A program made the translations under genes and the position numbers. The notes beneath the pieces were generated by a model that was not told the DNA's origin, did no database searches, and saw nothing but the letters and a program-made list of their open reading frames with translations. From assembly GCA_018262815.1 (NCBI GenBank), contig JADFDN010000018.1, positions 1-36,628 of the forward strand: DNA of 36,628 bases, written 5' to 3'. The stretch's first letter is position 1, and every line of letters begins with the position of its first letter. Positions 1-36,628 of the stretch are shown here, piece by piece. The DNA is from Thiobacillus sp. Its GTDB lineage: Bacteria > Pseudomonadota > Gammaproteobacteria > Burkholderiales > Thiobacillaceae.

Positions 1-733
1 AGCCGTGGGCGCGCCAGTAGTCGGTCATGCGCGTGTTGTCCCACAGCGACACCATGCTGTGGTGCTCCTGCGAATAGCCGTTCCACACCAGCACCGGCAG
101 GTAGTTGGTGACGTCCGGGTAGGCGGTCGCGAAGTGCTGGAACGCGCTCATGATGTAGGGCTCGCCCAGCCCGCCGTCGCCGATCGTGACCGGGAACAGC
201 TTGTCGCGGTGCAAGTAAGCGCCCGCTAATGCGAAGTGCTGGCCTTGGCCGAGAGGGCCTGCGGGCGCCAGCAGGCCGGGGATTGCGCCGGAGAGGTGGC
301 CGAGCAGGCCGTGGCGCTCGCGGAAGCGGGTGCGCATCTCGGCGACGCTGTGGATGCCCATCTCCTCGAGCGAGCTGTCAAGGAACATCGCCGAATAGAA
401 GCCCGGCGCGTGGTGGCCGACCTCGGTCACCATGTTGCGGTGGCCCAGCAGGTGCAGCGCGGCGACCGCGTCGGCGCTGGAGGCGAAGCCGCCGGGGTGG
501 CCGGAGGACTTGCTGCCGGTGACCTGCAGCGTGAGGTAACGCAGCGCGTCGGCGGCCAGCAGCGTCTGGTAGACGGCGGCCTCGCTGCTTGCGTCGGGTA
601 GCGCGGGCTGATCGGGGCCGAGGAGCGGCGCGGCGCCCAGGCGATCCATCTCGGGGAAGCTGTCGGCAAAATACTGGATGCCTTCGCAGAAGGCAGGCAG
701 GGATTCGGGGGCGGTATTCATCCGGGCGCTCAT
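1..733 (-). CDS. Transketolase-like thiamine diphosphate enzyme, N-terminal part (runs off window)
   Basis: About 244 residues of the N-terminal half are present; the rest lies beyond the left edge. The ATG at 733 follows AGGAG at good spacing. Transketolase landmarks are visible: SSGHPGG near residue 86, GPLGQG near 167, and a ThDP/Mg motif GDGGLGE near 190 followed about 30 residues later by WNG. Spacing between the landmarks and the tract around LGHLSG differ from ordinary TktA, so this is a divergent family member. It could also be a phosphoketolase-like or other two-carbon-unit transferring enzyme. By family, such enzymes move ketol units between sugar phosphates in the cytoplasm. The gene is divergent from an IclR regulator, and the shared upstream region holds several dyads, so IclR control is inferred. 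Family assignment is firm; substrate is unknown. Confidence 0.75.
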   Translation of the reverse strand, partial: MSARMNTAPESLPAFCEGIQYFADSFPEMDRLGAAPLLGPDQPALPDASSEAAVYQTLLAADALRYLTLQVTGSKSSGHPGGFASSADAVAALHLLGHRNMVTEVGHHAPGFYSAMFLDSSLEEMGIHSVAEMRTRFRERHGLLGHLSGAIPGLLAPAGPLGQGQHFALAGAYLHRDKLFPVTIGDGGLGEPYIMSAFQHFATAYPDVTNYLPVLVWNGYSQEHHSMVSLWDNTRMTDYWRAHG

Positions 734-742
734 GGCGACTCC

Positions 743-846
743 TTTCACAATATGAAAATGTTTCACATGATGTGAAACGATGTTCGTATTGAAGCAGTAA
801 ATGCGACAAATTTCACATTGCGTGATAAATTTTCACTTCATGAAAA
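743..846. promoter_or_regulatory. Cluster of TTTCAC-type dyads between transketolase-like gene and IclR gene
   Basis: The strongest element is a perfect dyad at 760-778, GTTTCACAT-G-ATGTGAAAC. Related elements are TTTCA-N5-TGAAA at 743-757, an imperfect TTTCACA/CGTGATAAA pair at 811-829, and TTTTCA-N5-TGAAAA at 830-846, which covers the proposed IclR start codon at 840. IclR-family proteins bind short palindromes as dimers or tetramers, often near their own gene, so these are likely operators for the adjacent regulator. The base pairing is seen directly; binding is inferred. Confidence 0.65.
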
Positions 847-1604
847 ACGCGGCTTCCTCTATTCAGGTCATCGACCGTGCGCTTGCGCTGGTGGGTGTCC
901 TGTCTCGTGCACCCGGCCCGGTCAGTCTGACCCGGCTGGCTCAGGAATCCGGCCTGCATACCGCCAGCGCGCATCGCATCCTCGGCGCGCTGATGGCGCA
1001 CGGTCTGGTCGAGAAGACCGGCGCCGGCGAGTACGACCTCGGCGTGCGCTGGCTGGAAGTGGGCAATCGCCTGCGCTCCCGTCTGAATATTAGACAAGTG
1101 GCGATGCCATACATGCAGAAGCTCGCCGAGCTGACCGGCGAAACGGTCAATCTGATCGTGCGGCGCGGCGACGAGGCGGTCTACGTCGAGCGGGTGACCG
1201 GCGGGCAGACGATGATCCAGGTGGTGCAGGTGGTGGGCGCGCACGCGCCGCTGCATGTGACCGCCGTCGGCAAGATCTTTCTCGCCGAGGACAGTGCCAG
1301 CGGCGTAATGGGCTATGCCGAGCGCACCGGCCTGCCGGCCTACACCACCCATACCCTGACCACGCTGGACAGACTGCAGGCCGAACTCGAAACCATCCGC
1401 CACGAGCAGCTGGCCCATGACCGCGAGGAGGCCGAACTGGGCGTGGCGTGCATCGGCGCCCCGATCCGCGACGCCGAAGGCAAGCTGGTCGCCGGGCTGT
1501 CGATTTCCGCCCCGGCCGATCGTCACAAGACGGGCTGGGCCGAAGCGCTGCAAAAAGCCGCATCGCAGACCGGCGCCGCCCTGGGCTATCTGGCCCATGG
1601 CTGA
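840..1604 (+). CDS. IclR-family transcriptional regulator
   Basis: A 254-residue protein of normal IclR length. Residues about 5-70 form the winged helix-turn-helix (IDRALALVGVL, then LTRLAQESGL and TASAHRILGAL). Residues about 80-250 form the effector-binding domain, with the typical segments GETVNLIVRRG, HVTAVGKIFLA, DREEAELGVACIGAPI and GLSISAP. I chose the ATG at 840 because IclR proteins usually begin only a few residues before the helix-turn-helix; an ATG at 801 would add 13 residues. Neither start has a strong ribosome-binding site. The gene is divergent from the transketolase-like gene and its start codon lies within a TTTTCA/TGAAAA dyad, which suggests autoregulation. The ligand cannot be told from sequence. 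Confidence 0.9.
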   Translation: MKNAASSIQVIDRALALVGVLSRAPGPVSLTRLAQESGLHTASAHRILGALMAHGLVEKTGAGEYDLGVRWLEVGNRLRSRLNIRQVAMPYMQKLAELTGETVNLIVRRGDEAVYVERVTGGQTMIQVVQVVGAHAPLHVTAVGKIFLAEDSASGVMGYAERTGLPAYTTHTLTTLDRLQAELETIRHEQLAHDREEAELGVACIGAPIRDAEGKLVAGLSISAPADRHKTGWAEALQKAASQTGAALGYLAHG

Positions 1605-1667
1605 ACGTTGCAATGAAAACGCAGTAATTCCTTGCCGCAAGCGGGCTTTATTGGCAATGTGGCGGCC

Positions 1668-2687
1668 ATGACCGATACGCTCGCACCGCCTACCCGATAC
1701 CAGATCGCCGCCTGGCTGATGATGGCGGCCGGCCTGCTGCTGGTCTTGCACCTGCGCCTGCTGTCGGCCCTGCTGGCCGGTCTCCTGGTGGTGCAGCTGG
1801 TTCACCTGCTGGCGCCGCGTTTCGTCATCGGCAAGCTCAGCCATACCTGGTCGAAGGTGCTGGTGATTTCACTGATCACCCTGATCGTGCTGGGCGCGCT
1901 CGGCGGCATGACCGCAGGCGCCATCCTGTATCTGCGCACCGAGGGCGGCCTCACCGGCCTGCTCACGAAGATGGCCGAGGTGATCGAAAACTCGCGCGAA
2001 CTGCTGCCGCCTTGGGCCGGGGAATGGCTCCCCCAGGGCGACGAATCGGTGATCCGCGCCGGCCTGGTCGAATGGCTGCGCACCCACGCGCAGGACCTGC
2101 GCAAGCTCGGCGGCGATGCCGGGCGCGTGCTGCTGCTGATTCTGATCGGCTTCATCATCGGCAGCTTCATCGCATTGCGCGAAGCCACGTCGAACCATAA
2201 CCTGGCGCCGCTGGCGCAGGCGCTGTGCGAACGAGCGAACCGGCTCGGCGAGGCCTTTCGTCGCGTGGTGTTCGCGCAGGTGCGGATCTCCGCGCTCAAT
2301 GCCCTGCTGACCTGGATCTACCTCGCCCTGATCCTGCCCGCGTTCGGCGTCCAGCTGCCTTTCGTCAAGACGATGGTGCTGGTGACCTTTGTCGTCGGTC
2401 TGTTGCCGGTGCTCGGCAACCTGATTTCCAACACGGTCATCGTCATCATTTCGCTGTCGCATTCGCTCTATGTCGCGGCAGGCTCGCTCGCCTTCCTGAT
2501 CGTCATCCACAAGCTCGAATATTTCGTGAATGCCCGTATCATTGGCGGTCAGATCAAGGCGCGCGCCTGGGAGCTGCTGATCGCCATGCTGGCGATGGAG
2601 GCCGCCTTCGGCGTACCGGGCGTGATCGCCGCGCCGGTGTTCTACGCCTATATCAAGAAAGAACTGTCAGACAGGAATCTAATTTAA
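1668..2687 (+). CDS. AI-2E/PerM-family membrane transporter
   Basis: A 339-residue integral membrane protein. Hydrophobic helices lie near residues 12-50 (two), 60-90, 155-172 and, in the C-terminal half, about 210-310. A soluble loop in the middle (WAGEWLPQGDE region) and the closing segment with GVPGVIAAPVFYAYIKKEL are typical of the AI-2E exporter/PerM family. Members export signalling molecules or ions, but most are uncharacterised, so no substrate is assigned. The ATG at 1668 was chosen because the family starts directly before the first helix; a TTG at 1632 would be an upstream alternative. The stop codon overlaps the next gene's ATG by one base (TAATG), implying translational coupling with the ACT-domain gene. 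Confidence 0.85.
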   Translation: MTDTLAPPTRYQIAAWLMMAAGLLLVLHLRLLSALLAGLLVVQLVHLLAPRFVIGKLSHTWSKVLVISLITLIVLGALGGMTAGAILYLRTEGGLTGLLTKMAEVIENSRELLPPWAGEWLPQGDESVIRAGLVEWLRTHAQDLRKLGGDAGRVLLLILIGFIIGSFIALREATSNHNLAPLAQALCERANRLGEAFRRVVFAQVRISALNALLTWIYLALILPAFGVQLPFVKTMVLVTFVVGLLPVLGNLISNTVIVIISLSHSLYVAAGSLAFLIVIHKLEYFVNARIIGGQIKARAWELLIAMLAMEAAFGVPGVIAAPVFYAYIKKELSDRNLI

Positions 2688-3226
2688 TGGCAAGCGATAC
2701 CGAATCCCTCGTCATCACCGCCAGCGGCGAAGACAAAATCGGCCTGGTGGAAGGGTTCACCCGCCGCATCAACGAATCCGGCTGCAACATCGAGGAGTCG
2801 CGCATGGCGGCGCTCGGCGGCCGCTTTGCGCTGCTGATGCGCGTGTCCGGCAACTGGGACGCGCTGGCCAAGCTGGAAGCCCGGCTGCCGGCCGTGGGCG
2901 AGGAACTCGGCCTGTCCCTGACTCAGCAGCGCACCCGCCTGGCCCGTGCGGAAAAGCCCCTGATTCCCTACACCGTCGAAGTGGCCGCGCTCGATCAGCC
3001 CGGCATCGTCAACAGCCTTGCCAACTTCTTCGCGCGCCTGCACATCAACATCGAGGCGCTCGACACCGAAACCTATCCGGCGCCGCACACCGGCGCGCCC
3101 ATGTTCGCGGTCCACATGACGCTCGGCATCCCCGCCGATGCCCACATCGCCACGCTGCGCGGCGATTTTCTGGATTACTGCGACGACCAGAACCTCGACG
3201 CGACATTCGAACCGGTGCGCGTCTGA
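2687..3226 (+). CDS. GcvR-like protein with two ACT domains
   Basis: A 179-residue cytoplasmic protein with two ACT-type modules. The first covers residues about 6-80 (LVITASGEDKIGLVEGFTRRI, NIEESRMAALGGRFALLM) and the second about 95-175 (VEVAALDQPGIVNSLANFF, INIEALDTETY). This matches the glycine cleavage repressor GcvR family, in which the ACT modules bind small ligands or partner regulators rather than DNA. No DNA-binding domain is present, and neither gcvA nor the glycine cleavage genes are nearby, so the partner is unknown. The start codon shares one base with the stop of the AI-2E gene, so the two are probably co-translated. Confidence 0.85.
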   Translation: MASDTESLVITASGEDKIGLVEGFTRRINESGCNIEESRMAALGGRFALLMRVSGNWDALAKLEARLPAVGEELGLSLTQQRTRLARAEKPLIPYTVEVAALDQPGIVNSLANFFARLHINIEALDTETYPAPHTGAPMFAVHMTLGIPADAHIATLRGDFLDYCDDQNLDATFEPVRV

Positions 3227-3259
3227 GCGTCTGCCCTCATTTCAACCCCGGAGATCCTC

Positions 3260-3703
3260 ATGATGCGTGTCCTGGCAATGGGCTCGGCCCTGCTCACCTT
3301 CAGCCTGCCCGTTAACGCCGGCATGTATGCCGACGATCTGTCGCGCTGCCTGGTCGAGAAAACGACGGTTGCGGACAAGAATGCGCTGGTGCGCTGGGTG
3401 ATCGCCACTACGACGCTCCATCCTGCGGTGCAATCGATCGCCAACGTCAGTGTCGCGGAACGCACCCGCGCCAACCGGGAGACGGCGCTGCTGTTCGAGC
3501 GCCTGCTGACCGAATCCTGTATCGCGCAGACCCGGCAGGCCGCCAAATATGAAGGTGCGGCTGCGTTGCAGACCGGTTTTCAGACACTCGGCCAGGTTGC
3601 CATGGCCGAACTGTTCGCCAATCCCGACGTGGCCAAAGGCCTGGGCGAGCTCGACAAGCTGATCGACGCGAAAAAGCTTCAGCAGGCGCTGCAGGCGGAC
3701 TGA
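3260..3703 (+). CDS. Secreted protein of unknown function
   Basis: A 147-residue protein that I do not recognise. It starts with a clear Sec signal (MMRVLAMGSALLTFSLPVNAG, cleavage probably after VNA). GGAG lies seven bases before the ATG. The mature part is mostly helical and contains two cysteines (DLSRC and ESCIA), which could form a periplasmic disulfide. The C-terminal half is rich in alanine, leucine and lysine (LGELDKLIDAKKLQQAL). It sits alone between the GcvR-like and CbiX-like genes with ordinary spacing to both. Function is unknown; export to the periplasm is the only prediction I would make. Confidence 0.75.
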   Translation: MMRVLAMGSALLTFSLPVNAGMYADDLSRCLVEKTTVADKNALVRWVIATTTLHPAVQSIANVSVAERTRANRETALLFERLLTESCIAQTRQAAKYEGAAALQTGFQTLGQVAMAELFANPDVAKGLGELDKLIDAKKLQQALQAD

Positions 3704-3767
3704 ATTCCGGCGGAACTTTGCCGGGCGCGACCGCTCACTTTCCGGTACTGAATAACAAGGAAGCGTC

Positions 3768-4127
3768 ATGCCCAGTCTGCTGATCATTGCCCACGGCAGC
3801 CGCCGCGCGGCTTCCAACGACGAAGTTCGCGCGCTCGCCGATGCGGTGCGCGCGCAACCCGGACAGGCCTACGACCATGTCGAGGCGGCCTTTCTGGAGC
3901 TGGCCGAGCCGGGCATCCCGGAAGGATTGGCCGATCTGGCGGCAAAAGGCGCGACCGACATCGTCGCGTTTCCCTATTTCCTGGCTGCGGGTACGCATGT
4001 GGCGCAGGACATTCCCGAAGCGATTGCCGGGTTTGCCTCCCGCCATCCGGGGGTGACGGTGCGGCTGGCGCAGCATCTCGGCGCTTCGGCGGCCTTGCCG
4101 GCCGCGATTCTCGGCATGGCCGCCTGA
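3768..4127 (+). CDS. Small CbiX/SirB-type sirohydrochlorin chelatase
   Basis: A 119-residue protein matching the short single-domain CbiX family, which inserts Co2+ or Fe2+ into sirohydrochlorin during cobalamin or sirohaem synthesis. The two metal-binding histidines are visible: LLIIAHGSR (His9) and AAGTHVAQDIP (His77), plus the family motif VAFPYFLAAG. AAGGAA before the ATG supports the start. Single-domain proteins of this size act as homodimers. Its presence fits a cell that also carries a cobalamin-dependent ribonucleotide reductase at 9610-11343, though no other cobalamin genes are in the window. The gene converges on the minus-strand gene at 4137; both stop codons fall in a 6-bp hairpin (4124-4140). 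Confidence 0.85.
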   Translation: MPSLLIIAHGSRRAASNDEVRALADAVRAQPGQAYDHVEAAFLELAEPGIPEGLADLAAKGATDIVAFPYFLAAGTHVAQDIPEAIAGFASRHPGVTVRLAQHLGASAALPAAILGMAA

Positions 4128-4136
4128 GCGGCGGGC

Positions 4137-5108
4137 TCAGATGTCCTGACTCTCGGTGCTGCCGAGTTCGATATAGAACATCGGCAGAACGTCGTCCTGA
4201 TTCGCGGGGCGCGGCTGGCTGCGTACCAGGGCTGCTTCCACCCGCGCCGCCTGCAACGCCGGGCGGTCGAGGACGGTGGGATACAGACGGTAGTGCTTTT
4301 CGATGGATTCCGCCTGCTGGCAGGCGCTGGCTTCCAGCGCGCTGCGGGTGGCCGTGTCCAGGTGCGGCAGCAGCAGCATCCACGGCGCCTGCCAAGCGTG
4401 GTAATCGTGCACCAGCCGCATGTGTGCCGCGTCCATGCCGGCGGTGGCAATGAAGAGCGGGGGGAAGGCCTCGGCGTCGAGCACGCGTCCGCGCAGATGC
4501 TCGCCGCCTTTCAGGGTATGCAGCCCCAGCCCCGCCCCATCGTCCGAGCGGCGGAACCATTGCACCACGCCGCTGGCGAGACTGTTCACGTGGCGGGTCA
4601 GATACGCCCCGGCAGATTCGGTGAGGCCGGCAATCGCCGAACTCTGGAAGCGTTCCTGCGCGGCCATGCCGGCGCGCCAGTCGAGCGGCGGTTTGGTGTC
4701 GGTCTCGCTGTCGGCGCGCACGCTGTGCAGCAGCGCCAGCGGCTGGTCGCTGCGGTCGAGCAGCCACAGCTCGAAATGGTCCAGAAAGGCGAACGGCACG
4801 TCGCGATGCGCCTTGAGCAGATGCTCGTATACCACCGCGCCCATGTCCTCCAGACGTTTGAAATCGTCAGACGGGAAGAGCGGACCGCGTTTCAGGCCCT
4901 TTTCCGCCGACCAGTGGCCGTAGCGGATGTCGGAAATCTGCGCGCGCTTGCCGGCACGCCCCAGACCGTCGAGCAGCGCGTCGTTGGCCACATAGATATC
5001 CCACTCGATGCCGTCGGTCGTCACTGCCTCGGCCGACTGGTAGCGAATGGTGTGCACCACCCCGCGAAACGGGTTGAGCAGGCGTTGGGCGTAGCATTCG
5101 ATCTGCAT
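4137..5108 (-). CDS. Conserved-looking protein of unknown function (323 aa)
   Basis: I do not recognise this family. The protein is soluble, with no signal peptide or membrane helix. Notable segments are IEWDIYVANDALLDG near the N-terminus, DVPFAFLDHFELWLLD near residue 110, and HDYHAWQAPWMLLLPHLD near 235. The N-terminal 180 residues look like a mixed alpha/beta domain, followed by a helical part. It lies 44 bases downstream of the DUF502 gene on the same strand, so the two probably form one transcript. Codon use and G+C resemble the neighbours. The start at 5108 is the first ATG; no strong ribosome-binding site is visible. Confidence 0.75.
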   Translation of the reverse strand: MQIECYAQRLLNPFRGVVHTIRYQSAEAVTTDGIEWDIYVANDALLDGLGRAGKRAQISDIRYGHWSAEKGLKRGPLFPSDDFKRLEDMGAVVYEHLLKAHRDVPFAFLDHFELWLLDRSDQPLALLHSVRADSETDTKPPLDWRAGMAAQERFQSSAIAGLTESAGAYLTRHVNSLASGVVQWFRRSDDGAGLGLHTLKGGEHLRGRVLDAEAFPPLFIATAGMDAAHMRLVHDYHAWQAPWMLLLPHLDTATRSALEASACQQAESIEKHYRLYPTVLDRPALQAARVEAALVRSQPRPANQDDVLPMFYIELGSTESQDI

Positions 5109-5152
5109 GAGACAGGACTTTACCTCAGCACGTGCCGTGCTTCACCTGTGGA

Positions 5153-5818
5153 TCATGGCCGGGTCCGGCCCGGCGTTTCGCCGCTTCCCGGCGGATTCGT
5201 GCTCGTACTCATCCAGGCAAACATCGACGCACGCATCGCCTCTTCCACCGACACGTCGATCGGCTGCACCCAGTCGCGCGGAACGAACACCGTGTAACCG
5301 CCGATCATGTAGCCCATCGGCAGATACACCGCCACGCGGTCGCCCTGCAGGAAGCCGCCCGGCAGGTCGTCCACGTTCTGGCGCGTGATCAGGCCGACGA
5401 CTTCGAGATCCAGCCCCGGCAGTCTGAGCGCCACCACCGTTTGCTTGGCCGTCTGATTGTTTTTGGGCGAAAAATAATCGGCAAAGTCCTTCAGCGAGGA
5501 ATAGATGCTCTTCACCACAGGCAGGTTGGTGAAGGGCAGTTCCACCAGCGTGAGCAGTCTGCCCACGCCGCGCTGCGACATCAGCACGCCAAGCAGGAAG
5601 ATGCCGGTAATCCCGAGCAGCAAGCCCATGCCCGGCACGTAAAACTCGCCGATGAACGGCCGGATCAGCTGCATGGCCAGCGTTTCGGTCCAGCGCAGGA
5701 AGATATAGAGGAAATACACCGTCAGCCCGAGCGGCAGGGCGGTGATCAGGCCGCGGAAAAAATACTGGGAAAGTTGCTTGGTCAATTGGGGCTCCGTGGC
5801 AGGAGTGACGTTGTTCAC
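5153..5818 (-). CDS. DUF502-family membrane protein
   Basis: About 221 residues. Two transmembrane helices are visible, near residues 20-42 (RGLITALPLGLTVYFLYIF) and 58-82 (GMGLLLGITGIFLLGVLM). A conserved soluble tail follows (FTNLPVVKSIYSSLKDFADYF, then VYLPMGYMIGGYTVFVPRDWV), diagnostic of DUF502. Family members are widespread inner-membrane proteins of unknown function. I chose the GTG at 5818 because it leaves a short hydrophilic leader before the first helix; a TTG at 5875 would add 19 residues of unusual composition. It is divergent from the HDOD gene at 5961 and upstream of the unknown 323-residue gene. Confidence 0.85.
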   Translation of the reverse strand: MNNVTPATEPQLTKQLSQYFFRGLITALPLGLTVYFLYIFLRWTETLAMQLIRPFIGEFYVPGMGLLLGITGIFLLGVLMSQRGVGRLLTLVELPFTNLPVVKSIYSSLKDFADYFSPKNNQTAKQTVVALRLPGLDLEVVGLITRQNVDDLPGGFLQGDRVAVYLPMGYMIGGYTVFVPRDWVQPIDVSVEEAMRASMFAWMSTSTNPPGSGETPGRTRP

Positions 5819-5960
5819 GCAGTCCCATAAGCATAGCAGCGAGGCCTGTCCGGTGCCGGTACCGCGCCCGCGCAAAAATTTGTCGATGCAGCCTACAGTC
5901 CCGGCGGGCGTTGCCGATTACCTGACTGACAGGCCCAGATTTGTTGTGGAGGAGTGAAGC

Positions 5961-7316
5961 GTGCTGAATCGTCTAGTCGGAATGTGGTCGGGCAAGGAAA
6001 ATGCGGCCGTCCCGCCGCCGCCAGCCGTGGCCATCGAGAGCCAGGCAGCGCCCAAGCCGGGATCCGGGCCAGCATCCAAGGCGCCTTCGGTCATGCGCCG
6101 CGAAGCCATGCTGGGCCGCGACCAGAAAGTGGCGGCCTACACCTTCATGCTGCGCCGCGCGCAGGACGAGCAGAGCGACGTGAGCTTGCCCGACATGCAG
6201 CGGCTCTATGACGAGACCCTGCTCGGCAATCTGCAGCGCATGGATGTCGCGCGCCTGCTGGGGCAGCGGCTGGCCTTCATTCCGATTTCGCCCGCCACCC
6301 TGAATCATCCCCTGATCGAGGACTGGCCCGCCGCCGGCACGGTGTGGATGCTGGGCTTCGACGCCCAGACCGCAGTCGGCGACGCCCTGCTGGCCCGCAT
6401 GGGGGAACTGAAGTCGCGCGGATTCAATTTTGCCGTGGCCGCCGACGCGGTCATGCGCCCGGAGCGCCAGGGGCTGCTGCAGCATGCGGATTACGTGGTG
6501 ATGGACGTCAGCAGCGAAGACATCCCCGCCATCACCGCGCAAATGGCGGCGGTGTCCAAGGTGACTGCGGGCAAGCGTTTCGTGGCGCTGGACGTGCAGA
6601 CGCTCGAAGCCTTCCACATGTGTCACAAACTGCAGTTCGCGCTGTTCATGGGGCCCTTCATCACCCGTCGCGAAACCCTCGACAGCCCGGCCATGGGGCC
6701 GTCGCGCGCCAAGGTGCTGGATCTGATGAACCGGGTGCGCACCGGTGCCGAGCAGCCGGAACTGGCGGCCCAGTTCCGCCACGATCCGGCCCTGTCGGTG
6801 CGCCTGCTGCGCTACGTCAACTCGCCCGGCATGGGCTTGATGAACAAGATCGGCGGCATCGAGCAGGCGCTGATGGTGATGGGGCAGGACAAGCTGTATC
6901 GCTGGCTGACGCTGATCCTGTTTACCGGCGGCCAGACCCAGGAGCTCGATCAGGCCGTGCTGGAAAACGCCCTGGTGCGCGGCCGCGTGGCCGAACAGCT
7001 GGCCGGACGCGCGCTGTTTGCCAAGGCGCGCGACGAGATTTTCGTGGCCGGCCTGTTTTCGCTGCTGGACGTGGTGATGCGCATGCCGATGGAGCAGGTG
7101 CTGAAGCAGATCAGCCTGCCCGCCGAGATCACCGAGGCCATCGTTTCGCAGCGCGGGCCGTATGCCCCCTATCTGGCGTTGGCGATCGCCTGCGAACAGG
7201 ACGACCAGAGCAGCATCGAGGCGCTGGCCAGGCAGATCGGTCGCGAGGTGGACGAGATCAATGGCGTGCACATGGACGCGCTGTTGTGGGCGCAGCAGCT
7301 GTCCGCCGACGTGTGA
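5961..7316 (+). CDS. EAL-HDOD signalling protein with degenerate EAL domain (YuxH-like)
   Basis: A 451-residue protein starting at a GTG preceded by GGAGGAG. Residues 1-45 are a proline/alanine-rich linker. Residues about 50-245 form a degenerate EAL domain: the opening Q.V.AYTFMLRR fits YuxH-type proteins, but the EAL signature is gone. The usual AE.VET and QG motifs read ALDVQT and MGP, so phosphodiesterase activity is unlikely. Residues about 250-440 are an HDOD domain (HDPALSVRLLRYVNSP, then GIEQALMVMGQDKLYRWLTL). HDOD proteins act as adaptors in motility, stress and c-di-GMP signalling; no partner is evident beside it. It is transcribed away from the DUF502 gene. Confidence 0.88.
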   Translation: MLNRLVGMWSGKENAAVPPPPAVAIESQAAPKPGSGPASKAPSVMRREAMLGRDQKVAAYTFMLRRAQDEQSDVSLPDMQRLYDETLLGNLQRMDVARLLGQRLAFIPISPATLNHPLIEDWPAAGTVWMLGFDAQTAVGDALLARMGELKSRGFNFAVAADAVMRPERQGLLQHADYVVMDVSSEDIPAITAQMAAVSKVTAGKRFVALDVQTLEAFHMCHKLQFALFMGPFITRRETLDSPAMGPSRAKVLDLMNRVRTGAEQPELAAQFRHDPALSVRLLRYVNSPGMGLMNKIGGIEQALMVMGQDKLYRWLTLILFTGGQTQELDQAVLENALVRGRVAEQLAGRALFAKARDEIFVAGLFSLLDVVMRMPMEQVLKQISLPAEITEAIVSQRGPYAPYLALAIACEQDDQSSIEALARQIGREVDEINGVHMDALLWAQQLSADV

Positions 7317-7399
7317 CCGTGGCGCGGAGGGCGCCGGCCATCGAGGGCCCCGGCGCATGCGCGCATGAAAGCGATCGATTGCAAACGCAAAGCGCGGTC

Positions 7400-7421
7400 G
7401 AGTAGTATTTGCTGACTACTC
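7400..7421 (+). promoter_or_regulatory. Dyad just upstream of the haem-lipoprotein ribosome-binding site
   Basis: GAGTAGT at 7400-7406 pairs perfectly with ACTACTC at 7415-7421 across an 8-base loop. The GGAGGA ribosome-binding site starts one or two bases later. The structure could be a small operator or a hairpin affecting initiation. The pairing is visible; function is inferred. Confidence 0.35.
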
Positions 7422-7434
7422 CGGAGGACGGCGC

Positions 7435-8016
7435 ATGGACAGGACATCCTGGTTTGCATTGAGTGTTTCGGCCCTGCTGGCGGGCTGTGCCGGCGCGCCC
7501 AGCGCCGAAGAACAGGCGGCGATGGCCGCCGATGCCCGCAAGGCGAGCGGCGCGCTGATCCAGCAGCTGGGCGGCGAATTGAAAGCCGCGCTGGGCGAAA
7601 AAGGACCGGAGGGCGCGATCAGCGTCTGCAAGGAGCGAGCGCCGCAGATTGCCGCCGAGGTTTCGAAACAGTCCGGCCTGGACGTCAGGCGCGTCAGCCC
7701 GAAAAACCGCAACCCAGCCGGCGTGCCCGACGCGTGGGAAGCCCAGGCCCAGGCTGGGCTGGAAAAACGGCTGGCCGCGGGCGAAAAGCCCGAGACGCTC
7801 GATACCTGGCAGGTCGTCAGCACGCCGCAGGGCAGGCAGTTCCGCTACGCCAAGGCACTGCCGGTGCAGCCGCTGTGCCTGACCTGCCACGGCGATCCTG
7901 GGGCGATGTCCGATGGCGTGAAAGCACGCCTGGCTGCCGAATATCCGCTGGACAAGGCGACCGGCTATGCTCCGGGCATGCTGCGCGGCATCGTCTCGGT
8001 CAAGCGTTCGCTGTAA
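7435..8016 (+). CDS. Tll0287-like (DUF3365) c-type haem lipoprotein
   Basis: A 193-residue exported protein. The N-terminus has a lipobox, LLAGC, with Cys18 as the likely lipidated residue. The mature part matches the Tll0287-like/DUF3365 family, a PAS-like haem-binding fold: AISVCKERAPQIA near residue 63, VRRVSPKNRNPAGVPDAWE near 83, and the haem motif CLTCH at 148-152. GGAGGA precedes the ATG. Family members are periplasmic monohaem proteins or sensor modules, probably responding to redox or gases. Here the domain stands alone as a lipoprotein with no attached transmitter. The GIY-YIG gene follows 14 bases later. Confidence 0.85.
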   Translation: MDRTSWFALSVSALLAGCAGAPSAEEQAAMAADARKASGALIQQLGGELKAALGEKGPEGAISVCKERAPQIAAEVSKQSGLDVRRVSPKNRNPAGVPDAWEAQAQAGLEKRLAAGEKPETLDTWQVVSTPQGRQFRYAKALPVQPLCLTCHGDPGAMSDGVKARLAAEYPLDKATGYAPGMLRGIVSVKRSL

Positions 8017-8030
8017 CCCGCCCCGTACCT

Positions 8031-8327
8031 ATGCCGCGCGAGCCCAGCCAGACCGCCGCGCGCGCCACCCTTCCGGCATGGTTCGTCTACATGCTGCGCT
8101 GTGCCGACGGTTCGCTCTACACCGGCATCACCACCGACGTCGTCCGCCGCGTCGCCGAACACAATGGCGAGGGCGCGCCGGGTGCCCGCTATACCCGCAG
8201 CCGCCGGCCGGTCGAACTGGTCTACCTCGAGGCCGCAGCCAGCCGTTCGGACGCCACGCGCCGCGAGACGGCGATCAAACGGCTGGATCGCGAGCGCAAA
8301 CTGGCATTGTGCGCCGCGGGGCGATAA
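8031..8327 (+). CDS. GIY-YIG nuclease-superfamily protein (UPF0213/YhbQ-like)
   Basis: A 98-residue single-domain protein. The GIY-YIG pattern appears as WFVYMLRCADGSLYTGIT (residues about 16-33), followed by DVVRRVAEHN, ARYTRSRRPVELVYLE and the ETAIKRLDRERK tail typical of the YhbQ/UPF0213 group. Such small proteins are thought to act on nucleic acids; their cellular role is mostly unsettled. The ATG at 8031 is 14 bases downstream of the haem lipoprotein stop, so co-transcription is likely, but a shared function is not obvious. It converges on the patatin-like gene with 14 bases between stops. Confidence 0.85.
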   Translation: MPREPSQTAARATLPAWFVYMLRCADGSLYTGITTDVVRRVAEHNGEGAPGARYTRSRRPVELVYLEAAASRSDATRRETAIKRLDRERKLALCAAGR

Positions 8328-8341
8328 ACGCCGGCCCCGTT

Positions 8342-9292
8342 TCAGCTGTCGCTGACGCCGTTTAACCGTGCCTGCAAGGACGGCAGGGCGGCGTCGACCG
8401 CCCGCCGCCCGGCATCGATGGCGATCGCGGCGCGGTGAAACTCCATCAGTCCCATATTCGCCAGTTGCGGCGTCAGCAATACGTCGGCCGGTTCGCCGGC
8501 CAGCCGGCTGCGCGTGATCAGCACCTGCATGATGTTGATGCTGCTCGCCAGCACGTCGAGCATGGCGGGTGGTTCGGGTCCGTCGCGGTGGTTGATGCCG
8601 AATTGCGACATGCCGGCCTGGATGCGTGCCATTACCGTATCGGCCAGGGTGTCGGGTTCGGGCGACGCGCGCGTGCGTGTCGCCCGGGCAGGCTTGGGCC
8701 TGAGGTGGCGACCCAGCAGATCGGAATTGAGATCGACGGCGATCACGACGTCGGCGCCCATCGCGCGGCATAGCGACACCGGCACCGGATTGACCAGGCC
8801 GCCGTCGACCAGCCAGCGGCCGTCGCGCTGCGTCGGCGTGAAAAGGCCGGGCAGCGCGATCGAGGCGCGCACGGCATCGGTCACCCGGCCTTCGCGCAGC
8901 CACACCTCGCGGCCGCGCTGCAGGTCGGTGGCGACGGCGCCGAAAGGGCGCTCCAGCTCGCCGATGTCGCGGTCGACAAAATGGCTGCGAAAGAAGCTGA
9001 TCAGCTTGTCGCCCTTGATCAGCCCGCTGCCCAGCGAAAAATCCAGGAAGCTCACCACCGTCTGCAGGCGCAGGCCGAGAACCCAGTTCTCCAGCCGTTC
9101 CAGTTCGCCGCCCACGTAGGCCGCCCCCACCAGCGCCCCGATCGAAGTGCCGCAGACGATGTCCGGCTCGATCCCGGCCTCGGCCAGCGCGCGGATCACG
9201 CCGACATGCGCCCAGCCGCGCGCCGAGCCGCCGCCCAAGGCCAGGCCAATGCGGGAGCGGGGTGGCGCCGTGGATCGTCGTGTCGCATTCAT
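8342..9292 (-). CDS. Patatin-like phospholipase, RssA/NTE type
   Basis: A 316-residue cytoplasmic serine hydrolase. The oxyanion motif reads GGGSARGWAHVG (residues about 20-31), the nucleophile elbow is GTSIG (Ser50), and the catalytic aspartate lies in WLVDGGLVNPVPV near residue 160. This Ser-Asp dyad layout is that of the bacterial RssA/YchK group. The C-terminal third includes a low-complexity Arg/Pro/Ala stretch (RHLRPKPARATRTRAS) and a helical tail. The likely role is hydrolysis of lipid acyl esters. The start at 9292 has no clear ribosome-binding site. The downstream stretch toward 9610 belongs to a separate element on the same strand. Confidence 0.88.
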   Translation of the reverse strand: MNATRRSTAPPRSRIGLALGGGSARGWAHVGVIRALAEAGIEPDIVCGTSIGALVGAAYVGGELERLENWVLGLRLQTVVSFLDFSLGSGLIKGDKLISFFRSHFVDRDIGELERPFGAVATDLQRGREVWLREGRVTDAVRASIALPGLFTPTQRDGRWLVDGGLVNPVPVSLCRAMGADVVIAVDLNSDLLGRHLRPKPARATRTRASPEPDTLADTVMARIQAGMSQFGINHRDGPEPPAMLDVLASSINIMQVLITRSRLAGEPADVLLTPQLANMGLMEFHRAAIAIDAGRRAVDAALPSLQARLNGVSDS

Positions 9293-9415
9293 GTGGCTAG
9301 CTTAACCGGCTTCCAGTCGATCGGCATCCGGCAGCCAGGACTCGTCTGGATCGCGCGGCCCGGGCAGGTATTGCGGACAGGGAAGCGGAGAAGTGTGCCC
9401 AGCAGGATTGCGGGC

Positions 9416-9444
9416 AAAAAAAAACGGCCCCGATCAGAGGCCGT
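9416..9444 (-). terminator. Intrinsic terminator (minus strand)
   Basis: On the minus strand ACGGCC (9444-9439) pairs with GGCCGT (9429-9424) around a 9-base loop and is followed by an unbroken run of T (9424-9416). This is the clearest rho-independent terminator in the window. It would end either the ribonucleotide reductase transcript or a separate small RNA. Confidence 0.8.
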
Positions 9445-9505
9445 GTACAGGAGGAGCTTGCATATTCGAGGCTTCGATCCCTTGAAGCGGATGGCTGGAT
9501 CAATC
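9416..9505 (-). ncRNA. Candidate small RNA with anti-Shine-Dalgarno linker and intrinsic terminator
   Basis: Reading the minus strand, a promoter-like pair (TTCACA at 9539-9534, 16-base spacer, TACAAA at 9517-9512) would start transcription near 9505. The RNA would then contain a stem-loop (GCTTC 9488-9484 with GAAGC 9475-9471, 8-base loop). An unpaired linker with CTCCTCC (9456-9450) follows, then a terminator stem (ACGGCC/GGCCGT, 9444-9424) and nine T. This stem-linker-terminator layout with an anti-SD linker is typical of trans-acting bacterial sRNAs. It could instead be the processed 3' end of the reductase mRNA, whose stop is at 9610. Motifs are seen; the RNA is inferred. Confidence 0.42.
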
Positions 9506-9609
9506 CGGTTGTTTGTATCTCGTGTTGCCAGCCTGTGAATTCATTTGCGGCTGCCGCCCGGAAAACTTGAGGCGCATTTCGCCTGAAGGGCTGCGGATGC
9601 TCCGCTGCC

Positions 9610-11343
9610 TTAATCCGCCTCGCGTTCAAGGCCACAGCAGTGGATCTGTTCGCCCGCGGGCGGCTGGCTGAGAATGGCGCCGGTCACGGGGTTGGGGCGA
9701 AACACGGTGCATCCCTTGAGCCCCAGCGCATGTGCCTGCCGGTAGAGGTCGGCGAAGCGCTCGAACGGCATGTCGGCGGCGACGTTGATGGTCTTGGAAA
9801 TGGCGTTGTCGACGAAAGGCTGCAGCGCGGCCTGCATCTGCAGATGGGCACGCGGGTCGATCCGCTGCGCTTCGACGAAAGCGGGCGGCAGGCCTGCGCC
9901 CTGCTGCTGCCACAGCTGGCAGGCGTAATCGACCACGCGGTGAAGGCGATATTCGCCGTCGCTTCCCAACACGCGGCGCTCCGCCTCGGCGGCGAAAACC
10001 GGTTCGACGCCGCTGGACAGGTTGTTGGCCAGCAGGCTGATGGTGCCGGCCGGCGCGATGGCGAGAAGATGGCTGTTGCGGATGCCGTGCACGGCGATGG
10101 CATCGCGCAGGTCGGCCGGCAGCCGGCGGGCGAAGCCGCTGGCCAAAAAGGCCTCGGCTTCGAAGGCGGGGAAGGCCCCTTTCTCGCGGGCGAGCCCGAC
10201 CGATGCGCGATAGGCGGCGTCGCGCAGCGTCCGCATCGCGGTGGCGGCCAGTTCACGCGCGGCGTCGCTGTCATAACCGAGGCCGAGCATCACCAGCGCG
10301 TCGGCGAGCCCGGTGATGCCGAGCCCGATGCGTCGCGTACGCCGGGCCTGCCCGGCCTGCGCCGGCAGCGGATAGCGCGATACGTCGATGACGTTGTCGA
10401 GAAAGCGCACCGCCGTCCCTGCCGCATCGGCCAGTGCGTCGAGGTCGAGCCGGGCCTCGGCCGCGTACGGCGAGATCACGAAGGCAGTCAGGTTGAGCGA
10501 GCCGAGGTCGCAGGCGCCATACGGCGGCAGCGGGATTTCTCCGCAGGGGTTGGTGGCGGTCAGCGTTTCGCGATCGGCCAGCGTGTTGTCGCGGTTGATG
10601 GTGTCGACGAACAGTACGCCGGGCTCGGCCGTGTCGTAGGCCGCGCGCAGGATGCGCTGCCACAGTTCGCGCGCCTTCACCGTGCGCGCCTCGACAAGAC
10701 CGGGAAACACCAGCGGCCAGTCGCCGTTGTTCGCCACGGCCGTCATGAAGGCGTCGCTCACCAGCACCGACAGGTTGAAATGCCGCAAGGCCGTAGGATC
10801 GCGCTTGGCGTCGACGAAGCGCTCGATGTCGGGATGATCGCAGCGCAACGTCGCCATCATCGCGCCGCGCCGCGCACCGGTCGACAGCATGGTCGCGCAC
10901 ATCGCGTCCCAGATGCGCATGAAGGACACCGGGCCCGACGCGATGCTACCGGTGGCGGTCGCCACCGTCCCGGCCGGGCGCAGGGTGGAAAAGTCGTAGC
11001 CGACGCCGCCGCCGTGTTGCATGGTGAGCGCGCCTTCCTTCAGCGCCTCGAAAATGTGCTCGAGGTCGTCGGCGATCTCACCCATCACGAAGCAGTTGAA
11101 CAGCGTCACCCGGTGGCCGGTGCCGGCGCCGGCGAGAATGCGTCCGCCGGGCAGGAAGCGGAAATCGTCGAGCAGCGCGGTGAAGTGCTTGATCCATTGC
11201 TCGCGTTCAGCGTTTTCGGCCTGTGCGATCGCCTCCGCCACCCGCTTCCAGGTGGCGCGCATGTCGGCTTCGCCGGTGGCGCGGTAGCGGGTTTCCCAGA
11301 TGTGGCGGGAAATGTCCATGCGAAAAGGATCGTTCGTCGTCAT
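9610..11343 (-). CDS. nrdJ: Adenosylcobalamin-dependent (class II) ribonucleotide reductase
   Basis: A 577-residue protein that reduces ribonucleotides to deoxyribonucleotides using adenosylcobalamin to create a thiyl radical. The active-site pattern is intact: Cys84 in TLFNCFVMGE and Cys278 in GACDLGSLNL are the likely redox pair, and NPCGEI (Asn265, Cys267, Glu269) carries the radical cysteine. The phosphate-binding segment PAGTISLLANN lies near residue 450. No ATP-cone precedes the catalytic core, which makes it shorter than many NrdJ proteins. The tail ends with adjacent cysteines (HCCGLEREAD) that could act as the reductant pair. The ATG at 11343 is preferred; an ATG at 11319 is possible. 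It is divergent from the SrkA gene. Confidence 0.9.
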   Translation of the reverse strand: MTTNDPFRMDISRHIWETRYRATGEADMRATWKRVAEAIAQAENAEREQWIKHFTALLDDFRFLPGGRILAGAGTGHRVTLFNCFVMGEIADDLEHIFEALKEGALTMQHGGGVGYDFSTLRPAGTVATATGSIASGPVSFMRIWDAMCATMLSTGARRGAMMATLRCDHPDIERFVDAKRDPTALRHFNLSVLVSDAFMTAVANNGDWPLVFPGLVEARTVKARELWQRILRAAYDTAEPGVLFVDTINRDNTLADRETLTATNPCGEIPLPPYGACDLGSLNLTAFVISPYAAEARLDLDALADAAGTAVRFLDNVIDVSRYPLPAQAGQARRTRRIGLGITGLADALVMLGLGYDSDAARELAATAMRTLRDAAYRASVGLAREKGAFPAFEAEAFLASGFARRLPADLRDAIAVHGIRNSHLLAIAPAGTISLLANNLSSGVEPVFAAEAERRVLGSDGEYRLHRVVDYACQLWQQQGAGLPPAFVEAQRIDPRAHLQMQAALQPFVDNAISKTINVAADMPFERFADLYRQAHALGLKGCTVFRPNPVTGAILSQPPAGEQIHCCGLEREAD

Positions 11344-11423
11344 GCGAGTGCGATGTAAGGCGGCGTTTGAGGCATTATCCGTTTGTCTTGTGCCCTTTGA
11401 GCATAGCCGCTCTGCAGCAACCC

Positions 11424-12407
11424 ATGATGGATGCGTCCCACCCCTATTCCGCGCTGACGCCCGACTGCGCACTCGACGCGCTCGACAGCACCGGCCTCGG
11501 GACCGATGGCCGTCTGCTGGCCCTGAACAGCTACGAGAACCGCGTCTACCAGATGGGGGTGGAGGACGGCCTGCCGGTGGTGGTCAAGTTCTACCGTCCC
11601 GGGCGCTGGAGCGATGCCGCCATCGTGGAGGAGCACGCGTACACGATCGAGCTTGCCGCGCGCGAGATTCCGGTGGTCGCTCCGCTGGCGTTGAACGGCG
11701 CCACGCTGCACGCCCATGCCGGCTTCCGCTTCGCCGTCTATCCCAAGCAGGGCGGGCGCATGCCCGAATTCGACCGCGCCGACACCCTGCAGTGGATGGG
11801 GCGTTTCCTCGGCCGCATCCATGCGGTCGGCGCGACCGCCGGGTATGCGCAGCGGCCGACGCTCGACCTTGAAACCTTCGGCTATGTCTCGCGCGATTTC
11901 CTGCGCGACGGCAACTGGCTGCCGGCCGACCTGGTGGCCGCGTGGGACAGCGTGGTCGAGCATGCGCTGCAGAACGTGGCGCATTGTTTCGAGCGGGCGG
12001 GGACGGTGCGCGCCATCCGCCTGCACGGCGACTGCCATGCCGGCAATGTGCTGTGGACCGAGGCGGGACCGCATTTCGTCGATTTCGACGACAGCCGCAT
12101 GGGCCCGGCGGTGCAGGATCTGTGGATGCTGCTGTCCGGCGAACGCGACGAACAGCAGGTGCAGATGAACGAGATTCTCAAGGGCTACGAGGACTTCATG
12201 GAATTCGATCCGCGCGAACTGCATCTGGTCGAGGCGCTCAGAACCCTGCGGCTGATCCATTACGCGGCCTGGCTGGCGCGCCGCTGGGACGACCCGGCTT
12301 TTCCCGTCGCGTTTCCATGGTTCAATACGCAGCTGTACTGGCAGGCGCGCATCCTCGAATTGCGCGAGCAGATCGCGCTGATGGACGAGCCGCCGCTGGT
12401 GGCGTGA
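11424..12407 (+). CDS. srkA: SrkA (YihE)-type stress response serine/threonine kinase
   Basis: A 327-residue protein, close to the length of E. coli SrkA. It has the aminoglycoside-phosphotransferase-like kinase fold: SYENRVYQMG (N-lobe loop), VVVKFYRPGRWSDAAI (ATP-lysine), EEHAYTIELAAREIPVVAP, the catalytic loop LHGDCHAGNVLW and the metal-binding FVDFDDSRMGPAVQDLWMLL. SrkA phosphorylates proteins and limits programmed death during stress in enterobacteria; the role here is inferred by family. Two consecutive ATG codons occur at 11424 and 11427, and no strong ribosome-binding site is seen. It is divergent from the reductase gene and followed by a palindromic repeat. Confidence 0.9.
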   Translation: MMDASHPYSALTPDCALDALDSTGLGTDGRLLALNSYENRVYQMGVEDGLPVVVKFYRPGRWSDAAIVEEHAYTIELAAREIPVVAPLALNGATLHAHAGFRFAVYPKQGGRMPEFDRADTLQWMGRFLGRIHAVGATAGYAQRPTLDLETFGYVSRDFLRDGNWLPADLVAAWDSVVEHALQNVAHCFERAGTVRAIRLHGDCHAGNVLWTEAGPHFVDFDDSRMGPAVQDLWMLLSGERDEQQVQMNEILKGYEDFMEFDPRELHLVEALRTLRLIHYAAWLARRWDDPAFPVAFPWFNTQLYWQARILELREQIALMDEPPLVA

Positions 12408-12420
12408 AACACTATTTTTG

Positions 12421-12484
12421 TCCGCGAAGGACGCGAAGAAACGCGAAGTTGACCCGCAGTGTTTTTCTTCGCGTCCTCCGCGGA
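12421..12484. repeat. Palindromic GCGAAG-rich dispersed repeat, copy 1
   Basis: The left arm at 12421-12438 (TCCGCGAAGGACGCGAAG) pairs with 12467-12484 with a single mismatch, around a 28-base centre that holds a third GCGAAG unit and a short T run. A related copy lies at 35539-35609. It is flanked by a stop codon and a start codon and resembles REP-type intergenic palindromes. Confidence 0.75.
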
Positions 12485-12500
12485 TGAGGGGGTTTAAGGC

Positions 12501-14267
12501 ATGTGCGGCATAGCAGGTGAATTCCGGTTCGACAACAAGGCGCCCGACGCGGAGGCGATGGCGCGCATGCTGGCCAGGCTGGCGCGGCGCGGTCCGGACG
12601 CCGAGGGCCAGCACGCCGACGGGCCGGTGCGGCTGGGTCATCGGCGGCTGGCGATCATCGACCTGTCGCCGCGCTCGGCCCAGCCGATGCTCGACCCCGC
12701 CAGCGGCACCGCGCTGGTGTTCAACGGCACCATCTACAACTACCCGGAACTGCGCGCCGAGCTGATCGCGCTCGGCCATGTTTTCCATTCCGACGGCGAT
12801 ACCGAAGTCATCCTGCGCGCGTACCTGGAGTGGGGTGAAGCCTGCGTCGAGCGTCTGCACGGCATGTTCGCGTTCGCCGTGTGGAACCGCGAGACCCTGT
12901 TCCTGGCGCGCGACCGACTCGGCATCAAGCCGTTGTATTACAGCGAAACCCTCGGCTGCTTCCGCTTCGCATCGACCCCGCAGGCCCTGCTGGCGGCGGG
13001 CGGCGTCGACACCGGCATCGACGCGGTGGCGCTGCAACATCTGTTCACCCTGCATGCGGTGGTGCCGGCGCCGCGCACGATCTTCAACGGCATCCGCAAA
13101 CTCGCCCCGGGCACCACGCTGAGCGTGAATGCGCGCGGCGAAATCAGCCACCGCAAATACTGGTCGCTGCACGCGCAACGTCCGGCAGTGGCGAGGACCG
13201 AGGCCGAATGGACCGAGGCCATCCACGAAAGCCTGAGACAGGCGGTGAAGAAGCGCATCGAGATCGCCGACGTCAAGGTCGGCGTGCTGCTGTCGGGCGG
13301 CCTCGATTCGAGCCTGCTGGTGGCCTTGCTGGCCGAACAGGGCGTGCCCGACCTGATGACGTTTTCGGTGGGTTTCGAGGACCAGCCGGAAGAGCGCGGC
13401 AACGAGTTCGAATACTCCGACCCGGTGGCGGCGATGTACGGCACGCGCCATCACAAGTACCTGATTCCCAACTCGGAAGTGTTGCGCCGCCTGCCCGAGG
13501 CGGTCGACCAGATGTCCGAACCGATGTTCGCACAGGACGCGGTGGCGTTCTATCTGCTGTCCGAACAGGTCAGCAAGACCGTCAAGGTGGTGCAGAGCGG
13601 GCAGGGCGCCGACGAAGTGTTCGGCGGCTATTTCTGGTACCCGCGCATGGCGGTGGAGACGCAGGGCTCGGCGCTCGAGCGCTTCCGCCGCCATTACTTC
13701 GATCGCGATCACGACGAATTCCTCGACATGGTCATGCCGGCGTATCACGGCCCCGACTACACGGCGGAAATCATTGCTGCGCATCTGGCGGAACCTTTCG
13801 CCGACGAATTCATCGATCAGATATTGCGCATGGATACGACCATGCTGATCACCGACGATCCGGTGAAGCGGGTGGACAACATGACCATGGCGTGGGGACT
13901 CGAGGCGCGCGTGCCCTTCCTCGACCACCAGCTGGTGGAGCTGGCGGCATCGATGCCGCCGGAACTCAAGCTGGCCTCGGAAGGCAAGCACGTGCTGAAG
14001 ACCATCGCGCGCGGGCTGGTGCCGGATGCGGTGATCGACCGCAAGAAAGGCTATTTCCCAATGCCTGCGCTCAAATTTGTACGCGGAGATTTTTTGAACT
14101 TCATGCAGGATATTCTGAATTCACAGGCTTGCCGCGAGCGCGGCCTGTACCATCGCGCCTATGTGAACAGGCTGCTGGACGCGCCGGAGCAGCACCACAC
14201 CCGCATCCAGGGCAGCAAGTTGTGGCACCTGGCGCTGCTCGAATACTGGCTGCAGAAAAATGCGTAG
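12501..14267 (+). CDS. Class-II glutamine amidotransferase/asparagine synthase, NAGGN-synthase type
   Basis: A 588-residue protein. Cys2 after the initiator (MCGIAGE) is the glutaminase nucleophile. The N-terminal Ntn domain spans about 1-210 (GHRRLAIIDLS, FNGTIYNY, DTEVILRAYLEWGE), and the synthetase domain follows with the PPi loop VLLSGGLDSS near residue 260. Length and segments such as VDQMSEPMFAQDAVAFYLLSEQ and VVQSGQGADEVFGGYFWYP match the N-acetylglutaminylglutamine amidotransferase group better than ordinary AsnB. That group makes the osmolyte NAGGN from a dipeptide produced by a partner ATP-grasp/acetyltransferase. No such partner lies beside it here, so generic asparagine synthase remains possible. 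It overlaps the transglycosylase gene by 8 bases. Confidence 0.85.
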   Translation: MCGIAGEFRFDNKAPDAEAMARMLARLARRGPDAEGQHADGPVRLGHRRLAIIDLSPRSAQPMLDPASGTALVFNGTIYNYPELRAELIALGHVFHSDGDTEVILRAYLEWGEACVERLHGMFAFAVWNRETLFLARDRLGIKPLYYSETLGCFRFASTPQALLAAGGVDTGIDAVALQHLFTLHAVVPAPRTIFNGIRKLAPGTTLSVNARGEISHRKYWSLHAQRPAVARTEAEWTEAIHESLRQAVKKRIEIADVKVGVLLSGGLDSSLLVALLAEQGVPDLMTFSVGFEDQPEERGNEFEYSDPVAAMYGTRHHKYLIPNSEVLRRLPEAVDQMSEPMFAQDAVAFYLLSEQVSKTVKVVQSGQGADEVFGGYFWYPRMAVETQGSALERFRRHYFDRDHDEFLDMVMPAYHGPDYTAEIIAAHLAEPFADEFIDQILRMDTTMLITDDPVKRVDNMTMAWGLEARVPFLDHQLVELAASMPPELKLASEGKHVLKTIARGLVPDAVIDRKKGYFPMPALKFVRGDFLNFMQDILNSQACRERGLYHRAYVNRLLDAPEQHHTRIQGSKLWHLALLEYWLQKNA

Positions 14268-15510
14268 CGTCCTTTTCCTGCTGGTGGCCCTGGCGGCGGC
14301 GCCCGTCCATGCCGAACGCGATTTCGACAGCTGGCTTGCCGACTTCCGCAAGGAGGCGGCGGCGCAGGGCATTTCCGTCGCCACGCTCGACGCCGCACTG
14401 AGCGGCGTCGAGCCGGTCGAGCGCGTGATCGAGCTCGACCGCCGCCAGCCCGAATTTCTGCAGACTTTTGCCGAGTATCTGGGACGGCGCGTCACGCCAT
14501 CGCAGGTCGCGCGCGGTCAGGCCTTGATGGCGGAGCATGCCGCGCTGCTCGATGCGGTCGAGCAGCAATACGGCATCCCGAAAACGGTGCTGGTGGCGTT
14601 CTGGGGGCTGGAAACCAATTACGGCGCCACGCTCGGAAGCCTCAACATCCCGGTCAGCCTTGCCACGCTCGCCTTCGACGGCCGCCGCAGCACGTTCTTC
14701 CGCAGCCAGCTGCTCGATGCGCTGCGCATCATCGACGCCGGACACGTCGCTGCGGCCGACATGAACGGTTCATGGGCCGGCGCGATGGGACACATGCAGT
14801 TCATGCCGTCGACCTTCCGCGCCTATGCCATCGACGGCGACGGCGATGCCCGCATCGACCTGTGGCAGTCGCTGCCCGACGCCATGCATTCGGCGGCGAA
14901 CTATCTCAGACGCGCAGGCTGGCGCGCGAACGAACCGGTGGCGCTGGAAGTGCGTCTGCCTGAGGGCTTCGACTGGCGCAAGGCCCGGGTGGCGAATCGA
15001 TTGCCCATCGCAGACTGGACCGCTCTTGGCGTGCTGACGCAGTCCGGCAGCGCCTTGCCTGAGGTGAACGGCCGCACCGCCATCGTGCTGCCGCAGGGCT
15101 GGAGGGGTCCGGCCTTCATGGTGTTCGACAACTTCGACGTGGTGATGCGCTGGAACCGTTCGGTGAATTACGCGCTGGCCGTGGCCCAGATGGCGCAGGA
15201 GCTGGCGGGCGGCGGTGCGCTGGCCGCACAGGCGGGCGAGACGGGCGCGCTCAGCACCGCGCAGGTCATCGCGTTGCAGCAGGCCTTGAACGAATTGGGC
15301 TTCGACACCGGCACGCCGGACGGCCTGCTCGGTCCGCGCACGCAGAGCGCCATTCGCCGCTATCAGGTGGTGCACGATCTGCCGGCCGACGGCTACCCTG
15401 CGCCCAGCTTGCTGGCGCACGTCGAGCAGGCCCGCGCCGCCGCAGCGGAAGCGGGCAGGCTCGCTCCGGCGCCCGGGCCCACCTTTGCCGAGCCGGCCGG
15501 CCCGCCCTGA
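14260..15510 (+). CDS. Lytic murein transglycosylase, MltB family, with C-terminal peptidoglycan-binding domain
   Basis: A 416-residue periplasmic protein. The signal peptide is MRSVLFLLVALAAAPVHA. Residues about 20-320 are the MltB-type catalytic domain with the acid Glu118 in FWGLETNYGA, SWAGAMGHMQFMPSTF and DGDGDARIDLWQSLPDAMHSAANYL. Residues about 335-395 are a PG_binding_1 module (ALNELGFDTGTPDGLLGPRTQSAIRRYQ). A proline/alanine-rich tail ends the protein. There is no lipobox, so it is probably soluble in the periplasm. The ATG lies within the last codons of the upstream amidotransferase gene, implying coupling. The enzyme cleaves glycan strands to form anhydromuropeptides. Confidence 0.9.
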   Translation: MRSVLFLLVALAAAPVHAERDFDSWLADFRKEAAAQGISVATLDAALSGVEPVERVIELDRRQPEFLQTFAEYLGRRVTPSQVARGQALMAEHAALLDAVEQQYGIPKTVLVAFWGLETNYGATLGSLNIPVSLATLAFDGRRSTFFRSQLLDALRIIDAGHVAAADMNGSWAGAMGHMQFMPSTFRAYAIDGDGDARIDLWQSLPDAMHSAANYLRRAGWRANEPVALEVRLPEGFDWRKARVANRLPIADWTALGVLTQSGSALPEVNGRTAIVLPQGWRGPAFMVFDNFDVVMRWNRSVNYALAVAQMAQELAGGGALAAQAGETGALSTAQVIALQQALNELGFDTGTPDGLLGPRTQSAIRRYQVVHDLPADGYPAPSLLAHVEQARAAAAEAGRLAPAPGPTFAEPAGPP

Positions 15511-15514
15511 TGCG

Positions 15515-15546
15515 GACGCCGGCGGCGTCGGCCTGTGTTATTTTTT
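15515..15546 (+). terminator. Probable intrinsic terminator after the transglycosylase
   Basis: GACGCC (15515-15520) pairs perfectly with GGCGTC (15524-15529). The T-rich tract TTATTTTTT runs at 15538-15546, eight bases after the stem, which is a little far for a classic terminator. An alternative fold, GCCG/CGGC at 15518-15532, brings the stem closer to the T tract. Confidence 0.45.
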
Positions 15547-15570
15547 GCGCATTCGATGCGGGAGAACGAC

Positions 15571-15957
15571 GTGAGCGATGCGCGCAATGTATTGGGCGGC
15601 CTGCTGCAGGTGTGCAGCGTGTCGCCGATGACCGGCTTCGTACGGGATGGCGTCTGCCATACCGGGCCCGATGACATCGGCAGCCACACCGTGTGTGCGC
15701 AGATGACCGAAGCCTTCCTCGATTATTCGCTGCAACGCGGCAACGATCTCGTCACGCCCGTGCCGGAATACGATTTCCCCGGCCTGAAGCCGGGCGACCG
15801 CTGGTGCGTGTGCGCCGCGCGCTGGCTGGAGGCCGCCGAGGACGGGGTCGCGCCGCCGGTGGTGCTCGACGCTACCCATGAGCGCGCCCTGGGCAAGGTG
15901 TCGCTGGCCGATCTGCAATACCACGCCCTGCGCTCGCCCGAGGTTCCCAATCCATGA
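15571..15957 (+). CDS. DUF2237-family protein
   Basis: A 128-residue cytoplasmic protein. It matches DUF2237 end to end: NVLGGLLQVCSVSPMTGF, DGVCHTGPDDIGSHTVCAQMTEAFLDYS, RGNDLVTPVPEYDFPGLKPGDRWCVCAARWLEA. Five or more conserved cysteines and many acidic residues suggest metal or redox chemistry, but the family function is unknown to me. I chose the GTG at 15571 because GGGAGA lies just upstream and the family begins close to NVLGG; an ATG at 15556 would add five residues. It overlaps the following zinc-ribbon gene by four bases (ATGA), so the two are translationally coupled. Confidence 0.85.
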   Translation: MSDARNVLGGLLQVCSVSPMTGFVRDGVCHTGPDDIGSHTVCAQMTEAFLDYSLQRGNDLVTPVPEYDFPGLKPGDRWCVCAARWLEAAEDGVAPPVVLDATHERALGKVSLADLQYHALRSPEVPNP

Positions 15958-16271
15958 GCCTGCAATGCTGGAAATGCGGCGCCAGCCTGGCCGGCATGCT
16001 GCTGCCGCTGTCGCTGCGCGAAACCTGCCCGAGCTGCCGAGTCGACCTCCACGTGTGCAGGATGTGCCGTCACTACGATGCGCACCGTTCCGGCCAGTGC
16101 CGCGAACTGGCGGCAGAACGCGTGGCCGACAAGACGCACCTCAATCATTGCGGCTGGTTCGTGCCGCGGCCCGAAGCCTACAAGGGCGGCGGCGCAGCGA
16201 TGGCGCAGAGCAGCCGCAGCGCGCTCGATGCCCTGTTCAAGGCCCCGGACGACAAGGATCAGTCGGAATAA
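15954..16271 (+). CDS. Small zinc-ribbon-like protein of unknown function
   Basis: A 105-residue protein with paired cysteine knuckles: CWKCG (residues 5-9), CPSC near 27, CRMCRHY near 37, then GQCRE and NHCGWF. This gives at least seven cysteines likely to bind one or two zinc ions. The C-terminal third (PRPEAYKGGGAAMAQSSRSALDALF) is flexible and then helical. I do not recognise a named family. The start codon overlaps the DUF2237 stop (ATGA), so the pair probably works together. The last 13 bases overlap the end of the convergent C13 peptidase gene. Confidence 0.8.
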   Translation: MSLQCWKCGASLAGMLLPLSLRETCPSCRVDLHVCRMCRHYDAHRSGQCRELAAERVADKTHLNHCGWFVPRPEAYKGGGAAMAQSSRSALDALFKAPDDKDQSE

Positions 16272-17587
16272 AGTCCCTGCCATTTGGCAGCGAAGTTTTT
16301 ACCCAGCGCAATCTGGGGCTGGGACGGTGTCAATCCGGCAGCTATTTCGCGTTGGGCGATACGAGCGCGCGCCAGCTCGAACGCAGCCGTGAAAGACGTC
16401 GTTTGCTTGAGCGCCTCGTCGAAGTAGGCGCGCCCGAAGTCGGTCATGTCGTTGCTGTCGTCACACCCGAATGAGTTTCGGTCCGCGCTCGATGCAGTGA
16501 TCACCAACGTGTTGTCGTCTTTCAGAGCGGGGATGAAGCTGCCGGAGTAACAGGCGGAGACAACCACCACTTTCCACTTGATCGGCGTCGCACTGAGCGC
16601 GGCCTTGAGGCGCGCGGGTGTCAGCTGGGTGAGTTGCAAACCGTCGTGATCGACCGATATGTAGGGGGGCGTATCGGAGCCGTGACTGCTCACAAACAGA
16701 AAAAGCACGTCCTCCTCCGGGTCGATCAGGTCGCCAACATGGGCGAGTGTCGTTTGTAGCGCAGTAGTGGTGGCGATCGGGGTCGTGGCGAGCGTTTTCT
16801 TGTTGTTGATCAACGCCAGCGATCGATCGCGGGTGTCGAAACGGCTATCGAACAGCGCGCGCACCGTATGCATTTCCTTCATGAACACATCCTGCCAGCC
16901 GTAACCGGCGAAGCCGACGAAATATAGGTCGGCCACATTGGGGCGGTGTGCTTCCAGCGTGCTCAGCTTGCCCTTGAGCAGGCCGGGCTGCTGGTACAAC
17001 AGCGCCTCGTGCCCGCCGATTTCGAGCACACTCTCTTCGGCGTTTGCATCCAGGTCGTACCAGGCTTGCTGCTGGGGAAGCCATAGCTGAATGCCTAGCA
17101 CGGCGATCAAAAAAGCGTCCACTGCCATCAGCCGGCCCAACTTGAGCGGCACCCAGAGCCGGACTGCGCGTGCCAGCAGGCCGGAAACCCAGATCAGCCA
17201 TACCCAAGTCCAGACCGCATCGCCCAGGCCGAATTCAAGCCGCTGCCAGATCGCATGCCCGCCATAGGTGTAGGTGAGCAGCATCGGCGCCATCGCCGTG
17301 GCAGCGACGGAATAGCCGAGCAGCAGCGCGGGCGTGCGCAGCCAATGCGCCAGCAGCGCGGCGACGGCAAGCGTCAGCGTCACCGAGGCTAGGCCGTGCA
17401 CCACCGCGTTGGAATTGAAGTAGCCCTCGCCTTCCAGCATGAGGTAGCCGATTCCTACAGTGAGGGCGAATTCGACCAGCGACAGCCAGACCAGATGGCG
17501 AATCGATATCCGAAACTCGCTTGCTTCGACGCGGAAATACGTCGCCAGACGAAAACCTGCCAGGAGGTTTCTGAGCAATTCACGCAT
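16259..17587 (-). CDS. Membrane-anchored C13 (legumain-like) cysteine peptidase
   Basis: A 442-residue protein in two parts. Residues about 30-172 contain four or five hydrophobic segments (near 32-50, 64-82, 87-104, 124-142, 155-170). Residues about 215-440 form a caspase-fold peptidase domain of family C13, with VADLYFVGFAGYG, the catalytic histidine in VSSHGSD (His302) and the cysteine in VVSACYSGSF (Cys346). Eukaryotic relatives are legumain and GPI8 transamidase; bacterial members are poorly studied. The N-terminus is basic and short, so the peptidase domain's side of the membrane cannot be fixed. It lies two bases after an EamA transporter gene and downstream of rnk, forming a likely three-gene operon. 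Confidence 0.85.
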   Translation of the reverse strand: MRELLRNLLAGFRLATYFRVEASEFRISIRHLVWLSLVEFALTVGIGYLMLEGEGYFNSNAVVHGLASVTLTLAVAALLAHWLRTPALLLGYSVAATAMAPMLLTYTYGGHAIWQRLEFGLGDAVWTWVWLIWVSGLLARAVRLWVPLKLGRLMAVDAFLIAVLGIQLWLPQQQAWYDLDANAEESVLEIGGHEALLYQQPGLLKGKLSTLEAHRPNVADLYFVGFAGYGWQDVFMKEMHTVRALFDSRFDTRDRSLALINNKKTLATTPIATTTALQTTLAHVGDLIDPEEDVLFLFVSSHGSDTPPYISVDHDGLQLTQLTPARLKAALSATPIKWKVVVVSACYSGSFIPALKDDNTLVITASSADRNSFGCDDSNDMTDFGRAYFDEALKQTTSFTAAFELARARIAQREIAAGLTPSQPQIALGKNFAAKWQGLYSD

Positions 17588-17589
17588 GT

Positions 17590-18513
17590 CTAATCAATTG
17601 CTTTGGGAGTCGGATTGTTATCGGCCACGCAGGGCTTCGACCTTAAGCCGCGCAGCGCCTGCCATTCGTAGAGCGACAGACCTGCGCCGATCAGCGCGAT
17701 GCCGACCCAGCCGCGGGCCGGGATGAATTCGGCGTTGAGCGTCTGTCCCAGCAGCAGCGCCGCCACCGGGGTCACCAGCATGATCAGCGCGACGCGTCCG
17801 GCGTCGAGATGCTTGATCACGTAGTAATACAGCGTGAACCCCACCACCGACCCCAGCACGCCGAGATAGACGATGGCGGCGCCCGCGCGCAGCGTGATGT
17901 CGGGCGGCAGCTGCGCGGCATCCGCCAGCAGCCAGGCCAGCACGAACAGCGGCATCGCTACCCCGAGCGAGCCGCTGGTGATGGCGAGCGACGAGGCGCG
18001 CAGGTTCAGCCGTTTGATCCACACCAGTCCCAGCGCCTGCACCGTCATGCCGGCCACCACGGTCGCGGTGCCGAGCGTGACATAGCCGTCGCCAGGCCAC
18101 GGCTGGCCGAAGATCAGCCACAAGCCCGTCAACGCGGTGGCCAGTCCGGCGATGCGCTGCGGCGTGAGTGTGCGCTCACCCAGCCACAATGCCGCGAACA
18201 CCCCGGTCACCAGCGGCGACAGCCCGAAGATCACCGAAATCAGCCCCGTCGGAATATGCAGCGCCCCCCAGTAGGTGAGCAGCATCGACACGCACAGCGA
18301 CAGGCCGCTGATCGCATACAGCCGCCGCGCGGCCGGCGTGAACGGAAACGCGGTGCGCGTGACGAAGAGCAGCAGCACGCAGATCGCCAGTCCGATCAGC
18401 ATGCGCGCCATCACCGCGAAACTGAAGCTGGCCCCCTGCGCGCTCCACTGGATGGCGAGCGGCGTCGTCGACCAGATCAGGATGACGCCGAGATAGGCGG
18501 CGGGGACGGACAT
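17590..18513 (-). CDS. EamA-family (DMT superfamily) transporter
   Basis: A 307-residue inner-membrane protein with ten hydrophobic helices in two EamA repeats, typical of drug/metabolite transporters. Recognisable segments include VPAAYLGVILIWSTTPLAIQW at the start, FGLSPLVTGVFAALWLGE at the end of the first repeat and LVTPVAALLLGQTLNAEF in the second. Substrates vary widely (amino acids, nucleotides, metabolites), and none can be assigned. I chose the ATG at 18513, directly before helix one; the frame stays open upstream but reads arginine/serine-rich sequence. Thirteen bases separate it from rnk and two from the C13 peptidase gene. Confidence 0.88.
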   Translation of the reverse strand: MSVPAAYLGVILIWSTTPLAIQWSAQGASFSFAVMARMLIGLAICVLLLFVTRTAFPFTPAARRLYAISGLSLCVSMLLTYWGALHIPTGLISVIFGLSPLVTGVFAALWLGERTLTPQRIAGLATALTGLWLIFGQPWPGDGYVTLGTATVVAGMTVQALGLVWIKRLNLRASSLAITSGSLGVAMPLFVLAWLLADAAQLPPDITLRAGAAIVYLGVLGSVVGFTLYYYVIKHLDAGRVALIMLVTPVAALLLGQTLNAEFIPARGWVGIALIGAGLSLYEWQALRGLRSKPCVADNNPTPKAID

Positions 18514-18526
18514 CGTGCCGACCGGG

Positions 18527-18943
18527 TCAGAGCATGAAATCGCCCGCGCGTTCGGGCTGATAGGGGATGTCGACGATGCGCGCACGCACGGCCTGTCCGT
18601 TCGGCGCCAGCCATTCGATCTGCTGGCCGACCGCAAGGCCCAGCACCGCGACGCCGGCGGGCGCGGCGACCGAGAGCTGCCCCGGCTGGCCGGTGAAATC
18701 GCGCGGGTATACGAGGGTCGCTTCGACTTCGCGCCCGGCGGGTTCGACCACGAAGCACACCCGCGAATTCATCGTCACGACGTCGGGCGGCATCGCTTCG
18801 GAACGGGCGATTTGCGCACGGTCGAGTTCCTCGCGCAGCGCCTCCGCGTCGGGCTGGTCGTCCGGCAGCGTGGCGAGCATGGCTTCGAGGCGTTCCAGAT
18901 CGCGCTCGGATACGGTGATGGCGGGGCGGGTCGTGATTTCCAT
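18527..18943 (-). CDS. rnk: Rnk-type nucleoside diphosphate kinase regulator (GreA/GreB superfamily)
   Basis: A 138-residue cytoplasmic protein. Residues about 10-60 are a short helical arm (VSERDLERLEAMLATLP), and residues about 62-135 form the GreA/GreB C-terminal FKBP-like domain (VTMNSRVCFVVE, TLVYPRDF, LSVAAPAGVAVLGLAVGQ, IEWLAPNGQ). Rnk binds RNA polymerase near the secondary channel and influences nucleoside diphosphate kinase levels in gammaproteobacteria. AGGAGA before the ATG at 18943 fixes the start. It follows the terminator of the phzF unit and is probably the first gene of the rnk-eamA-C13 operon. Confidence 0.9.
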   Translation of the reverse strand: MEITTRPAITVSERDLERLEAMLATLPDDQPDAEALREELDRAQIARSEAMPPDVVTMNSRVCFVVEPAGREVEATLVYPRDFTGQPGQLSVAAPAGVAVLGLAVGQQIEWLAPNGQAVRARIVDIPYQPERAGDFML

Positions 18944-18965
18944 GGCGGTCTCCTGCAGCAGGCAC

Positions 18966-19001
18966 AAAAATGAAAACCGCCCGGGCCGAAGCCCGGGCGG
19001 T
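18966..19001 (-). terminator. Intrinsic terminator after phzF-like gene (minus strand)
   Basis: An 11-bp perfect stem (18976-18986 with 18991-19001) encloses a CGAA tetraloop. On the minus strand it is followed by TTTTCATTTTT. It lies just after the phzF-like stop at 19013 and before the rnk start, separating the two units. Confidence 0.8.
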
Positions 19002-19012
19002 GTTGCGCAAAA

Positions 19013-19843
19013 CTATAGCACCGAAGAGCGGTCGGAGCCACCCTGCGGCGAAGGGTCGCCCGCCTGGAAAGCGATCTCCGCTTCGATGACGGTGACAGCG
19101 GCGCCGGCAAGCAGCACGCGGTCGCCCATCAGCTCGCAGGTGAGGCGGCCGCCACGCTTCGAAACCTGTTGCGCGGACAGGCGGCGCTTGCCCAGACGGC
19201 CCGCCCAGTAGGGGGCCAGCGTGCAATGCGCGGAGCCGGTGACGGGGTCTTCGGGGATGCCGAGCCGGGGTGCGAAGAAGCGGCTGACGAAGTCGTCCGA
19301 ACTGCCGGGGGCGGTGATGATCACGCCGCGCAGATCCAGCGTGCCCAAGAGGGCAAAATCCGGCCTGATGCCGCGAACGGCCACCTCGTCGTCGAAGACC
19401 GCCAGGTAATCGTCGGCGCGCAGCACCTCGAGCGGTTGCCGGCCAAGCGCCCTGGCGAGAAGATCGAAACGGGCGCACGGGGTCGGTGGACGGGCCGGAA
19501 AATCCATTTCCAGCACCTCGCCCGTCCGTTTCACGGTGAGCGCGCCGCCGCGGGTTTCGAAGGTGATGGCCTGCCCGGGATGGCCGAGATGCTCGAACAG
19601 CACGTGGGCCGTCGCCAGGGTGGCGTGGCCGCATAGGTCGACCTCGCTGGCCGGCGTGAACCAGCGCAAGTGAAAGCCTGTGTCCGACGGCACGAAGAAG
19701 GCGGTTTCGGAGAGATTGTTTTCCTCCGCGATGGCCTGCAGCAGACCGTCGTCTAGCCAGCGCTCCAGCGGGCACACCGCGGCGGGATTGCCCTCGAATG
19801 CGCGGGTGGCGAAGGCGTCGACCTGATACTGCCGGATTTTCAT
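19013..19843 (-). CDS. PhzF-family isomerase/epimerase-like protein
   Basis: A 276-residue protein of the PhzF/YddE/DAP-epimerase-like fold. The N-terminal motif YQVDAFATRAFEGNPAAVC, the catalytic-glutamate segment AEENNLSETAFFV, the second half-domain LRWFTPASEVDLCGHATLATAHVL and GIPEDPVTGSAHCTLAPYW near residue 210 are all present. True PhzF isomerises dihydrohydroxyanthranilate in phenazine synthesis; most isolated homologues, like this one, have unknown substrates. No phenazine genes are nearby. The ATG overlaps the upstream stop as ATGA, so it is coupled to the thioredoxin/HEAT gene. A strong terminator follows. Confidence 0.9.
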   Translation of the reverse strand: MKIRQYQVDAFATRAFEGNPAAVCPLERWLDDGLLQAIAEENNLSETAFFVPSDTGFHLRWFTPASEVDLCGHATLATAHVLFEHLGHPGQAITFETRGGALTVKRTGEVLEMDFPARPPTPCARFDLLARALGRQPLEVLRADDYLAVFDDEVAVRGIRPDFALLGTLDLRGVIITAPGSSDDFVSRFFAPRLGIPEDPVTGSAHCTLAPYWAGRLGKRRLSAQQVSKRGGRLTCELMGDRVLLAGAAVTVIEAEIAFQAGDPSPQGGSDRSSVL

Positions 19844-20481
19844 GCCTGTTCGCCGGAGAGGGCCTGCAGGCTTTCGGCGGCGATCTCGCGCACGTCGGCA
19901 TCGTCGTCGTTCACCCGCGCTTCCAGCCACGGCTTCGCCGCCGTATCTCCGGTGAGGCCGAGGTAATGGCAGGCGTCCGCCCGCACTCGCGCGTCGGCGT
20001 GTTGCGACAATTCGCCCAGTCGCGGCAGCAGCGCGCGCAGGGCGTCGCTGCCGGCGAAATTTTCCAGCAGCACGCCGGCGCCCAGTCGCACGTTCAGGCT
20101 GGCCTCGACGTTGCCGACGATGGGCAGCACCGACGCGAGCAGCGCGGGGTCGGCCTCGATCGCCGCCTGCGCGCGCGGCAACTGGCCTTCCTTCAGCAGC
20201 ATGTGAAAGTAATCGGCGAGTCCTTCCTCGCTATCGGCCTTGGCCGCCCAGTCGGCGAGTTCGGCCTTGCCGTGCACGCCGGCGAGTTCGATGCGTCCGA
20301 TGCGCACCCAAGGCACCGAGCGCACGCCGAGCGATTGTCCGATTTCAGGGTGCTGTTCGAGGTTGACGGCTTCGAGCCGGCCGATCGTGCCCTGCTTCAC
20401 CAGGTCGGCAAGCGCGGCGAGCATCGCCGGGCAGTGCGGGCAGTGGGTGGAAATCAGCAGCAGGGCATCGGGTGCGGGCAT
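19840..20481 (-). CDS. Thioredoxin-like domain fused to HEAT repeats
   Basis: A 213-residue cytoplasmic protein. Residues 1-80 look like a thioredoxin/glutaredoxin fold: LLLISTHCPHCPAML carries a CPHC pair (Cys14, Cys17), and the cis-proline loop appears as VRSVPWVRIG. Residues about 120-210 are HEAT-like helical repeats (LRALLPRLGELSQHADARVRADACHYLG, AKPWLEARVNDDDADVREIAAESLQAL). The layout suggests a redox-active protein with a docking surface. The ATG at 20481 begins directly at the thioredoxin fold, so it is not exported. It is coupled to the phzF-like gene by a four-base overlap and is divergent from gloC. Confidence 0.82.
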   Translation of the reverse strand: MPAPDALLLISTHCPHCPAMLAALADLVKQGTIGRLEAVNLEQHPEIGQSLGVRSVPWVRIGRIELAGVHGKAELADWAAKADSEEGLADYFHMLLKEGQLPRAQAAIEADPALLASVLPIVGNVEASLNVRLGAGVLLENFAGSDALRALLPRLGELSQHADARVRADACHYLGLTGDTAAKPWLEARVNDDDADVREIAAESLQALSGEQA

Positions 20482-20522
20482 GGAATTGGCCGAATGAATC
20501 GGTGGGAAGGATAATGGCGTGC

Positions 20523-21161
20523 ATGGAATTTACCATTCTCCCCGTCACCCAGTATCAGCAGAACTGCTCGCTGGTGTGGGATGCGCAGGGCCGCGCGGCG
20601 CTGATCGATCCTGGCGGCGAGGCCGAACGCCTGCTGGCCGAGGTTGCTGCGCGCGGCCTCACGCTGGAAAAGATCCTGCTCACCCATGGCCACCTCGACC
20701 ACGTCGGCGCCGCAGCCGAACTGCGCGACGCCCTGGGAATTCCCATCATCGGCCCGCAGCGCGAGGAGCAGTTCTGGCTCGACATCCTGCCGCGCCAGGC
20801 GGAACTGTTCGGCTTTCCGCCCATCGAGGCGTTCACGCCCGACCAATGGCTGGAAGACGGCGACGCCGTCGAGGTGGGCGCCCTCCGCTTCGAGGTGCTG
20901 CATTGTCCAGGCCACACGCCGGGCCACGTGGTGTTCTACCAACCAGAGGCCCGGCTTGCCTTCGTCGGCGACGTGCTGTTCAAGGGTTCGATCGGCCGCA
21001 CCGATTTTCCGCGCGGCGACCATGCAGCGTTGCTGGCCGCCATACGCGAAAAGCTGTTTCCGCTGGGTGACGACGTGCGCTTCGTGCCGGGGCACGGCGC
21101 GATGTCCACCTTCGGTCACGAACGCCGCGAAAATCCCTTCGTCGGCCTCGGCGCCGACTGA
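20523..21161 (+). CDS. gloC: GloC/YcbL-type glyoxalase II, metallo-beta-lactamase fold
   Basis: A 212-residue protein. It matches the short YcbL group: FTILPVTQYQQNCSLVW at the N-terminus, the metal motif THGHLDH (His55, His57, Asp59, His60), CPGHTPGHVVFY, VGDVLFKGSIGRTDFP and the last histidine in FVPGHGAMSTFGHE. The enzyme hydrolyses S-lactoylglutathione in methylglyoxal detoxification. I chose the ATG at 20523 because family members start at this residue; an ATG at 20514 lies closer to a GGAAGG site and would add three residues. It is divergent from the thioredoxin/HEAT gene and converges on the arginase-family gene seven bases away. Confidence 0.9.
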   Translation: MEFTILPVTQYQQNCSLVWDAQGRAALIDPGGEAERLLAEVAARGLTLEKILLTHGHLDHVGAAAELRDALGIPIIGPQREEQFWLDILPRQAELFGFPPIEAFTPDQWLEDGDAVEVGALRFEVLHCPGHTPGHVVFYQPEARLAFVGDVLFKGSIGRTDFPRGDHAALLAAIREKLFPLGDDVRFVPGHGAMSTFGHERRENPFVGLGAD

Positions 21162-21167
21162 CGGGCC

Positions 21168-22070
21168 TTAGCCCTCTTCGGGCGCACTCGGGGCAATCGC
21201 GTCGACCAGCGCACCGGCGGCGTCCGCCGTGGCGTGGCCGCGATCGCGCCGCGGGTTGTACTCGACGATTTCCATCGCCATGAAGGCCGGCTCGCCGCGC
21301 AGGCAGGACAAGGCGGCGGCGAGCTCGGCGCGGCGCAGGCCGCCGGGAACGGGCGTGGTCACCCCCGGTTCCTCGTCCGGGTCGAGGGCGTCGAGATCCA
21401 CGCTCACACCGAAGCCGGCGGTGCCCTGCCGCACGATGGCGAGGGCGTCGGCGAACACCTCGGCCAGCCCGCGCCGACGCACCTCGTCCATGTCGAACAC
21501 CCGCACCCCCAGCCGGTGCAGCAGTGCGGCTTCGCCTGCCTCGAAACTGCGCACGCCGATCAGGCACACGTGTTCGGGACGCAGCTTGGCTTGCGGTCCG
21601 TCGATGGCGGTGAGCGCCGCCTCGCCGTGGCCGAGCAGCACGGCGAGCGGCATGCCGTGAATCTGCCCGCTCGGCGTGGTGGCGAAGGTGTGGCTGTCCA
21701 TGTGGGCGTCGATCCAGATCAGGCCGATCGGGCCGCGTCCGGCCAGCGCATGATGCACCCCGCTCCAGGTGCCGATGGCGCAGGAATGGTCGCCGCCCAC
21801 CACCAGCGGAAAATTCCCCGCCTGCAGCACCGCTTCGACTTCCGCCGCCAGCCGAGCGCTCAGCGTCGCCACCGCATGCAAGGGCGTGTCCTGTTCCCTG
21901 CGCGGCACGCGCAGGATCGCGTCCCACTCCACATGCTGCAGCGGCGTGTCGTGAAACGCCCGGTAACGGCGCAGCGAATCGGGTCCCTCGGCGCTGCCCG
22001 GTTCGGGCGCGCCGGCGCCGCTGGCGGCACCAATGACGATGAGGCTGCGGCGTGTCGTGGTCGGCTTCAT
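21168..22070 (-). CDS. Arginase/agmatinase-family ureohydrolase
   Basis: A 300-residue protein with the binuclear manganese site of the ureohydrolase family: GGDHSCAIG, WIDAHMDSH and SVDLDALDPDEEPG. The segment IHGMPLAVLLGHG and the closing MEIVEYNPRRD favour arginase over agmatinase, but formiminoglutamase-type and guanidino-acid substrates cannot be excluded. It would release urea from a guanidino compound. It is the last gene of the long minus-strand run and lies 18 bases after a small secreted-protein gene. With the adjacent aldehyde dehydrogenase it might serve arginine or 4-guanidinobutyrate breakdown to succinate; this is inference from context. Confidence 0.88.
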   Translation of the reverse strand: MKPTTTRRSLIVIGAASGAGAPEPGSAEGPDSLRRYRAFHDTPLQHVEWDAILRVPRREQDTPLHAVATLSARLAAEVEAVLQAGNFPLVVGGDHSCAIGTWSGVHHALAGRGPIGLIWIDAHMDSHTFATTPSGQIHGMPLAVLLGHGEAALTAIDGPQAKLRPEHVCLIGVRSFEAGEAALLHRLGVRVFDMDEVRRRGLAEVFADALAIVRQGTAGFGVSVDLDALDPDEEPGVTTPVPGGLRRAELAAALSCLRGEPAFMAMEIVEYNPRRDRGHATADAAGALVDAIAPSAPEEG

Positions 22071-22088
22071 GGCGTCAGCCGTGGTGCA

Positions 22089-22532
22089 CTACTTCACCCA
22101 GACGTGGGATTCGATTTCGGTGATGCTGCCGTCTTCCATGATCGCGCTCACGCCCAGAATCCGGCAATCGTCCTGCCCGGGAACCGGCAGCGGCTGATTC
22201 AGATTCGAATAGACCTTGATCCGCATCGCCCGGTCGGCAAGCTCGTAGACATATTCGACGCGGACCGGGACGATCATGGTCCGGTCGAGCGTGTGGCCGA
22301 ACACAACCAGCTCGCCGCGATCCACCGCCTGCAGGAAGCGATCGGCCAGGCTGTCCGGATCCTCGATCCTGGGCGTGTCGGGATCGATCAGGTGCCGGGG
22401 CACAGGCAGCGCGGCCTGCGCGGCATCCAGCGCGGTCGCGCACAACAGCAATGCGCCGAAAAACGGCTTCACGAGGCCGCCGGGCAGGCTGCGCGGAGAA
22501 GGGTTTTCGATGCGGGCTGCGTGCGCGCTCAT
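22089..22532 (-). CDS. Small probable secreted protein of unknown function
   Basis: A 147-residue protein that I do not recognise. After about 20 polar residues comes a hydrophobic segment with a signal-like end (PFFGALLLCATALDAAQAALP), suggesting export; an internal start nearer this segment is possible. The mature part is a compact beta-rich sequence (GHTLDRTMIVPVRVEYVYELADRAMRI) with SHVWVK at the end. The ATG overlaps the stop of the aldehyde dehydrogenase gene by four bases, so translation is coupled. The arginase-family gene follows. Base composition is like the neighbours. Confidence 0.72.
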   Translation of the reverse strand: MSAHAARIENPSPRSLPGGLVKPFFGALLLCATALDAAQAALPVPRHLIDPDTPRIEDPDSLADRFLQAVDRGELVVFGHTLDRTMIVPVRVEYVYELADRAMRIKVYSNLNQPLPVPGQDDCRILGVSAIMEDGSITEIESHVWVK

Positions 22533-23983
22533 CCAAGTCCTCCCAGGTTCACGTACTTGGTTTCCAGATATTCGGCGATGCCGCTGCGGCCACCTTCGCG
22601 CCCCAGCCCCGACTGCTTTACCCCGCCGAACGCCGCCTCGGCGGTGGAGATCACGCCGGCGTTGATGCCCACCATGCCGTATTCCAGTCGCTCGGCCAAG
22701 CGCCAGGCGCGGCCGAGATCGCGCGTGTAGGCGTAGGCCGCGAGGCCGAACTCGGTGTCGTTGGCCATGCGAATGACTTCTGCTTCGTCATGAAAACGGA
22801 TCAGCGGCGCCACCGGGCCGAAGGTCTCGTCGCGGCAGATCTGCATCTCGGGCGAGCAGCCGGCCAGCACCGTCGGCTGGAAGAACTGTCCGCCGAGTGC
22901 GTGGCGGGCGCCGCCGGTCAGCAGCGTCGCGCCGCGCGCCAGCGCGTCGGCGACGTGGGCCTCGACCTTCTCCAGCGCCGCAGAATTGATCAGCGGCCCG
23001 GTCTCCACGCCCGGCGTGAAGCCCTCGCCCACCTTCAGCTGCGCCACCGCGGCGGCGAATCGTTCGGCGAAGGCGTCGTGGATCGTGCCCTGCACGAACA
23101 CCCGGTTGGCGCACACGCAAGTCTGCCCGCTGTTGCGGTACTTGCTGGCGAGCGCGCCCGCCACCGCGGCGTCGAGGTCGGCATCGTCGAACACGATGAA
23201 GGGCGCGTTGCCGCCGAGTTCGAGCGAGACGTGCTTCAACGTGCCGGCGCTCTGCGCGAGCAACTGCTTGCCCACCGCGGTCGAACCGGTGAACGACACT
23301 TTGCGCACCCGCGGGTGCGACGTCAGCACGCGGCCGATGATTTCCGCGTCGCCGGTCACCACGTTCAGCACCCCGGGCGGCAGGCCCGCGCGCTGCGCCA
23401 GTTCGGCCAGCGCCAGCGCGGTGAACGGCGTCTGCGACGCCGGTTTCGCCACCACCGTGCAGCCGGCGGCGAGCGCCGCGCCGGCTTTTCTCGTCAACAT
23501 CGCGGCGGGAAAATTCCATGGCGTGATCAGCGCCGCCACCCCGACCGGCTGCTGCAGCGTGAACATGCGCCGGTCCGCCCACGGCGACGGCACCACGTCG
23601 CCGTACACCCGCCGCGCCTCCTCGGCGAACCACTCGATGAAGCTCGCCGCATAGTCGATTTCGCCGCGCGCTTCGCTCAAGGGTTTGCCCTGCTCGCTCA
23701 CCATGATGGTGGCGAGGTCGTCGCGGTGGGCGATGATCAGGTCGAACCAGCGGCGCAGCAGCTGCGCGCGGGTTTTGGCGGTCAGGTCGCGCCAGGCGGG
23801 GAAGGCGGCGTGGGCGGCTTCGATCGCGCGTTCCGTATCGGCGGCGGTGCCGCGTGGTACGTGGCCAATGGTCTCGCCGTTCGCCGGATTGCGGATGGCA
23901 AAGCGCGCCCCTCCGGTGGCGTCCAGCCAGTCGCCGCCGACCAGCACCTGTTGCCTGAATAGCGTGGAATCGATCAATTTCAT
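22529..23983 (-). CDS. gabD: NAD(P)-dependent succinate-semialdehyde-type dehydrogenase
   Basis: A 484-residue aldehyde dehydrogenase with full GabD length. The conserved features are TPWNFPAAMLTRKAGAALAAG, the nucleotide loop FTGSTAVGKQLL, the general-base glutamate in SLELGGNAP, the catalytic cysteine in NSGQTCVCANR and the closing FGGVKQSGLGREGG. The closest functional type is succinate- or glutarate-semialdehyde dehydrogenase, which produces a dicarboxylate for the TCA cycle. Exact substrate is inferred by family only. The ATG lies one base after the stop of an AT-richer membrane protein gene. The gene overlaps the following secreted-protein gene, placing it within the long operon. Confidence 0.88.
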   Translation of the reverse strand: MKLIDSTLFRQQVLVGGDWLDATGGARFAIRNPANGETIGHVPRGTAADTERAIEAAHAAFPAWRDLTAKTRAQLLRRWFDLIIAHRDDLATIMVSEQGKPLSEARGEIDYAASFIEWFAEEARRVYGDVVPSPWADRRMFTLQQPVGVAALITPWNFPAAMLTRKAGAALAAGCTVVAKPASQTPFTALALAELAQRAGLPPGVLNVVTGDAEIIGRVLTSHPRVRKVSFTGSTAVGKQLLAQSAGTLKHVSLELGGNAPFIVFDDADLDAAVAGALASKYRNSGQTCVCANRVFVQGTIHDAFAERFAAAVAQLKVGEGFTPGVETGPLINSAALEKVEAHVADALARGATLLTGGARHALGGQFFQPTVLAGCSPEMQICRDETFGPVAPLIRFHDEAEVIRMANDTEFGLAAYAYTRDLGRAWRLAERLEYGMVGINAGVISTAEAAFGGVKQSGLGREGGRSGIAEYLETKYVNLGGLG

Positions 23984-23984
23984 G

Positions 23985-24464
23985 TCAAGCGGTATCCGTT
24001 AATGTTGAGCGAACTTGCTGCTGGATACGCTTGACGACTTCAGCGGAGTCAACTTTGAGAGGAGTCAAGGCGACGTGAATTGCCGAACATCCGACCAACC
24101 AATTCAGCCTATTGATCGTGCGGCTTAACCACCCCATTTGCTGCAGATATTTATCTTGATCTACAAGCTCTAGGCACAGATAGGTTGCCACGCCACCTTT
24201 CCCTACGATGGTGCGTAAGCGGCAGTGTGTGATGTCATGCCAAGGGATACGCCGGAAGGGCCACTTGGCGTATTCAATGTAAGTGGTGGTCAGTACCAAT
24301 ATCGGGTCGGTGGTTGTAAGTTGTTTGAGCAGGAGAAAGATGAAAACCACGCCGAACAGCGTGATCCACCATCCAAATATTAGCGCTACCACGGGGTCTA
24401 AGAGCAAGGCCCTGAAACCAAAATAGGTCAGGATTGCAGCAATAAACAAACCCCATAAATTCAT
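23985..24464 (-). CDS. Small membrane protein of unknown function, AT-richer than neighbours
   Basis: A 159-residue protein with two hydrophobic helices near residues 3-22 and 25-48 (LIFGWWITLFGVVFIFLLL). A soluble domain follows (ILVLTTTYIEYAKWPFRRIPWHDITHCRLRT). The combination of a short hairpin anchor and a PH-like beta domain resembles small STM3941-type membrane proteins, a tentative comparison. Base composition is clearly lower in G+C than the flanks: 29 of 60 bases at 24001-24060 against 45 of 60 at 23521-23580. Codon use is also mixed, so recent acquisition is likely. Its ATG overlaps the stop of the small gene upstream, and gabD begins one base after its stop. Confidence 0.7.
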   Translation of the reverse strand: MNLWGLFIAAILTYFGFRALLLDPVVALIFGWWITLFGVVFIFLLLKQLTTTDPILVLTTTYIEYAKWPFRRIPWHDITHCRLRTIVGKGGVATYLCLELVDQDKYLQQMGWLSRTINRLNWLVGCSAIHVALTPLKVDSAEVVKRIQQQVRSTLTDTA

Positions 24465-24607
24465 GCCCTGGAAAAATGGGCTTCCAGCAAGAGCTCGTCG
24501 CGTTTGGGCTGATCCCGCGCAAACTCGGGCGCTGTTTTCTGGATCGCTTGCTTGTGTTGGAACCTTTTCTTATCTGCCTCCGTGAGTTTCACGACCCCCA
24601 GCACCAT
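24461..24607 (-). CDS. Short polar peptide, possibly a membrane-anchored gene with a broken start
   Basis: Forty-eight residues from ATG 24607, beginning MVLGVVKLTEADKKRFQHKQ and ending LLLEAHFSRA, with its TGA overlapping the ATG of the next gene. The frame stays open upstream back to the stop of the dehydrogenase fragment and there encodes YLLLTPLALISLMVLGVV, a convincing membrane anchor with no in-frame standard start. An ATG at 24651 lies one frame off. A single-base shift would restore a roughly 63-residue anchored protein. So it is either a short gene from 24607 or a frameshifted one. Like its neighbour it is AT-richer than the surroundings. No family is recognised. Confidence 0.5.
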   Translation of the reverse strand: MVLGVVKLTEADKKRFQHKQAIQKTAPEFARDQPKRDELLLEAHFSRA

Positions 24608-24652
24608 TAAGGAGATAAGGGCTAACGGTGTGAGCAGCAGATAACTGACATG

Positions 24653-25006
24653 TCAACTGTTGAAAGGACCGCTCAGCTCTTCGAGCAGGGTGATCAGGAT
24701 TTGCCCGGGAACACCTGCTGCGGATGGTCGATGCACCGTGATGTCGCGTGCTTCACACGCTGCCTTATCGACTACTGCGGTGCCAGTAACAACGATCCGC
24801 TTCAGCTTGTTCAACTGGCCGATCATGCCGGCATCGATCGGGCACGCATGCGTAATCGCTGTCGTCGCCCAGAACAGCCGGGGCACGACGTCGGCCGGCT
24901 CCGTTTCGGGGTACTCACTCCAGTTGTGGTCGAAGCGCGGGATCGGCAGGTCGTCCGCGGTGAAGGCGGCGCGGTCGAGGAAGACGACGCGTTCCTTGCC
25001 GCTCAC
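24653..25006 (-). CDS. Truncated D-2-hydroxyacid dehydrogenase-like protein (N-terminal piece only)
   Basis: A 117-residue protein from a GTG at 25006 that overlaps the stop of the upstream gene (GTGA). It begins SGKERVVFLDRAAFTADDLP, which parallels [16 protein letters not shown] of the full-length enzyme at 34570-35520. Alignment continues weakly to about residue 100 of that protein (LKRIVVTGTAVVDKAACEAR against [20 protein letters not shown]). The entire NAD-binding domain and the catalytic Arg, Glu and His are missing, so it cannot be an active dehydrogenase alone. It may be a decayed remnant or a retained small protein. The AT-richer small genes start right after its stop, suggesting an insertion that replaced the remainder. 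Confidence 0.65.
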   Translation of the reverse strand: MSGKERVVFLDRAAFTADDLPIPRFDHNWSEYPETEPADVVPRLFWATTAITHACPIDAGMIGQLNKLKRIVVTGTAVVDKAACEARDITVHRPSAAGVPGQILITLLEELSGPFNS

Positions 25007-25893
25007 TTGCCGTTGCCGAGATTCTCGCCGGTCAGCCGCTCCAGCGCGCGCATGATGGCCGACGAATCGAGCTCGCTGTCGCCGGCGCCCATCAGCGCGT
25101 TCATCTGCTGCGCGATCAGCGCGGCGCCGGGCAGCGGGGTGGCGGTTTCCTGCGCGTTGTCCATGACGATGGCCATGTCCTTGTGGTGCAGCTTCACCTT
25201 GAAGCCGGGCTTGTAGTTGGCGTCGAGCATGCGCTGGCCGTGGACGTCGAGGATGCGGCTGCCGGCGAAGCCGCCCATCAGCGCCTCGCGCATCTTGACC
25301 GGGTCGACGCCGTTGCGGCGCGCCAGCAGGATGGCTTCGGCGACGCCCTCGAAGGTGAGGCCGACGACGATCTGGTTGCAGCATTTGACGACCTGGCCGG
25401 CGCCATGGCCGCCGACGTGGACGATGTTCTTGCCGAGGATTTCGAACAGCGGGCGCACCTTGTCGAAGATCGGCGCCTCGCCGCCGACCATGATCGACAG
25501 CGTGCCTTCGCGGGCGCCGGTTTCGCCGCCCGACACCGGCGCGTCGAGCATGTGGACGCCGCGTTCGGCCAGCGCGGCGGCGATGCGGCGGGTGGCGGCG
25601 GGTGAGACCGTGCTCATGTCGACGACGATGTGGCCGGGGCGGGCGCCGTGCACCAGGCCGCGGTCGCCGAGGATGATCTGCTCGACGTCGGTGGTGTCGG
25701 AGACGACGGTGAAGGTGATGTCGCATTCGGCCGCGACCTCGGCCGGCGTGCCCTTGCCCAGCGCGCCCATTACCAGGATGGGTTCGATGCGGTCGAAGCG
25801 GCGGCCGTAGACGGTCAGCTGGTGGCCGGCGCGCAGCAGGTTCTCCGCCATGGGGCGGCCCATGATGCCGCTGCCGATGAATCCGATTTTCAT
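25003..25893 (-). CDS. 3-hydroxyacid dehydrogenase, tartronate-semialdehyde reductase/3-HIBDH family
   Basis: A 296-residue beta-hydroxyacid dehydrogenase. It shows the Rossmann motif GFIGSGIMGRPMA, the substrate loop DAPVSGGETGAREGTLSIMVGG and the catalytic lysine in GHGAGQVVKCCNQIVV. GarR/GlxR members reduce tartronate semialdehyde to glycerate; MmsB members oxidise 3-hydroxyisobutyrate. Sequence alone does not separate them. A clear paralogue is at 35614-36492. The ATG overlaps the stop of the AEC transporter gene, and its own stop overlaps the GTG of the truncated dehydrogenase, so three genes are translationally chained. Confidence 0.88.
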   Translation of the reverse strand: MKIGFIGSGIMGRPMAENLLRAGHQLTVYGRRFDRIEPILVMGALGKGTPAEVAAECDITFTVVSDTTDVEQIILGDRGLVHGARPGHIVVDMSTVSPAATRRIAAALAERGVHMLDAPVSGGETGAREGTLSIMVGGEAPIFDKVRPLFEILGKNIVHVGGHGAGQVVKCCNQIVVGLTFEGVAEAILLARRNGVDPVKMREALMGGFAGSRILDVHGQRMLDANYKPGFKVKLHHKDMAIVMDNAQETATPLPGAALIAQQMNALMGAGDSELDSSAIMRALERLTGENLGNGK

Positions 25894-26846
25894 GATGCGA
25901 TGCCTTTCAACAGCCATAACCAGAATGGCAGCGTAACCAATCCGGCCAGTGTTGACCAGCCCATGATCAGGCCCGCCAGGCGGGTGTCGAGACCGAAGCG
26001 GTCGGCCAGCGCGATGACCATCACCATGGTCGGCATGGCCGCCTCCAGCACCGCGGCTTCGGCGGGTTCGCCGAGCCTGCCCGGCCATGCGAGCGCGATG
26101 CCCAGCGCGAACAGCGGCATCAGTGCCAGCTTGATGCCGAGCGCGACGAAAACGGCTTTTTGCGGGCGCAGGTCATGCCAGGGAATGGTGAGCCCCAGCA
26201 CGAACAGCATCAGCGGAATGGTCGGACTGCCGGCCCAGCGCGCGGCTTCCACCAGCGGATCGAGCGCCAGGCCGGAGAGGTTGGCCGCGATGCCGGCGGC
26301 GAAGCCCCACACCGGCGGCAACGTCAGCCACATTCTCAGGAACGAGGTCTGCTCCGCATGATGGCCGCAACGGAACGCGATCCACACGCCGAGCGACCAC
26401 ACCAGCGGCGTGGTGGCGAGCATGTCGGCGAAGAAGGGATAGCGCGCGCCGGATTCGCCGAACACCGTGGTGAGGAAGGGGTAGCCGAAGAACAGCACGT
26501 TGCCGAAGCCGGACGCCAGCATGATCGCGCCGCATTGCGGCGTGGTGAGGCCGCGCCCGAGCGGTGTGGCGAGCAGCACGAGCGCGGCAAGCCCCAGGCC
26601 GAACAGGGTGGCGGCACCGAGGATCAGCGGCACCTGCAGAATGGCGAAATCGACCGTGGCGGTGGCGCCTGCGGCGAAGAACAGCATGGGCGCGAAGAAG
26701 TTGAGCACCAGCCGGTTGATTTCGCCGCGCAGGCCGACGATGGAGATGCCGGTCTGCCAGCGCGGCCAGATGCCGCCGGCGGCGATCAGCAGCGACAGGG
26801 GCAGCAGCGTTTTAAGCAGCAGTTGCTGCGCGAGCTCGGGCGACAT
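25890..26846 (-). CDS. AEC-family (auxin efflux carrier-like) permease
   Basis: A 318-residue inner-membrane protein with about ten hydrophobic helices in two five-helix halves. Family segments include LVLNFFAPMLFFAAGA, GAIMLASGFGNVLFFGYPFL, GSPTIPLMLFVLGLTI and AAMPTMVMVIALADRFGLD. Bacterial AEC proteins such as MdcF and MleP carry malonate, malate or related organic acids, so a small carboxylate is a reasonable guess given the dehydrogenases that follow. It is the first gene of the long minus-strand run and overlaps the reductase gene by four bases. Confidence 0.88.
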   Translation of the reverse strand: MSPELAQQLLLKTLLPLSLLIAAGGIWPRWQTGISIVGLRGEINRLVLNFFAPMLFFAAGATATVDFAILQVPLILGAATLFGLGLAALVLLATPLGRGLTTPQCGAIMLASGFGNVLFFGYPFLTTVFGESGARYPFFADMLATTPLVWSLGVWIAFRCGHHAEQTSFLRMWLTLPPVWGFAAGIAANLSGLALDPLVEAARWAGSPTIPLMLFVLGLTIPWHDLRPQKAVFVALGIKLALMPLFALGIALAWPGRLGEPAEAAVLEAAMPTMVMVIALADRFGLDTRLAGLIMGWSTLAGLVTLPFWLWLLKGIAS

Positions 26847-26913
26847 GCAGGAATGGGCGGGTGACGGGAGCGCTCATCATAGCGCCGTCGAGCGGGCGCG
26901 GATGGCTGCGCGC

Positions 26914-26956
26914 AATGAAATCGGGCGTTCAGGGGCGGGTGCCCGTGAACGCCCGA
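26914..26956 (-). terminator. Probable intrinsic terminator after pbpG-like gene (minus strand)
   Basis: An 11-bp perfect stem (TCGGGCGTTCA 26921-26931 with 26946-26956) is reinforced by GGGC/GCCC pairing in the loop. On the minus strand it is followed by TTTCATT. It begins about 17 bases after the pbpG-like stop at 26973. Confidence 0.65.
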
Positions 26957-26972
26957 GGTGCCGGGGCGGAGA

Positions 26973-27953
26973 TCAGGTGCGCGAGGCGGGGGCGTGACGA
27001 TTGTCGACGCGCAGCAGCGGAGCGGATTCAAGCCATTGCTTGATGCGGGTGGCGTCGCCGGCGCGGCGGTTGGTGCCCTGTGCGTCGAGCAGTACGATGA
27101 TGACATCGCGGTCGGCGACCTGCGCCTGCATCACCAGACAGTGGCCCGCTTCGTTGATGAAGCCGGTTTTCGACAGGCCGATGTGCCAGTCTTCCGCGCG
27201 GGTGAAGCGGTTGGTGTTGTTGAACGCCACCGGGCGATACAGCACGCGCGCTTTCTGGCGCTTTTTCTTCAGCACCACGCGCTGGGTGCCGAGGGTGTAG
27301 TGGCCGGTGGTGCTGATATGGCGGATTTCGGGGTAGTTCTGATGGGCGTAGTCGACGAGTTTGGCGAGGTCGAGCGCTGTCGAGCGGTTGCCGCTCGACA
27401 GTCCGGTGGGCTCGACATACACCGTGTCTTCCATCCCCAGTGCGCGCGCCATGCGGTTCATGGTGGCGACGAAGCGCTCCAGACCGCCCGGATAGGTGCG
27501 CCCGAGAGCGTGAGCGGCACGGTTGTCGGAAGCGATCAGGGCCAGATGCAGCAGCTGGCCGCGCGTATAGCTGGAACCGATGGCCAGGCGCGACCCCGTG
27601 CCCTTGAGGGTGTCGCGGTCGGCAGAGGTGATGGTGATCTTTTCGTCCAGCGGCTGGTCGGCGTCCATCACCAGCATCGCGGTCATCAGCTTGGTGATCG
27701 AGGCGATCGGAGTCTGCAGGGTGGCGTTTTTCGCCAGCAGGGGCTGGCCGCTCGCCTGGTCGTATACCAGCACCGATTGCGCACTCAGTTCCGGCATCGG
27801 CGCGAAGTCGGGCGCCGATTGCGGAGTGGGCTGCGGGGTGCCGATCTGGTTGCTCCACTGCAGGGAGGCCTGGCCATCGAACGCGGCGGCGCCCGTGTGG
27901 AGACATAAAACAATCAATCCGGACAGTACGGCTTTCATATGCATTTGCTTCAT
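26973..27953 (-). CDS. pbpG: D-alanyl-D-alanine endopeptidase, PBP7/PbpG-type (S11 family)
   Basis: A 326-residue periplasmic penicillin-binding protein. The three S11 motifs are intact: SxxK at ASITKLMTAM (Ser85), SxN at LIASDNRAAHALG and KTG at GLSKTGFINEAGHC. A signal peptide (MKAVLSGLIVLCLHTGAAA) precedes a proline-rich linker. PBP7 cleaves peptide cross-links in peptidoglycan. It is shorter than DacA and lacks an obvious C-terminal amphipathic anchor, as expected for PbpG. Starts at 27953, 27944 and 27938 all give a usable signal peptide, and no ribosome-binding site decides between them. It is divergent from the histidine kinase gene. Confidence 0.88.
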   Translation of the reverse strand: MKQMHMKAVLSGLIVLCLHTGAAAFDGQASLQWSNQIGTPQPTPQSAPDFAPMPELSAQSVLVYDQASGQPLLAKNATLQTPIASITKLMTAMLVMDADQPLDEKITITSADRDTLKGTGSRLAIGSSYTRGQLLHLALIASDNRAAHALGRTYPGGLERFVATMNRMARALGMEDTVYVEPTGLSSGNRSTALDLAKLVDYAHQNYPEIRHISTTGHYTLGTQRVVLKKKRQKARVLYRPVAFNNTNRFTRAEDWHIGLSKTGFINEAGHCLVMQAQVADRDVIIVLLDAQGTNRRAGDATRIKQWLESAPLLRVDNRHAPASRT

Positions 27954-28057
27954 TGAAGGGCGGCAGGAATGTAACACCATGGGCACCCTACGGACATCCT
28001 GATCAAAACTTGAAAACAACAGTTCAAGGCCGGAGCCCAAATATTTTAGGCTGTAGA

Positions 28058-28087
28058 TTGACGGTGTAGCAAATTTCATTATATATA
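28058..28087 (+). promoter_or_regulatory. Sigma-70-like promoter for the histidine kinase gene
   Basis: TTGACG at 28058-28063 is followed after 16 bases by TATATA (28080-28085) or after 18 bases by TATATA (28082-28087), in a locally AT-rich stretch. Transcription would start at about 28092-28095, almost at the ATG at 28096, so the mRNA would be leaderless or nearly so. Confidence 0.6.
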
Positions 28088-28095
28088 GCAATGAC

Positions 28096-30051
28096 ATGCG
28101 AGAACTTTCGAATAATTTACTAAAGAAATCGGAGCTAACAGCGTGTCTGTGTGCCCCCGGCGTGGTGGCCGAGGCGCTGGAGCAACTGATGCGGGGCGAA
28201 GTGGCCCGCCCGGAATTCGCCGCCTGCGTGCGGTGCGATCCGGTGCTGGCGCTGCGCATCCGGCTGTTGCCGGCCGATTTCGGCAGCCAGCAGGATTTGC
28301 TGCGTGCGCTGCTGCTGGCAGCGCCGGTTGCGGCCGGCGCTGTACAGGCAGCCTATGCGGCACGCTGGCGGCAGTCGATTGCCGTTGCGCAGTTGTCGCA
28401 GATGCTCGCGGCGCGCGCCGGGGTGGCCGATGCCGATACTGCCTGGACTGCGGGCCTGATCCACAATCTGCCGGATTATCTCGACCCGGAGGCGACGGCG
28501 CAGGCCGCCGACTGGCTCGGCGAACTCGACGCCGAGGGCTGGCTGGGGGACGCGGCTCGATACCACGCCGAGCCGCTGGCGCTCGGGCGCGCGGCGCATC
28601 CGCTGGTACGCATCGTCCAGCTGGCCTATCAGCTCGCCACCCGCGCCGATGCGGTGGACAGCGTGGATGTGCGCGCCGCGCTCGCCGCGCTGCAGATCGG
28701 CGCCGGCGAAGCCGCCCAGCTGCTGGCAGACAGCCAGTCGCAGGTGTACCAGCTGGCCCAGCGCTTCGGCCTGGCCGATGCCGTGGTCTCCACGCAGAGC
28801 GCAGGACTCGACCGTCTTGCCCGCCTCTATGCGGGCCAGGCGGCGCAATCGGCGCTGCATGGCCACTTTCGCCGGGCGCAGGGGGCCGAGCAGGTGTTTG
28901 CCCTGCTGCGCGACGCGTTGCGCGTGCTGTTCGGCATCGAACGGGCTTGCCTGTTTGCGCCCGCCGCCGACGGCAGCCTGCGGGTGACACCGTTGATTCC
29001 GGCGCCCTCCGGACTGGGCGCGCTGGCGATTCCGCCGGATGACGGACATTCGGCGCTGCCGCGTGCCCTGACGCGCAACGCGCCGCAGCAGTTCGAGCGC
29101 GGCGAGGCGGATGCGGCGCTGGCCGACGAGCAGATTGCCCGCCTGCTCGGCGTGTCGCGTTTTCTGTGCCAGCCGCTGGCCCTGCACGATGGTCGTATCG
29201 GCGTGCTGGTGGCCGGCGATGCCTTGTCGGGCCTGAACATGTCGCCGCTGTGGCGATTCACCCTCGCCGAATGCGCCGAAGCGGCGGCGCCGGTGCCGGC
29301 CCTCGTCGCGCCGGCCGCAAGCGCTGCGCCGAGCGACGCCATTCCGCGCGACCGGGTGCGGCGCGCCGTTCATGAAGTCGCCAATCCGCTCACCATCATG
29401 CGCAATTACGTCAACCTGCTGTCCGACCGCCTGGGAGCGGATTCGTCGGTGCAGCGCGATCTCGGCATCATCGGCGACGAGATCGAGCGGGTTGCGCGCA
29501 TCGTGCGCGGCATCACCTCGGCCGAGGAGGCCAGTCTTCCGGCCGCGTCGCTGGAACTGGCGTCGGTCAACAGCGTCGTCTCCGAACTGGTGCGAATGGC
29601 GCTCGGTACGCTGTTCACGCCCAATAAGGTCAATGTGCAGATCGACCTCAATCCCGACGTGCCGCCGATGCCGCTGCAAAAGGACCTGCTGAAGCAGGTG
29701 CTGTTCAACCTGGCGAAGAACGCGGTCGAGGCCATGCACGCCGGCGGCCACCTCAAGTTCACCACCCGGATGGTGATGGCCGACGGCCAGCGCCAGGTCG
29801 AAATCGAAGTGGCCGACACCGGTCCCGGATTGCCCGCCGCGGTGGCGTCGCATCTGTTCGAACCCGTGGTCAGCGAAAAGGGCGGCGATCACGCCGGGCT
29901 CGGCCTGACCATCAGCCGCAGCCTGGTGGAGCGCATGAACGGCCTCCTCAGCTGCACCAGCACGCCGCAAGGCACCCAGTTCCTGATCCGGCTGCCCACC
30001 CTGCAGAACGGCCAGGCTCCGCTCACGACAACACGCTACGGGTCCATGTAA
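28096..30051 (+). CDS. HDOD-GAF-like sensor histidine kinase
   Basis: A 651-residue soluble kinase with no membrane helix. Residues about 15-225 resemble an HDOD domain (FAACVRCDPVLALRIRLLP, TAWTAGLIHNLPDYLD). Residues about 265-395 look like a GAF sensor (VFALLRDALRVLFGIERACLF, LCQPLALHDGRIGVLVAGD). Residues about 420-640 are the transmitter: H-box HEVANPLTIM with His426, N-box NLAKNAVEAM, DTGPGLP and HAGLGLTISRSLVE. It therefore senses an intracellular signal and should phosphorylate a partner; the REC-PAS-GGDEF-EAL protein starting 25 bases later is the obvious one. No ribosome-binding site precedes the ATG, which fits the near-leaderless promoter. Confidence 0.88.
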   Translation: MRELSNNLLKKSELTACLCAPGVVAEALEQLMRGEVARPEFAACVRCDPVLALRIRLLPADFGSQQDLLRALLLAAPVAAGAVQAAYAARWRQSIAVAQLSQMLAARAGVADADTAWTAGLIHNLPDYLDPEATAQAADWLGELDAEGWLGDAARYHAEPLALGRAAHPLVRIVQLAYQLATRADAVDSVDVRAALAALQIGAGEAAQLLADSQSQVYQLAQRFGLADAVVSTQSAGLDRLARLYAGQAAQSALHGHFRRAQGAEQVFALLRDALRVLFGIERACLFAPAADGSLRVTPLIPAPSGLGALAIPPDDGHSALPRALTRNAPQQFERGEADAALADEQIARLLGVSRFLCQPLALHDGRIGVLVAGDALSGLNMSPLWRFTLAECAEAAAPVPALVAPAASAAPSDAIPRDRVRRAVHEVANPLTIMRNYVNLLSDRLGADSSVQRDLGIIGDEIERVARIVRGITSAEEASLPAASLELASVNSVVSELVRMALGTLFTPNKVNVQIDLNPDVPPMPLQKDLLKQVLFNLAKNAVEAMHAGGHLKFTTRMVMADGQRQVEIEVADTGPGLPAAVASHLFEPVVSEKGGDHAGLGLTISRSLVERMNGLLSCTSTPQGTQFLIRLPTLQNGQAPLTTTRYGSM

Positions 30052-30076
30052 CCCGGCTGCTCAAGGAGAAACCCCC

Positions 30077-32281
30077 ATGTCCGACGATCCCATCGAGTCC
30101 CCCCCACGCAGCACCGTCAGCAGCTTTCCTGCGCGGCCGCGCCTGCTGGTGGTGGACGACGAGCCGCTGATTCTGGAAGGCCTCTCGCGCCTGCTCGCTT
30201 CGCGCGACTACGACGTGGTGACCGCCAACGGCGGTTGCGACGCCCTGATCGCCATCGGCAAGCAGCAGTTCGATGCGATCCTGCTCGACCTGGGGATGCC
30301 GGACCTCAACGGCAACGAGGTGCTGCGCTTCGTGGCCGACCGTGCCGCCGATACGCCGGTGATCGTGGTGTCCGGCGACAGCACCATCGATGCGGCGATC
30401 CGCGCGCTGCGCGGCGGCGCCGCCGACTTCGTGCGCAAGCCCTACGAACCCGAGGAACTGCTGCGCCGAGTCGACAACACGCTGACCCGGCGCCGGCTGG
30501 AAAAGGAAAACAACCATATCCTGCAGCGCCTGCAGCAGTCGGAAAAGTGGCACCGTTTCCTGGTCAACAGCTCGCCCGACTTCATCTACACGCTGGATTT
30601 CGACGGCCGCTTCACCTTCGTCAACGATCGCGTCGAAAGCCTGCTCGGCTACCGCAGCGAAGAACTGCTGGGCCAGCACTACAGCCTGGTGATCCACGAG
30701 GACGACATCGCGCGCGCCGAACACGTGTTCAACGAGCGCCGCGCCGGCGACCGCAGCGCACGCAACATCGAAATCCGCCTCAAGTGCAACCCGGGGATGC
30801 GCCGTCCGCGCCTGATGAACGGCCGCTGCAAGTCGGTCGAGCTCACCGCCACCGGCATGTACGACGAAGAGGCCAGCCCGTTCGAGCAGCGCTTCATCGG
30901 CAGCTACGGCGTCGCCAAGGACGTCACCGAACGCAAGCAGGCCGAGGAAACCGTGCATTACCAGGCCTATCACGACCTGCTCACCGGGCTGCCCAACCGC
31001 GCGCTGTTCCGGGACCACCTCGGCCTCATGCTGGCGCAGGCCAAGCGCAACCAGAAACCGCTGGCGGTGCTGAGCCTCGATCTCGACCATTTCAAGGTCA
31101 TCAACGACTCGCTCGGCCACACCATCGGCGACGAGCTGCTGCTCGCGGTGGGCACCCGGCTGCGCCAGTGCCTGCGCGAAGGCGACACGCTCGCGCGCCT
31201 GGGCGGTGACGAATTCGCGGTGCTGCTGCCCACCCTGGTGTCGCGCGGCGACGTCGAGCAGATCTGCCGCAAGATCATCCAGGTGCTGTCCAAGCCGGTG
31301 TACGTCAAGGGCCACGAGATCTACATCTCGGTCAGCATCGGCGCCTGCGTCGCGCCGGATGACGGCGACATGATCGACAGCCTGATCCGCCAGGCCGAAA
31401 TCGCGATGTACCAGGCCAAATCGCAGGGCCGCAGCCGGCTGCAGTTCTGGGAGTCGGGCATGCAGGCGCCCTATTCCGAACGGATGCAGATCGAGGCGGA
31501 CCTGCGCCGCGCGCTGGCGCGCAACGAATTCGTGCTGTTCTACCAGCCGCAGGTCGACACCATCACCGGCGAAGTGCGCGGCTTCGAGGCGCTCCTGCGC
31601 TGGTGGCACCCGCAGCGCGGCCTGCTGACCCCGGCCGATTTCATCCCGGTGGCCGAGGAATCCGGCGTCATCGTCCCGATCGGCGACTGGGTGCTGCGCC
31701 AGGCCAGCTCGCAGATGGCCGACTGGCGCAAGGCCGGGCTGCCGCTGGTGAGGCTGTCGGTCAACATCTCCGCGCGCCAGCTCGAGAATCCCGACTTCGT
31801 CGACAGCGTCATGCGCGCGGTGCAGGTGTATTCGCTGGACGGTCACCAGATGGAGCTGGAGATCACCGAGAGCCTGCTGATGCGCGATTTCGAGGCCAAT
31901 GCGATCAAGCTCGGGCGCCTGTCAGCGTCCGGCATCCGCCTTGCCATCGACGATTTCGGCACCGGCTACAGTTCGTTCAAGTACCTGTCGCGCTTCCCCA
32001 TCCACACGCTCAAGATCGACCAGTCCTTCGTGCAGGATCTCGGCCGCGAAGAGAATATGTCCATCGTCAACGCCATGGTTGCGATGGGCCGCGGGATGAA
32101 CCTCAACGTGGTCGCCGAAGGCGTCGAAACCGAAGCGCAGCGCGCCTGCCTGCAGCAGATGCAGTGCCATGAAGTGCAGGGCTTTTATTACAGCGTGCCG
32201 CTTTCGGGCCACGAGGCTACCGCCTTGCTGAGCGAACATGGGCGCGGCTTCGGCCAGGCCGGACATCGGGCGGCGGGCTGA
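30077..32281 (+). CDS. REC-PAS-GGDEF-EAL response regulator for c-di-GMP
   Basis: A 734-residue cytoplasmic protein. Residues 20-135 are a receiver (LLVVDDEP; phospho-acceptor Asp71 in LLDLGMPD; KPYEP). Residues about 155-285 are a PAS domain (FLVNSSPDFIYTLD, GSYGVAKDVTERKQ). A GGDEF cyclase domain follows with an intact motif at 376-380 and an upstream I-site REGD for product inhibition. The EAL phosphodiesterase domain starts with E504-A-L and keeps NISARQL, EITES, AIDDFGTGYSS, KIDQSFV and AEGVET. Both activities could therefore be real. AAGGAG precedes the ATG. It is very likely phosphorylated by the adjacent kinase, giving signal-controlled c-di-GMP levels. Confidence 0.93.
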   Translation: MSDDPIESPPRSTVSSFPARPRLLVVDDEPLILEGLSRLLASRDYDVVTANGGCDALIAIGKQQFDAILLDLGMPDLNGNEVLRFVADRAADTPVIVVSGDSTIDAAIRALRGGAADFVRKPYEPEELLRRVDNTLTRRRLEKENNHILQRLQQSEKWHRFLVNSSPDFIYTLDFDGRFTFVNDRVESLLGYRSEELLGQHYSLVIHEDDIARAEHVFNERRAGDRSARNIEIRLKCNPGMRRPRLMNGRCKSVELTATGMYDEEASPFEQRFIGSYGVAKDVTERKQAEETVHYQAYHDLLTGLPNRALFRDHLGLMLAQAKRNQKPLAVLSLDLDHFKVINDSLGHTIGDELLLAVGTRLRQCLREGDTLARLGGDEFAVLLPTLVSRGDVEQICRKIIQVLSKPVYVKGHEIYISVSIGACVAPDDGDMIDSLIRQAEIAMYQAKSQGRSRLQFWESGMQAPYSERMQIEADLRRALARNEFVLFYQPQVDTITGEVRGFEALLRWWHPQRGLLTPADFIPVAEESGVIVPIGDWVLRQASSQMADWRKAGLPLVRLSVNISARQLENPDFVDSVMRAVQVYSLDGHQMELEITESLLMRDFEANAIKLGRLSASGIRLAIDDFGTGYSSFKYLSRFPIHTLKIDQSFVQDLGREENMSIVNAMVAMGRGMNLNVVAEGVETEAQRACLQQMQCHEVQGFYYSVPLSGHEATALLSEHGRGFGQAGHRAAG

Positions 32282-32290
32282 CTTCGATTC

Positions 32291-32313
32291 GGCCGGGCCC
32301 GCTGCGCCCGGCC
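32291..32313. terminator. G+C-rich hairpin between convergent genes
   Basis: GGCCGGGC (32291-32298) pairs with GCCCGGCC (32306-32313). It lies just after the stop of the GGDEF-EAL gene and before the convergent malate synthase stop. There is no good T run on either side, so it could be a weak bidirectional terminator or a simple structural element. Confidence 0.4.
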
Positions 32314-32369
32314 CGATCGACCGTCCGGCCGTTTCGGTCGCCGCGTTATTTAACGATCACGCCGAGTGA

Positions 32370-34547
32370 TCAATCCCCGCGCAACGCGGCCTTGAACTCG
32401 CGGCGGCGCCGGTGCAGGGTGGGCTCGGTATAGCCGTTGGGTACGCGCCGGCCGTGGAAGATCATGTCCTGCGCCGCCTGGAAGGCGAGGCTGATGTAGT
32501 GCGGCGCCAGGTTGATGTAGTTGGGGTCGCCCGCATTCTGCTGGTCCACCAGCCGGGCCATGCGCTTCAGGGTTTCCATCACCTGGGTTTCGCTGATCAC
32601 GCCATGGTGCAGCCAGTTGGCGATGTGCTGACTGGAGATGCGCAGCGTCGCGCGGTCTTCCATCAGGCCGACGTGGTTGAGGTCCGGCACCTTGGACGCC
32701 CCCATGCCCTGGTCGATCCAGCGCACGACATAACCGAGCAGCCCCTGGATGTTGTTGTCGAGCTCCTGCTGGATGTCTTCCGGCGACCAGTCGGGCGTCG
32801 CCACCACGGGAATCGCCAGCAGGTCGTCGAGCGAGGCGCGCGTCCTTTGCTTCAGCGCCTGTTGGCGGGCGAACACGTCGATCCGGTGATAGTGGATCGC
32901 GTGCAGCGTGGCCGCGGTGGGCGACGGCACCCAGGCGCAGTTGGCGCCGGCTTCGGGGTGTGCCTGCTTCGCCGCCATCATGCCGGCCATCAGGTCGGGC
33001 ATGGTCCACATGCCCTTGCCGATCTGCGCGCGGCCCGCGAGGCCGCAGGCGAGACCGATGTCGACGTTCCAGTCCTCGTAGGCCCTGAGCCAGGCAGCTG
33101 ACTTCATCTCGCCCTTGCGCAGCACCGGGCCGGCCTCCATCGAGGTGTGGATCTCGTCGCCGGTGCGATCGAGGAAGCCGGTGTTGATGAAAATCAACCG
33201 CTCGCGCGCCGCGCGGATGCATTCCTTGAGGTTGAGCGTGGTGCGCCGCTCCTCGTCCATGATGCCGATCTTCAGCGTGTTCCGCGGCAGTTCCAGCACG
33301 TCCTCGATGCGCGCGAACAGATCCACGGTCAAGGCGACCTCGTCGGGACCGTGCTGCTTGGGCTTGACGATGTAGACGCTGCCGCTGCGGCTGTTGCGCA
33401 GCGGGCTGCTGCCTTTCAGGTCGTGCAGCGCGCAGTAGCTGGTGACGAAACCGTCGAGCAGGCCCTCGAACACTTCGTTGCCCGTCTCGTCCAGCACCGC
33501 ATCGGTCGTCATCAAATGGCCGACGTTACGCACCAGCATCAGGCTGCGGCCGGGAATTTCGAAATAGCGGCCTTCGGGCGACAGGTAGCGGCGGTCCGGA
33601 TTCAGATTGCGGGTCAGCGTCTTGCCGCCCTTGTCGAAGCTGCTGGCGAGTTCACCCTTCATCAGGCCCAGCCAGTTGCGATAGACATTGACCTTGTCTG
33701 CGGCATCCACCGCCGCGACCGAATCCTCGCAGTCCATGATGGTGGTGAGCGCCGCTTCCAGATAGATGTCGCGGATGCCGGTGGGATGCAGCTCGTGGAT
33801 GGGGTGGTCGGTGTTGAAATGAATCTCGACGTGCAGACCGTGGTGCGCCAGCAGGATCGAACTGATGCCGCCGGCTTTCTCCTGGTAGCCCCTGAACTGG
33901 GCCGGGTCGCGCAGGCCGGTGTGCACGCCGTTCGACAGCGTCACGGTGAGCTGCCCGGACTTCGCCGAATAGGCGATGGCGTCGATGTAGCTGCCTTCGC
34001 GCAAGGGCGCGGCCTCGTCGAGAAAGGCCTTGGCGTAGGCGATGACCCGGGCGCCGCGAACCGGATTGAAGGCGCCCTTCTTCTCGGCGCCGCCGTCGCT
34101 GGGAATGACATCGGTGCCGTAGAGCGCGTCGAACAGGCTGCCCCAGCGCGCGTTGGCGGCATTCAGCGCATACCGCGCATTGTTCACCGGCACCACCAGC
34201 TGCGGGCCGGCGATGCAGGCGATTTCGTCGTCGACGCGGTCGGTGGCGATGCTGAAGTCCTCGCCTTCGGGCAGCAGGTAGCCGATGTCGAGCAGGAAGC
34301 GCTTGTAGGCCGCGGCATCATGCCCCCGGCCGCGACGCTCCAGGTGCCAGGCGTCGATGCGGGCCTGCAGTTCGTCGCGGCGCGCCAGCAGCGCGCGGTT
34401 GCGCGGAGTCAGCTCGCGCACGATGTCGGCGAAGCCCTGCCAGGCGCGATCGGCTGAAATGCCCGTGCCGGGTGCGATGTCGTTGCACACCAGGTCGTAG
34501 AGCGGCCGGGCGATCTGCAGGCCGGCCAGCGTGACGCGCGCGTTCAC
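32370..34547 (-). CDS. glcB: Malate synthase G
   Basis: A 725-residue cytoplasmic enzyme condensing glyoxylate with acetyl-CoA to malate. Length and the characteristic internal insertion identify isoform G rather than A. Landmarks are [16 protein letters not shown] (Mg site region), [67 protein letters not shown] and [16 protein letters not shown]. The start is a GTG at 34547 with no strong ribosome-binding site, 22 bases after the 2-hydroxyacid dehydrogenase stop, so it is probably translated from the same mRNA. With the dehydrogenase and the tartronate-semialdehyde-type reductase it forms a glyoxylate-handling cluster. Confidence 0.95.
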
Positions 34548-34569
34548 TTCACAAGTCCGTTCATTCCGG

Positions 34570-35520
34570 TCAGGTCACGACATTGCGCGGCGCGCCGGCG
34601 ACGAAGGCCTCGATATTGTCGACCACCTGATCGGCGAGGGTCTGCATGGCCTCGCGGCTCGACCAGGCGACGTGCGGCGTCAGGATGAAATTCGGCAGAT
34701 CGAGGTCCAGCAGCGGGTTGCCGTCGCGCGGCGGCTCGACCGACAGCACGTCGAAGCCGGCGCCGGCAATCTGTCCGGACTTGAGCGCATCGATCAGCGC
34801 GGCCTCGTCGACCAGGTTGCCGCGCGCGGTATTGATGAGGATGGCCGTCGATTTCATCAGGCCGAACTCACGCGCGGCGATCATGTGCCGGGTCTCGGCA
34901 GTGAGCGGGGTATGCAGCGAAATCACGTCGGCTTCCCTGAGCACCGTGTCGAACGCCGTGTAGCCGTCGCGCACCGTCGCGGCGTTCCTGTGTTCGGCGA
35001 CCCGGACGGTCATGCCGAAGGCCTCGGCCAGCTTCTGCATGCCGTGGCCGAGCGAGCCGTAGCCGACGAGCCCCAGCGTGCTGCCGTGAAGATCGTTGAC
35101 CGGCCGGGTGAACAGGCAGAACTGCTCGGTCTGCTGCCACAGGCCGGCACGCACGTCCTCGCGCCAGCCCAGCAGGTTGCGGCGCAGCGCCAGCATCATC
35201 ATGAAGGCATGCTCGGGCACCGTGTGCACCGCGTAGCCGCGGATGTTGGAGACGACGATGCCGTGCGCGCGGCAATACGCGAGGTCGACGTTGTCGGTGC
35301 CGGTGGCGGACACCGCGATCATTTTCACGCCGGGAGCCTGCGCCAGGATGTCGCCGGAGAGCTTCACCTTGTTGCTGATAACGATGCTGGCGTTCTGCAG
35401 GCGCGCGAGGACGTCCTGCGGCGCGGTCTGGTCATGGTCGATCCAGTCGTGCGCGAACGACGGCGCACGCATGTCGGCGATCAGGCTGGCGCGGTCCAGA
35501 AAGACGATGGTGTGTTTCAT
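34570..35520 (-). CDS. D-2-hydroxyacid dehydrogenase (hydroxypyruvate/glyoxylate reductase type)
   Basis: A 316-residue NAD(P)-dependent enzyme. The nucleotide-binding loop is [12 protein letters not shown], and the catalytic triad is complete: Arg in [11 protein letters not shown], Glu in [10 protein letters not shown] and His in LTPHVAWSS. The segment [26 protein letters not shown] is typical of the glycerate dehydrogenase (HprA) group, which reduces hydroxypyruvate to glycerate and often glyoxylate to glycolate. It lies between malate synthase G and a tartronate-semialdehyde-type reductase, supporting a role with C2/C3 acids. A shortened relative sits at 24653-25006. The upstream gap contains a palindromic repeat. 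Confidence 0.9.
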
Positions 35521-35538
35521 CGGTAAAAGCCTTTTTTA

Positions 35539-35609
35539 TCCGCGAAGGGCGCGAAGGGCCGCGAAGAAAACCCGCTTTTCCCTGCGCAAGTCCTCGCGCC
35601 CTGCGCGGA
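35539..35609. repeat. Palindromic GCGAAG-rich dispersed repeat, copy 2
   Basis: The left arm at 35539-35556 (TCCGCGAAGGGCGCGAAG) pairs with 35592-35609 with two mismatches, around a 35-base centre containing another GCGAAG unit and a T-rich patch. It shares arm sequence and layout with the repeat at 12421-12484. It lies between the stop of the reductase gene and the start of the dehydrogenase gene on the minus strand. Confidence 0.75.
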
Positions 35610-35613
35610 AAAA

Positions 35614-36492
35614 CTAACGTTCCATGCCCGACTCGCGCTCGACGATCTTCATCACCGCCGCCGAATCCAGCTCGCCGTTGCCGGTGCCCATCAGCGCGTT
35701 GAGGTGCTGCATCACCAACGCCGCGCCCGGGAGCGCGAGGCCGAGCTCCTTTGCGGTCTGCATCACGATGTTGATGTCCTTCTGATGCAGTTTGGTCTTG
35801 AAGCCGGGCGTATAGTCGTTGTCGAGCATGCGCTTGCCGTGGACTTCGAGGATGCGGCTGCCGGCGAAACCGCCCATCAGCGCGTCGCGCACGCGGGCCG
35901 GGTCGACGCCGTTCTTGCGCGCGAAGGTGAGCGCCTCGGCGACGCCCTCGATGGTGACCGCCACCACGATCTGGTTGCACGCCTTGGCGACCTGGCCGGC
36001 GCCGATGTCGCCGACCCGCACGATGTTCTTGCCCATGGCCTCGAACACCGGCTTCACGCGCTCGAACACCTCGGGCTTGCCGCCGACCATGATCGACAGG
36101 GTGGCGTTGATCGCGCCGACGTCGCCGCCGGACACCGGCGCGTCGAGCATGTCGATGCCGCGCGCCTGCAGCTTTTCTGCGAACGCTCGTGTCGCGGTCG
36201 GCGAGATGGTGCTCATGTCGACCACCACCGAGCCGGGCTTGGCGCCCTGGGCGACGCCGGCGTCGCCGAACAGCACCTGCTCGACGTCCGGCGTGTCCGA
36301 CACCATGACGATGATGATCTCGGCCTGCGCCGCCGCTTCGGCGATCGTCGTGCAGCCGGCGCAGCCGGCTTCGACCGGCTGGACCATGCTTACCGCCCGG
36401 CGGCCATGCACGAAGACCGTGTGGCCGGCTTTCCTCAGGTTGACAGCCATGGGCTTGCCCATGATGCCCATGCCGATGAATGCGATGTCCAT
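35614..36492 (-). CDS. 2-hydroxy-3-oxopropionate (tartronate semialdehyde) reductase-type dehydrogenase
   Basis: A 292-residue beta-hydroxyacid dehydrogenase. The Rossmann motif is AFIGMGIMGKPMA, the substrate loop DAPVSGGDVGAINATLSIMVGG and the catalytic lysine lies in GDIGAGQVAKACNQIVV. GAGGAGA before the ATG at 36492 fixes the start. GarR/GlxR enzymes convert tartronate semialdehyde to D-glycerate, which suits the glyoxylate-handling genes downstream; an MmsB-like 3-hydroxyisobutyrate role is the alternative. It is a close paralogue of 25003-25893. It follows a TRAP transporter gene by about 26 bases. Confidence 0.9.
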   Translation of the reverse strand: MDIAFIGMGIMGKPMAVNLRKAGHTVFVHGRRAVSMVQPVEAGCAGCTTIAEAAAQAEIIIVMVSDTPDVEQVLFGDAGVAQGAKPGSVVVDMSTISPTATRAFAEKLQARGIDMLDAPVSGGDVGAINATLSIMVGGKPEVFERVKPVFEAMGKNIVRVGDIGAGQVAKACNQIVVAVTIEGVAEALTFARKNGVDPARVRDALMGGFAGSRILEVHGKRMLDNDYTPGFKTKLHQKDINIVMQTAKELGLALPGAALVMQHLNALMGTGNGELDSAAVMKIVERESGMER

Positions 36493-36518
36493 CGTTTCTC
36501 CTCGGTTGATTGTCACGC

Positions 36519-36628
36519 TTACTTGTAGAGCACGCCCGGCAGCCACAGGCCGATCTGCGGCCAGATGTACAGCATCGCCATGGACACGATCACCAGCCCC
36601 AGGAAGGGCATGGAGCCCAGGAAGATCT
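36519..36628 (-). CDS. TRAP transporter large permease (DctM-type), C-terminal end
   Basis: Only the last 35 or so codons are in the window. They read IFLGSMPFLGLVIVSMAML, then YIWPQIGLWLPGVLYK and a TAA stop, the usual final helix and tail of DctM/SiaT-type large permeases. TRAP systems import organic acids with a periplasmic binding protein, driven by the sodium or proton gradient. The gene precedes the tartronate-semialdehyde-type reductase, so the substrate is probably an organic acid feeding this pathway. Confidence 0.85.
   Translation of the reverse strand, partial: IFLGSMPFLGLVIVSMAMLYIWPQIGLWLPGVLYK

Follow-up and report, generated by a model that had tools for sequence, protein, structure and literature searches.

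A probable deletion scar between nrdJ and a patatin gene in Thiobacillus: the leader of a lost binding-protein gene joined to its terminator

The nrdJ-patatin intergenic region

The window, the whole 36,628-nt stretch of DNA analysed here (Thiobacillus sp., GCA_018262815.1, contig JADFDN010000018.1), carries on its minus strand a class II ribonucleotide reductase gene followed by a gene for a patatin-like protein; on these neighbours a preliminary description, made from the letters alone, was right. The same description saw in the gap between them a small RNA gene unexplained by any protein, an account that fails because the gap is most probably what is left of a gene still present at this place in relatives. 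The features, all on the minus strand, are:

8342-9292: patatin-like phospholipase (RssA type), the next gene downstream; PF01734, with NF007623 barely above its cut-off
9413-9474: probable 3' UTR of the lost gene, with its terminator; best window match of the 3'-end profile, E 6.5e-8
9416-9444: intrinsic terminator, a GC-rich 8-pair stem (9444-9424) and then a T run to 9416
9416-9536: predicted RNA of ~121 nt, placed from promoter position and terminator, if the σ28-type promoter is active
9450-9456: CTCCTCC, proposed in the preliminary description as an anti-Shine-Dalgarno (anti-SD) seed; the same in the sister genome
9475-9489: probable deletion junction zone, between the two profile matches
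9490-9573: probable promoter and leader of the lost binding-protein gene; best window match of the five-leader profile, E 1e-9
9544-9570: likely σ28-type promoter, TCAAGTTT-N11-GCCGCAAA, 14/16 to consensus and identical in the sister genome
9610-11388 (start approximate): nrdJ, adenosylcobalamin-dependent (class II) ribonucleotide reductase; PF02867 and PF00317, with TIGR02504 above its cut-off

The window's own genome (G000) and its sister (G008), both Thiobacillus, are 82% and 70% complete, and G008 is 94% identical in the NrdJ part. Only these two of the 56 genus genomes searched match the stretch over its whole length; five other genus genomes, G041 and G061 among them, give short matches only. 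An Rfam scan of the window gave no family at or above its gathering score, and the stretch has no match in the plasmid collection. NrdJ was detected in 47 of the 56 genomes, and the DNA downstream of nrdJ was compared at 45 loci (G003, at 52% identity, and the partial G019 were left out). At about 30 of these nrdJ abuts patatin directly; a few show other gaps or genes. At one locus (L022, G006:C116) the patatin gene that follows nrdJ looks shortened in its interior.

A binding-protein gene in five relatives

Five of the 45 loci (in G063, G001, G069, G042 and G007) hold a gene of about 290 codons between nrdJ and patatin. Its product in G063 matches a phosphonate-type periplasmic binding domain (PF12974, E 3.5e-35); matches of this protein to TIGR01098 and PhnD stay below their cut-offs. 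In the draft genome G001 the gene is broken (L042, G001:C50), with a stop codon in frame near codon 29 and a frame that is lost near codon 235: this is apparently an intermediate stage of decay, and a sequencing error could also produce it. In trees, the two genomes that carry the scar described below form one clade, with support of 100/100 for nrdJ and 100/99 for patatin. The gene-bearing genomes are scattered, and the deeper branches are weakly resolved; thus, the distribution calls for numerous losses or transfers. The gene is probably old at this place and was probably lost many times, with transfer possible too. In G021 (79% complete; L169, L214, G021:C24), a genome in which no nrdJ was detected, the binding-protein gene lies upstream of a patatin frame.

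A leader joined to a 3' UTR

One profile was built from the leaders of the five gene-bearing relatives and another from the 3' ends of four of them, G042 being left out. In the window, each finds its best match in the nrdJ-patatin gap, the second-best matches standing at E 0.9 (leader) and E 0.047 (3' end). The two matches follow each other on the same strand and in the right order, between the neighbours that flank the gene in its bearers, and are 15 nt apart; coding sequence and ribosome-binding site must therefore be gone. This result does not hang on G001, the nearest relative in sequence: without it, the leader profile still matches best here, shortened to 9574-9529 (E 5e-4), and the 3'-end profile still matches best at 9486-9416 (E 3e-6). 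Across the 45 downstream regions, both profiles select the identical seven, namely the five that bear the gene and the two scars; two further regions turn up only at E > 3. The 3' end of G042 is a weak match (E 0.0079 among the 45 regions, 0.12 among the 80 loci of the named collection), and in that collection the matches are the same four known cases, G063, G069, G008 and G042. Sequence comparison thus establishes the homology of both halves, their order and orientation, the synteny and the absence of the gene from this place. Homologues elsewhere in G000 and G008 are distant (at best 22% and 24% identity, respectively); since the assemblies are 82% and 70% complete, the gene could sit elsewhere in these genomes.

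There is a strong case, then, for taking 9573-9413 (minus strand) as a scar left by deletion of the binding-protein gene, with a terminator that would end nrdJ transcription and a promoter that may yield an RNA of about 120 nt. Relatives have the phosphonate-binding-type gene between nrdJ and patatin together with a promoter/leader and a terminator that belong to it; in the G000/G008 lineage the coding part and the ribosome-binding site would have dropped out, which joined leader to 3' UTR. The terminator may now also stop nrdJ transcription before it reaches patatin, and the surviving σ28 (FliA) type promoter, if active, would drive the leader-trailer RNA. The literature searches turned up nothing on this locus and nothing on an sRNA that arose by such a fusion, which does not prove that no such paper exists.

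An alignment suggested that the last codons of the lost gene survive at the junction; a shuffle test lent this no support, and 9495-9466 has no significant match to the coding 3' ends of the relatives. Neither profile matches the ~170-nt gaps of G022 and G023, which are not recognisable as scars of the same gene, and a weak match in G031 proved to be only a terminator of similar build that follows a different gene. The scar also contains a 9-codon ATG frame, but its ATG is missing from G008.

A probable σ28-type promoter in the leader

Which promoter may survive in the scar? The block common to the leaders matches what we take to be the consensus of the flagellar σ28 (FliA). The site at 9570-9544 is the best of this type in the window, where the next scores 12, and a score of 14 was reached by none of 2000 resampled gaps, for a motif picked after the block had been seen. 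Among the gene-bearing leaders, those of G063 (TCAAGTTC-N11-GCCGAAAA) and G042 (TAAAGTTC-N11-GCCGAAAA) likewise score 14 of 16; the score is 13 for G069, with a spacer of 12, and for G007, and 12 for G001.

The consensus with at most two mismatches occurs 22 times in three genomes, against five times for the reversed pattern. The frames downstream were inspected for 19 of the 22 matches, and a scan of ten of the proteins shows the motif upstream of flagellar and chemotaxis genes of the genus: it identified FlgM, CheR, two MCPs, a protein of the FlaF family and a pair of single-domain response regulators, presumably CheY-like. The other three are an EAL/HDOD protein, a protein of outer-membrane transport and one with DUF1631. 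A strict form of the pattern gives 12 matches in 10 genomes and none when reversed; four of the 12 are at this locus, four lie in a coding stretch that we take to be pyrB-like and four are upstream of another gene. Each scar genome has two FliA-family sigma genes above cut-off, one of those in G008 being incomplete, and both have flagellin-family genes. Two strong FliA-family sigma genes are seen in G000 (G000:C149, G000:C92) and recur in many of the 56 genomes of the genus. Seventeen regions upstream of flagellin-family genes reach best σ28 scores of just 10-12 of 16, and the genus may therefore use more than one motif. Because of these low scores, and because the scar's -10 element departs from the σ28 consensus at two places, both the identity and the activity of the promoter are uncertain; its likeliest type is σ28, with a predicted transcription start near 9537.

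The preliminary description had placed the start near 9505, behind a σ70-type promoter whose -35 box would contain 9537. The letters of that pair are present as described (TTCACA at 9539-9534, 16 nt, TACAAA at 9517-9512, minus strand). As a σ70 promoter they score 9/12, with a -10 that lacks the final T, and 12 sites in the window score at least 9/12 with spacers of 15-19; a strict scan of 8300-12500 reported no σ70 site. The five gene-bearing leaders do not have the pair where they align with it, and a σ28-type site lies just upstream; for these reasons it is probably not the promoter.

The terminator and the RNA that it may end

The terminator at 9444-9416 is real, and the preliminary description read it soundly as a stem followed by nine T; the stem has eight pairs here, against the six counted there. 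Homologous terminators stand in four gene-bearing relatives, and the long U tail is common to the relatives' mRNA terminators. Together, promoter-like site and terminator plausibly form a short non-coding transcription unit that frames about 120 nt without a gene, and a short RNA from the locus is possible.

The remaining parts of the ~90-nt RNA first proposed fare less well. Its upstream stem-loop and overall fold are no better than chance (z -0.01; 97 of 200 shuffles as good). CTCCTCC is indeed present; it stays mostly unpaired when 90 or 121 nt are folded and half to four fifths unpaired when 105 nt are, but it occurs at chance frequency (four times in the window, against ~4.2 expected from dinucleotides) and differs in most of the relatives' aligned 3' UTRs.

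Is the scar kept by selection?

When G000 is set against G008, 8 of 160 sites in the scar (9416-9576) are changed, compared with 307 of 2311 fourfold sites (Fisher p 0.0013). Divided into parts, with limits drawn after the block had been seen, the changes number 1/33 in the promoter block, 5/54 at 9490-9543, 2/45 at 9445-9489 and 0/28 in the terminator; taken singly, the terminator alone differs from fourfold sites at p < 0.05. Past the terminator (9415-9293), 15 of 68 sites are changed and 55 bases are gapped or N. Other non-coding stretches diverge by 0.035-0.154, their limits coming from an approximate gene call in which some genes were overlooked. Since some of these spacers diverge as little, the scar is conserved without being exceptional, and selective constraint on it is only suggestive.

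One reading of this pattern is that only the terminator matters: it would now serve nrdJ, which lies immediately upstream on the same strand, while the leader remnant would be silent debris on its way out. The unchanged terminator, the less clearly constrained remainder and the off-consensus -10 make this fairly probable, even though the promoter block is little changed as well and still scores 14/16. About 30 of the 45 relatives do without such a terminator, since their nrdJ and patatin abut, and thus it is not needed in general.

Alternatively, the fusion could have given birth, through loss of the coding sequence, to a σ28-dependent sRNA that selection has kept in two Thiobacillus species and that acts in trans on mRNAs. 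Retention of both promoter-type site and terminator in two species, the low overall divergence (p 0.0013), the FliA-family sigma factors and flagellin genes of both scar genomes and a precedent in E. coli (UTR-derived σ28-dependent sRNAs; PMC10578931) speak for it; nonetheless this reading is doubtful, given that the body at 9490-9543 drifts in a manner indistinguishable from fourfold sites, that some other spacers are equally conserved and that the arrangement was found in two genomes only. Were it true, the RNA would be the leader of a motility-regulon binding protein fused to its own 3' UTR and terminator.

The σ70-driven, trans-acting RNA of ~90 nt with a CTCCTCC anti-SD seed is very improbable: its largely unpaired word in the 90-nt fold, unchanged in G008, and its long U tail would suit such an RNA, but word and fold are at chance level, the promoter pair is missing from the aligned gene-bearing leaders and from the strict scan, the U tail also belongs to the relatives' mRNA terminators, and G069 is the one gene-bearing relative with a comparable C/T run ahead of its terminator.

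Relation to known remnants and small RNAs

Pseudogenes and other remnants of gene loss preserve flanking sequence of a gene that is intact in relatives. The deletion scar proposed here does so too, but differs in that the loss coincides almost exactly with the coding part, which leaves promoter-type site and terminator as a compact unit. Leader-trailer fusions of this kind mimic sRNA genes, having a promoter-type site, a short body, a terminator and a U tail and no protein; comparative checks should therefore come first wherever such a locus is to be named an sRNA. With an active residual promoter, this one would offer a testable case of a bacterial sRNA arising from a protein gene in one deletion.

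By analogy, the scar RNA, if expressed, would work most like the UTR-derived σ28-dependent sRNAs of E. coli, which are reported to be expressed and to have tested effects (PMC10578931). It would share with them an origin in the UTR sequence of a former mRNA, a promoter of the flagellar sigma-factor type and an intrinsic terminator; unlike them, the candidate unit comes from coding-sequence loss, does not lie within an intact mRNA and is read from sequence. Two anti-SD systems are more distant. The CCUCCUCCC-motif sRNAs of alphaproteobacteria (alpha-r14, 'cuckoo', a name that occurs in the reference list of the source) have three hairpins with CCUCCUCCC unpaired in each (PMC10746234). Common to both is a C/U-rich word complementary to Shine-Dalgarno sequences; here it is a single CTCCTCC in a linker, at chance frequency, with no three-hairpin architecture and no Rfam match. 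NmsRA/NmsRB of Neisseria meningitidis also have a UC-rich stretch between stem-loops; they are reported to carry two single-stranded, UC-rich anti-SD regions, conserved in >7,335 genomes and tested by mutation (PMC5362039), in contrast to one word in 2 genomes that is mostly not kept in the relatives' aligned 3' UTRs and so lacks the features of that family.

The binding protein may also be of interest in its own right. Several Thiobacillus genomes have a phosphonate-binding-type gene behind a σ28-type motif (L013, L044, L046, L054), and no transporter genes were seen between nrdJ and patatin at these four loci. Judged from sequence, the protein may be a chemosensory binding protein; a gene for it under a σ28-type promoter would link it to motility or chemotaxis in Thiobacillus. 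Homologues of 56-60% identity occur at other places in other genomes (L173, L174, L175), each near a long frame with what we take to be a GGDEF-like motif, and these frames hint at a signalling partner for the binding protein.
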